A stretch of DNA of 35,980 bases, taken from NCBI GenBank assembly GCA_021803425.1, contig JAJZLN010000029.1:1-35980 (forward strand). The letters are read 5' to 3'. Positions 1-35,980 of the stretch are shown here, in pieces. This stretch comes from Microcaldota archaeon. GTDB lineage: Archaea > Micrarchaeota > Micrarchaeia > Micrarchaeales > CABMGC01. Under the pieces are notes generated by a model. It worked only from the letters and a program-made list of their open reading frames with translations. It was not told the origin of the DNA and did no database searches. How positions within the stretch are numbered: the stretch's first letter is position 1; each line of letters begins with the position of its first letter. Made by a program: the position numbers and the translations under genes.

Positions 1-1
1 C

Positions 2-292
2 TGCTATATTGAAGGGAATGTTCTCCTCGTAGATTCTGTGGAGGGCAGGGAGAGGATAAGGAATGATGCTTTCTTCGGAGTGATAAGAAAGGACATCGAA
101 GAAAGGGCGAAGCTGCATGGAGCGGATACTATAATCTTCAGTGAAGGTGCGATAAATAAAACGCCCAGAGACTTCCTGAAGTTCCTGGAGAGGCAGGGAG
201 CAGAGAGGGGCAGTATAGAAATGAAGATCGATACGCAATCATATTTAGAGGCGAACAGGGGAAAGGTTAGAGGATGCCTGATTAGGGTCTGA
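2..292 (+). CDS. Hypothetical protein, 5'-truncated by window edge
   Basis: Frame of the 38..292 ORF stays open upstream to base 2 (CYIEGNVLLVDSVEGRERIRNDAFFG...), so the GTG at 38 is probably internal. Confidence 0.6.
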   Translation, partial: CYIEGNVLLVDSVEGRERIRNDAFFGVIRKDIEERAKLHGADTIIFSEGAINKTPRDFLKFLERQGAERGSIEMKIDTQSYLEANRGKVRGCLIRV

Positions 293-554
293 TGCTTAGT
301 CTTGCATTTGCAGCACAGACTACATATTTTTATACAATGCCGTAATCATTCTTCGGCACCTCTGCAATCCTTTCAGAGATATATTTAGGATTAACGCGGT
401 GCTTCTTTAGTATATTAGCAAGCAATTTTATCGATCCGGTTGCCAAGCATGAAATTTTCATATAATTCAATAAGCTTTCCGTAAAACATATTTCTGTCCT
501 AGATTTGCCAACTTTCATGCAAAATGCAAGTAACAATTATTGTGCAGTAAGTAT

Positions 555-1319
555 CTAGGCAAGTACAACATAGTTGACTACATAGGCAATGATAAATCCT
601 ATGAGAATGCCTGCATATGTGCGCCAGACCAACATGTTTATCTCTTTCCTGTCTTCTGATCTGCTCCTGTTTATGTTTACATGGAAAAGCACTAACACCA
701 CATATAATATGGCGGCACTTGCAATGGCATCGAAGAACACTATGAATATTCTGGAAAAGAATACCAATCCTATCAACGTCCCAATGATTGTAGGCATGCC
801 GCTTATGAGGAATGCGCCTGTGATGAATTTCTTTTCTATTTTTACCTTTGTTCCCACAAGCGATGCGGCAATAGGGAAGCCTTCTGTTATGTTCTGCAAG
901 GTGAATCCTATCACCGATATTGCGTATATTGTGATAAGGCCTGCAGCTGCAGCAGAGCCGAATACGAGGCCTTCAGTAAGATTCTGAAGCCCAATTCCAA
1001 AAGCTGCAAGTATCGACGTCCTCTTTGGATTTTCCTCCGGATCTCTGCTGCCCTTCGGTATTATGAAAAACAGGAACGAAACTGCAAATGCTACTATAAA
1101 CACAAGCTCAAGCGGATCTATTATCGTGTTGTTTCCAAATATCGCTGCTACATCTCCATAAATGTCCATTAGCAGAAATGCGAGCATACCTGCAGCTATT
1201 GCATTGAGCAGAAGAATCTGCTTAAGCTTGATCTTTTTGTAAAATATTATCGGCATTGAAAGAAATACCGAAAAGCCCATTACAATTGAGAGTGCAATAG
1301 TGAGATAAAACGAAACCAT
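555..1319 (-). CDS. ZIP-family metal transporter
   Basis: 254 aa multi-TM protein; GIGLQNLTEGLVFGSA and GFTLQNITEGFPIAASL resemble the conserved ZIP TM4/TM5 H/N-x-x-E-G motifs. Confidence 0.75.
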   Translation of the reverse strand: MVSFYLTIALSIVMGFSVFLSMPIIFYKKIKLKQILLLNAIAAGMLAFLLMDIYGDVAAIFGNNTIIDPLELVFIVAFAVSFLFFIIPKGSRDPEENPKRTSILAAFGIGLQNLTEGLVFGSAAAAGLITIYAISVIGFTLQNITEGFPIAASLVGTKVKIEKKFITGAFLISGMPTIIGTLIGLVFFSRIFIVFFDAIASAAILYVVLVLFHVNINRSRSEDRKEINMLVWRTYAGILIGFIIAYVVNYVVLA

Positions 1320-1413
1320 GTCTTTACACCAAACGCTATAACTTAGTTATATTCCTCCTAATGCTTAAAAAATGAGCAGGAGCCATGCAGATCTATTTTA
1401 ATGTCCAACAAAA

Positions 1414-2208
1414 CTAATTATTCGTAATCCACTCTCCGGCTTCATTCATGTCCTTGAAAATATGATCTGGACTTTCCATTTCTAGATGCTTCTTCAAGCC
1501 CATACCGCACAGGAGGGCTCCGGATATACACCCTGCATCCTTAGCAGCACGTATGTCAATTACTGCGTCACCTAAATATATTATCCCTTCAGGGATGACC
1601 CCCGAGCGCTCTGAAAGCAGCTTCAATCCCTCTCCTGAAGGCTTTGCCATGGTCACATCCTTCGGGGTTATTATATTGCTGCATAGACTTATTATGGAAT
1701 CTGGCACATCCCTCTTCACAGAGTTTATCCCCGAATTTGTAACTATTGATATCTCCTTTCCTGCAGCGTGGACTTTGTTTATTGTTTCTTCCACATCAGG
1801 GTAAATTCTTACAAGCTTCTCAGCATCCTCTGATTCAAACATATCCGCATATGCGTCAACCATGCCATCCACTGTCTCATCGTCAGGGCATTTTTCGCTG
1901 TTCATGCTCACCAAATTCCAGATAAAAGCTTCGGCGTCCTGCCGTTTTATCATATCATATATCCTTGGCTTGTTTTCAATATTGAGTAAAACAGCTATCG
2001 CCTTTATCGATTCCCTCTTGCTGTTTAATCTCCCAAGACCCTTAAAATGCCACAAATCTTTAACTGTGAATTCCTCCAAGAATCTCTTTCCAAGGCCTAT
2101 CTCATCAAGGCCTATCCTATAACATTCATAAACAAGGGTTGAAGAATCCCTCACTACCCCATCAACGTCAAGAGCCATCAGTTTTATCATAAGATTGCCT
2201 GCATACAA
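1414..2208 (-). CDS. HAD-superfamily hydrolase (phosphoglycolate phosphatase-like)
   Basis: N-terminal DVDGVVRDS, SIVTNSG, KPSGEGL and YLGDAVIDIRAAKDAG HAD motifs. Confidence 0.8.
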   Translation of the reverse strand: MYAGNLMIKLMALDVDGVVRDSSTLVYECYRIGLDEIGLGKRFLEEFTVKDLWHFKGLGRLNSKRESIKAIAVLLNIENKPRIYDMIKRQDAEAFIWNLVSMNSEKCPDDETVDGMVDAYADMFESEDAEKLVRIYPDVEETINKVHAAGKEISIVTNSGINSVKRDVPDSIISLCSNIITPKDVTMAKPSGEGLKLLSERSGVIPEGIIYLGDAVIDIRAAKDAGCISGALLCGMGLKKHLEMESPDHIFKDMNEAGEWITNN

Positions 2209-2240
2209 ACCATTCCGTCAAGCAGCTGTACCATTACGGA

Positions 2241-2663
2241 CTATTTCTTCCCGAATCCTGGATCAAGCTCAGAAACCTTAATCACTACCTTATTCACGTC
2301 TCCTTTTATTGCATTTATTATTACATTCACGCTCTTCGCTACTTTCTTGTCAGGGATCAGTCTTATAGCGCCATTCAGGTCTATCATCATAAGTGCATTT
2401 ACCACTGGATGTATTTCGCTCAGCGCAAACCTTACGACACCCAAGAAAACCTTTTCTATCAAATTGGCCTCTCTGTATACTCCTATCGATATCTTAATAT
2501 CGCCAATGTCCCCAGCTTCTCCCTTCCGCACAGCCCTAAGAAGGTCATTTCTTAGCTTCTTATCCTTATTTATGCTGTCTGCAATCCTTTCCAATTTCTC
2601 TTGTTCCTTGCCTGTAGACAGCCCGGCAAGCCCCGGCACCCTTAATATCTGCATATTATACAC
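2241..2663 (-). CDS. Conserved hypothetical protein, 140 aa
   Basis: Intact ORF in an operon-like position upstream of the HAD gene; no recognised motif. Confidence 0.55.
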   Translation of the reverse strand: MYNMQILRVPGLAGLSTGKEQEKLERIADSINKDKKLRNDLLRAVRKGEAGDIGDIKISIGVYREANLIEKVFLGVVRFALSEIHPVVNALMMIDLNGAIRLIPDKKVAKSVNVIINAIKGDVNKVVIKVSELDPGFGKK

Positions 2664-2798
2664 AATGTCATTATTCCAGAACTATAAATAGTTTTTGTGC
2701 AATAGTAGTTCCTGTACCCATATCATTAGCTGCCTGTTTACAGCCAATTATATTAAGCTTTTCTGATATCATATAATTCAATTAAATCGTGAGGTCCA

Positions 2799-3374
2799 AT
2801 GACAAAGCTCATACTCCTGACCGGAACACCAGGCGCCGGAAAATCAACCATACTCAATGGCATTTCAAAACCATCCGGCAGATTCAAGCTTCTCAATATG
2901 GGCAATGAAATGCTGGACATAATGAAGGAAAAGTTCGGCATAACCGATAGGGATCGAATCCGCGCAATAGACGACAAGAGTACAATACTCATAAGAAACG
3001 AGGTAATGCAGAAAATAATAGACGAAAAGCAGGATGCAATAATAGATACCCACGCATCAGTAAAGAATGGCAGGAGATACCGCCCCGGGTTTTCAATTGC
3101 CGAGCTTGAGAAGATAAGGATAAGCGCAATAATCTACATAGACGCTTCTTCAGAGGAGATATTCAACAGGAGGAAGAGGGACAAGACAAGGGTGAGGGAG
3201 AATGACACAACGGCAGAAATCGACGAATGGCGAAGTGTAAACATATCAATAATATCCACCTTTGCGGTATATTTAAATATCCCAATATATATAATATACA
3301 ATAAAGAAGGACACTCCGCTGAAGCAATAAACGAGGTTCAGGCCATAACTCAGGAGTTCTTCGGCAAAGATTAG
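2799..3374 (+). CDS. adkA: Archaeal-type adenylate kinase
   Basis: P-loop GTPGAGKST near N-terminus, IDTHASVKNGRRYRPG, RRKRDKTRVRENDT; gene context with DUF106/L34e/cmk/L14e. Confidence 0.88.
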   Translation: MTKLILLTGTPGAGKSTILNGISKPSGRFKLLNMGNEMLDIMKEKFGITDRDRIRAIDDKSTILIRNEVMQKIIDEKQDAIIDTHASVKNGRRYRPGFSIAELEKIRISAIIYIDASSEEIFNRRKRDKTRVRENDTTAEIDEWRSVNISIISTFAVYLNIPIYIIYNKEGHSAEAINEVQAITQEFFGKD

Positions 3375-3381
3375 AGGGCAG

Positions 3382-3852
3382 GTGAATATTTTGACACTAG
3401 CATTGGAAATAGCAGTAATAGCGATTGCATATGTAATGTTATCGGTAGTGGTGCAAAGGAAGGCGTCAAACTATGCAAGGATAAAACAGATCAAGGTAGA
3501 GATGAACGCAAAGATGGCAGAGCTTAAAGCAATGGGCAAAGACGCGACAAAAGAGCTTATGGCGCAGAAGCAAAAGGAGATAACCTCCCTCGCATCCGAG
3601 AGCATGAGGCACCAGCTCAAGGCCACATTCATAATCCTGCCAATATTTTTCATACTTTTCTATGTGGCGCTGCCGCGCATGTTTCCAGGCACGCAGCCAA
3701 CAATAAATGTAATGTCATTCAAGCTTACATATCAGACATTCTTTATAGCCATAGCCTTTATAGGGGGGCTGCTGTCAAGTATGCTTCTTGCCGTATACGA
3801 AAAAGCAAGATCCAAGCAGCAGGCAAAAAGTGCTCCGCAGCCCATACAATGA
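3382..3852 (+). CDS. DUF106 / EMC3-TMCO1-like (Oxa1 superfamily) membrane protein
   Basis: N-terminal TM, charged coiled coil, two C-terminal TMs; GTG start; positioned between adkA and rpl34e as in many archaea. Confidence 0.82.
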   Translation: MNILTLALEIAVIAIAYVMLSVVVQRKASNYARIKQIKVEMNAKMAELKAMGKDATKELMAQKQKEITSLASESMRHQLKATFIILPIFFILFYVALPRMFPGTQPTINVMSFKLTYQTFFIAIAFIGGLLSSMLLAVYEKARSKQQAKSAPQPIQ

Positions 3853-3861
3853 GGTATTCAT

Positions 3862-4182
3862 ATGCCAAAACCAATGCACCGGTCAAGAAGCTTCAGGAGG
3901 CTTGACAGGGTAACCAAATCAAACAGGCATGTCATACATTATGAGAGGAGGAAGCCCTCATTTCCGCACTGCGCAATATGCAGGCATGAGCTGAATGGCA
4001 TATCGCTGAGTCCAAGGGGCAAATCTACTTCAACAAATTCTAGGAAATTCGGCGGAGTCCTGTGCGCAAACTGCACAAGCAGCGTAATAAAGCTTGCAAG
4101 CAGGATAGAGCATGGAGAAATGAAGCTAAACGACATAAGCATCTCACATAAGGCATTCGTGCTTCAGATGATCTCGCACTGA
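3862..4182 (+). CDS. rpl34e: 50S ribosomal protein L34e
   Basis: MPKPMHRSRSFRRL...HYERRKPSFPHCAICRHELNGI, C-x2-C zinc-binding pairs. Confidence 0.88.
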   Translation: MPKPMHRSRSFRRLDRVTKSNRHVIHYERRKPSFPHCAICRHELNGISLSPRGKSTSTNSRKFGGVLCANCTSSVIKLASRIEHGEMKLNDISISHKAFVLQMISH

Positions 4183-4191
4183 GCTGGGTCC

Positions 4192-4713
4192 ATGATAATA
4201 GCAATATCTGGGCTTACTGGTTCTGGAAAATCCACAATAGGCGAGGAGGTTGCAAGGGAGCTAAACATAAAGCATATCTCCACTACGCACAAAAAATACG
4301 CCCTTCCTGGCGAGGAACTGCTCAAATTCACAAAGAACGCCACTCCCGAATTCGAGAGGAGATTTGATAAGCAGATAATAAAGGAAGCAAACGAATCCGA
4401 TTGTGTGGTGACTACATGGCTAAGCCCATGGCTAATAAAGGGCGCCACCGCAAGGGTCTGGCTTCATGCAAGCCCTGAGGTAAGGGCCGTGAGAAAGAAG
4501 CATGAGCTTAAAAAAAGCCTGGATTACATACGCAAATATGTGAAGGACAAGGACACTACAAATGCGAGAAGGTTCAGGAAGATATACGGCGTTGACATAA
4601 ACGACCATTCAATATTCGATATAATTATAAATACTGACGGGCTTAACATATCGCAGGTATCACAGCTGGTGGTATCTCTTTCAGCAATAAAAGAGAAGAA
4701 AATATTCAAGTGA
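4192..4713 (+). CDS. cmk: Cytidylate kinase, archaeal type
   Basis: MIIAISGLTGSGKSTIGEEVARELNIKHIS P-loop; operon context. Confidence 0.85.
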   Translation: MIIAISGLTGSGKSTIGEEVARELNIKHISTTHKKYALPGEELLKFTKNATPEFERRFDKQIIKEANESDCVVTTWLSPWLIKGATARVWLHASPEVRAVRKKHELKKSLDYIRKYVKDKDTTNARRFRKIYGVDINDHSIFDIIINTDGLNISQVSQLVVSLSAIKEKKIFK

Positions 4714-4808
4714 AAGTATAAAGGAGTGTATATATTACGGTTGATTTAATATTGATTGCATCAAATTATTGAAGTGAAATGATTAATTTGTATTAATAAT
4801 GTGATAGA

Positions 4809-5108
4809 ATGGCATTGATAGAAGAAGGGAGAGTATGCATAAAGAAGCTTGGCAGGGATGCAGGCAGCAAGGCGGTGATAACAAAAATATTGGATGACAA
4901 CTTTGTCAACATCCGCAGCTCTGTAAGGCCGCATGAGAGGAAGTGCAATGTAAAGCATCTTGAGTTCATATCCGAGAAGGTATCCCTTTCAGACCAGGAT
5001 CAGCTAGCAAAGGCTCTTGAAATAGACAAATCAAAGCTCACTGCACAGCCAAAGGCGCAGAAATCAACCCAATCAAAAGAACAGAAGCCACCAAAAGCCG
5101 CAGCTTGA
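4809..5108 (+). CDS. rpl14e: 50S ribosomal protein L14e
   Basis: EEGRVCIKKLGRDAGSKAVITKILDDNFVNI...RKCNVKHLE; follows cmk as in other archaea. Confidence 0.83.
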   Translation: MALIEEGRVCIKKLGRDAGSKAVITKILDDNFVNIRSSVRPHERKCNVKHLEFISEKVSLSDQDQLAKALEIDKSKLTAQPKAQKSTQSKEQKPPKAAA

Positions 5109-5305
5109 TATACGCAATCCTTAGGATTCTGCAGGAGATGCAGATGGCAAAGAATACGAGGCCGTGCTTTCTGCAATAAGTTCATGTATTCAGATGCCTT
5201 ACTGTAACTATTTGCTCATATAAGCGTATAATAACCCTATTATTACAAATTCAAAATCTAAAATTATGGGGTTAATTTAATAAGCATTTGCTGTATAATA
5301 TACTT

Positions 5306-6553
5306 ATGAAAGAGCTATTTCACAGGGATCTGGAAGATGACATAATCAAGTTTATTGATAGGAAGGAGATAATCATAATACGTGGTCCGAGGCAATCCGG
5401 CAAGACTACACTGTTAAGGCTTATAAGTGACAGGGTTAAGGGCACAAAGAAGTTCTTTGACTTGGATATACTGATGGACAGGAATGCTGTAGAGAGATCG
5501 CCTCTTGAATTTGTAAAGAGTTTGGGCGAAGGAAAATTAAATCTATTTCTTGATGAAATCCAGCGCCTTAATGAAGGCGGCGAGAAACTCAAGATAATAT
5601 ACGACAACATGGAAAACGTGAAGATATTTGCCACAGGCTCTTCTTCGCTGCAGATAAAATCTAACATATTGAATTATTTGGTTGGGAGGGCGTTTGTATT
5701 TGAACTATTTACCCTAAGTTTCGGAGAATTTCTAATGTTGCGTGATGAGCAGTTATACAAAATATTCAAGGACAGGAAAAACTCTGTATTGAAGTTCATT
5801 GATTCTGGTACTGGTATAAAAGAGTCAATTCTTGAGCAAAAATTCCAAATACTGCTCAAAGAATACTTGATATTTGGGGGATATCCTGAAGTTGTAAAAG
5901 CCAAGACCGCAGACACTAAAAAGACCATCTTAAAGAATATTGTAAGCAACCATATAGATAAAGACATCGTATCCTTCTTCAGGATTGAAGATACATGGCG
6001 CTTCACAAATTTCTCCAAGGCGCTTTCCTTCAACATTGCAAATCTATTCTCACCAGCATCAATATCGAGAGAGATAGGCATATCCTATGCAAGAACTGAG
6101 AAATACATGAACATGCTCATCAATACATACATAATAAGCCTTCTTAGGCCGTATCACAAGAACCTCACCACAGAGATTAAAAAAGAGCCAAAGCTTTATT
6201 TTATGGATCTTGGTTTCAGGAATTCGGTAATGGAAAATTTTTCAGATTTTGATAATCGGGATGACAGAGGCAAACTAGCGGAAAATTTTGTTTTCAGGGA
6301 GCTTACGAGTCTGAATTTCAAGATAAAGTACTGGAGAACCACATCAAAAGGAGAGATTGATTTCGTAATAGAAAAGGAAAATGAGCTGATACCCATAGAA
6401 GTGAAACTGGGCGGCGGAGCTCTAGGCAAAAGTTTTCACAGTTTCTTAGATACCTACAAACCCAAGAGGGCTATAATATTCACTGGCGGCGAATTCAGGA
6501 TGCAAAAGCTCAGTACAACTACCATATACTGGCTTCCTGTATCTTATATATAA
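5306..6553 (+). CDS. AAA ATPase with C-terminal DUF4143-like/nuclease-like region
   Basis: IIIRGPRQSGKTTLLRL Walker A, LFLDEIQRL Walker B, FATGSSSLQI; C-terminal ENFVFREL...YWRTTSKGEIDFVIEKENELIPIEVK. ORF track starts at TTG 5288; ATG 5306 (MKELFHRDL) is more likely. Confidence 0.85.
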   Translation: MKELFHRDLEDDIIKFIDRKEIIIIRGPRQSGKTTLLRLISDRVKGTKKFFDLDILMDRNAVERSPLEFVKSLGEGKLNLFLDEIQRLNEGGEKLKIIYDNMENVKIFATGSSSLQIKSNILNYLVGRAFVFELFTLSFGEFLMLRDEQLYKIFKDRKNSVLKFIDSGTGIKESILEQKFQILLKEYLIFGGYPEVVKAKTADTKKTILKNIVSNHIDKDIVSFFRIEDTWRFTNFSKALSFNIANLFSPASISREIGISYARTEKYMNMLINTYIISLLRPYHKNLTTEIKKEPKLYFMDLGFRNSVMENFSDFDNRDDRGKLAENFVFRELTSLNFKIKYWRTTSKGEIDFVIEKENELIPIEVKLGGGALGKSFHSFLDTYKPKRAIIFTGGEFRMQKLSTTTIYWLPVSYI

Positions 6554-6597
6554 TAGAATATCCGAATAGAAGAGAGTGCCAGAAATCTAATCGCAGT

Positions 6598-6843
6598 TTA
6601 TTTGCGCATTTCCTTCTTCAGTTCATGCCATTTCTTCGCATATGATACTGTGAGTGCCGCAGGCCATGCCGCAAACGCTATCGAAACTGCGGCAAATCCA
6701 ATGTTTCCGTTCGCCATATTATCAAATCCAACTGCCAGAAACATTCCCGCAACTCCTCCGGAACCCAATGTCGCAATCTTCTCATCATTGCGTACAAGAA
6801 ACATGTTGTAATTGTCGTGCAGTTTTTTCATCATTTTTTTCAT
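6598..6843 (-). CDS. Small membrane protein, hypothetical
   Basis: 81 aa, two hydrophobic segments. Confidence 0.5.
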   Translation of the reverse strand: MKKMMKKLHDNYNMFLVRNDEKIATLGSGGVAGMFLAVGFDNMANGNIGFAAVSIAFAAWPAALTVSYAKKWHELKKEMRK

Positions 6844-6927
6844 TTTATCATCCGGCTTTCATCATCAAGAACAAAGATTGAAATACATGTATATAAATTA
6901 TTGCTCCGAATCAAATAATGTAATATC

Positions 6928-8259
6928 ATGAAGTTCAAGATCACAGAGAAGATAAAATCGATAATCAAGCGAGACGGCAAAGTAATGATGACTACGACCC
7001 GAGGCGATGTCCCGCTTGTTATAGAGAAAGGAGATGGGGACTTCATATACGATGTATCTGGCAACAAGTTCATAGACTTCTCATCGCTGATAGCGGTATA
7101 CAATTTCGGCATAAATGCCAACAAGGAAGTCAGGGAGGCCGTGAAGAAGCAGGCAGACGTGCTTATGCATGCAGCATTCACCGATTTTTATTCGGAGATT
7201 CCGGTAAGCTTCGCGGAAAATCTCCTGACAATGTTTCCAAAAGGGTTTGGCAAGGTGTTCTTCTCCAATTCCGGTACTGAGGCAAATGAAGCCGCAATAA
7301 AATACTCAAAGCTGTTCACAAAGAGGCAGTACCTTATCGGCTTCTACAACTCATTCCACGGAAGAACACACGGTTCCTTGTCGATAACATCATCAAAGCT
7401 TGTCCAGAGGGAGCACTTCGGCCCGTTCAATTCCACTGTCCACGTTCCTTATGCATACTGCTACAGGTGCCCGTTCGGCAAGGAGTATCCTTCATGCGGT
7501 CTTGAATGTGTTGATTACATAAAGAAGAATGCGCTCGGAAAGGAGGTTCCTCCAAAAGAGGTCGCAGCCATATTCATAGAGCCGGTTCAGGGGGAAGGAG
7601 GCTATATAGTGCCTCCTAAAGATTTCATAAAGGAAATAAGGAATATTGCAGACGACAATGGCATAATACTTGTATCTGATGAAGTGCAGGCAGGCTATAT
7701 GAGGACCGGCAAATTCCTGGCGATGGATAATTTCGGAGTCACTGCCGATATCTATACTATGGCCAAGTCCATGGGGGGCGGCTTGCCAATAGGTGCTACG
7801 ATAACAAGGAGTTCGCTAGGAGATGTGCCCGAAGGCGCGCACTCCAACACATATGGCGGCAACCTCGCGGCAGTCGCAGCCGCAAACGCCCAACTTAGAT
7901 ACCTTAAGAAAAACCTGTCAAGCATAGAGATGCAGGCCACTGAGAAAGGCAGGATTGTCCTGGACAGGCTAAACAAGATGAAGGACAAGTATGAGATAAT
8001 CGGCGACGTGAGAGGATTGGGCTTCATGATAGGAATAGAGTTCGTGAAGGACAAGAAGTCCAAGGAGCCTGCTCCCAAGGAAAGGGACGAAGTCGTAGTA
8101 GAGGCGTTCAACAATGGCCTTGTCATGCTTCCATGCGGAGCATCGACACTCAGGATAATACCTCCGATAACCATATCAATCAAAAACCTTGAAGAAGGGC
8201 TCGATATATTAGAGACTTCAATAAGCAATGCGGACAGGAATCAAAAGCGCCGCTCATGA
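6928..8259 (+). CDS. Class III (PLP-dependent) aminotransferase, 4-aminobutyrate/acetylornithine type
   Basis: FFSNSGTEANEAAIKYSK, NSFHGRTHGSLSITSSK, EPVQGEGGY, VSDEVQAGYMRTGKFLAMDNFGV, TMAKSMGGGLPIGA. Confidence 0.9.
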   Translation: MKFKITEKIKSIIKRDGKVMMTTTRGDVPLVIEKGDGDFIYDVSGNKFIDFSSLIAVYNFGINANKEVREAVKKQADVLMHAAFTDFYSEIPVSFAENLLTMFPKGFGKVFFSNSGTEANEAAIKYSKLFTKRQYLIGFYNSFHGRTHGSLSITSSKLVQREHFGPFNSTVHVPYAYCYRCPFGKEYPSCGLECVDYIKKNALGKEVPPKEVAAIFIEPVQGEGGYIVPPKDFIKEIRNIADDNGIILVSDEVQAGYMRTGKFLAMDNFGVTADIYTMAKSMGGGLPIGATITRSSLGDVPEGAHSNTYGGNLAAVAAANAQLRYLKKNLSSIEMQATEKGRIVLDRLNKMKDKYEIIGDVRGLGFMIGIEFVKDKKSKEPAPKERDEVVVEAFNNGLVMLPCGASTLRIIPPITISIKNLEEGLDILETSISNADRNQKRRS

Positions 8260-9063
8260 TTTGTGCAGCTTGGCAAGCTTCATTATCTCTTCATATATTG
8301 CTGCAGTCCCGCTTGCGCCTACCCTAAATTGCAAAGGATCCGGTTTTCTTCCGGAAGCTTCAATGAAGTCAAGTATCTGCTGGTATGTGCGCACGCCTCC
8401 TGAAACTTTTATGCCAACATTCCCTTTCCCAAGCCTCTTGGATATGTCATTCATGAGCTTGACATTGTCTATGTCTGCCCCCGATGTCCTGTTTCCTATG
8501 GACTTTGCATATGCTTCATCAGCGAATCCTGTGCTGGTCTTTATGAAATCAGCGCCGGACATGAATACTGCTTCATAAACTTTAGGTTTTTCCTCCCCTG
8601 TGAGATAAGCATCCTCAGTTATTACCTTGATTTTCATGTTTCCTGCATGTGCTTCACCAGATACCGATTTTAGATCGCTTAAGACATCGCCGAACCTCCC
8701 TGATTTCGCTGTGCCTATCTGGACCACAATGTCTATCTCGTCAGCAATATTTACAAGAGATTTTATCACTCCGTTCCTTTCCTCAGTATTCATCGCACCA
8801 AGAGGAAAGTCCACCACCACAGCAAGCCTAAGATCATATTTTCTGCTATTGATCCTTTCTCTTGCAAGCCTGGCATACAAAGGCGCTATGCACACTGAAT
8901 ATGTTCCGAGCTTTGCAGCTTCGTCTATCAATGACTCTACCTGCGCGGCTGTAGAGTATGGCTTCAGTAGCGTGTGGTCTATGAGCCCCATCATCTTTCT
9001 TGCCGGATTTATTGTCCCTGATTCTTGCAATATATTACCATAATTGATTTGAACAGAAAACAA
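8254..9063 (-). CDS. deoC: Deoxyribose-phosphate aldolase
   Basis: LIDHTLLKPYSTAAQ, VVDFPLGAM, FIKTSTGF, VGIKVSGGVRTYQQ; converges on the aminotransferase with a 6-bp overlap. Confidence 0.9.
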   Translation of the reverse strand: MFSVQINYGNILQESGTINPARKMMGLIDHTLLKPYSTAAQVESLIDEAAKLGTYSVCIAPLYARLARERINSRKYDLRLAVVVDFPLGAMNTEERNGVIKSLVNIADEIDIVVQIGTAKSGRFGDVLSDLKSVSGEAHAGNMKIKVITEDAYLTGEEKPKVYEAVFMSGADFIKTSTGFADEAYAKSIGNRTSGADIDNVKLMNDISKRLGKGNVGIKVSGGVRTYQQILDFIEASGRKPDPLQFRVGASGTAAIYEEIMKLAKLHKS

Positions 9064-9107
9064 TATAAAAAGTCCATTTCATTATACTAGGAGTTTAAAA
9101 TGGTGCC

Positions 9108-10145
9108 ATGCCTAAAAACAACAATTCCAGCCGCGCAATTGAGAAATACCAGAAGACCGTCAAGCAGCTCAGGCTCATAACGTCAATATCTCTCGTGCTA
9201 GGCATAATCGCCATATTCATCTCTATATATTCAATATATGTGGTCACTCCTGGCTTTTACTCCTTGCTTTCTTCTCACGTAACTACAGCTGCAAACAATA
9301 CTACGGCGCAAACCTCAAAGTTTCCCACATTTGCGGGAATAGACGACCCTCTTAATTCGACCCAGCTCTCCGTTATAAACAATGCGCCCAATTCATATTT
9401 TGAGACTGCAGGCTTGATGTACCTTAACGGGTCGATTTCCAATCCAATCTTCACGAAAACAAATGCCGTCACCTCATTCACTTACAATAACAAAACATCC
9501 GTCGTATACCTTGGCTCTATAACATGCATATTCTGCGGGGAAAACAGGTGGGCGATGGCTCTTGCTCTCTCAAGGTTCGGCAACTTCTCAAAACTTTTTA
9601 TCGGGTATTCATCCCTTAATGACGGCGATGTGCCCACATTGTACTGGACTTCGCTTGACTACAACACTTCAACAACTACGATAGGCAATTACTATTCAAG
9701 CAGGTACATAAATTTCTTTTCAATAGACGATGTAAAGCCGATAACCGGTGGATTCAACCTAAACACCATGCCGCAGATGCTCTCAAACATAAAGGCGCGC
9801 GGCAACCAGACATATGTAAATGCCTTTGATTATATAATCAATCTTAGCTCAAGGAATGCAACCGCATTCACCGGCACCCCGTATACTATATGGGGCAATT
9901 ATCAATTTGAGGGCGCAGATGCTGCTGATTTCGGAAATTCGACTCCTACTAGCGGGACAGTGGCGCTGTCATACATGACCCATGCACAGGTATTCTCGCA
10001 GCTTGCACATCCTTCTGACCAGTTTGCATGGACGGAATATGCCGCTGCAGACGTTTACACGGCAGCAATCTGCAAGTCTATAGGCAACTCTGCCTCCGTA
10101 TGCTCCCTGCCTTCAATACAGGAGATCGAAACCGCATTCAAGTGA
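9108..10145 (+). CDS. DUF929-like thiol (CxxC) membrane-anchored protein
   Basis: N-terminal TM, extracytoplasmic part with YLGSITCIFCGENRWAMALALSRFGNFSKL. Confidence 0.75.
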   Translation: MPKNNNSSRAIEKYQKTVKQLRLITSISLVLGIIAIFISIYSIYVVTPGFYSLLSSHVTTAANNTTAQTSKFPTFAGIDDPLNSTQLSVINNAPNSYFETAGLMYLNGSISNPIFTKTNAVTSFTYNNKTSVVYLGSITCIFCGENRWAMALALSRFGNFSKLFIGYSSLNDGDVPTLYWTSLDYNTSTTTIGNYYSSRYINFFSIDDVKPITGGFNLNTMPQMLSNIKARGNQTYVNAFDYIINLSSRNATAFTGTPYTIWGNYQFEGADAADFGNSTPTSGTVALSYMTHAQVFSQLAHPSDQFAWTEYAAADVYTAAICKSIGNSASVCSLPSIQEIETAFK

Positions 10146-10150
10146 TTTAG

Positions 10151-10648
10151 ATGATCAAGAGCAGCAGGCGGCTTATCGCCCTGAAGAGGATATTCGAGTC
10201 ACCTGTTTATGTTGTACTTGCAGTTGCGGCTGCAATAATATTCTATTTCCTGTTTGAATATCTTGTTGCTTCCTCTAATCATGGCTTGCTCATATTCTTC
10301 ATACCTCAATATTACATATATGCGCTAGTGGCTACTTCAGGAATCCTCCTATCGATAAGTGTTTTTACGGTAATGCACTCATTATCAAGGAAGCTTTCTG
10401 GCGCGACAGGCGGCATATTCAGTGTGCTTCTCCCTTCAGTTGGAGGCCTTGTCGTGAGCTGCGGCTGCGAATTTCCAATACTAGCATCTTTACTTCTCTT
10501 CTTCGGAATCAACACTTTTGAGGCGATAGGATTGATATCAATAATCAGCACGTATCAGACCTGGATAATTTCAGGAATGGTTCTAATAAATCTTGCACTT
10601 ATCTATTTCTATGCAGGCTTGGCATATCCGCCCCGAAGAAAGCGCTAA
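10151..10648 (+). CDS. Multi-TM membrane protein with SCGCEFP motif
   Basis: 165 aa, several TM helices, LPSVGGLVVSCGCEFPILASL; 5 bp after the DUF929-like gene. Confidence 0.65.
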   Translation: MIKSSRRLIALKRIFESPVYVVLAVAAAIIFYFLFEYLVASSNHGLLIFFIPQYYIYALVATSGILLSISVFTVMHSLSRKLSGATGGIFSVLLPSVGGLVVSCGCEFPILASLLLFFGINTFEAIGLISIISTYQTWIISGMVLINLALIYFYAGLAYPPRRKR

Positions 10649-10712
10649 TAATTTGACTGGTACTTGTTATGGTATGCAGTATGGCCAGGTTAACAAAAGC
10701 AGCGACACTGCT

Positions 10713-13415
10713 TCAAGCCTTTACCTTTTGCATCATTCTCCTTTCCTTGAGGAACCTGTCCCAATAAGGCTCGCTGGACTTAAGCTGATCCCTCAGTATA
10801 GGGGCGTAAGTCGTCTCTATCAATTTTCCGTCATGCGCCTTCATGTTCATGAACAGGTATCCATTCAGCTTGTCTTCAGAAAGGAATGGAATATGCAAGG
10901 TCTTGTTGTGTGGGTTTGTAGCCGTATTCTGCATCGTAGGCCCTTCAGCAACTACTGAATTCTTTGTTGTAACCTCTTTGGATTCATGCCAATGGCCTCC
11001 AACTACCGCCTGCGCCCCGCTTCTCTGCGCTTCAAGGAAGGCCTCTATGCCATGCTCCTTTGCAGGATGCGAATGCCTCAGGTTAAATTCAATTCCATTG
11101 AACCAGAACGTTTCTGCGGCTATGTCGCTTCCGCTTCCGGTCTTTACATGCGTTTTCCAGTCATCAGGGAGCTTTCCGGACTTCTCAAACCCTTCAAGCA
11201 GCATGTCTATATGCGCTTTCAGCATTGTTGCTTCGTCGTGCTGCCCATCCCTGTGGGTCTTATTGTAGTGGTTGCCTGATATTATGGCTACATATCCCCC
11301 TCTTGAAACAACATCCAATACTAATTCCTTAACTGATTCTACGAATACTGCAGCCTGGGAATCTATGTTGGAAAGCACGTTTTTATCCTGCCTTTCGTAC
11401 CTTTCAAGCTTGGCGCGCATTATCTCATCTTCATTCAGACCTTTATTCTTAAGCCAGCTCACATATTCTGTCATTATTTCCGTATTTGCCTCCGGTCTTT
11501 CCACATACTTGAAGTTGCCGAGGTTTCCTTCTATATTATCTCCGTCAAGCACAAGCATATCGACCTTCTTGTTAAGAGCGTCTTTTGCTGCTGCTCTAAG
11601 CATTTCAATGCTTCCATAATTACCTACATGGGCATCTGTGATTACTGCAACTTTTATATCCTCTGCAGCTTCGGGCATTTTGTCTTTGGCATTAGGCACC
11701 AACGATAAAATAAGCTTTTCATCTGCATATGCAAGGTCTCCGTCCTTTATCTCCGAAGGCCTTTTGCTGGATAATATGGCCCTCTCAAGTTCAGGGTCGT
11801 GGCCAGCCACTTTCTCATGCGTGCCTTCGCCAAGTGCCTTGACAAGCTGTTCAGCAGCGCCTGCCTGCTCTATATCATCTTTTATTCTTTCTTCCTTTAG
11901 CAGGGGCACCCCCAAGGTCTTGTGTGCAACGGATCCGTCTCCATGCACTTGCACCACGCTGGCACTCTGGTCAAGTAGCATTTTGGATCCGTCAGATTCA
12001 TCGGTTTTTACTCTGTTAAGGTAGGTTTTCGTGCTCTCTGCAACGGAGAAGAATGGGCCTTTTGACAAGGCAGCAACAACAGTGCTTGACTGGTTTTCCC
12101 AGGCTTCCATCGAAAAGGAGCTATATCCGTTTCTAGATCCGATAAGCACATTCAGCGGCGTGTTGTCTATCTTTCTTTTCTCCTCCTCCATTCCTTTAAA
12201 TGTCACGTATGCCTCTCTTACAAATGCCGTATTGCTGCTCTTCTTGTATTTACTTGAAGATATTCCGAGACCATCCGTGATTATCACGTTAAATTCAAAC
12301 CCGTTGATTTTATTGCGGTAAATTGACAGCTTCTCTTCCTGGATTGTTACCTTTCTCGTCCTTCCTATTGCGTTCTTTAGTATCGTCCTATAATTATTTT
12401 CGGCTAATCGGTCAACAATGTCATTCACATCTTTAGGTAGGGGTATGTGCCCCGTAAACATGTGTATGCCTGCGCTATTCACCATCAATTCCTTAGACGC
12501 AGTTCTGGAAACCGCTTCATTATACCTTTTTGTCAAGGCTTTTTGCCTGTTTCCTATCGCCTTTATATCCGATCTTAGCTTTTCATATTCCTCGGTCTCT
12601 TCAGGGGTCCTTTGTTCGGCCTTCTTCGCTTCGTTAAGCTTACGTGTAACCTCTGTCATCTGACTGTTTGTCTCATTAAGCATCTCATCTATCTTCTCCT
12701 TGTCAAGTTCCGTGTGTATCTGCATATTCAATAATTCAAGCAGCGACTTCCTTTCCTGCAGCTCATCCAGCTCCTCTGAATTGATCTTAAAGTTAAGCTT
12801 CGCACGTTCCAGCTCCTTCTTAAGGCTCTCCCTTTCATGGTCGTTTGCAGCTTCCTCTATCCTTCTTGGTATGTTGGTTTTGGATTCTGAAAGGCTCTTC
12901 ATCTGCTCCTTGCGTGCATCTATCTCTTTTTTTATTGCTTCTATTTTCGGTTCTATTATGTTTTCAAATCTCTTCTGCTTTATCTTTTTGACCGCATCCA
13001 TGTACATCCTTGATAGGTCAAGCTTGAGCGTCTCAAGGTTCTTCTCATCGGCCTTGCCCATAACGTATATAAATGCCGCATTTTCAGGAAGCGCAGATGA
13101 AAGCCTTTCAATATGCGGCTTTATGACCGCAGCAGCGCCTTCCAGGTCCTGAACTCCGCTCCTTATCACCCTTAACTTGTCCTTGTTCCTTTCCCCTCCC
13201 CTATTTATCGGCATTTCCGGAAGCACGCCCCCGTTCACTACAAAGACATCGGGCTTCTCATTCTCCTTGAGGTTCTTTATATAGTGCGCAAGTCCTATCA
13301 GTCCGTCTTCATTCATGTATGTCTTTGCGCCGTTGATCTCAGACACTACAAATATGTTAAAAGACTTGCTTTCAATGCCACCTTCCATAAATTCCCACTG
13401 ATAATTAAATACCAT
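10713..13415 (-). CDS. Large calcineurin-like metallophosphoesterase with coiled-coil insertion
   Basis: C-terminal half: VAVITDAHVGN, LVLDGDNIEGN, AIISGNHYNKTHRDG, VVGGHWHES. N-terminal half has a long Lys/Glu-rich coiled coil. Confidence 0.8.
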   Translation of the reverse strand: MVFNYQWEFMEGGIESKSFNIFVVSEINGAKTYMNEDGLIGLAHYIKNLKENEKPDVFVVNGGVLPEMPINRGGERNKDKLRVIRSGVQDLEGAAAVIKPHIERLSSALPENAAFIYVMGKADEKNLETLKLDLSRMYMDAVKKIKQKRFENIIEPKIEAIKKEIDARKEQMKSLSESKTNIPRRIEEAANDHERESLKKELERAKLNFKINSEELDELQERKSLLELLNMQIHTELDKEKIDEMLNETNSQMTEVTRKLNEAKKAEQRTPEETEEYEKLRSDIKAIGNRQKALTKRYNEAVSRTASKELMVNSAGIHMFTGHIPLPKDVNDIVDRLAENNYRTILKNAIGRTRKVTIQEEKLSIYRNKINGFEFNVIITDGLGISSSKYKKSSNTAFVREAYVTFKGMEEEKRKIDNTPLNVLIGSRNGYSSFSMEAWENQSSTVVAALSKGPFFSVAESTKTYLNRVKTDESDGSKMLLDQSASVVQVHGDGSVAHKTLGVPLLKEERIKDDIEQAGAAEQLVKALGEGTHEKVAGHDPELERAILSSKRPSEIKDGDLAYADEKLILSLVPNAKDKMPEAAEDIKVAVITDAHVGNYGSIEMLRAAAKDALNKKVDMLVLDGDNIEGNLGNFKYVERPEANTEIMTEYVSWLKNKGLNEDEIMRAKLERYERQDKNVLSNIDSQAAVFVESVKELVLDVVSRGGYVAIISGNHYNKTHRDGQHDEATMLKAHIDMLLEGFEKSGKLPDDWKTHVKTGSGSDIAAETFWFNGIEFNLRHSHPAKEHGIEAFLEAQRSGAQAVVGGHWHESKEVTTKNSVVAEGPTMQNTATNPHNKTLHIPFLSEDKLNGYLFMNMKAHDGKLIETTYAPILRDQLKSSEPYWDRFLKERRMMQKVKA

Positions 13416-13533
13416 GCTATCTTTTTAAATCTGTTCTGCAAACTTGTTTTTTCAAGTTCCATGATTTTGTACTGAATAGAGTTTGTCGTTGACAAGGAAT
13501 AAAGTTAAAAGCTTTATTATACAATATGAGACC

Positions 13534-14022
13534 ATGGACGGGGTATTCCCCACTGGCACAGGCATAAGCCGTGTCAGGGCGATAATAAACATACTAAAGC
13601 AGAATAAAGGCCATATGGGCATGACCGAGCTGGCAGAGGAATCTGAGGAAGATGTGGATGACCTGCTGCCCCAGATCGAAGCCTGCAAGCTTCTTGGGCT
13701 ACTTGTCGTTGATGATTCTGAGCTGAGGCTGACTGATCGCGGAGAGAAGCTTACGTTCTCTAATTTTTCGAAATTCATAAGAGAGAGCCTTGCCAGCATA
13801 GAGCCCTTCAAGAGCGCAATAAAGATAATCAGCGAAAACGAGGTGCAGTCTGCAGACCTTTTCTCCGGATTGAGGTCAAGAGGTATAATAATACATGGCA
13901 ACGACGCAACAAACGATATGCTCCTGAAGAGACTTTTTCTGAGATGGGGCGTAAGGTCCAAGCTTTTTGCTTATAATTCAGATACAGATGCATGGTCGGT
14001 GCATAAAAGCACAAACAGCTGA
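13534..14022 (+). CDS. Stand-alone AAA_assoc_C-like protein (C-terminal domain of NitT/TauT ABC ATPases)
   Basis: GISRVRAIINILKQNKGHMGMTELAEESEEDVDDLLPQIEACKLLGLLVVDDSELRLTDRGEKL...; ATG at 13534 preferred over TTG 13483; next to the matching ABC transporter genes. Confidence 0.7.
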   Translation: MDGVFPTGTGISRVRAIINILKQNKGHMGMTELAEESEEDVDDLLPQIEACKLLGLLVVDDSELRLTDRGEKLTFSNFSKFIRESLASIEPFKSAIKIISENEVQSADLFSGLRSRGIIIHGNDATNDMLLKRLFLRWGVRSKLFAYNSDTDAWSVHKSTNS

Positions 14023-14184
14023 CTTGCCTTATAAAAAATCAGGCCAATTCATCTATTTCGACAAGGAAGCCTGCCACCTTCCGTGGTTGGCGGTTTACCA
14101 AGCTTTTTGAACGGTTCCCTGTTTTTGTATAACGGCATATGTGTATACAACTGCAATCCAGCGACTCCTCGCTCCGCAATGCGG

Positions 14185-14949
14185 CTATTTGGCTAGGAGA
14201 GCATATATGCTGTCCATTATGTCAGTGAATTGCTTTGACCGTTTGTCTCTTGGCCTTGCGCCGCTCATTTTCATAATCTTCTTCACCCTTGACGGCTTAT
14301 TTGACAGCACAATAATCTTGTCCGACAGTTCTACAGCCTCTTCAACATTATGGGTAACCATGACTACTGAATTGACCGAGATATTCTTATTTTCAAGCAT
14401 ATATACTATGTCTGACCTCAGTGTATTGGCGGTCAGTTCGTCAAGAGAGCTGAAAGGCTCGTCCATAAGCAGCACCTGCGGATCCGAGGCTATCGCCCTC
14501 GCAATGCCTACACGCTGCTTCATTCCGCCGCTAAGCACATTAGGGTAATGCGACCCAAATCCCGAAAGCCCGAACCTGTCCAGCAGCTCTGCGGCCTTCT
14601 TGGTCTTTTCGCTGTCCTCAAGGCCCGTTAGCGAAAGCCCGATCTTTACATTGTCCATGTTGGTAAGCCAGGGAAGCAGGGCGAAATCCTGAAATACGAA
14701 GGATATTTTACTGTTTGGCCCTTCTGTGCGCTTGTTCATGAACGTCACTTCGCCCGACGAAGGTTTTATGAGCCCCGCTATTATTCTAAGCAGGGTAGAT
14801 TTTCCGCATCCAGAAGGCCCTATTATGGAGACAAATTCCCCCTTTTTGACTTCGAAGGATACATTTTCCATTATGTCCAGGTTGCTGTTCTCAAAATGGA
14901 AAGATACATTATTTACTGATATTATCGTAGGCCTCGGCATATGCATCAA
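14185..14949 (-). CDS. ABC transporter ATP-binding protein, NitT/TauT type
   Basis: GPSGCGKSTLLRIIAGL, FVFQDFALLPWLTNMDNV, LSGGMKQRVGIARAIASDPQVLLMDEPFSSLDELTA. Confidence 0.9.
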   Translation of the reverse strand: MMHMPRPTIISVNNVSFHFENSNLDIMENVSFEVKKGEFVSIIGPSGCGKSTLLRIIAGLIKPSSGEVTFMNKRTEGPNSKISFVFQDFALLPWLTNMDNVKIGLSLTGLEDSEKTKKAAELLDRFGLSGFGSHYPNVLSGGMKQRVGIARAIASDPQVLLMDEPFSSLDELTANTLRSDIVYMLENKNISVNSVVMVTHNVEEAVELSDKIIVLSNKPSRVKKIMKMSGARPRDKRSKQFTDIMDSIYALLAK

Positions 14950-16532
14950 CTATACACTCCTGCAAGCTTTTTGTAAAATCTCTTCCACAGGAACGTGTTT
15001 ATGATAAGTATCATAACTACAAGATTTAAAAGCGCAAGCCCCATTATGGCAAGCCCTCCGCCTCCAGATGTAAGTGACGTATCAAGAAGCTTTCCCATTC
15101 CCACGCTTACGCTGCTTATCACAGTGGATCCGGATATGCCTGTAGTTGTGAAGTACTCTGCAACTATGCTTGCATTCCATTCTGCGGCTATGCCTGTCAT
15201 TGCTCCTGTAACCAGTCCAGGAAGAATTGCTTTTATGTAAATGTTGCGCCACGCATTCTTTCCCTTCACCCCGAAAATTTTCTGAACCTCGAACACATTG
15301 GACGGCAGCGTTCTTGTGCTTGCTATTATGCTGAAGATTATATACCATATGCCGCTGAGGAAGAATATTACGAATGCAACAAGCTCACCGTGCCCCGGAT
15401 ATTTGCTGAAGCCTACTGCAATGGCGGGCAGCAGAATTGTGGCAGGTATGGAAGCCATTACCTGAAACAGAAGAAGATATTCCGAGCTCCTGTTTGTCAT
15501 GAATATTATATATACGCTCAATGGTATGGAGATGACAAGTATTGCAAGGAAGGCCAGCCAAACCCTTGCGAACGATGCAGCAAGTGCTTGCAGGATAATC
15601 GCTTCTTGTCCTGCAAGAGAGCCGTTGGAAGCAAAAATCAGCGCCACCACAACTAAGATAAGTAATGCAAGCGGCGCATAAAACCTAGAAATGTCGATCT
15701 TTGGGCGCGCAATCCTTGTAATGTGGCTTATCGGTTCGAAGTATGCATGCTTTTTCTGCGCGGCTACGCTGAAGCCCTCGGAATCGAACACGGCCCTGTT
15801 CCTCGGCAGCTTCTTTCCTATCCAGTCAAGGAATTCCTTTTCATAATGCATCCTTCCGGAAGCCTCCTTCTGCCTCATGTGTTTTGTGGAGTAATCTTCA
15901 AGAGGTTTGAAGAAGAGAAATCTTGTCGCAACAACAAATACGATGAACACCGCAATTCCCAGAATATAAGCCGCACTTCCCTGCGAAGCTAGCGATATCA
16001 GCGCAGTGCCTATCCCATACTTAACCTGATAGTTTGTATTGCCTATTGAGAATATCTCGCTGGTCACCAAATAGAACAGCCCTATGGACCACGAAAGTAT
16101 TGACTGCTCCACTATCCTTGGAAATGCCGCCGGAAAGTATATCCTCCTCAATTTAGACCATCCGTCAAAATGATAAAGCTCGGCAACCTCCATGAATTCC
16201 TTCGGTATGGTCTTCACTGATTCGTACACGCCCAATATGATATTCCATACCATGCTCGTTACTATCAGGAATATTACTGCGGCATTTATGCCTATATAGC
16301 CTGGGAGCAAGAACACGAAAACGAAAATCACTACAGGAAAAAATGCGAGGATAGGCACTGTCTGCAATATGTCTACTATCGGGATAAGTATCTTTTCAGC
16401 AGTGCGCGATGTGGCTGCATATACTCCCACTGCAATGCTTATGATGAGCGACAGCCCCAGCGCAATAAACATTCTGACCCACGACGCAGAAGTGTCTAAA
16501 ATCAGTTGTAGCAGCAGCCATACAAAATCCAT
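14946..16532 (-). CDS. ABC transporter permease, two fused BPD_transp_1 domains
   Basis: Two EAA-like loops: IPKEFMEVAELYHFDGWSKLRRIYFPAAFPRI and LPSNVFEVQKIFGVKGKNAWRNIYIKAILPGLVTG; 4-bp overlap with the ATPase gene. Confidence 0.88.
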   Translation of the reverse strand: MDFVWLLLQLILDTSASWVRMFIALGLSLIISIAVGVYAATSRTAEKILIPIVDILQTVPILAFFPVVIFVFVFLLPGYIGINAAVIFLIVTSMVWNIILGVYESVKTIPKEFMEVAELYHFDGWSKLRRIYFPAAFPRIVEQSILSWSIGLFYLVTSEIFSIGNTNYQVKYGIGTALISLASQGSAAYILGIAVFIVFVVATRFLFFKPLEDYSTKHMRQKEASGRMHYEKEFLDWIGKKLPRNRAVFDSEGFSVAAQKKHAYFEPISHITRIARPKIDISRFYAPLALLILVVVALIFASNGSLAGQEAIILQALAASFARVWLAFLAILVISIPLSVYIIFMTNRSSEYLLLFQVMASIPATILLPAIAVGFSKYPGHGELVAFVIFFLSGIWYIIFSIIASTRTLPSNVFEVQKIFGVKGKNAWRNIYIKAILPGLVTGAMTGIAAEWNASIVAEYFTTTGISGSTVISSVSVGMGKLLDTSLTSGGGGLAIMGLALLNLVVMILIINTFLWKRFYKKLAGVYS

Positions 16533-16603
16533 GTTTATTAAAACTTCAGAGATTAATATAAGTCTTTGCGTAGAATTTATAGTGCAAAGAGAAAAAGATC
16601 CGG

Positions 16604-17563
16604 ATGAAAACCAAAAAGGCCAAAGCAGTCAAAAAGAAAAACATCAAGCCAATTCATAATAAAAATGTGCTGAAGAACAAAAGTCATTACGACCTCGAGG
16701 ACATAATAATAGACATGCTGCTAAATTCGGATATAAATACAAAGAACGGCACAGATATAGAGGATCTCATATACAGTTCAACGAGGAATACTGCTAAGCT
16801 TGGTTATTATTTTGGGTTTTCAGTGGGCAGGTCAATGGCCCTGAAGCTTGATAGCAGAAAAGAGTTCATCATGATGCTTGATAGGATAGGGCTTCACAAT
16901 GCATTATACCATCCTCTAAGGGACCATATAATAATAATGTCAAAACCTGAAAAGAATTTCAGGAGGTCGCGCCTTGCGTACCCCATACATGTATATGAGG
17001 CCGGTGTGATAGCCGGCTACCTTTCGACATCTTCAGGCATGAAAATAAATGTGAATGAGAAGAGATGCGTGTATAATGGGGCATCAGAGTGTCAGTTTGT
17101 GGCGTCTCCGGAACAGTCTGCCCCTGCACTAGTAAAAAATGGCATAAGCGGCATATCTCACGCAATAGCCGCCTCGTTTAATAACGGCGCATATTCAAAG
17201 TCGCTGCCGGAATACCACAGGATTCTGTCAAATCTCCCGCTTATAGACGGCGGCATTTCAAGTCAGGTACTCAAAATAATGGTGCTCTCTGGAGAGAAAA
17301 TGCCATCAATGACCACCGTGCAGTTTAACAGGGTGGTGAGCAACATAGCCAACTACTACGGTGTAAATGATTACAGCATAGAAAGGCGCGGAAGCAAAAA
17401 GATTATTAAATTTAGATATGGCAATTATAATTCGCTGCATTCGTTTGTTTCAATGCCGGCAGCTATCATTGTGGGCATTTCCAATTCAATGGGGAAAAGG
17501 CCACAAGTTAGTTTTGTAACGAACAGGGACAAAAGTTACACCACAATAATAGAACTTTCATAG
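16604..17563 (+). CDS. V4R-domain-like protein
   Basis: YEAGVIAGYLSTSSGMKINVNEKRCVYNGASECQFVASP matches the V4R pattern (EaGxxaGflsxxxgxxvxvxExxCxxxGxxxCeF). Confidence 0.65.
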   Translation: MKTKKAKAVKKKNIKPIHNKNVLKNKSHYDLEDIIIDMLLNSDINTKNGTDIEDLIYSSTRNTAKLGYYFGFSVGRSMALKLDSRKEFIMMLDRIGLHNALYHPLRDHIIIMSKPEKNFRRSRLAYPIHVYEAGVIAGYLSTSSGMKINVNEKRCVYNGASECQFVASPEQSAPALVKNGISGISHAIAASFNNGAYSKSLPEYHRILSNLPLIDGGISSQVLKIMVLSGEKMPSMTTVQFNRVVSNIANYYGVNDYSIERRGSKKIIKFRYGNYNSLHSFVSMPAAIIVGISNSMGKRPQVSFVTNRDKSYTTIIELS

Positions 17564-17570
17564 GGATGAT

Positions 17571-19034
17571 ATGGGGATACTTGATAGCATACTTTCGCTG
17601 ATACCTCACGTCAAGAAGCCCAGCACTCCGCTTTCGTTCAAGGAGAAGCTCAAGTGGACCGCAGTCGTAATGGCCATATACTTCGGATTCTTCAGCACTC
17701 CTGCGTTTGGGGTAAGCAGGGCCGCACTCAGCCAGCCTGTATTGCAGCTGATAAACATAATATTTGCCGCAAGGACCGGCACCCTCATAACAGTTGGGAT
17801 AGGCCCGATAGTGCTGTCAAGCATAGTGCTGCAGCTCATACAGGGCACAGGCCTGCTCAAGATAGATCTTTCAGATCCTCAGCAGAAAGGCAAGTTCCAG
17901 GGAATACAAAAACTTTCTGCAATAGTAATTGCAGTAGTGGAGTCAATAATATTTACGTCCACAGGGTACGTCCCGCTTGCAAGCAGCAGCTACTTCGGAA
18001 TAGTCGTGCTGCAGCTTGCAGTAAGCGCAATAATAGTGATATTCCTCGACGAGATCATGGTTAAGTACGGGCTCACATCGGGCATAAATCTGTTCATTGC
18101 CGGTGGGGTGGCATACGCAGTGATAGCCGGAACTGTCAATATATTAATCCCAGGGGCGCAGATTGCGCTTGCAAACGGCGGCGCTTCCGCAATACCAAAC
18201 GCGTTCCTTGCCTTCGGCCCACTCATATTCGCCATACTGGTGATGCTGATAAGCATATACGCATATGACATGAAGGTCGAGCTGCCGCTTGCGTTCAGCC
18301 AGCTGAGGGGAGTGGGGGGCAGGCTTCCAATACCCTTCCTTTACGTAAGCGTGCTTCCGGTCATACTCGCAACTTCGCTCATAGTCTCGCTGAGCGTATG
18401 GTTCTCATTCCTTGCGCATGTAAATACTGGGACGTTTGCGAGCGTAGCACACTTCATAGCTCTCTATCAGATACAGCAGTCTGCAACCGGCGCGACAAGC
18501 ACGATACTCGTCGGTGGCGTCTTGTATCTAATATCCCCGAACTTTCCGCTTCCATACCAGTCGCCATATGGCATAGGCGGATACGGTCCATACGTTTCAT
18601 ACCTTCTTTCAAGCAGCAGCCAGTTCTACATGCCGTGGGGCGGCATAATCTATGTGCCTGAATGGATCCACATAATAACATACACATTATTCCTTGTCAT
18701 TCTCTGCATAATATTCGGGAAATTCTGGGTAGAGATGACCGGGCAGAGCCCCAAGAGCGTCTCCGAGCAGCTTCAGGGAATCGGATGGCAGATACCTGGG
18801 TTCAGGAGGGATCCCCGGATAATAGAGAGCGTTCTGAACAAGTACATACCCACAATAACTGTTCTTGGCAGCATATTCGTTGCGCTTCTGGCCTCCTTGG
18901 CCACGCTAACCGGGGCCATAGGCTCCGGGATGGGCATACTTCTTACTGTTGGCATAATGTACATGCTCTATCAGCAGATCGAGAGGGAGCACATGCTCGA
19001 AGGATATTCCTCAATAAACAATTTGCTTTCATAG
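17571..19034 (+). CDS. secY: Preprotein translocase subunit SecY
   Basis: SFKEKLKWTAVVMAIYFGFFSTPAFGV, multi-TM, SVLPVILATSLIVS, cytoplasmic loops, GMGILLTVGIMYMLYQQIEREHM C-terminus. Confidence 0.92.
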   Translation: MGILDSILSLIPHVKKPSTPLSFKEKLKWTAVVMAIYFGFFSTPAFGVSRAALSQPVLQLINIIFAARTGTLITVGIGPIVLSSIVLQLIQGTGLLKIDLSDPQQKGKFQGIQKLSAIVIAVVESIIFTSTGYVPLASSSYFGIVVLQLAVSAIIVIFLDEIMVKYGLTSGINLFIAGGVAYAVIAGTVNILIPGAQIALANGGASAIPNAFLAFGPLIFAILVMLISIYAYDMKVELPLAFSQLRGVGGRLPIPFLYVSVLPVILATSLIVSLSVWFSFLAHVNTGTFASVAHFIALYQIQQSATGATSTILVGGVLYLISPNFPLPYQSPYGIGGYGPYVSYLLSSSSQFYMPWGGIIYVPEWIHIITYTLFLVILCIIFGKFWVEMTGQSPKSVSEQLQGIGWQIPGFRRDPRIIESVLNKYIPTITVLGSIFVALLASLATLTGAIGSGMGILLTVGIMYMLYQQIEREHMLEGYSSINNLLS

Positions 19035-19042
19035 GTGATTAA

Positions 19043-19465
19043 ATGATGTCATTGAAATATGCTGACAAAAAATACGCAATGCCTGCAGAGGCCAGGGCAA
19101 TTCAGGATTCTGGCCTGAAAACTGCTTCTAAGCGCGCCATGCGCATCGATGCTGAAAAAGAATCAAAAAAGGAAAACTGGAAATGGTCGCTGATCAAGGA
19201 TATTTTCACTCCTGAAAAGAAGGACTTTTACCACATCGCACAGAGCATGTCGTTGATTGCCAGCACATTAAGCATGTTCGCGCTCGCAGCAGAGTTCCTG
19301 GCATCAAAAATAGTGCCTCCGTTTGCCGGATTCCTTGACAGCAATCCCATATATGTCGCTTCCGCAGTAGCGGCATTGCTGGTGTCTTCGGCCTCCCTCT
19401 TCATTTCTGAACACATCATAAAGAAGAAAGAGAAAAAAGAGAGCGGACAAGCAAACTCAAAATAG
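19043..19465 (+). CDS. Hypothetical membrane protein, 140 aa
   Basis: Two C-terminal TM segments; 9 bp after secY. Confidence 0.6.
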   Translation: MMSLKYADKKYAMPAEARAIQDSGLKTASKRAMRIDAEKESKKENWKWSLIKDIFTPEKKDFYHIAQSMSLIASTLSMFALAAEFLASKIVPPFAGFLDSNPIYVASAVAALLVSSASLFISEHIIKKKEKKESGQANSK

Positions 19466-19468
19466 CAC

Positions 19469-20065
19469 TTATTTCAAATCTTTTTCTTCAGATTCGAAAA
19501 AATCCTCGCACCGCTTCAATATATTTGCTACTGTGCCTTTTGAAATGTTAATCTCAAATATGTCCCATAAAACTTCCTCTATCCTTTCCAAAGGCAAGTT
19601 CAAAATTTTATTCAAGTACGAGATCAGAATTACTGTGTGTATATCATACTTCATCTTAGGCAGCGCGTTTGGCACGGTCGCAGACACCTGTCTTCCGCAC
19701 TTTTTGCAATAGTACATTGCGATCTCATGCTCAATAATATATGGCTTGGGCATATGCATCTCAATAACCACTCTTTTTCGTGTCGCCTTCTTCTTTATCA
19801 ATTTGCCTCCGCAATAAGTGCATCTATCCTGTTTAAGTTCGTGATATTCTTTTTTATCGAAATGGCTTGGTCTGCAGTTCCTAATATTATTCGATACTTT
19901 GGTGCCATCTCTTTCAGTACTTTTAATATAAGATTGATTATCCCCTCTTATATGTGATATTTTTGTATGGCTTTTTTTAAGTGATAGAATCGCATTCCTG
20001 TATCTCTCTTTTTCATTTTTTATAATAACCCGCTTTTTCAAGCTCCTCCCCTGCATAATTTTCAT
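19469..20065 (-). pseudogene. IS66-like transposase N-terminal fragment (zinc finger and linker only)
   Basis: CTYCGGKLIKKK...YYCKKCGRQVSATVPNALPKMKYDIHTVILISYLNKILNLPLERIEEVLWDIFEINISKGTVANIL; ends before any DDE domain, 3 bp from the neighbouring convergent gene. Confidence 0.6.
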
Positions 20066-20393
20066 CTAAATCAAAATGTCAATAATAATCTTACGCTTTT
20101 TTTGTATTTAAAATATAGCATCAGAATGCAGCTAAACACTTTTTTAAACTCACACATGTTTACTTGTCTAATAATCATCTCAGGTTAAAAACAGGCAGTT
20201 TTCTTAATTTATGCAGAATTTTAAAATTATGTATAATAATAAAACAAGAATACAAAATAATTATGTTTTTAAATAGCCCTTAATTTAGACTTTAAATTAA
20301 TGTCTGTAAAATTATTAAACAAAATTCCATGCAAAAGTAAATATTTAATAATCTTCTTCGTGATGTAAATGTGTTATACTAAACGTGATCTGT

Positions 20394-21423
20394 ATGGCTT
20401 TTAAGTCGAGTTTGATTAAGGGGGGGGGGGCTAAAGACCAAAAAGATTCCAGTATACGCTGCACTTGCAGCTTCTGCATTTACTATAATAGCAGTTTCAA
20501 TGATGTTGCTGTTCAGCACTACAGTGAAAGCAAGTTCTTATACCTCTAATGTTATAGCGTCTGTTTCTGTAGGTGGAGTATGCTTCATAACTACTACAAA
20601 CACACTTGTTAATTTCGGAAATATAGATCCTACCCAAGGAACTCCCGTTTCAAATGACATAGCGTTTGCAGATTCATTCGGTAATGAACCTGCAAACATT
20701 CTTGTCGCAGGCACAAATTGGATAAATGAACCAGGCTACGGCTCAAACACGTTCTATGTTTCAAACACGCTTTGGAATCCGACATCGGCAAGCCCCGGCG
20801 TTGGCAATGCCTTAACATTATTTACAGGATTTACATCGCTTTTCGACACCCAATTGCAGATTGCGGCTCCGAATCCGTCATTTCCCAGAACTCAAACACA
20901 ACTGTTCGTAGGGGTGAACATACCTGGCGGGGCTCCTGCAGGTCCTTATACCCAGAATATAGTTCCAGGATACTCCTGCCTTACGTATCCAAACCCCTTC
21001 TCAGTTCAGAATGTAATTGCAACTGCAAACGTGCAACCGGCATGCTTCATAAGTCTAAGCACAAATGCGATAGATTTCGGTTCAATAACCCCAACCAACA
21101 GCGTACCAACTGCAAATGCTGTTTCAGTTAATGACCCTGGAGGCAATATACCTGCAAATATACTTGTAGATGCAGGAAACTGGATATCCGGCTCAAATAC
21201 ATTCTATGTTTCAAACACGCTTTGGAATCCTGTAACTGAACCAACATATACTGGAACTCCGCTTAATCTAGCTCCAAATCTTGTAGATACGCTCATACAG
21301 GAGCCAGCGCCCATTATTGCAAATCCAACAACTTCAAATACCCTATACTTTGGTCTTGCAGTACCTGCTGCACAGTCGCCAGGCCTGTACACACAGAACG
21401 TATACATTGAGAATGAGTGCTGA
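20394..21423 (+). CDS. Putative phase-variable secreted/surface protein with two Cys-bounded repeat domains (frame interrupted at G11 tract)
   Basis: ORF track gives 20500..21423, whose start lies inside a signal-peptide hydrophobic core. Reading from ATG 20394 with one G fewer (or two more) gives MAFKSSLIKGGGLKTKKIPVYAALAASAFTIIAVSMMLLFSTTVKASSYTS... continuous to 21423. Confidence 0.7.
20420..20430 (+). repeat. G11 homopolymer (candidate slipped-strand contingency tract)
   Basis: TTTGATTAAGGGGGGGGGGGCTAAAGACC read directly. Confidence 0.9.
20581..20979 (+). repeat. Cys-bounded surface domain, copy A
   Basis: CFITTTNTLVNFGNIDPTQG...ANILVAGTNW...SNTFYVSNTLWNP...LFVGVNIPGGAPAGPYTQNIVPGYSC. 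Confidence 0.75.
21043..21420 (+). repeat. Cys-bounded surface domain, copy B
   Basis: CFISLSTNAIDFGSITPTNS...ANILVDAGNWISGSNTFYVSNTLWNP...LYFGLAVPAAQSPGLYTQNVYIENEC. Confidence 0.75.
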
Positions 21424-21485
21424 GATTATGGTGTATAAAGTCTATGCCACTTTTAAAGTTAATTAAAATAACGTGAATGTATTAA

Positions 21486-22169
21486 ATGCAAAATAAAAAT
21501 ATCACATCTACGCATAGATTAATCTACTTTTCATTAGCACTGCTTCTAATTTCAGGGCTCACATATGCGCAGCTAGGCGAGCGCGCAGGCCCCCTAAATT
21601 TCAATGTGCCTGTAAATGGTTCACAGACCAATCAATGGTATCTAATAAATGAAGGCAATGTGCCGATAAACTTCTACATTTATGCAGAGCAGCCATCTCA
21701 AGTTCCAAATGAAATTACTCCTTCTATAATTACAGTGCCTTTAAATGGCACAATAGCTCCATATTCAACGCTAATTGTAAATGTGTCTGTATCAATGCCA
21801 GCAAACAATATCCCTCACAAAGGCAGCTGGAGCACAATATTGCAAGCGATAGAGACATCATCTTCAAAATCAACTAACGGAGCAAACAGTGCACAGTTAT
21901 ATGCAGGAATTGCAAAGGAGATGTTTATAGCTTCAACAAATGCAATACCTATAACAACCACAACACCTGTGACTACAACAGTGCCGGTAGTATTCAAGCC
22001 TTCAGTCTATCAGATTGTCGTAGTAATATCATTAGTGATAGTGATAGTTATTCTCTACATCATAAAGAAGCTCATAGATAATCTCAAAGGGGACAAAGCA
22101 TTGGCAGGAATAATTACTAAGGCAAAACTGCCAAAGAAAAAAAAACAGTCAAAAAACAAAAGAAAGTAA
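21486..22169 (+). CDS. Membrane-anchored Ig-like/pilus-chaperone-like surface protein
   Basis: Signal peptide, beta-rich LNFNVPVNGSQTNQWYLINEGNVPINFYIYAE...APYSTLIVNVSVSMP, C-terminal TM and PKKKKQSKNKRK tail. Confidence 0.65.
   Translation: MQNKNITSTHRLIYFSLALLLISGLTYAQLGERAGPLNFNVPVNGSQTNQWYLINEGNVPINFYIYAEQPSQVPNEITPSIITVPLNGTIAPYSTLIVNVSVSMPANNIPHKGSWSTILQAIETSSSKSTNGANSAQLYAGIAKEMFIASTNAIPITTTTPVTTTVPVVFKPSVYQIVVVISLVIVIVILYIIKKLIDNLKGDKALAGIITKAKLPKKKKQSKNKRK
22137..22145 (+). repeat. A9 homopolymer before a cryptic basic tail
   Basis: CCAAAGAAAAAAAAACAGTC read directly; +1 A (or -1 ribosomal shift) extends the reading frame to 22222. Confidence 0.85.
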
Positions 22170-22237
22170 AAAAGACCAATAAGCGCAAACGCTCTAAACG
22201 CAAAGCCAAAATCCGCAAGTAATATCAAGGAATTTTA

Positions 22238-25200
22238 ATGAAGTATACAATATTAGTAGCATTAGCTTTTGCACACATATTTTTCCTTGCCCATGCCTCA
22301 GCAATGAATAATACCACTATAAGCAATGCCACTTCAGCTTCTGCCACAAACTCACTGCCTAAAAACCAGTCCCTAACCAATAACATTAATACTACCAGCC
22401 AAAATATGCCATACCAGCTCACATTTCCAGCTGAAATAAGCAGTGAAGCATCCCAAACACTCCACAGTAAAGCATCTTCAATTCTATCAAACAGAATAAG
22501 TTCTAGAAAGAGGAATGCAGCATTACCGAATATTTTAGAAGTTACCGAATCAATAAGCAACTTCACCAGCATAAACAAACTGCCAGTTAATCTGCAGAAT
22601 ATTTTTAATGGAACAAATAAGATATATACTGAAAATGTGCTTATTGCTTATGCGGCCTTAAACTCGAGCTTTCAAGCTCAAAATTCATATAACAACACAA
22701 ACTTCACATACGTCAATATATACTCTTCATTATATGGAAATAATGCAACCTCTTTTGCATCATACCTGCCTCCTTTTATTCGGTCACCGGCATTTTCTTC
22801 TCCTAATTCATCAGTTAGAAGCATATATGTCAAGTTAAACAAAGGGGAAGGAGATGCAGTAACGAAAATAATATTTCACGGCAATACTACTGAATATGGA
22901 TTCAATAAGCCCATATACCTCTCATTTAACATAAGCAGCCAAATAAATGATTCGAATATAATAAGTGCAGAATATAATTTTTCTGTAAGTAAGCAATGGA
23001 TTTCAAATTTAAATCTTAGCCCATACCAGATCTCATTATATAAATACGAAAATGGCAAATGGGAGCAAATGCCTACCTTGCTTACTGGATCTAATGGCAC
23101 ATACTTCACATATGTAGGAATCTCAAACTCTTTCTCTACGTATATAGTGTCATTCAATCAAAATGCCAGTGTAGGGGATTTGAATCCTGAATCAGTGACT
23201 TTGCACCTTGGATATAAATTATATTTCTGCGAAGCTGGTGCAAATTATACCTTTTCAACATCAGGATCGCCATTTTCATGGATACAGGATGTTGGCTCCC
23301 CTTCCGGGTCTCCACCAAGCGGAGAAAACGCAAGCATAGGACATCAGTCAAGCAACGTCTGCTCAGCATATACCACTAATTCTACGTTTCCTGGTCTTGC
23401 TGTTGCAGGAATAGGCGTAAACCAGACAAATTATATTCTTTTTAAAAATTCATCAAGCAGCTCATCTTCCTCTAACTTGAAGTATGAAGTTGCTAAGAAC
23501 AATTCTTTTGTATTGATAATGACCGCTTCAGGGTATTATGGATTAACCGGAGTGTCAATCCCAAAAGGCTGCAATGTAGACGAATTTGTAAACAATACCG
23601 ACACATTCGAATCGGCTTATATAGCCACATGCCAAGGGCAGCAGGAAGGGACATATTATGTAAATGATTCTCTTTCCTTTTTAGGGTCTTCTACCCTTGC
23701 TGCGTATGTTTTTCTTCCATACACGCTTACGCTTGATGATAATATACCTACTGGTGAGATAGAAACGAATGGCGCAACGTATCCATCGGGAAGCACAATA
23801 CAGGTAATAGGAACAAATTCAGTTTATGCAATTGCGCCGGCAAATTTTGTATTTGTAAATTGGACGACAAGCAATCCTGTTAATCTATCATTATCCAATT
23901 ATACTAGCAATCCCGCAATCCTTACAGTAAATGGGAATGGGACTCTTACTGCAAATTTCAAAGTACAAACCGAATTTACAGAATCCGGACTTCCAAGCGG
24001 ATCAAGATGGGATGTAATATATGACAATATATTTCTGAGCAGTACATCCCCAACAATCAAGTTTTTTACCAATCCTGGAAACTACACATTTTCAATTCCT
24101 GTCCAAAACATCGCTGGCGCAGCCTATGAGCCATCTCCTTCTTCAGGCTATTTAGTTTCAGGAAATTCAACCCAGATAAATTTCACCCCATTGGTAGCTA
24201 ACATATTCGTCCCCAGCAACTCTGTTGTAGATGTAGGGCAGTATGAAACACTTGTAGCAAATGCATCTGGCGGAGTCCTGCCTTATATTTACAATATATC
24301 TATCTCAAATTCGACATTTCCTTCAATTATAATAAACTCATTTGTATCCCCTAAGACAGTGTTGTCTTTATTTTCAGCAACATTTCAGACAACAATATCA
24401 AATTTAGATAATTCTCCGGACTCAGCAAATGTGGTTGTATCTGATGCATTTCCAGCTAAAGCATATTCTCAATACCGCAGATTTTATGTATATCCTGCCC
24501 TAGCTGCGCCTAGAATAACATCTCCAACTCTACCTATAACTCTTGATATGGGCCAATCTCTTAGTATATCTGCATCTGCTCCTTCAGGCGGAACAGGAAA
24601 TTTCCAATACATATGGTCTGTTGTTAATGGCACTTACTGTCCAGGGTTTATTCAGCAATCCAATACGCTTTCATTTATTTATTCTCCAACATCCCCAACA
24701 AGCTTATGTGAATTTGAGATTACTGCAAAGGATATTGGAACGTCTACGCCCGTCTATGTAACTTCAAATCCTACATCAAAAATATCTGTAGATATATACC
24801 CTGAAACCACTCCTAAAGGAGTAAAATTTTATGTGCCTATAAACATCACAAATTCGCAACCAGCCCCAACCCCTCAACAATTTCAGCAGTTCATTCAATT
24901 AAACCTTCTCAATTACTCAGAATATGCCTCCTATAACGGTAATACTGCAAATTTTGAATTCTTTTATGCAAACGGAACAATTATTCCTTCATGGATAGAA
25001 TCAAACAGCTCGAATATTGTTTCAATCTGGCTCAAGCTTTTAACCAGCATTCCCGCAGACTCAAAGACGACGATATATCTGGGTTTCTATAACAAGAGCT
25101 CAAATATTCTGTCAAATTCCGGCTTATTTGGAATAGGCGAAGCGCCGCAGCTAAGCTTACAATACGGAAAATATGATGATGGACAGAGTGTATTTCTGAG

Positions 25201-26443
25201 TTACTTCAATGGTGATACATCAATCAATAATTTTTCTGTATCAAGTGGGTACAACATCACACAAGTCGTTGGAGTCCAGATGCCAAACGGCAACAATGGC
25301 AATGTATTATATATAACTGGCTATAATAGGCACGACTCCGAAAGATACATATCTTTCGTTTATAATTTTGGATATAAAATTCAGCCAAGTATAATTGAAT
25401 CATCTTCTGAGCTGCATGGAAATCTTGGCACAGCGCAGGGAATAGCAGCGGTTCTCAATTCAACATCAATATCCTCAGCAAGCGGCATAGGCGTCACAAT
25501 GGGATATGGTCAAACATACTTCTCACAGGAACATGAAAATTTTGGATCAGTGTCAGTTGATATCAATCCGCAAGGGTCTTCAGTATCGTCTTGGATATAC
25601 GGCAGCGTATTCTTCTCAGGCGCATCTTCATCTTCGTGGAGCGGTTATATATCGCCGCAATTATACTACACAAATAATGGGTATTCTGGCAATGTATCTT
25701 TTCAACCTATAAAATCTGGAGCATACCTTTATATGAGCAGCTTGGGTGCGTCAGGCCAGAAGAAATATCCTTATAATCTCTATATAAATTGGGAAAGGTC
25801 AAGAGCAATCCCACCAAATGGCGTAATGCCTTACGTCTCTTTCTCAAACATATTCGGTCTAAGCAGATTCATTGAAAGCGGGCTGCCACCAAACTCTATA
25901 TGGAATGTAACTTATGATAATATCATTAATTATTCAAATACAGATTCGATAGCATTTTCAACATTTCCTGGAAAATATCCTTTTTCAATACCAAATCAGA
26001 CTGTAAATGGCATAACGTATTCGCCATCTCCTGAAATAGGCTATCTTATTGCTGGAAATATTACAAACATAATTTTTTCCAAGGTAATAGCCTGCACAAT
26101 ATCATTAAATACATCTTCATTTTCATTTACTGGCATTTATCCTAACACCAGCTTGAACACAGACTTTGCCATAAAAGACACCAATGATGGGGAATTCAAG
26201 GCCCTCATATTATTATATGGAGCAAATTGGTTGGGGTCTATGCAATTTGGAGTAAGCAATACATCATGGTCGAGCTCAATAAATACCCCATTTATAAATT
26301 CAAACAAGCTAAGCGCAAGCCTGACTTCAACAAATCTGTATGCATACCCTAACGGCACAAACGTATATTTCGGAATAAATATACCTGGCGGAATTCCAAA
26401 AGGAAACTATACACAAAACATATACATCGAAAATAGCTGTTAG
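22238..26443 (+). CDS. Giant secreted multidomain surface protein (PGF-pre-PGF-like, ESGLP repeats, DUF2341-like, C-terminal Cys-bounded domain)
   Basis: 1401 aa, signal peptide, many N-x-S/T sites; AEYNFSVSKQWISNLNLSPYQISLYKYENGKWEQMPT; two FxESGLPxxSxWxVxYDN modules; KGVKFYVPINITNSQ...FEFFYANGTIIPSWIESNSSNIVSIWLKL. Confidence 0.82.
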   Translation: MKYTILVALAFAHIFFLAHASAMNNTTISNATSASATNSLPKNQSLTNNINTTSQNMPYQLTFPAEISSEASQTLHSKASSILSNRISSRKRNAALPNILEVTESISNFTSINKLPVNLQNIFNGTNKIYTENVLIAYAALNSSFQAQNSYNNTNFTYVNIYSSLYGNNATSFASYLPPFIRSPAFSSPNSSVRSIYVKLNKGEGDAVTKIIFHGNTTEYGFNKPIYLSFNISSQINDSNIISAEYNFSVSKQWISNLNLSPYQISLYKYENGKWEQMPTLLTGSNGTYFTYVGISNSFSTYIVSFNQNASVGDLNPESVTLHLGYKLYFCEAGANYTFSTSGSPFSWIQDVGSPSGSPPSGENASIGHQSSNVCSAYTTNSTFPGLAVAGIGVNQTNYILFKNSSSSSSSSNLKYEVAKNNSFVLIMTASGYYGLTGVSIPKGCNVDEFVNNTDTFESAYIATCQGQQEGTYYVNDSLSFLGSSTLAAYVFLPYTLTLDDNIPTGEIETNGATYPSGSTIQVIGTNSVYAIAPANFVFVNWTTSNPVNLSLSNYTSNPAILTVNGNGTLTANFKVQTEFTESGLPSGSRWDVIYDNIFLSSTSPTIKFFTNPGNYTFSIPVQNIAGAAYEPSPSSGYLVSGNSTQINFTPLVANIFVPSNSVVDVGQYETLVANASGGVLPYIYNISISNSTFPSIIINSFVSPKTVLSLFSATFQTTISNLDNSPDSANVVVSDAFPAKAYSQYRRFYVYPALAAPRITSPTLPITLDMGQSLSISASAPSGGTGNFQYIWSVVNGTYCPGFIQQSNTLSFIYSPTSPTSLCEFEITAKDIGTSTPVYVTSNPTSKISVDIYPETTPKGVKFYVPINITNSQPAPTPQQFQQFIQLNLLNYSEYASYNGNTANFEFFYANGTIIPSWIESNSSNIVSIWLKLLTSIPADSKTTIYLGFYNKSSNILSNSGLFGIGEAPQLSLQYGKYDDGQSVFLSYFNGDTSINNFSVSSGYNITQVVGVQMPNGNNGNVLYITGYNRHDSERYISFVYNFGYKIQPSIIESSSELHGNLGTAQGIAAVLNSTSISSASGIGVTMGYGQTYFSQEHENFGSVSVDINPQGSSVSSWIYGSVFFSGASSSSWSGYISPQLYYTNNGYSGNVSFQPIKSGAYLYMSSLGASGQKKYPYNLYINWERSRAIPPNGVMPYVSFSNIFGLSRFIESGLPPNSIWNVTYDNIINYSNTDSIAFSTFPGKYPFSIPNQTVNGITYSPSPEIGYLIAGNITNIIFSKVIACTISLNTSSFSFTGIYPNTSLNTDFAIKDTNDGEFKALILLYGANWLGSMQFGVSNTSWSSSINTPFINSNKLSASLTSTNLYAYPNGTNVYFGINIPGGIPKGNYTQNIYIENSC
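26093..26440 (+). repeat. Cys-bounded surface domain, copy C
   Basis: CTISLNTSSFSFTGIYPNTS...LLYGANW...FGVSNTSW...VYFGINIPGGIPKGNYTQNIYIENSC. Confidence 0.7.
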
Positions 26444-26573
26444 ACTCCGTAAATATCCAATTATTTTGTGCATATCGCAAAAAATAATTTTTAGAAGCAA
26501 ACGGCCGAAATTCAAAAAGTTATAGATTACCTTATTATGCTTTGAGCACAAAATTAGATTAAGTGTGAAAAAC

Positions 26574-26621
26574 ATGGCAAAAAAAATGAAACATAAAAAA
26601 GGTAAGAAGGGAAAAAAGTAG
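26574..26621 (+). CDS. Possible 15-aa Lys-rich micropeptide
   Basis: ATG..TAG encoding MAKKMKHKKGKKGKK; very short, so may be chance. Confidence 0.25.
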   Translation: MAKKMKHKKGKKGKK

Positions 26622-26635
26622 TCTGAAAACTACGA

Positions 26636-26696
26636 TGCATATGCAAGAAGTGTTGTTGCGTTTTTTATGCAACAACAAGTGCTGCTTGCATATGCA
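26636..26696. other. Large inverted repeat / stem-loop
   Basis: Outer arms TGCATATGCAAG (26636-26647) / CTTGCATATGCA (26685-26696); inner arms TGTTGTTGC (26651-26659) / GCAACAACA (26669-26677). Confidence 0.8.
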
Positions 26697-26843
26697 AATG
26701 CTTAAGTAAAGGCACTAAAATTCTGTTTTTCTTTTTGAATGCGGTTTAAAGTGTTCTATTTATTTTCTTGAAGACGCCATGCATGTTGCTTAGGAAGCCG
26801 CACATTATATATGCTTTCATAAAGATAAATAATAGGTGTAAAA

Positions 26844-27020
26844 ATGGCCAAAAAATTCGCATGCAAAGACATAGGTATGTCCTGTGGTTTCAAGGCAAAG
26901 GCGGAGTCCGAAGAAGAGCTTATGGGCAAGATAGCCGCTCACGCAAAGTCTGCCCACAATATGGCAACTATAGACCAAGCAACATTGTCAAAGGTAAAGT
27001 CGGCGATAAAGGAAGCCTAA
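26844..27020 (+). CDS. DUF1059 family small protein
   Basis: MAKKFACKDIGMSCGFKAKAESEEELMGKIAAHAKSAHNMATIDQATLSKVKSAIKEA; 58 aa, below the ORF-track cutoff. Confidence 0.82.
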   Translation: MAKKFACKDIGMSCGFKAKAESEEELMGKIAAHAKSAHNMATIDQATLSKVKSAIKEA

Positions 27021-27073
27021 GGCTCCATATGAAACTGTGCGGGTTATAAATTCCAGATATCCTATCTTAAATC

Positions 27074-27147
27074 GGGCATGACGGGATTTGAACCCGCAAC
27101 CCCCTGGTCCGAAGCCAGGTGCGCTATCCAAATTACGCCACATGCCC
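27074..27147 (-). tRNA. tRNA-Arg (anticodon TCG)
   Basis: Reverse complement GGGCATG TG GCGTAATTTGGATAGCGC A CCTGG CTTCGGA CCAGG GGGTT GCGGG TTCGAAT CCCGT CATGCCC folds as a full cloverleaf. Confidence 0.93.
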
Positions 27148-27276
27148 ATAAGCAGTATTCTTAACGTTGCAATATAAAAACCCACTTTTATTTCGTCATT
27201 TGCGCGCGTCTTCCGTCCCCAAAATATTCATGGAAAGCATTATAAATATTCTATGCGACTATAAAATAGTGATTTT

Positions 27277-27702
27277 ATGATAACTAGCATAGACGTCAAT
27301 AAGATAGAGGCCAACAGGGATACCAAGGAGTCAATATCCAATATGAAATTCAATATAAATTTCGATGACGTCAAGGTAAAGGAGGACAATGTAAATGTCG
27401 CATTCACGTTTGTTGCAGTTTATGAAGGCGTCCCAATGAAAGGGGAGGCCAAGGAAGTTGGAAAACTCACAATAGTTGGCAATGTTGCATCTAAGGAGAC
27501 AAAGAAGGAAGCGGATGAGATTGAGAAAGCGTGGAAGGAGAAGAAGACACTTCCGCTGCAATACGCAGAGGATATAATAAATATACTTAATTTCGAATGC
27601 GGCGCAAGAGGAACTCTTGTTGCCTATTCGATAGGCTTTGTAGCCCCGCTCCCTCTCTCAAGGGCAAAGCTGTCAGAAGGGGCGCAGGGACGGGCAACAT
27701 AG
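27277..27702 (+). CDS. Conserved hypothetical protein, possibly SecB-like fold
   Basis: FTFVAVYEGVPMKGEAKEVGKLTIVGNV...AEDIINILNFECGARGTLVAYSIGFVAPLPLSRAKL. Confidence 0.5.
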   Translation: MITSIDVNKIEANRDTKESISNMKFNINFDDVKVKEDNVNVAFTFVAVYEGVPMKGEAKEVGKLTIVGNVASKETKKEADEIEKAWKEKKTLPLQYAEDIINILNFECGARGTLVAYSIGFVAPLPLSRAKLSEGAQGRAT

Positions 27703-27740
27703 CAAAAAGCCAAAACACCTAATCTTAAGCGGGAAGATTC

Positions 27741-30155
27741 ATGGAAAGCATAGAGTTAGACGGCGTAATAGTTGATATAGACTACATAAATATCGATGGA
27801 AATAGTACCATACGCATAATGTTGAAGTCGAACAGCTCAACTTACAAGCTTATTGATCCGGATTTCCATCCATATTTTTACCTTGTTCCGTTCGACAGCA
27901 GCATAGATCCTGATTCAATAGGCAACATGGATATAAGGAGCAATGGCGAACGCATTTTGATAAGGTCCGTAAGGTGGTTTGAAACAAGCCTTAGGGGAAG
28001 GAAGACAAAGGCATTAAAGATAGAAACCAGCAGCACGCGCGCAATCCCGGATCTCAGCGAGAAGCTTGTGGAGTTCGGCGACAGGTACGAATACGACATC
28101 CTTTTCTGGAAGAGATATCTGATAGACAAGAACATATCGCCTCTTAGCGGAGTACATGTATCCGCGATGAAGGATAAGGAAGATCTTATAATAAAGGATA
28201 TCAAAAAATCGGAATCAGCCAGCCAGGAAACCCTGACCCATCTTTCATTCGATATAGAAACCTATAACCCCACAATAGCTCCGCGCCCGGAAAAAGACCC
28301 CTGCATAATGATAAGCTACGCCACAAACGGCAGGGAAGGCGTACTTACCACCAAGGAAATAGACCGCAGCTTCGTAACCCTATACAAGGATGAAAGATCA
28401 ATGATAGAAGGGTTCATGGAAATAATAAAAGATATAGATCCAGACATAATAGACGGATACAATTCATCAAATTTCGACATACCTTACCTCATGGCAAGAT
28501 CAAAAAAGCTGGGACTGCACTTCGACATAACGAGATACGGGGAGGAGCCCAGGGAGGAGAACCATGGCCTGATAAAAGCAATCAAGATTCCGGGAAGGAT
28601 TAACCTTGACGTATACAATGTAACGAGGTTTGTTTCCATAGTCGGCGCCAGCGAGAAGCTGTTAAAGATAAACCGCTTTACCCTCGGCGACGTGTATGCC
28701 GCGATAACCGGCGATACAAAGAGGACCGTTGAAAAGAAAAACATATGGCAGATGTGGGACGGCAAGAAGGAAGACCTTGAAAACCTCGCAGATTACTCGC
28801 TCAGCGACTCAAAGGCGCTTGCGGAGCTTTACAAGTTCTTCATACCTCTTGAAGTAGAGGTATCAAGGGTGACCGGTACCACGCTTGCTGAAGCTGCAGT
28901 ATCCACCACCGGGCAGCTTGTGGAGTATTTCCTGATGAAATACGCATCAATAAACAAGGAACTGATACAGAACAAGCCTTCAGAAGCCGAGATAAAGGCG
29001 CGCACCGACAATCCCATAGAGGGCGCATATGTAATGACTCCGGAAGCCGGAATATACGATAACATAGTGGTGTTTGACTTCAGGGGCCTCTATCCGTCAA
29101 TAATAATAGCAAACAACATAGATCCGTCGTCAGTATGCACGGACTGCACCGAATATTACCAATCCCCTACGGGCACAAGGTTCAGGAAGGGGCCGCAAGG
29201 CATAATACCGAAAGCGCTAGAGCTGCTCATAGCAGAGAGGTCAGAGGTCAAGAAGGCATACAAGAAGGATCCTGACAACAAGTTCCTTGCGGCAAGATCC
29301 CAGGCGCTGAAGATAATCGCAAACTCATTTTACGGATATCTGGGGTACGCGCGCTCAAGGTGGTATTCAAGGGACTGCGCCGCAAGCGTCACTGCATATG
29401 GCAGGGCGGCTGTTCAGCAGACCATGGAGAAAGCCGAGAATTCGGGATTCAAGGTGCTTTATGCCGATACAGATTCAAATTTTCTTTTAATGGGAAAGAA
29501 ATCAAAGGACGATTCGCTGAAGTTCCTTAATGAAGTTAACAAGGAGCTTCCTGGCGCAATGGAGCTTGAGCTTGAAGACTTCTACGTGCGTGGGGTCTTT
29601 GTCGGCAAAAAAGGGAAAACGGGGTCAGGCGCGAAGAAGAAGTACGCCCTGCTTTCAGAATCTGGAAGGATAAAGATAAAAGGATTCGAGCTTGTAAGGA
29701 GGGACTGGTCAAACATTGCAAGGGAGACGCAGAAGAGAGTGCTCGAGGCCATCCTCAAGGAGGGAAGCAAGGAGAAGGCTATAGAGATAGTGAAGGAAGT
29801 CGTGAAGAACCTGAAGGACGGAAAAGTCGAGATGAAGGATCTTGTGATATACACCCAGCTGAGGAAGGCGATTGATAGATATGACAACACCTCCCCCGAG
29901 CTTGCAGCTGCAAAGAAAGCGATAGCCCAGAACGTGAAGAGCAGGGAAGAGATAGAGGGCGCCACCATCGGTTATATAATAACAAAGGAAGGAAATTCAA
30001 TATCTGAGAAAGCAGAGATAGACGAAACTGCCAAGACCTATGACCCTGACTACTACATCAACCACCAGGTGCTTCCAGCCACTCTTAAGATACTCAAGGA
30101 GCTTGGGTTCAGTGAGGAGGAACTGAAAGGCAGCGGATCCCAGAGGAGACTATGA
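27741..30155 (+). CDS. polB: Family-B DNA polymerase
   Basis: Exo I FDIETYNP, DGYNSSNFDIPYL, YSLSDSKA; motif A DFRGLYPSII, KIIANSFYGYLGY, motif C YADTDS. Confidence 0.93.
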   Translation: MESIELDGVIVDIDYINIDGNSTIRIMLKSNSSTYKLIDPDFHPYFYLVPFDSSIDPDSIGNMDIRSNGERILIRSVRWFETSLRGRKTKALKIETSSTRAIPDLSEKLVEFGDRYEYDILFWKRYLIDKNISPLSGVHVSAMKDKEDLIIKDIKKSESASQETLTHLSFDIETYNPTIAPRPEKDPCIMISYATNGREGVLTTKEIDRSFVTLYKDERSMIEGFMEIIKDIDPDIIDGYNSSNFDIPYLMARSKKLGLHFDITRYGEEPREENHGLIKAIKIPGRINLDVYNVTRFVSIVGASEKLLKINRFTLGDVYAAITGDTKRTVEKKNIWQMWDGKKEDLENLADYSLSDSKALAELYKFFIPLEVEVSRVTGTTLAEAAVSTTGQLVEYFLMKYASINKELIQNKPSEAEIKARTDNPIEGAYVMTPEAGIYDNIVVFDFRGLYPSIIIANNIDPSSVCTDCTEYYQSPTGTRFRKGPQGIIPKALELLIAERSEVKKAYKKDPDNKFLAARSQALKIIANSFYGYLGYARSRWYSRDCAASVTAYGRAAVQQTMEKAENSGFKVLYADTDSNFLLMGKKSKDDSLKFLNEVNKELPGAMELELEDFYVRGVFVGKKGKTGSGAKKKYALLSESGRIKIKGFELVRRDWSNIARETQKRVLEAILKEGSKEKAIEIVKEVVKNLKDGKVEMKDLVIYTQLRKAIDRYDNTSPELAAAKKAIAQNVKSREEIEGATIGYIITKEGNSISEKAEIDETAKTYDPDYYINHQVLPATLKILKELGFSEEELKGSGSQRRL

Positions 30156-31057
30156 TGGAAGAATACGATTATGATATAAACGAATTGAAGGCTGCAGGAA
30201 AGGTGTCTGCACTTGCAATGGGGCATGCGCGCACTCTTGCAAAGCCTGGAGCGAAGCTTGAAGATGTGGCGCAAGGCATTGAAAAATTCATCAAGGACAG
30301 CGGGTGCGATATGGCATTCCCTGTAAATCTCTCAACAGACTCCGAAGCCGCCCATTATACTCCCGAACACGGCGATGCAAGAGTAATAGGGGAAAATGAC
30401 GTGATAAAGGTGGACCTTGGCGCAAGGAGGAATACAAACCTTACGGACTGCGCATTCACGCTGTCATTAAACAACAAATATTCAAAGCTTGTCGAGGCGA
30501 GCGAAGAGGCTCTTGAAAACGCGCTGAGCATGGTAAAGTCCGGAAGGTCCGTCTGCGATATAGGCGGAGAGATAGAGAAGACTGCAAGAAAGCATGGATT
30601 CAATCCTATAAAGAACCTCGGCGGCCATGGAATATCTGAAGAGGACCTGCATGCAGGAAAATTCATACCAAACTTCAATAATGGTGATTCAACCCAACTA
30701 AAGGAGGGAGAGCTGATAGCAATAGAGCCGTTCGTGACAACGGGCGTAGGCCAGGTAACAGACGGGAGCACGACGCAGATATATCAGATAATCTCCACCA
30801 GGATGCCAAGATCACAGGAAGCAAGGCAGGTTCTTGAATTCTGCACTGGCAATTATTCAACCTATCCTTTTGCGCTGAGATGGCTCATATCTGGAATGAA
30901 GATCAGCGAATTCATGATAAGAAAGTCTATCTCAGAGCTTATTACAATAGGCGATATAGAGGCATTCCCGGTGCTTGTTGAGAAGAGCAAAGGCCTCGTA
31001 GCGCAGTCCGAGAAGACAGTGATCGTTGGGTCGGAAGGGTGCACGGTAATAACGTAA
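30152..31057 (+). CDS. map: Methionine aminopeptidase, type II
   Basis: VKVDLGARRNTNLTDCAFT, NLGGHGISE, IAIEPFVTTGVGQV; ATGA overlap with polB. Confidence 0.9.
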   Translation: MMEEYDYDINELKAAGKVSALAMGHARTLAKPGAKLEDVAQGIEKFIKDSGCDMAFPVNLSTDSEAAHYTPEHGDARVIGENDVIKVDLGARRNTNLTDCAFTLSLNNKYSKLVEASEEALENALSMVKSGRSVCDIGGEIEKTARKHGFNPIKNLGGHGISEEDLHAGKFIPNFNNGDSTQLKEGELIAIEPFVTTGVGQVTDGSTTQIYQIISTRMPRSQEARQVLEFCTGNYSTYPFALRWLISGMKISEFMIRKSISELITIGDIEAFPVLVEKSKGLVAQSEKTVIVGSEGCTVIT

Positions 31058-31168
31058 AAGTGGCAAGTAAAAGAAAACAAAGAAACGGAAGCAAAGCTGA
31101 GACAAGTTCGGAACGGCTGTTTCCAGTTCGCTCCTCTTCGCTCAAGGAAAGAATGTAGGATCCAATAC

Positions 31169-31185
31169 TGAAATGTTTCATTTCA
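31169..31185. promoter_or_regulatory. Perfect 7-3-7 palindrome TGAAATG-TTT-CATTTCA upstream of MoxR operon
   Basis: Read directly; ~36 bp upstream of an AT-rich TATA-like ATTTAAATA at 31221-31229, itself ~22 bp before ATG 31251. Confidence 0.4.
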
Positions 31186-31250
31186 ACAAATATCCGTCAA
31201 ACTTTGTAAATTTTCAGCAGATTTAAATACCAAAAAAGTACTAAATATGT

Positions 31251-32612
31251 ATGATGATCATGGCCAATAATGCAGGTAGTCTCGGGGAAAAAGCAAAGCA
31301 ACTGAATGCGCTAGAGGATCAAGTGCGGGCGCAGACTGAAGGATTTTTCTACAGCACGCCATTTATTTCTCTTGAAGTGCAGACGCCATCCGGAATAAAG
31401 GACTTGTCCTTGGATTTCAGGGACATGATGCTGATTTCTGCAATGTCCGAGGGAAATGTCCTTGTAAGCGGCAGAACAGGAGGAGGAAAGACCTCAGTAG
31501 CAAGGGCGATTCAGCGCGGCATCTTTGGAGAATCATGCGCATTTTTCCAGATGGATGCAAAATTCGATGAAAACAGGTTCAGGGATATCGCCTTCGGCAC
31601 CATCAAGGAGGGAGGGAACCTCAGCGACGCAAGCACTCCTGGAAAGGCGCTTACTGCCCCGGCACTCATAATAGATGAATACAACAGGGCTCCGCCAGTC
31701 GTAACAAACATCATACAAGGCTGGCTTACCAACGGCTCAGTAACATTGGACGGGGAGAGGACCATATTTCCTGGAGTCGTTATTCCCGGGAGTGGCCATT
31801 ACCAATGGAAAGTTGCCACTGTAAACGAGGGGATTCAGTATATCGGCACTTCTGGGATAGACAAGGCAAGCAGAAACAGATTTGCAATAGAGATGCCTTT
31901 CGACATGTTTCCCCCTACGGATGTAGACAGGAGAAATCTCATCGCGCATGGAAAATTCAAGGAAGATAGCGTTCCAGAGAGTGTGACCGACATGAGCAGT
32001 GCCATGTTCAAACTGATAAGGACCACAAAGGAAGTACCCGTCGACCCTCTTGTCACGGAATTTCTGCTATACGTCCAAAAGGGAGACCTCTGCTATAATT
32101 CGCCTACTGGCACAAAGCTCGGGTTCGATGAATTTACATTGGAGATATGCAAGGGCTGCCATGCAGCCGCTCAGAACAAGGAGATATGTGGAATGACATT
32201 CGCCCCTCCTGAAAAGTCCATTCCAGAAGTGCTTTCCCTTGCAAGGGCGTTTGCAATATACAGGAATTACAGGATTCCAGAATCCGAGCTTACAGTATCG
32301 CTTAGTGACATGTCTGCAGTAATGCCGTTTGTAATGTTCCATAAAATAGATATTGCTGATGGATGGGCGCAGAAATACGGTGGAGGAAGCACATGGTATG
32401 CAACGCAGATGGTTATAAAAGAGATGCAGAGCGCATGGATTCAAGGCACAAGAGCCCTTGCCCCTGTAATAGAGGCAGAGTATGGGGAAAAACAGCTATC
32501 TCCCAGCATGCAGGCTTCAAAAGAAGAAGTGCTTCTTTCAAATCCCAAAGTGGGTCAGGTAAGCGATATGATTCAGCTCTACAGGAAAAGACCAGAGAGA
32601 CTGCATACATAA
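31251..32612 (+). CDS. MoxR-type AAA+ ATPase
   Basis: VLVSGRTGGGKTSVARAI Walker A, ALIIDEYNRAPPVVTNIIQGWL Walker B/sensor region, DKASRNRFAIEMPFDMFPP. Confidence 0.82.
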   Translation: MMIMANNAGSLGEKAKQLNALEDQVRAQTEGFFYSTPFISLEVQTPSGIKDLSLDFRDMMLISAMSEGNVLVSGRTGGGKTSVARAIQRGIFGESCAFFQMDAKFDENRFRDIAFGTIKEGGNLSDASTPGKALTAPALIIDEYNRAPPVVTNIIQGWLTNGSVTLDGERTIFPGVVIPGSGHYQWKVATVNEGIQYIGTSGIDKASRNRFAIEMPFDMFPPTDVDRRNLIAHGKFKEDSVPESVTDMSSAMFKLIRTTKEVPVDPLVTEFLLYVQKGDLCYNSPTGTKLGFDEFTLEICKGCHAAAQNKEICGMTFAPPEKSIPEVLSLARAFAIYRNYRIPESELTVSLSDMSAVMPFVMFHKIDIADGWAQKYGGGSTWYATQMVIKEMQSAWIQGTRALAPVIEAEYGEKQLSPSMQASKEEVLLSNPKVGQVSDMIQLYRKRPERLHT

Positions 32613-32636
32613 AGCCCGGATTTCAGATGTGATTCC

Positions 32637-33299
32637 ATGAACAAACAAACAAAGCCGAATCAAATGCCAAAGGAAACCTGGGAGACAGTGAAGCGCGGCT
32701 TAGACATAAAGATAAATACCAAACAAATTGAGAGGGACGCAAAAGCCGCGCAGAGAGTCGCTGCACGAAAAGAAGAAACACAAATCAGACTGCCAATGAT
32801 AATCGAACAAAACATAGATTATCAAGGAACAAAGGACATTGCAAAAAAGCACAACGGAGCCCTAATCAAGCTCGAAAGACTGGTACAGCTACTCAACGAT
32901 CCTGATTTCGTTAAGTCCATAGAAGACACAAAGTCATACAAAAGAGATAGATATACATTTTTTTGGATTGACACAGTAGGTACCAATCTAAATGGCTACT
33001 ACAGAATGAATCCGCAAGGAAAGACATTAGACGAGATGTTCACATTCATATCAAGATTATTTGATAGTGAGGTCAAAAAAGTCCCAAGCAATGAAATACT
33101 CTATTTCAAAAAAACAGATCTGCCTCTGGCTGTGGAAGTCTTTAGCAAGGTCAGTTTTTTGCATGCACGACTGGAAGTAAGTGGTGATGGCTTTTGGCCT
33201 TACTCTACTGCTCCGCTTGTGGTTGTTGAGCAAGCCTCAGCCAAGCCAGTCACTGTATGGCAGCGGATCAGCAAACCCTTTCGACACCTTAAAAAATGA
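32637..33299 (+). CDS. Unknown protein, copy 1 of a duplicated MoxR/VWA-associated family
   Basis: Intact ORF; N-terminal ~138 aa about 80% identical by eye to the ORF starting at 35289/35298. Confidence 0.75.
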   Translation: MNKQTKPNQMPKETWETVKRGLDIKINTKQIERDAKAAQRVAARKEETQIRLPMIIEQNIDYQGTKDIAKKHNGALIKLERLVQLLNDPDFVKSIEDTKSYKRDRYTFFWIDTVGTNLNGYYRMNPQGKTLDEMFTFISRLFDSEVKKVPSNEILYFKKTDLPLAVEVFSKVSFLHARLEVSGDGFWPYSTAPLVVVEQASAKPVTVWQRISKPFRHLKK

Positions 33300-33303
33300 T
33301 TAA

Positions 33304-35292
33304 ATGGAAGATGAACAGATTGATGTAAAACAGATTCTAAGGTCTCAGCTAGCTGCGAAAGGCTGGGATATTATTTACAAACTGGATGTCGAAAGAAAGG
33401 ATACTCCGAATCTTTTTGAGGCAAGCATGGAATCTTATTCTTGGCAACTGAATGTAACTTTAGACACTGCTTTTGAGGAAAAGCTCGGTAAAATAGCAGA
33501 AAAATCAAAGCTTAACATTCAAACTCCGGTTCAAAAGGCGCTGCGCAGCATTGTAGACCATGAAATGGGGCACTGGGAGCTATGTCCCAGCGATATAGTC
33601 TATCTTGAAAGCATGCTCAATTCAGTAAGCAAGGGCCTGTCGAACGGAGGCATGTCAGAACAGGAGGTAAAGCAGTTCTCCCCCTATGTGACGAACATGT
33701 TTTCCGATGCAGTAATCAACTGCAGCCATATGCGTGAGAAGGATTTCAGCGAGGGTTACGGGCTGTTGCAGGCATCAAGAGCATATACTTCACCATCCGC
33801 TTTGGAGAATGGCAAACCTCATTTTGAAGATTATTTCGGCATGTTCATAGACATTCAGATGAAGCTTGCAAGAGACAAAGGCATTAGAAAAATAGGAGAA
33901 AGATACGTAAATAATTACTCTGCAATAGCAAAGATGAGCGAACAGCTTCTTGGAACATTGATAGGAAAGGATCTTGCCAAAAAAGCGTTTTCTAATTCAC
34001 TTAGAAAAGAAGACATGGACGATATTGTATATGTCCTTAAGGACAAGGATTCATGGAACATGAAATCAAAGCGCTTCGCACAGATAATTGCACCTTACCT
34101 CAAAAACCATATCGATGACATGCAGAAAAACCAACATCTTATGCCATCGCTTTCGGGCATTTGCGTAAGCGATTCTGAGGATTCACAAGAGACATCTGAA
34201 AATGACAGGACGATTATAAAACAGGGATTAGACAGGCTTGAAGCCGAAGCCAAAGAAGAATCCGAAAAAACTGGAGGCGAAGAAGGCGCCAAAGCACGCA
34301 AAAAAGGCAAGGACGAAGATGCGTGGGAAAGGGTCGGCCAAAAGATAGCGGGATACGGGGGCACTGATATGAAATATGCCGCAAGACATGAAGTTTATGA
34401 TGAACTGTATAGGCGCACAGCGGGGCAGATTGTCCTCAACTTCCTGGACAAGGGGGAAGAAGCCCCAAGCCTTACCCTTTTCCATATGGCCAGGAGAAGA
34501 TTAGAAGATGGAGAACAGCTTGACAATACTGTTGCATGGGAAAGAACCATTTTTGTAAATGGTGAGCCGTTGCTGTTCAAGAAAGAGATGCCTTTTGATA
34601 TAGACTCGCCAGGGCCATCAAGCAAGGGAAGCTATGAGGACATATTATTCATAGTGGATGTTTCAGGAAGCATGGGATGGCAGGACATTCCGCTCGACGG
34701 CTCAAAGTACGATATGGCTATAAGGACAGTATATTCAGTAATGAATTACCTCGAGAAGAGCGGGAAGGCTCCTTTCCTGAACTACGGTCTCATGCAGTTC
34801 AGTTACGATACCGACTGGTCTGGGTGGAAGAACTACCGGCAGTCTGGAGCTTTAACAAAAAGACTGTTCACAGGCTTCCAAGGAGGCGGCACACTGCTGG
34901 ACCCGGACAAGGTCAATGCTGCTGATTCGAGGCCGAGCAAACACTTCCTTACAATAATGATAAGCGACGGCGAGATAGCCAATTCAGAAGAGGCATTCAA
35001 TGCGTGTTCAAGGGTTGCTGTAGACCATAAGAATGACTTTGTGCTGTTTCAGATAGAGTCCGAAAGCGATTTCGGAGATAAGATGAGGGGCATCGGAGTG
35101 CCGGTCATATCTATAAACCAGCCAGAAGACCTTATAGGAATAACACTGGACATTGTAAGGTCAAAATATGCACCAATATTCAGGCAAGGCGCAAGCCCAG
35201 CTAGAAATACTAAAAAAGAGGATCTGCTGGATCAGGCAAGGGACAGGGACATCACTCAGCCCAAACCAAGCGCTAAAAAGATACACCCATGA
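33304..35292 (+). CDS. HEMGH putative metallopeptidase domain fused to VWA (MIDAS) domain protein
   Basis: SIVDHEMGHWELCPSD near N-terminus (HEMGH 33559-33573); ILFIVDVSGSMGWQD MIDAS motif and IMISDGEI in the C-terminal part. Confidence 0.8.
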   Translation: MEDEQIDVKQILRSQLAAKGWDIIYKLDVERKDTPNLFEASMESYSWQLNVTLDTAFEEKLGKIAEKSKLNIQTPVQKALRSIVDHEMGHWELCPSDIVYLESMLNSVSKGLSNGGMSEQEVKQFSPYVTNMFSDAVINCSHMREKDFSEGYGLLQASRAYTSPSALENGKPHFEDYFGMFIDIQMKLARDKGIRKIGERYVNNYSAIAKMSEQLLGTLIGKDLAKKAFSNSLRKEDMDDIVYVLKDKDSWNMKSKRFAQIIAPYLKNHIDDMQKNQHLMPSLSGICVSDSEDSQETSENDRTIIKQGLDRLEAEAKEESEKTGGEEGAKARKKGKDEDAWERVGQKIAGYGGTDMKYAARHEVYDELYRRTAGQIVLNFLDKGEEAPSLTLFHMARRRLEDGEQLDNTVAWERTIFVNGEPLLFKKEMPFDIDSPGPSSKGSYEDILFIVDVSGSMGWQDIPLDGSKYDMAIRTVYSVMNYLEKSGKAPFLNYGLMQFSYDTDWSGWKNYRQSGALTKRLFTGFQGGGTLLDPDKVNAADSRPSKHFLTIMISDGEIANSEEAFNACSRVAVDHKNDFVLFQIESESDFGDKMRGIGVPVISINQPEDLIGITLDIVRSKYAPIFRQGASPARNTKKEDLLDQARDRDITQPKPSAKKIHP

Positions 35293-35980
35293 TTATCATG
35301 CAAAACAAGCAAATAAACCCAAATCAAATGTCAAAGGAAACGTGGGAGGCAGTGAAGCGCGGCTTAGGCATAGTGATAAATCAGGATGAAGTCGAGAGGG
35401 ATGCAAAAGCTGCGCAGAGAGTCGCTGCACGAAAAGAAGAAACACAAATCAGACTGCCAATGATAATTGAACAAGAAGCAGATTATGAAGAATCAAAGAA
35501 CATTGCAAAAAAGCACAACGGAGCCCTAATCAAACTCGAAAGATTGCCACAGCTACTCAACGATCCTGATTTCGTTGAGTCCATAGAAAGCACAGAATCA
35601 TACAAAAGGGATGGATATATTCGGTTTTGGATTGACACAGTGGGCACCAATCTAGACGGCCACTACAGAATGAATCCGCAAGGAAAGACATTAGACGAGA
35701 TGTTCACATTCATATCAGATAGTTTCGACATAAATGTCGAAAAAATTCCACACAATGAAAGAGCCCATTTCCGTAAAAGAAATCAGCCTCTGTCCGTGAA
35801 TGTCAGGAGGTCAGACTTCGAATACTGGCGTCTGATCGTGGGCGATCTCAGCCCTTCCTTTGTCGCTCCTGTGGTGGTTGTTGAGCAAGCCTCAGTCCAG
35901 CCAGTCGCCATACGGCAGCGGATCATCAAATTTCCCTCCAATACCTTACCACCCCCTCAAGCCTTAAAATATAGATATCC
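35289..35980 (+). CDS. Unknown protein, copy 2 of the duplicated MoxR/VWA-associated family (3' end beyond window)
   Basis: Open frame from ATG 35289 (ATGA overlap with VWA gene) or ATG 35298 to the window end: MQNKQINPNQMSKETWEAVKRGLGIVINQDEVERDAKAAQRVAARKEETQIRLPMIIEQ...; no stop, hence missing from ORF track. Confidence 0.8.
   Translation, partial: MIIMQNKQINPNQMSKETWEAVKRGLGIVINQDEVERDAKAAQRVAARKEETQIRLPMIIEQEADYEESKNIAKKHNGALIKLERLPQLLNDPDFVESIESTESYKRDGYIRFWIDTVGTNLDGHYRMNPQGKTLDEMFTFISDSFDINVEKIPHNERAHFRKRNQPLSVNVRRSDFEYWRLIVGDLSPSFVAPVVVVEQASVQPVAIRQRIIKFPSNTLPPPQALKYRY

What the first reader, a model, noticed from the sequence alone, without database searches (positions are those of the whole stretch)
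31251..35980. MoxR - X - HEMGH/VWA - X' operon: possible undescribed AAA+/VWA system with duplicated variable partner
A MoxR-type AAA+ ATPase and a VWA protein with an N-terminal HEMGH zincin-like motif are interleaved with two copies of an unknown ~220-aa protein, with 4- to 24-bp gaps or overlaps. MoxR/VWA pairs are known chaperone/remodelling modules, and metallopeptidase-VWA fusions linked to MoxR are known. The duplicated third component resembles a substrate-specificity adaptor or client. A role in conflict or regulated complex assembly is conceivable.
Basis: partly seen in the sequence, partly recalled or inferred. Interest (0 to 1): 0.8.

Follow-up and report, generated by a model that had tools for sequence, protein, structure and literature searches.

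The report
Archaeal AAA+/VWA operon with tagged receptors
In a tiny uncultured archaeon, an ATP-driven protein-remodelling machine is encoded together with a row of small proteins that share one constant front end but carry changing bodies of a kind that relatives hypermutate on purpose, which looks like a plug-in recognition repertoire attached to a common molecular switch.

Summary
At the end of a Micrarchaeota contig lies MoxR-type AAA+ / X1 / HExxH-VWA protein / X2. Synteny places the continuation on contig C28 (X3, X4), and a same-genus genome has the empty site.

X is a composite, not a fixed third component. X1, X2 and X4 share a ~46-aa N-terminal tag found nowhere else in the genome (dN/dS 0.17 between X2 and X4). 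The tag sits on two unrelated bodies. Both bodies belong to a dispersed Micrarchaeota family that occurs untagged in 21 genomes lacking the VWA. In several of those genomes the body genes are genuine targets of diversity-generating retroelements (DGRs): a downstream template repeat and reverse transcriptase, with template/target mismatches concentrated at adenines.

The same logic recurs in distant relatives. MoxR/VWA loci carry arrays whose members share a lineage-specific N-tag on changing bodies (ankyrin, transmembrane, DGR-type). One genome has at least 88 tagged proteins; one of them is a DGR target beside its reverse transcriptase.

Best reading: an archaeal variant of MoxR-vWA conflict systems, in which the tag docks a variable recognition repertoire onto one AAA+/VWA switch. 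Architecture is shown; docking, proteolysis and immunity are inferred. No retroelement was found in the window's own 93%-complete genome.

The parts
31251..32612 (+). MoxR-clade AAA+ ATPase (453 aa)
   Evidence: Walker A (G74-T81), Walker B (D142 E143), N192 and R210 invariant in 12 homologues; profile of the alignment matches the solved structure 2r44 over positions 51-268, which I recall is annotated as a MoxR ATPase; AAA_5 (dynein-related) matched by 10 of 12 homologues
32637..33299 (+). X1 (220 aa): N-terminal tag + variable body
32637..32774 (+). N-terminal tag of X1 (46 aa)
   Evidence: 78-89% identical to tags of X2 and X4; found only in the X genes in the genome
33132..33236 (+). 3' hypervariable segment of X1, in the position of the variable repeat of DGR targets in relatives
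   Evidence: Alignment with G136 copies; variable repeats located in relatives; positional equivalence is inference
33304..35292 (+). HExxH-VWA protein (662 aa)
   Evidence: VWA PF00092 E=7e-4, below the curated cut-off
33559..33573 (+). HEMGH motif (residues 86-90), putative zincin site
   Evidence: H86, E87, H90, C94, P95, N131, D135 invariant in 13 homologues; fold not confirmed
34657..34671 (+). MIDAS DxSGS of the VWA domain (D452-S456)
   Evidence: D452, S454, S456 invariant in 13 homologues together with T503 and D555
35298..35980 (+). X2 (at least 227 aa, cut by contig end): tag + body
35298..35438 (+). N-terminal tag of X2 (47 aa)
   Evidence: 83% aa identity with the X4 tag; dN/dS 0.17
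35790..35894 (+). 3' hypervariable segment of X2
30152..31057 (+). Left flank: methionine aminopeptidase (not part of the system); in same-genus G116 it is followed 150 nt on by rpoA''
   Evidence: empty-site comparison L190

Best explanation
The locus encodes an AAA+ remodelling switch (MoxR ring plus VWA co-chaperone with a putative HExxH protease domain) and a set of plug-in recognition proteins. Each plug-in consists of a constant N-terminal docking tag and an exchangeable body. The bodies are ligand- or protein-binding modules: in the window, relatives of proteins that DGRs hypermutate; in other lineages, ankyrin repeats, membrane segments or DGR-type bodies. I infer that the tag binds the VWA/MoxR machine (the VWA MIDAS is a peptide-binding site in related systems), that the body binds a varying target such as an invader or a partner-cell component, and that binding triggers ATP-driven remodelling or cleavage. 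The tag lets new recognition bodies, including hypermutated ones, be fused on without changing the machine. The most likely role is conflict (immune-like), with recognition of host or partner cells second. Shown: the gene set, the tag/body split, its specificity to the locus, DGR targeting of relatives of the bodies, recurrence in other lineages, gain or loss at a chromosomal site. Inferred: docking, proteolysis, triggering, immunity.
For: 1) Tag versus body in the window's genome: tags of X1, X2 and X4 are 78-89% identical; the X4 body has no BLAST similarity to X1-X3 bodies (E 0.84-0.9); X1-X3 bodies are 57-71% identical to untagged bodies of same-genus G136; the tag profile hits only the X genes in the whole genome; dN/dS is 0.17 for the X2/X4 tag against 0.58-1.14 for X1-X3 bodies, codons 56-150. 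2) Bodies are DGR-type: X-body genes in G008, G159 and G152 are followed by a template repeat and DGR-like reverse-transcriptase sequence; over 7 template/target pairs mismatches fall on 115 of 184 template A, against 29/160 T, 26/217 C and 23/174 G, and two of the pairs are messy; the closest relatives of the X4 body include the diversified genes of G152. 3) Recurrence: in G180 at least 88 proteins carry one of two N-tags, on ankyrin, transmembrane and 'LAND' bodies, and 88 of 90 tag hits start within the first 75 residues; the same LAND body occurs with either tag, and one tagged LAND gene is the DGR target next to its reverse transcriptase on the contig of the MoxR/VWA array; in G122/G217 one tag is on ankyrin and unrelated bodies around MoxR/VWA; the tags of these two families are homologous (hhalign E 2e-5); G158 has nine tandem copies. 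4) One G180 array MoxR reaches the Pfam cut-off of bpMoxR, the MoxR of a known vWA ternary conflict system. 5) Precedent: bacterial MoxR-vWA conflict systems use DGR-diversified lectin-fold sensors (PMC7159879, PMC10907252).
Against: No reverse transcriptase was found in the window's own genome, so its X genes may be frozen relatives. DGR and VWA do not co-occur beyond chance: 3 of 21 VWA genomes carry the RT, 3.0 expected. About half of the MoxR/VWA loci have no recognisable tagged array. In G180 and G122 many tagged genes lie far from MoxR/VWA. The zincin fold and the lectin fold of the bodies are not confirmed. No physical tag-VWA interaction was tested, and no nuclease, toxin or other killing effector was found.
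Confidence: 0.5

Rival explanations
1. Export or surface display: the tag is a targeting signal and MoxR/VWA is the assembly or export chaperone of tagged surface proteins used by these small, probably symbiotic archaea to attach to or manipulate host cells.
For: DGR targets are often surface or attachment proteins (own knowledge; PMC10907252 notes outer-membrane targets in the two studied cellular cases); ankyrin proteins are common secreted effectors of symbionts (own knowledge); 23 of 88 tagged G180 proteins were classed as transmembrane by a simple hydropathy scan.
Against: The tags are short, charged and helix-like with Pro/Lys-rich linkers, and have no hydrophobic signal-peptide core. 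Ankyrin bodies are normally cytosolic. No secretion genes were recognised at the loci.
Confidence: 0.2
2. Client assembly: X proteins are dedicated substrates that MoxR/VWA folds or loads with a metal, as in RavA-ViaA or CoxD-CoxE, and duplication is incidental.
For: Known MoxR-VWA pairs assemble client complexes (PMC7159879).
Against: Bodies differ between loci and exist untagged without MoxR/VWA in 21 genomes; no conserved client enzyme was seen.
Confidence: 0.12
3. Recombination artefact: the 5' ends are alike only because recent duplication and gene conversion keep them so, and the tag has no function.
For: Tandem repeats recombine; X1/X2 share 87% over the first 300 nt, which reaches beyond the tag.
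Against: Tag dN/dS 0.17. In G180 the tags are on at least 88 proteins on 15 contigs with unrelated bodies. Homologous tags in two families.
Confidence: 0.06
4. Mobile-element cargo or viral module rather than a cellular system.
For: Patchy distribution (21 of 301 genomes) and absence at the same chromosomal site in same-genus G116.
Against: No VWA or X relative in the viral contig collection; flanks are housekeeping genes (PolB, MetAP, RNA polymerase); no integrase or terminal repeats seen at the locus.
Confidence: 0.05

Closest known systems
MoxR-vWA-centric ternary conflict systems, incl. VMAP and beta-propeller types (Kaur et al. 2020, PMC7159879)
   Same: MoxR AAA+ plus vWA with intact MIDAS; variable partners; small coupling domains on effectors (EAD principle); DGR association; one G180 array MoxR matches Pfam bpMoxR at its cut-off.
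   Different: Archaeal (Micrarchaeota); VWA carries an N-terminal HExxH domain; no VMAP, iSTAND, FtsH or beta-propeller component recognised; the tag is not present on MoxR or VWA, unlike EADs; recognition bodies are separate tagged genes in arrays, not fused to vWA.
DGR-diversified conflict systems of multicellular bacteria (Dore et al. 2024, PMC10907252)
   Same: A DGR-hypervariable putative sensor coupled to a MoxR/vWA machine.
   Different: There the variable lectin domain is fused to vWA or NTPase; here it is tagged and separate. That paper places DPANN reverse transcriptases in clade 5F; the passages read there report no MoxR link for them.
DGRs of archaea (Paul et al. 2015 PMC4372165; AvpA lectin-fold variable protein, PMC5006420)
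   Same: RT, template repeat, 3' variable repeat, adenine-biased mismatches in relatives of X.
   Different: The window's own genome lacks a detectable RT; X bodies match no solved lectin-fold protein by sequence.
Metallopeptidase-VWA proteins linked to MoxR (DUF2201-type; own knowledge)
   Same: HExxH domain N-terminal to a VWA, next to MoxR.
   Different: No Pfam DUF2201 match in any of 13 homologues.

Membership tests
MoxR-vWA ternary conflict system (Kaur et al. 2020) | MoxR-clade AAA+ with catalytic motifs | tested here: met
   Invariant Walker A/B, sensor Asn and Arg; match to 2r44. Clade-defining helix-2 insert not examined.
MoxR-vWA ternary conflict system (Kaur et al. 2020) | vWA co-chaperone with MIDAS | tested here: met
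   D452, S454, S456, T503, D555 invariant
MoxR-vWA ternary conflict system (Kaur et al. 2020) | Third core component VMAP, iSTAND, FtsH or beta-propeller protein | tested here: not met
   No such Pfam match in the window proteins or in the neighbour proteins scanned
MoxR-vWA ternary conflict system (Kaur et al. 2020) | Coupling domain present both on a core component and on effectors (EAD rule) | tested here: not met
   Tag profile hits only X genes, not MoxR or VWA, in the genome
MoxR-vWA ternary conflict system (Kaur et al. 2020) | Hypervariable partner, by DGR or module exchange | tested here: met
   Body exchange on a constant tag; DGR for a tagged protein in G180; DGR not found in the window's genome
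Diversity-generating retroelement target (X genes) | Adjacent RT and template repeat, adenine-specific variation | tested here: not met
   Met in relatives G008, G159, G152 but no RT in G000
C-type lectin fold (X body) | Lectin/FGE fold | tested here: inconclusive
   AlphaFold model failed, pLDDT 36; no PDB sequence match
Zincin metallopeptidase (VWA N-domain) | HExxH motif in a zincin fold with third metal ligand | tested here: inconclusive
   HExxH and D135 invariant; model pLDDT 68, pTM 0.71, no PDB fold match with E <= 0.001
DUF2201 metallopeptidase/VWA | Pfam match | tested here: not met
RavA-ViaA / CoxD-CoxE / NorQ-NorD assembly modules | Operon with a respiratory, metallo- or decarboxylase client | tested here: not met
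   Neighbours are X genes, PolB, MetAP and RNA polymerase

The most novel reading that the evidence does not exclude
Some Micrarchaeota run a repertoire-type recognition system: one AAA+/VWA(-protease) switch serves dozens of interchangeable receptors, all marked by a shared N-terminal docking tag and fed by targeted hypermutation and domain capture. In the richest genome at least 88 proteins carry such tags. It would be an archaeal analogue of an immune receptor repertoire.
Probability: 0.35. Interest if true: 0.92.

Novelty: new variant of a known kind. Interest (0 to 1): 0.75.

Why it matters
DGRs are abundant in DPANN archaea, but what their hypervariable proteins do is unknown. This links their protein family to a defined machine through a short, testable tag, extends the MoxR-vWA conflict logic to archaea with very small genomes, and shows a simple way to plug many receptors into one switch. 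The tag makes it possible to list all candidate receptors of a genome by sequence and to test binding with one tag and one machine.

Tried and rejected
Direct DGR action in the window's genome: no RT by Pfam RVT_1 or by a DPANN DGR RT query.

Genome-level co-occurrence of DGR and VWA: 3 observed, 3.0 expected.

Viral origin: three scans of viral contigs found nothing.

A shared origin of the X body with the G158 array body, the G180 LAND body or the G122 body: hhalign gives only weak signals (E 0.001 to 0.4, probability at most 18%), left open.

Structure of X1: AlphaFold failed (pLDDT 36), so no fold search was run on it. VWA N-domain: no PDB fold match. No library hit of weight for X in Pfam, NCBIfam, PADLOC or PHROGs.

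The C28 LamG/pilin-like protein was considered as a system part and rejected: its relatives flank MetAP in genomes without the system.

Paralogous pairs near VWA in G045, G046, G126, G220 (adjacent pairs I read as exosome subunits) and G122:C13 (DnaJ-like) were discounted.

Laying the whole genome in the script box was not available, so remote contigs were read piecewise.

Caveats: two of the 13 strings of tag alignment A8 carry one padded first residue outside the motif. The ankyrin and transmembrane classes are from a pattern and a hydropathy scan. ORFs of other genomes were called by a simple greedy script.
Full report
OBSERVATION. The window is the whole of contig C14 of a 0.88-Mb, 33-contig genome assembly that is 93% complete. 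The AAA+ protein has invariant Walker A/B, sensor and arginine residues over 12 homologues; its profile matches the solved structure 2r44 over positions 51-268. The VWA protein has an intact MIDAS and an HExxH motif, both invariant in 13 homologues.

THE LOCUS IS LONGER THAN THE WINDOW. Two further X genes start contig C28: X3 (cut at the contig start) and X4. C28 continues into rpoA''. In same-genus genome G116 the order is PolB - MetAP - 150 nt - rpoA''. So C14 and C28 are most likely the two flanks of one site, the system lies between MetAP and rpoA'', and the assembly broke inside the repeated array. The other 11 genus genomes searched have no VWA homologue, so the system comes and goes.

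X IS A COMPOSITE. The first ~46 residues (helix-like, ending in AKAAQRVAARKEE) are 78-89% identical among X1, X2 and X4. The X4 body has no BLAST similarity to the X1-X3 bodies. The tag occurs nowhere else in the genome. dN/dS is 0.17 in the tag (X2/X4), against 0.58-1.14 in X1-X3 bodies, codons 56-150. Body relatives occur in 22 of 295 genomes. Of these only the window's own genome has the VWA. In the whole-genome search the hits outside C14/C28 begin at profile position 29 or later, mostly at 38 or later, that is, they lack all or most of the tag; the copies read are tagless. X1-X3 bodies are 57-71% identical to such untagged G136 copies.

THE BODIES BELONG TO A DGR-TARGET FAMILY. Untagged body genes of G136 are nearly identical except at codons mostly of the form NNC or NGG near the 3' end. 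Downstream of body genes in G008, G159, G152, G187 and G047, and at one G136 locus, lies a template repeat. Over seven template/target pairs the mismatches fall on 115 of 184 template A, but 29/160 T, 26/217 C and 23/174 G; two of the pairs are messy, and in G008, G159 and G152 almost every core mismatch is at an A. The reverse transcriptases have DGR-like PIGNLTSQ and YVDD motifs. The X4 body is closest to the body families of G136:C80, G152:C17 and G047. No RT was found in the window's genome, so active diversification there is not claimed.

THE SAME LOGIC IN OTHER LINEAGES. VWA homologues are in 21 of 301 Micrarchaeota genomes, nearly always next to a MoxR gene and often with one gene between them. 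At about eight loci the neighbours are arrays of, or single, small proteins with a shared N-terminus. G158: nine tandem copies of about 184-192 aa. G122 and G217: 'LFDxxRRxxIRxAIxxG' on ankyrin bodies and, in G122, on an unrelated ~260-aa body. G118 and G038: similar tags on ankyrin bodies. G046: two tagged genes beside a second VWA fragment. G180: at least 88 tagged proteins with two tags over 15 contigs, 25 of them on the MoxR/VWA contig C26; 88 of 90 tag hits start within the first 75 residues. In G180 one body type ('LAND') is joined to either tag. A LAND gene with the other tag sits next to the VWA gene, and a DPIL-tagged LAND gene is the DGR target beside its RT on the same contig. The G180 'LID' tag and the G122/G217 'LFD' tag are homologous across families (hhalign E 2e-5). 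The window's own tag is not detectably related to them.

INTERPRETATION. A constant, selected N-terminal segment on exchangeable, variable binding bodies, encoded with an AAA+/VWA machine, is most simply a docking tag that lets many recognition proteins use one switch. In bacterial MoxR-vWA conflict systems the vWA domain is proposed to bind a peptide and MoxR to drive release, and DGR-variable lectin domains act as putative sensors (PMC7159879, PMC10907252). The present systems differ: tag-mediated rather than fused coupling, an HExxH domain on the VWA protein, no VMAP-type component recognised, and an archaeal host. Docking, cleavage and an immune role are inferences. Export to the cell surface remains a serious rival because the bodies could equally recognise host cells.

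LIMITS. DGR and VWA do not co-occur above chance at genome level (3 of 21; 3.0 expected). About half the MoxR/VWA loci lack a recognisable array. Structure prediction did not establish the lectin or zincin folds. Many tagged genes in G180 and G122 lie away from MoxR/VWA. Full-text searches found no description of such a system in DPANN archaea, but only open-licence papers were searched.

Noticed in passing
G180 (L045, L111, L113, L121-L133, L136, L137): At least 88 proteins in one ~1.1-Mb Micrarchaeota genome share one of two short N-terminal tags (DPILxKYxEEGILGxKPGMVK or LIDPKKKxxVLQRIKxGKxPFCAxKPxPE, incl. an FFD variant) on ankyrin, transmembrane and DGR-type bodies.
   Followed up: partly
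L066, L138 and many loci (G008, G084, G132, G145, G154, G136 and others): The DGR reverse transcriptase of many Micrarchaeota is read as two ORFs split at the same place (query residues ~148/158), while G180, G029, G106 and others have it in one frame: conserved split gene, frameshift or something else.
   Followed up: no
G122:C18 (L118), G122:C3 (L119), G217:C17 (L120): Clusters of LFD-tagged 99-218-aa proteins away from the VWA genes; no MoxR or VWA hit in the fetched stretches.
   Followed up: partly
G000:C27:8219-8704 and G000:C26:40117-40497: Solitary untagged X-body genes elsewhere in the window's genome; no MoxR/VWA of this family on those contigs.
   Followed up: partly
G103:C2:10467-12389 and 18346-19364: A VWA gene of this family and a DGR reverse transcriptase lie about 6 kb apart; the DGR target is cut off by the contig end.
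   Followed up: no
window 22238-26443: A 1401-aa protein without any Pfam match (E <= 1e-5).
   Followed up: no
L006 (G000:C28) 1317-2222: LamG-domain protein with a pilin-like N-terminus directly downstream of X4; relatives flank MetAP in genomes without the system, so probably a resident gene.
   Followed up: partly

Follow-up and report, generated by a model that had tools for sequence, protein, structure and literature searches.

DGR-target-type variable proteins with apparently drifted variable regions flank a vWA gene in a Micrarchaeota genome

Why are two neighbouring paralogues similar at their ends and strongly diverged in between? This question is raised by the window, the stretch of 35,980 nucleotides analyzed here, which corresponds to contig C14 of a Micrarchaeota MAG (G000; 881 kb in 33 contigs, 93% complete). 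Two copies of a variable protein, in neither of which a Pfam search recognised any domain, flank a gene encoding a vWA protein (Table 1). The assembly breaks inside this paralogue array, since the contig ends at position 35980 and cuts off copy 2.

Table 1. Features of the paralogue array and of its neighbourhood in the window.
Feature	Position	Strand	Evidence
MoxR-like AAA ATPase, 453 aa, first gene of apparent operon	31251..32612	+	Weak Pfam AAA_5 (E 0.001); Walker-type motif GRTGGGKTS
Copy 1, DGR-target-type variable protein, 220 aa, between MoxR and vWA	32637..33299	+	Alignment with copies 2-4 and DGR targets of relatives
Head module of copy 1, ~47 codons; found in the local copies reaching it, copy 4 included; absent from relatives' members	32637..32780	+	Alignment, dN
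VR-equivalent of copy 1 (PLAV...TAP), strongly drifted	33123..33215	+	Same place as VR of G003/G040 targets
Conserved block directly 3′ of copy 1 VR (LVVVEQAS ... QRIS), at the position expected of an IMH-like flank	33216..33270	+	Alignment
vWA protein, 662 aa; HExGHWxxCPxD zinc-like motif near N-terminus, MIDAS DVSGSM in C-terminal part	33304..35292	+	Weak Pfam VWA (E 7e-4)
Copy 2 of variable protein, open at contig end	35289..35978	+	Alignment
VR-equivalent of copy 2	35787..35870	+	Site departures from relatives' VRs
Conserved block 3′ of copy 2 VR (VVVVEQAS ... QRII)	35871..35925	+	Alignment

The original prediction described a conserved N-terminal part of about 138 codons with about 80% protein identity and unchanged DNA blocks of more than 50 bp, followed by a strongly diverged middle and then by a shared block. 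The alignment agrees with this description throughout. Copies 1 and 2 share 80.7% of protein and 86.7% of DNA positions over 32638-33054 (first ~140 codons), drop to 44% and 60%, respectively, over 33060-33215 (~50 codons), and show 50% and 71% after the diverged middle, where blocks are again common to both. A 56-base block (GCGCAGAGAG...ATGATAAT) is identical at 32748-32803 and 35412-35467; downstream of the middle, GTGGTTGTTGAGCAAGCCTCAG (33219-33240 and 35874-35895) and GGCAGCGGATCA (33259-33270 and 35914-35925) are also identical. Even once gaps are optimised, divergence is not uniform along the gene: the middle carries 1.2 nucleotide differences per codon versus 0.48 elsewhere, and none of 20,000 column shuffles yielded a 50-codon window as diverged.

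The further cassette copies that had been sought exist: two of them, copy 3 (cut at its 5′ end) and copy 4, open contig C28 of the same MAG (positions 1-1181). C28 begins within the 56-base block common to the copies and is probably the continuation of the window contig. Two distant family members are carried by contigs C27 and C26 of this genome. The copies are made of three modules: (i) a head common to copies 1, 2 and 4 (copy 3 being truncated in this part), (ii) a core common to copies 1 to 3 and (iii) a variable end. Copy 4 retains the ~47-codon head but continues with the core of another subfamily, dN between copies 1 and 4 rising from 0.07 in the head to 0.91 immediately after it.

A search of 60 genomes found members of this target family in 15, counting the window genome. 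G003 (Candidatus Micrarchaeota isolate REEA73), which belongs to the same genus as the window genome and carries close homologues of its copies, accounts for 14 matches. TR/VR pairs from relatives of the same genus and the same order have 15-19 of 25-26 template adenines altered and none of the 69-70 other bases. In REEA73, comparison of the TR (L044:217-311) with two targets of locus L051 revealed changes at 16/26 and 19/26 template adenines and at 0/69 other bases. In G040, where target, template repeat and RT gene are adjacent, the TR (L045:3990-4084) and the VR (3484-3578), both of 95 nt, differ at 15/25 template adenines and at 0/70 other bases. Such a confinement of changes to template adenines is a DGR signature, and RT genes (RVT_1 matches) are present in G003, G017, G040, G047 and G054. 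A DGR is therefore the diversifying agent of the family in these relatives, a point missed by the original prediction.

Four genes of REEA73 and one of G006 are the closest homologues of the window copies; their VRs vary at codon positions 1 and 2 and hardly at all at position 3. Among those of REEA73, VR dS is only 0-0.04 versus 0.25-0.68 for the core; between REEA73 and G006, it is 0.09 with a saturated core (Fisher p from 0.014 to 1.5e-9 for the silent-site contrast between VR and core). VRs so close at silent sites, despite cores at a dS of 0.25 to saturation, suggest that these regions were rewritten from a common template. A degenerate pattern search for the template of the window's own subfamily in G000, G003, G006 and G012 returned only targets (the four of G003 and the one of G006), and the probes used on viral contigs found no relatives of the target protein.

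In the window genome, the VR also lies near the C-terminus, as in DGR targets, but the silent-site pattern is reversed. The dS of the middle versus that of the core is 1.37 versus 0.20 between copies 1 and 2 (Fisher p 8e-4), saturated versus 0.14 between copies 1 and 3 (p 1e-6) and 0.77 versus 0.13 between copies 2 and 3 (p 2e-3). The VRs are thus old (dS 0.8 to saturated, values that alignment across indels may inflate) and the upstream part is young (0.13-0.2), the opposite of what is seen in relatives with DGR signatures. Gene conversion at the flanks, as initially proposed, agrees with a silent-site divergence that in the middle far exceeds that of the upstream part, a difference that is also expected from recent duplication. 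In the core, dN is close to dS among copies 1 to 3 (0.10 vs 0.20, 0.13 vs 0.13 and 0.15 vs 0.14), which suggests relaxed or diversifying selection on this module.

Traces of DGR writing differ between copies. The VR of copy 2 departs from those of relatives at 14/24 sites of the variable class versus 9/78 constant sites (p 9e-6), and that of copy 1, with a weaker signal, at 15/25 of the relatives' variable sites versus 30/80 constant ones (p 0.04); for copy 3, the adenine-site signature is not significant (p 0.17). The VRs of copies 1 and 3 have drifted at all codon positions. Judged by this site pattern, the VR of copy 2 is the one in the window that still most resembles a DGR-written region.

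Neither of the two partners expected of an active DGR, RT and template, was found in this genome. No RVT_1 match was detected in the 93%-complete assembly at E<0.1 by a search that was positive in control genomes, and tblastn with the RT of REEA73, a probe without positive control in G000, gave no match. The 33 contigs likewise contain no match to the REEA73 template or to a degenerate VR/TR pattern, these DNA probes also being without positive control in G000. As regards the fold, profile searches of the target family against Pfam, PHROGs and PDB returned nothing convincing, and an AlphaFold2 prediction based on only five sequences had a pLDDT of 35 and did not establish a C-type lectin fold.

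Given the reversed silent-site pattern and the searches that found neither RT nor template, the simplest account is that the DGR was lost, that the old VRs have drifted and that conversion or duplication homogenised head and core. We consider it likely that the window paralogues are DGR-target-type variable proteins whose VRs were written by a DGR and are now drifting, their heads and cores being homogenised. They would descend from DGR targets of the kind whose C-terminal ~95-nt VR is rewritten at template adenines in relatives. Their VRs would have been written for the last time by a DGR that has since been lost here, or that has its RT and template in the ~7% of the genome absent from the assembly, and would have drifted at all codon positions since then. 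Shared head and core would have been kept alike through tandem duplication and gene conversion. More speculatively, the proteins may be interchangeable binding modules, the common head docking and the variable end recognising, that could work with the MoxR/vWA pair flanked by their genes. The initial account by conversion and diversification was thus partly right. The recognition module that it placed in the middle fits, because this segment corresponds in position to the DGR variable region of relatives; its active diversification is unsupported in this genome, where silent drift is high and RT and template were not found. More generally, with no retroelement detected in this genome, the target family has VRs that age while the remainder of the gene is homogenised, so that region-wise silent-site divergence dates the last writing.

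The best surviving alternative, which we nevertheless regard as unlikely, is that a DGR is still active in this genome, its RT and template being unassembled and the different VRs deriving from different templates. The MAG is 93% complete, contig ends lie inside the array, and most RT-bearing genomes have a single detected RT match, which could easily be lost from an assembly; furthermore, the VR of copy 2 is near those of relatives (VR dS 0.25 versus core dS 0.57). However, DGR writing keeps third positions constant, and silent third-position changes are numerous in the VR (18/34 between copies 1 and 2, 25/36 between copies 1 and 3); nor was any template-like sequence found on the 33 contigs. 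A plain paralogue mosaic, in which the copies recombined and a binding domain was under positive selection in a lineage devoid of any DGR history, is less probable still. It would accommodate the clear head swap of copy 4 and the core dN near dS, but not readily a family shared with DGR targets, a VR at the same place and the site pattern of copy 2. Finally, an assembly chimera, in which collapsed repeats join the flanks of one copy to the middle of another, can practically be set aside: the contig does end in copy 2 and C28 does start at the shared block, but the lengths of the open frames are coherent, and differences between copies 1 and 2 are spread over the whole gene, including the flanks.

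The MoxR and the MIDAS-bearing vWA genes are one gene apart, copy 1 occupying this slot, and the pair is conserved in relatives. Homologues of the vWA gene were found in six other genomes among the 118 searched (loci L079-L084). In five of these six loci, a MoxR homologue adjoins the vWA gene, just upstream, or lies one gene away; at the sixth, the contig end is too near for one to be seen. The HE..HW motif is found in all seven vWA loci compared and the MIDAS in six of them, suggesting that the N-terminal part of the protein is a metal-binding or peptidase-like domain fused to vWA. In these relatives, the gene intervening between MoxR and vWA varies by lineage, with unrelated products of 334, 458 and 251 aa, and two loci lack it; it looks like a replaceable third component. 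That these third genes could be homologues of the variable protein was considered and rejected, as no convincing similarity was found. Of the seven genomes in which this vWA gene was found, the window genome is thus alone in having a DGR-target-type protein beside MoxR/vWA; family members inspected elsewhere are either isolated or next to one another. Since the link is a single case, a function shared with the MoxR/vWA pair is put forward as a conjecture.

Thirty RT loci (L158-L187), obtained by searching 301 genomes of the phylum, were also examined. In 19 of these 30 RT genes, the frame changes at the linker preceding KADIxHYFD, each time with a slippage-prone tract at this place: poly-G (8-11) in 15 loci, poly-C (9) in one and AG repeats in three. 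The frame is kept in only two tract-bearing RTs (G10 in G158, AG5 in G136), so that 19 of 21 are out of frame, versus none of the seven verified tract-free RTs. Of the remaining loci, L185 is apparently tract-free and in frame, its linker not having been located, and L159 is cut by a contig end. Tract and frame are associated (Fisher p 3e-5), and the in-frame share among tract-bearing RTs is below one third (p 0.013); both p values are optimistic because the genomes are related and the loci not fully independent. In ~300 kb of other Micrarchaeota DNA, no other G or C run of at least 8 was found except one in the window (20420-20430). In the RT linker of G180 (L165), two pieces with 9 and 11 G are joined by NN, which suggests tract-length differences among reads.

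These patterns suggest that the tract is a phase-variable switch of hypermutation, slippage switching being the best reading; the frame split may also result from recoding at the tract or from consensus errors. We tentatively propose, as a possibility somewhat short of even, that hypermutation is phase-gated in Micrarchaeota. The RT tract, which apparently arose more than once, would be off in most assemblies and only rare cells would mutate their recognition proteins; lineages like that of the window would keep a frozen repertoire of targets beside a MoxR/vWA machine. No report of slippage tracts in DGR RTs was found in the literature searched, which did not include Paul 2017 (Nat Microbiol). 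Should the tracts truly work as switches, phase variation and DGR hypermutation, both known as engines of diversity, would be stacked, and this would potentially be more important than the paralogue finding.

Elsewhere in the window, in the segment 20394-20560, the run of 11 G mentioned above follows an ATG at 20394 (MAFKSSLIK-GGG). A hydrophobic signal-like stretch (LKTKKIPVYAALAASAFTIIAVSMMLLFS), in another frame than this ATG, leads into the ORF 20500-21423. Together, they look like a candidate phase-variable secreted protein, off in this assembly. A secreted-looking protein of 1401 aa, encoded at 22238-26443, is 37-38% identical to this ORF in its C-terminal part.

Three known systems can be compared with these observations. 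Simple-sequence contingency loci, known mainly from bacteria, undergo phase variation by slippage. The Micrarchaeota tracts resemble them in that a homopolymer or dinucleotide tract splits an ORF, but they are located in the DGR reverse transcriptases of relatives and not in the window paralogues. The DGR variable proteins of DPANN archaea (AvpA and relatives; Handa 2016 PMC5006420, Roux 2021 PMC8144416, and Paul 2015/2017 as presented in citing papers) are, like the window proteins, short, devoid of recognisable domains, variable in a C-terminal segment and encoded by several targets per genome, and TR/VR pairs and RT are found in close relatives of the window genome. The window differs from them by RT and template not having been found, by the silent drift of its VRs and by its shared local head module; the C-type lectin fold is not demonstrated for its proteins. 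The third system, bacterial MoxR-vWA ternary conflict systems with DGR-diversified sensors carrying FGS/CLec domains (Kaur 2020 PMC7159879; PNAS 2024 PMC10907252), likewise associates AAA ATPase and vWA genes with a DGR-target-type protein. A VMAP, iSTAND, FtsH or beta-propeller part is the recognised third component of such systems. The window locus differs in being archaeal, in a target encoded by a separate gene unfused to vWA and in that VMAP, iSTAND, trypsin and EAD parts were not identified; the association does not recur at the other MoxR/vWA loci compared, which have unrelated third genes or none. Overall, a DPANN archaeon is seen here to have DGR-type targets next to a MoxR/vWA pair, a combination that earlier reports describe for bacteria.
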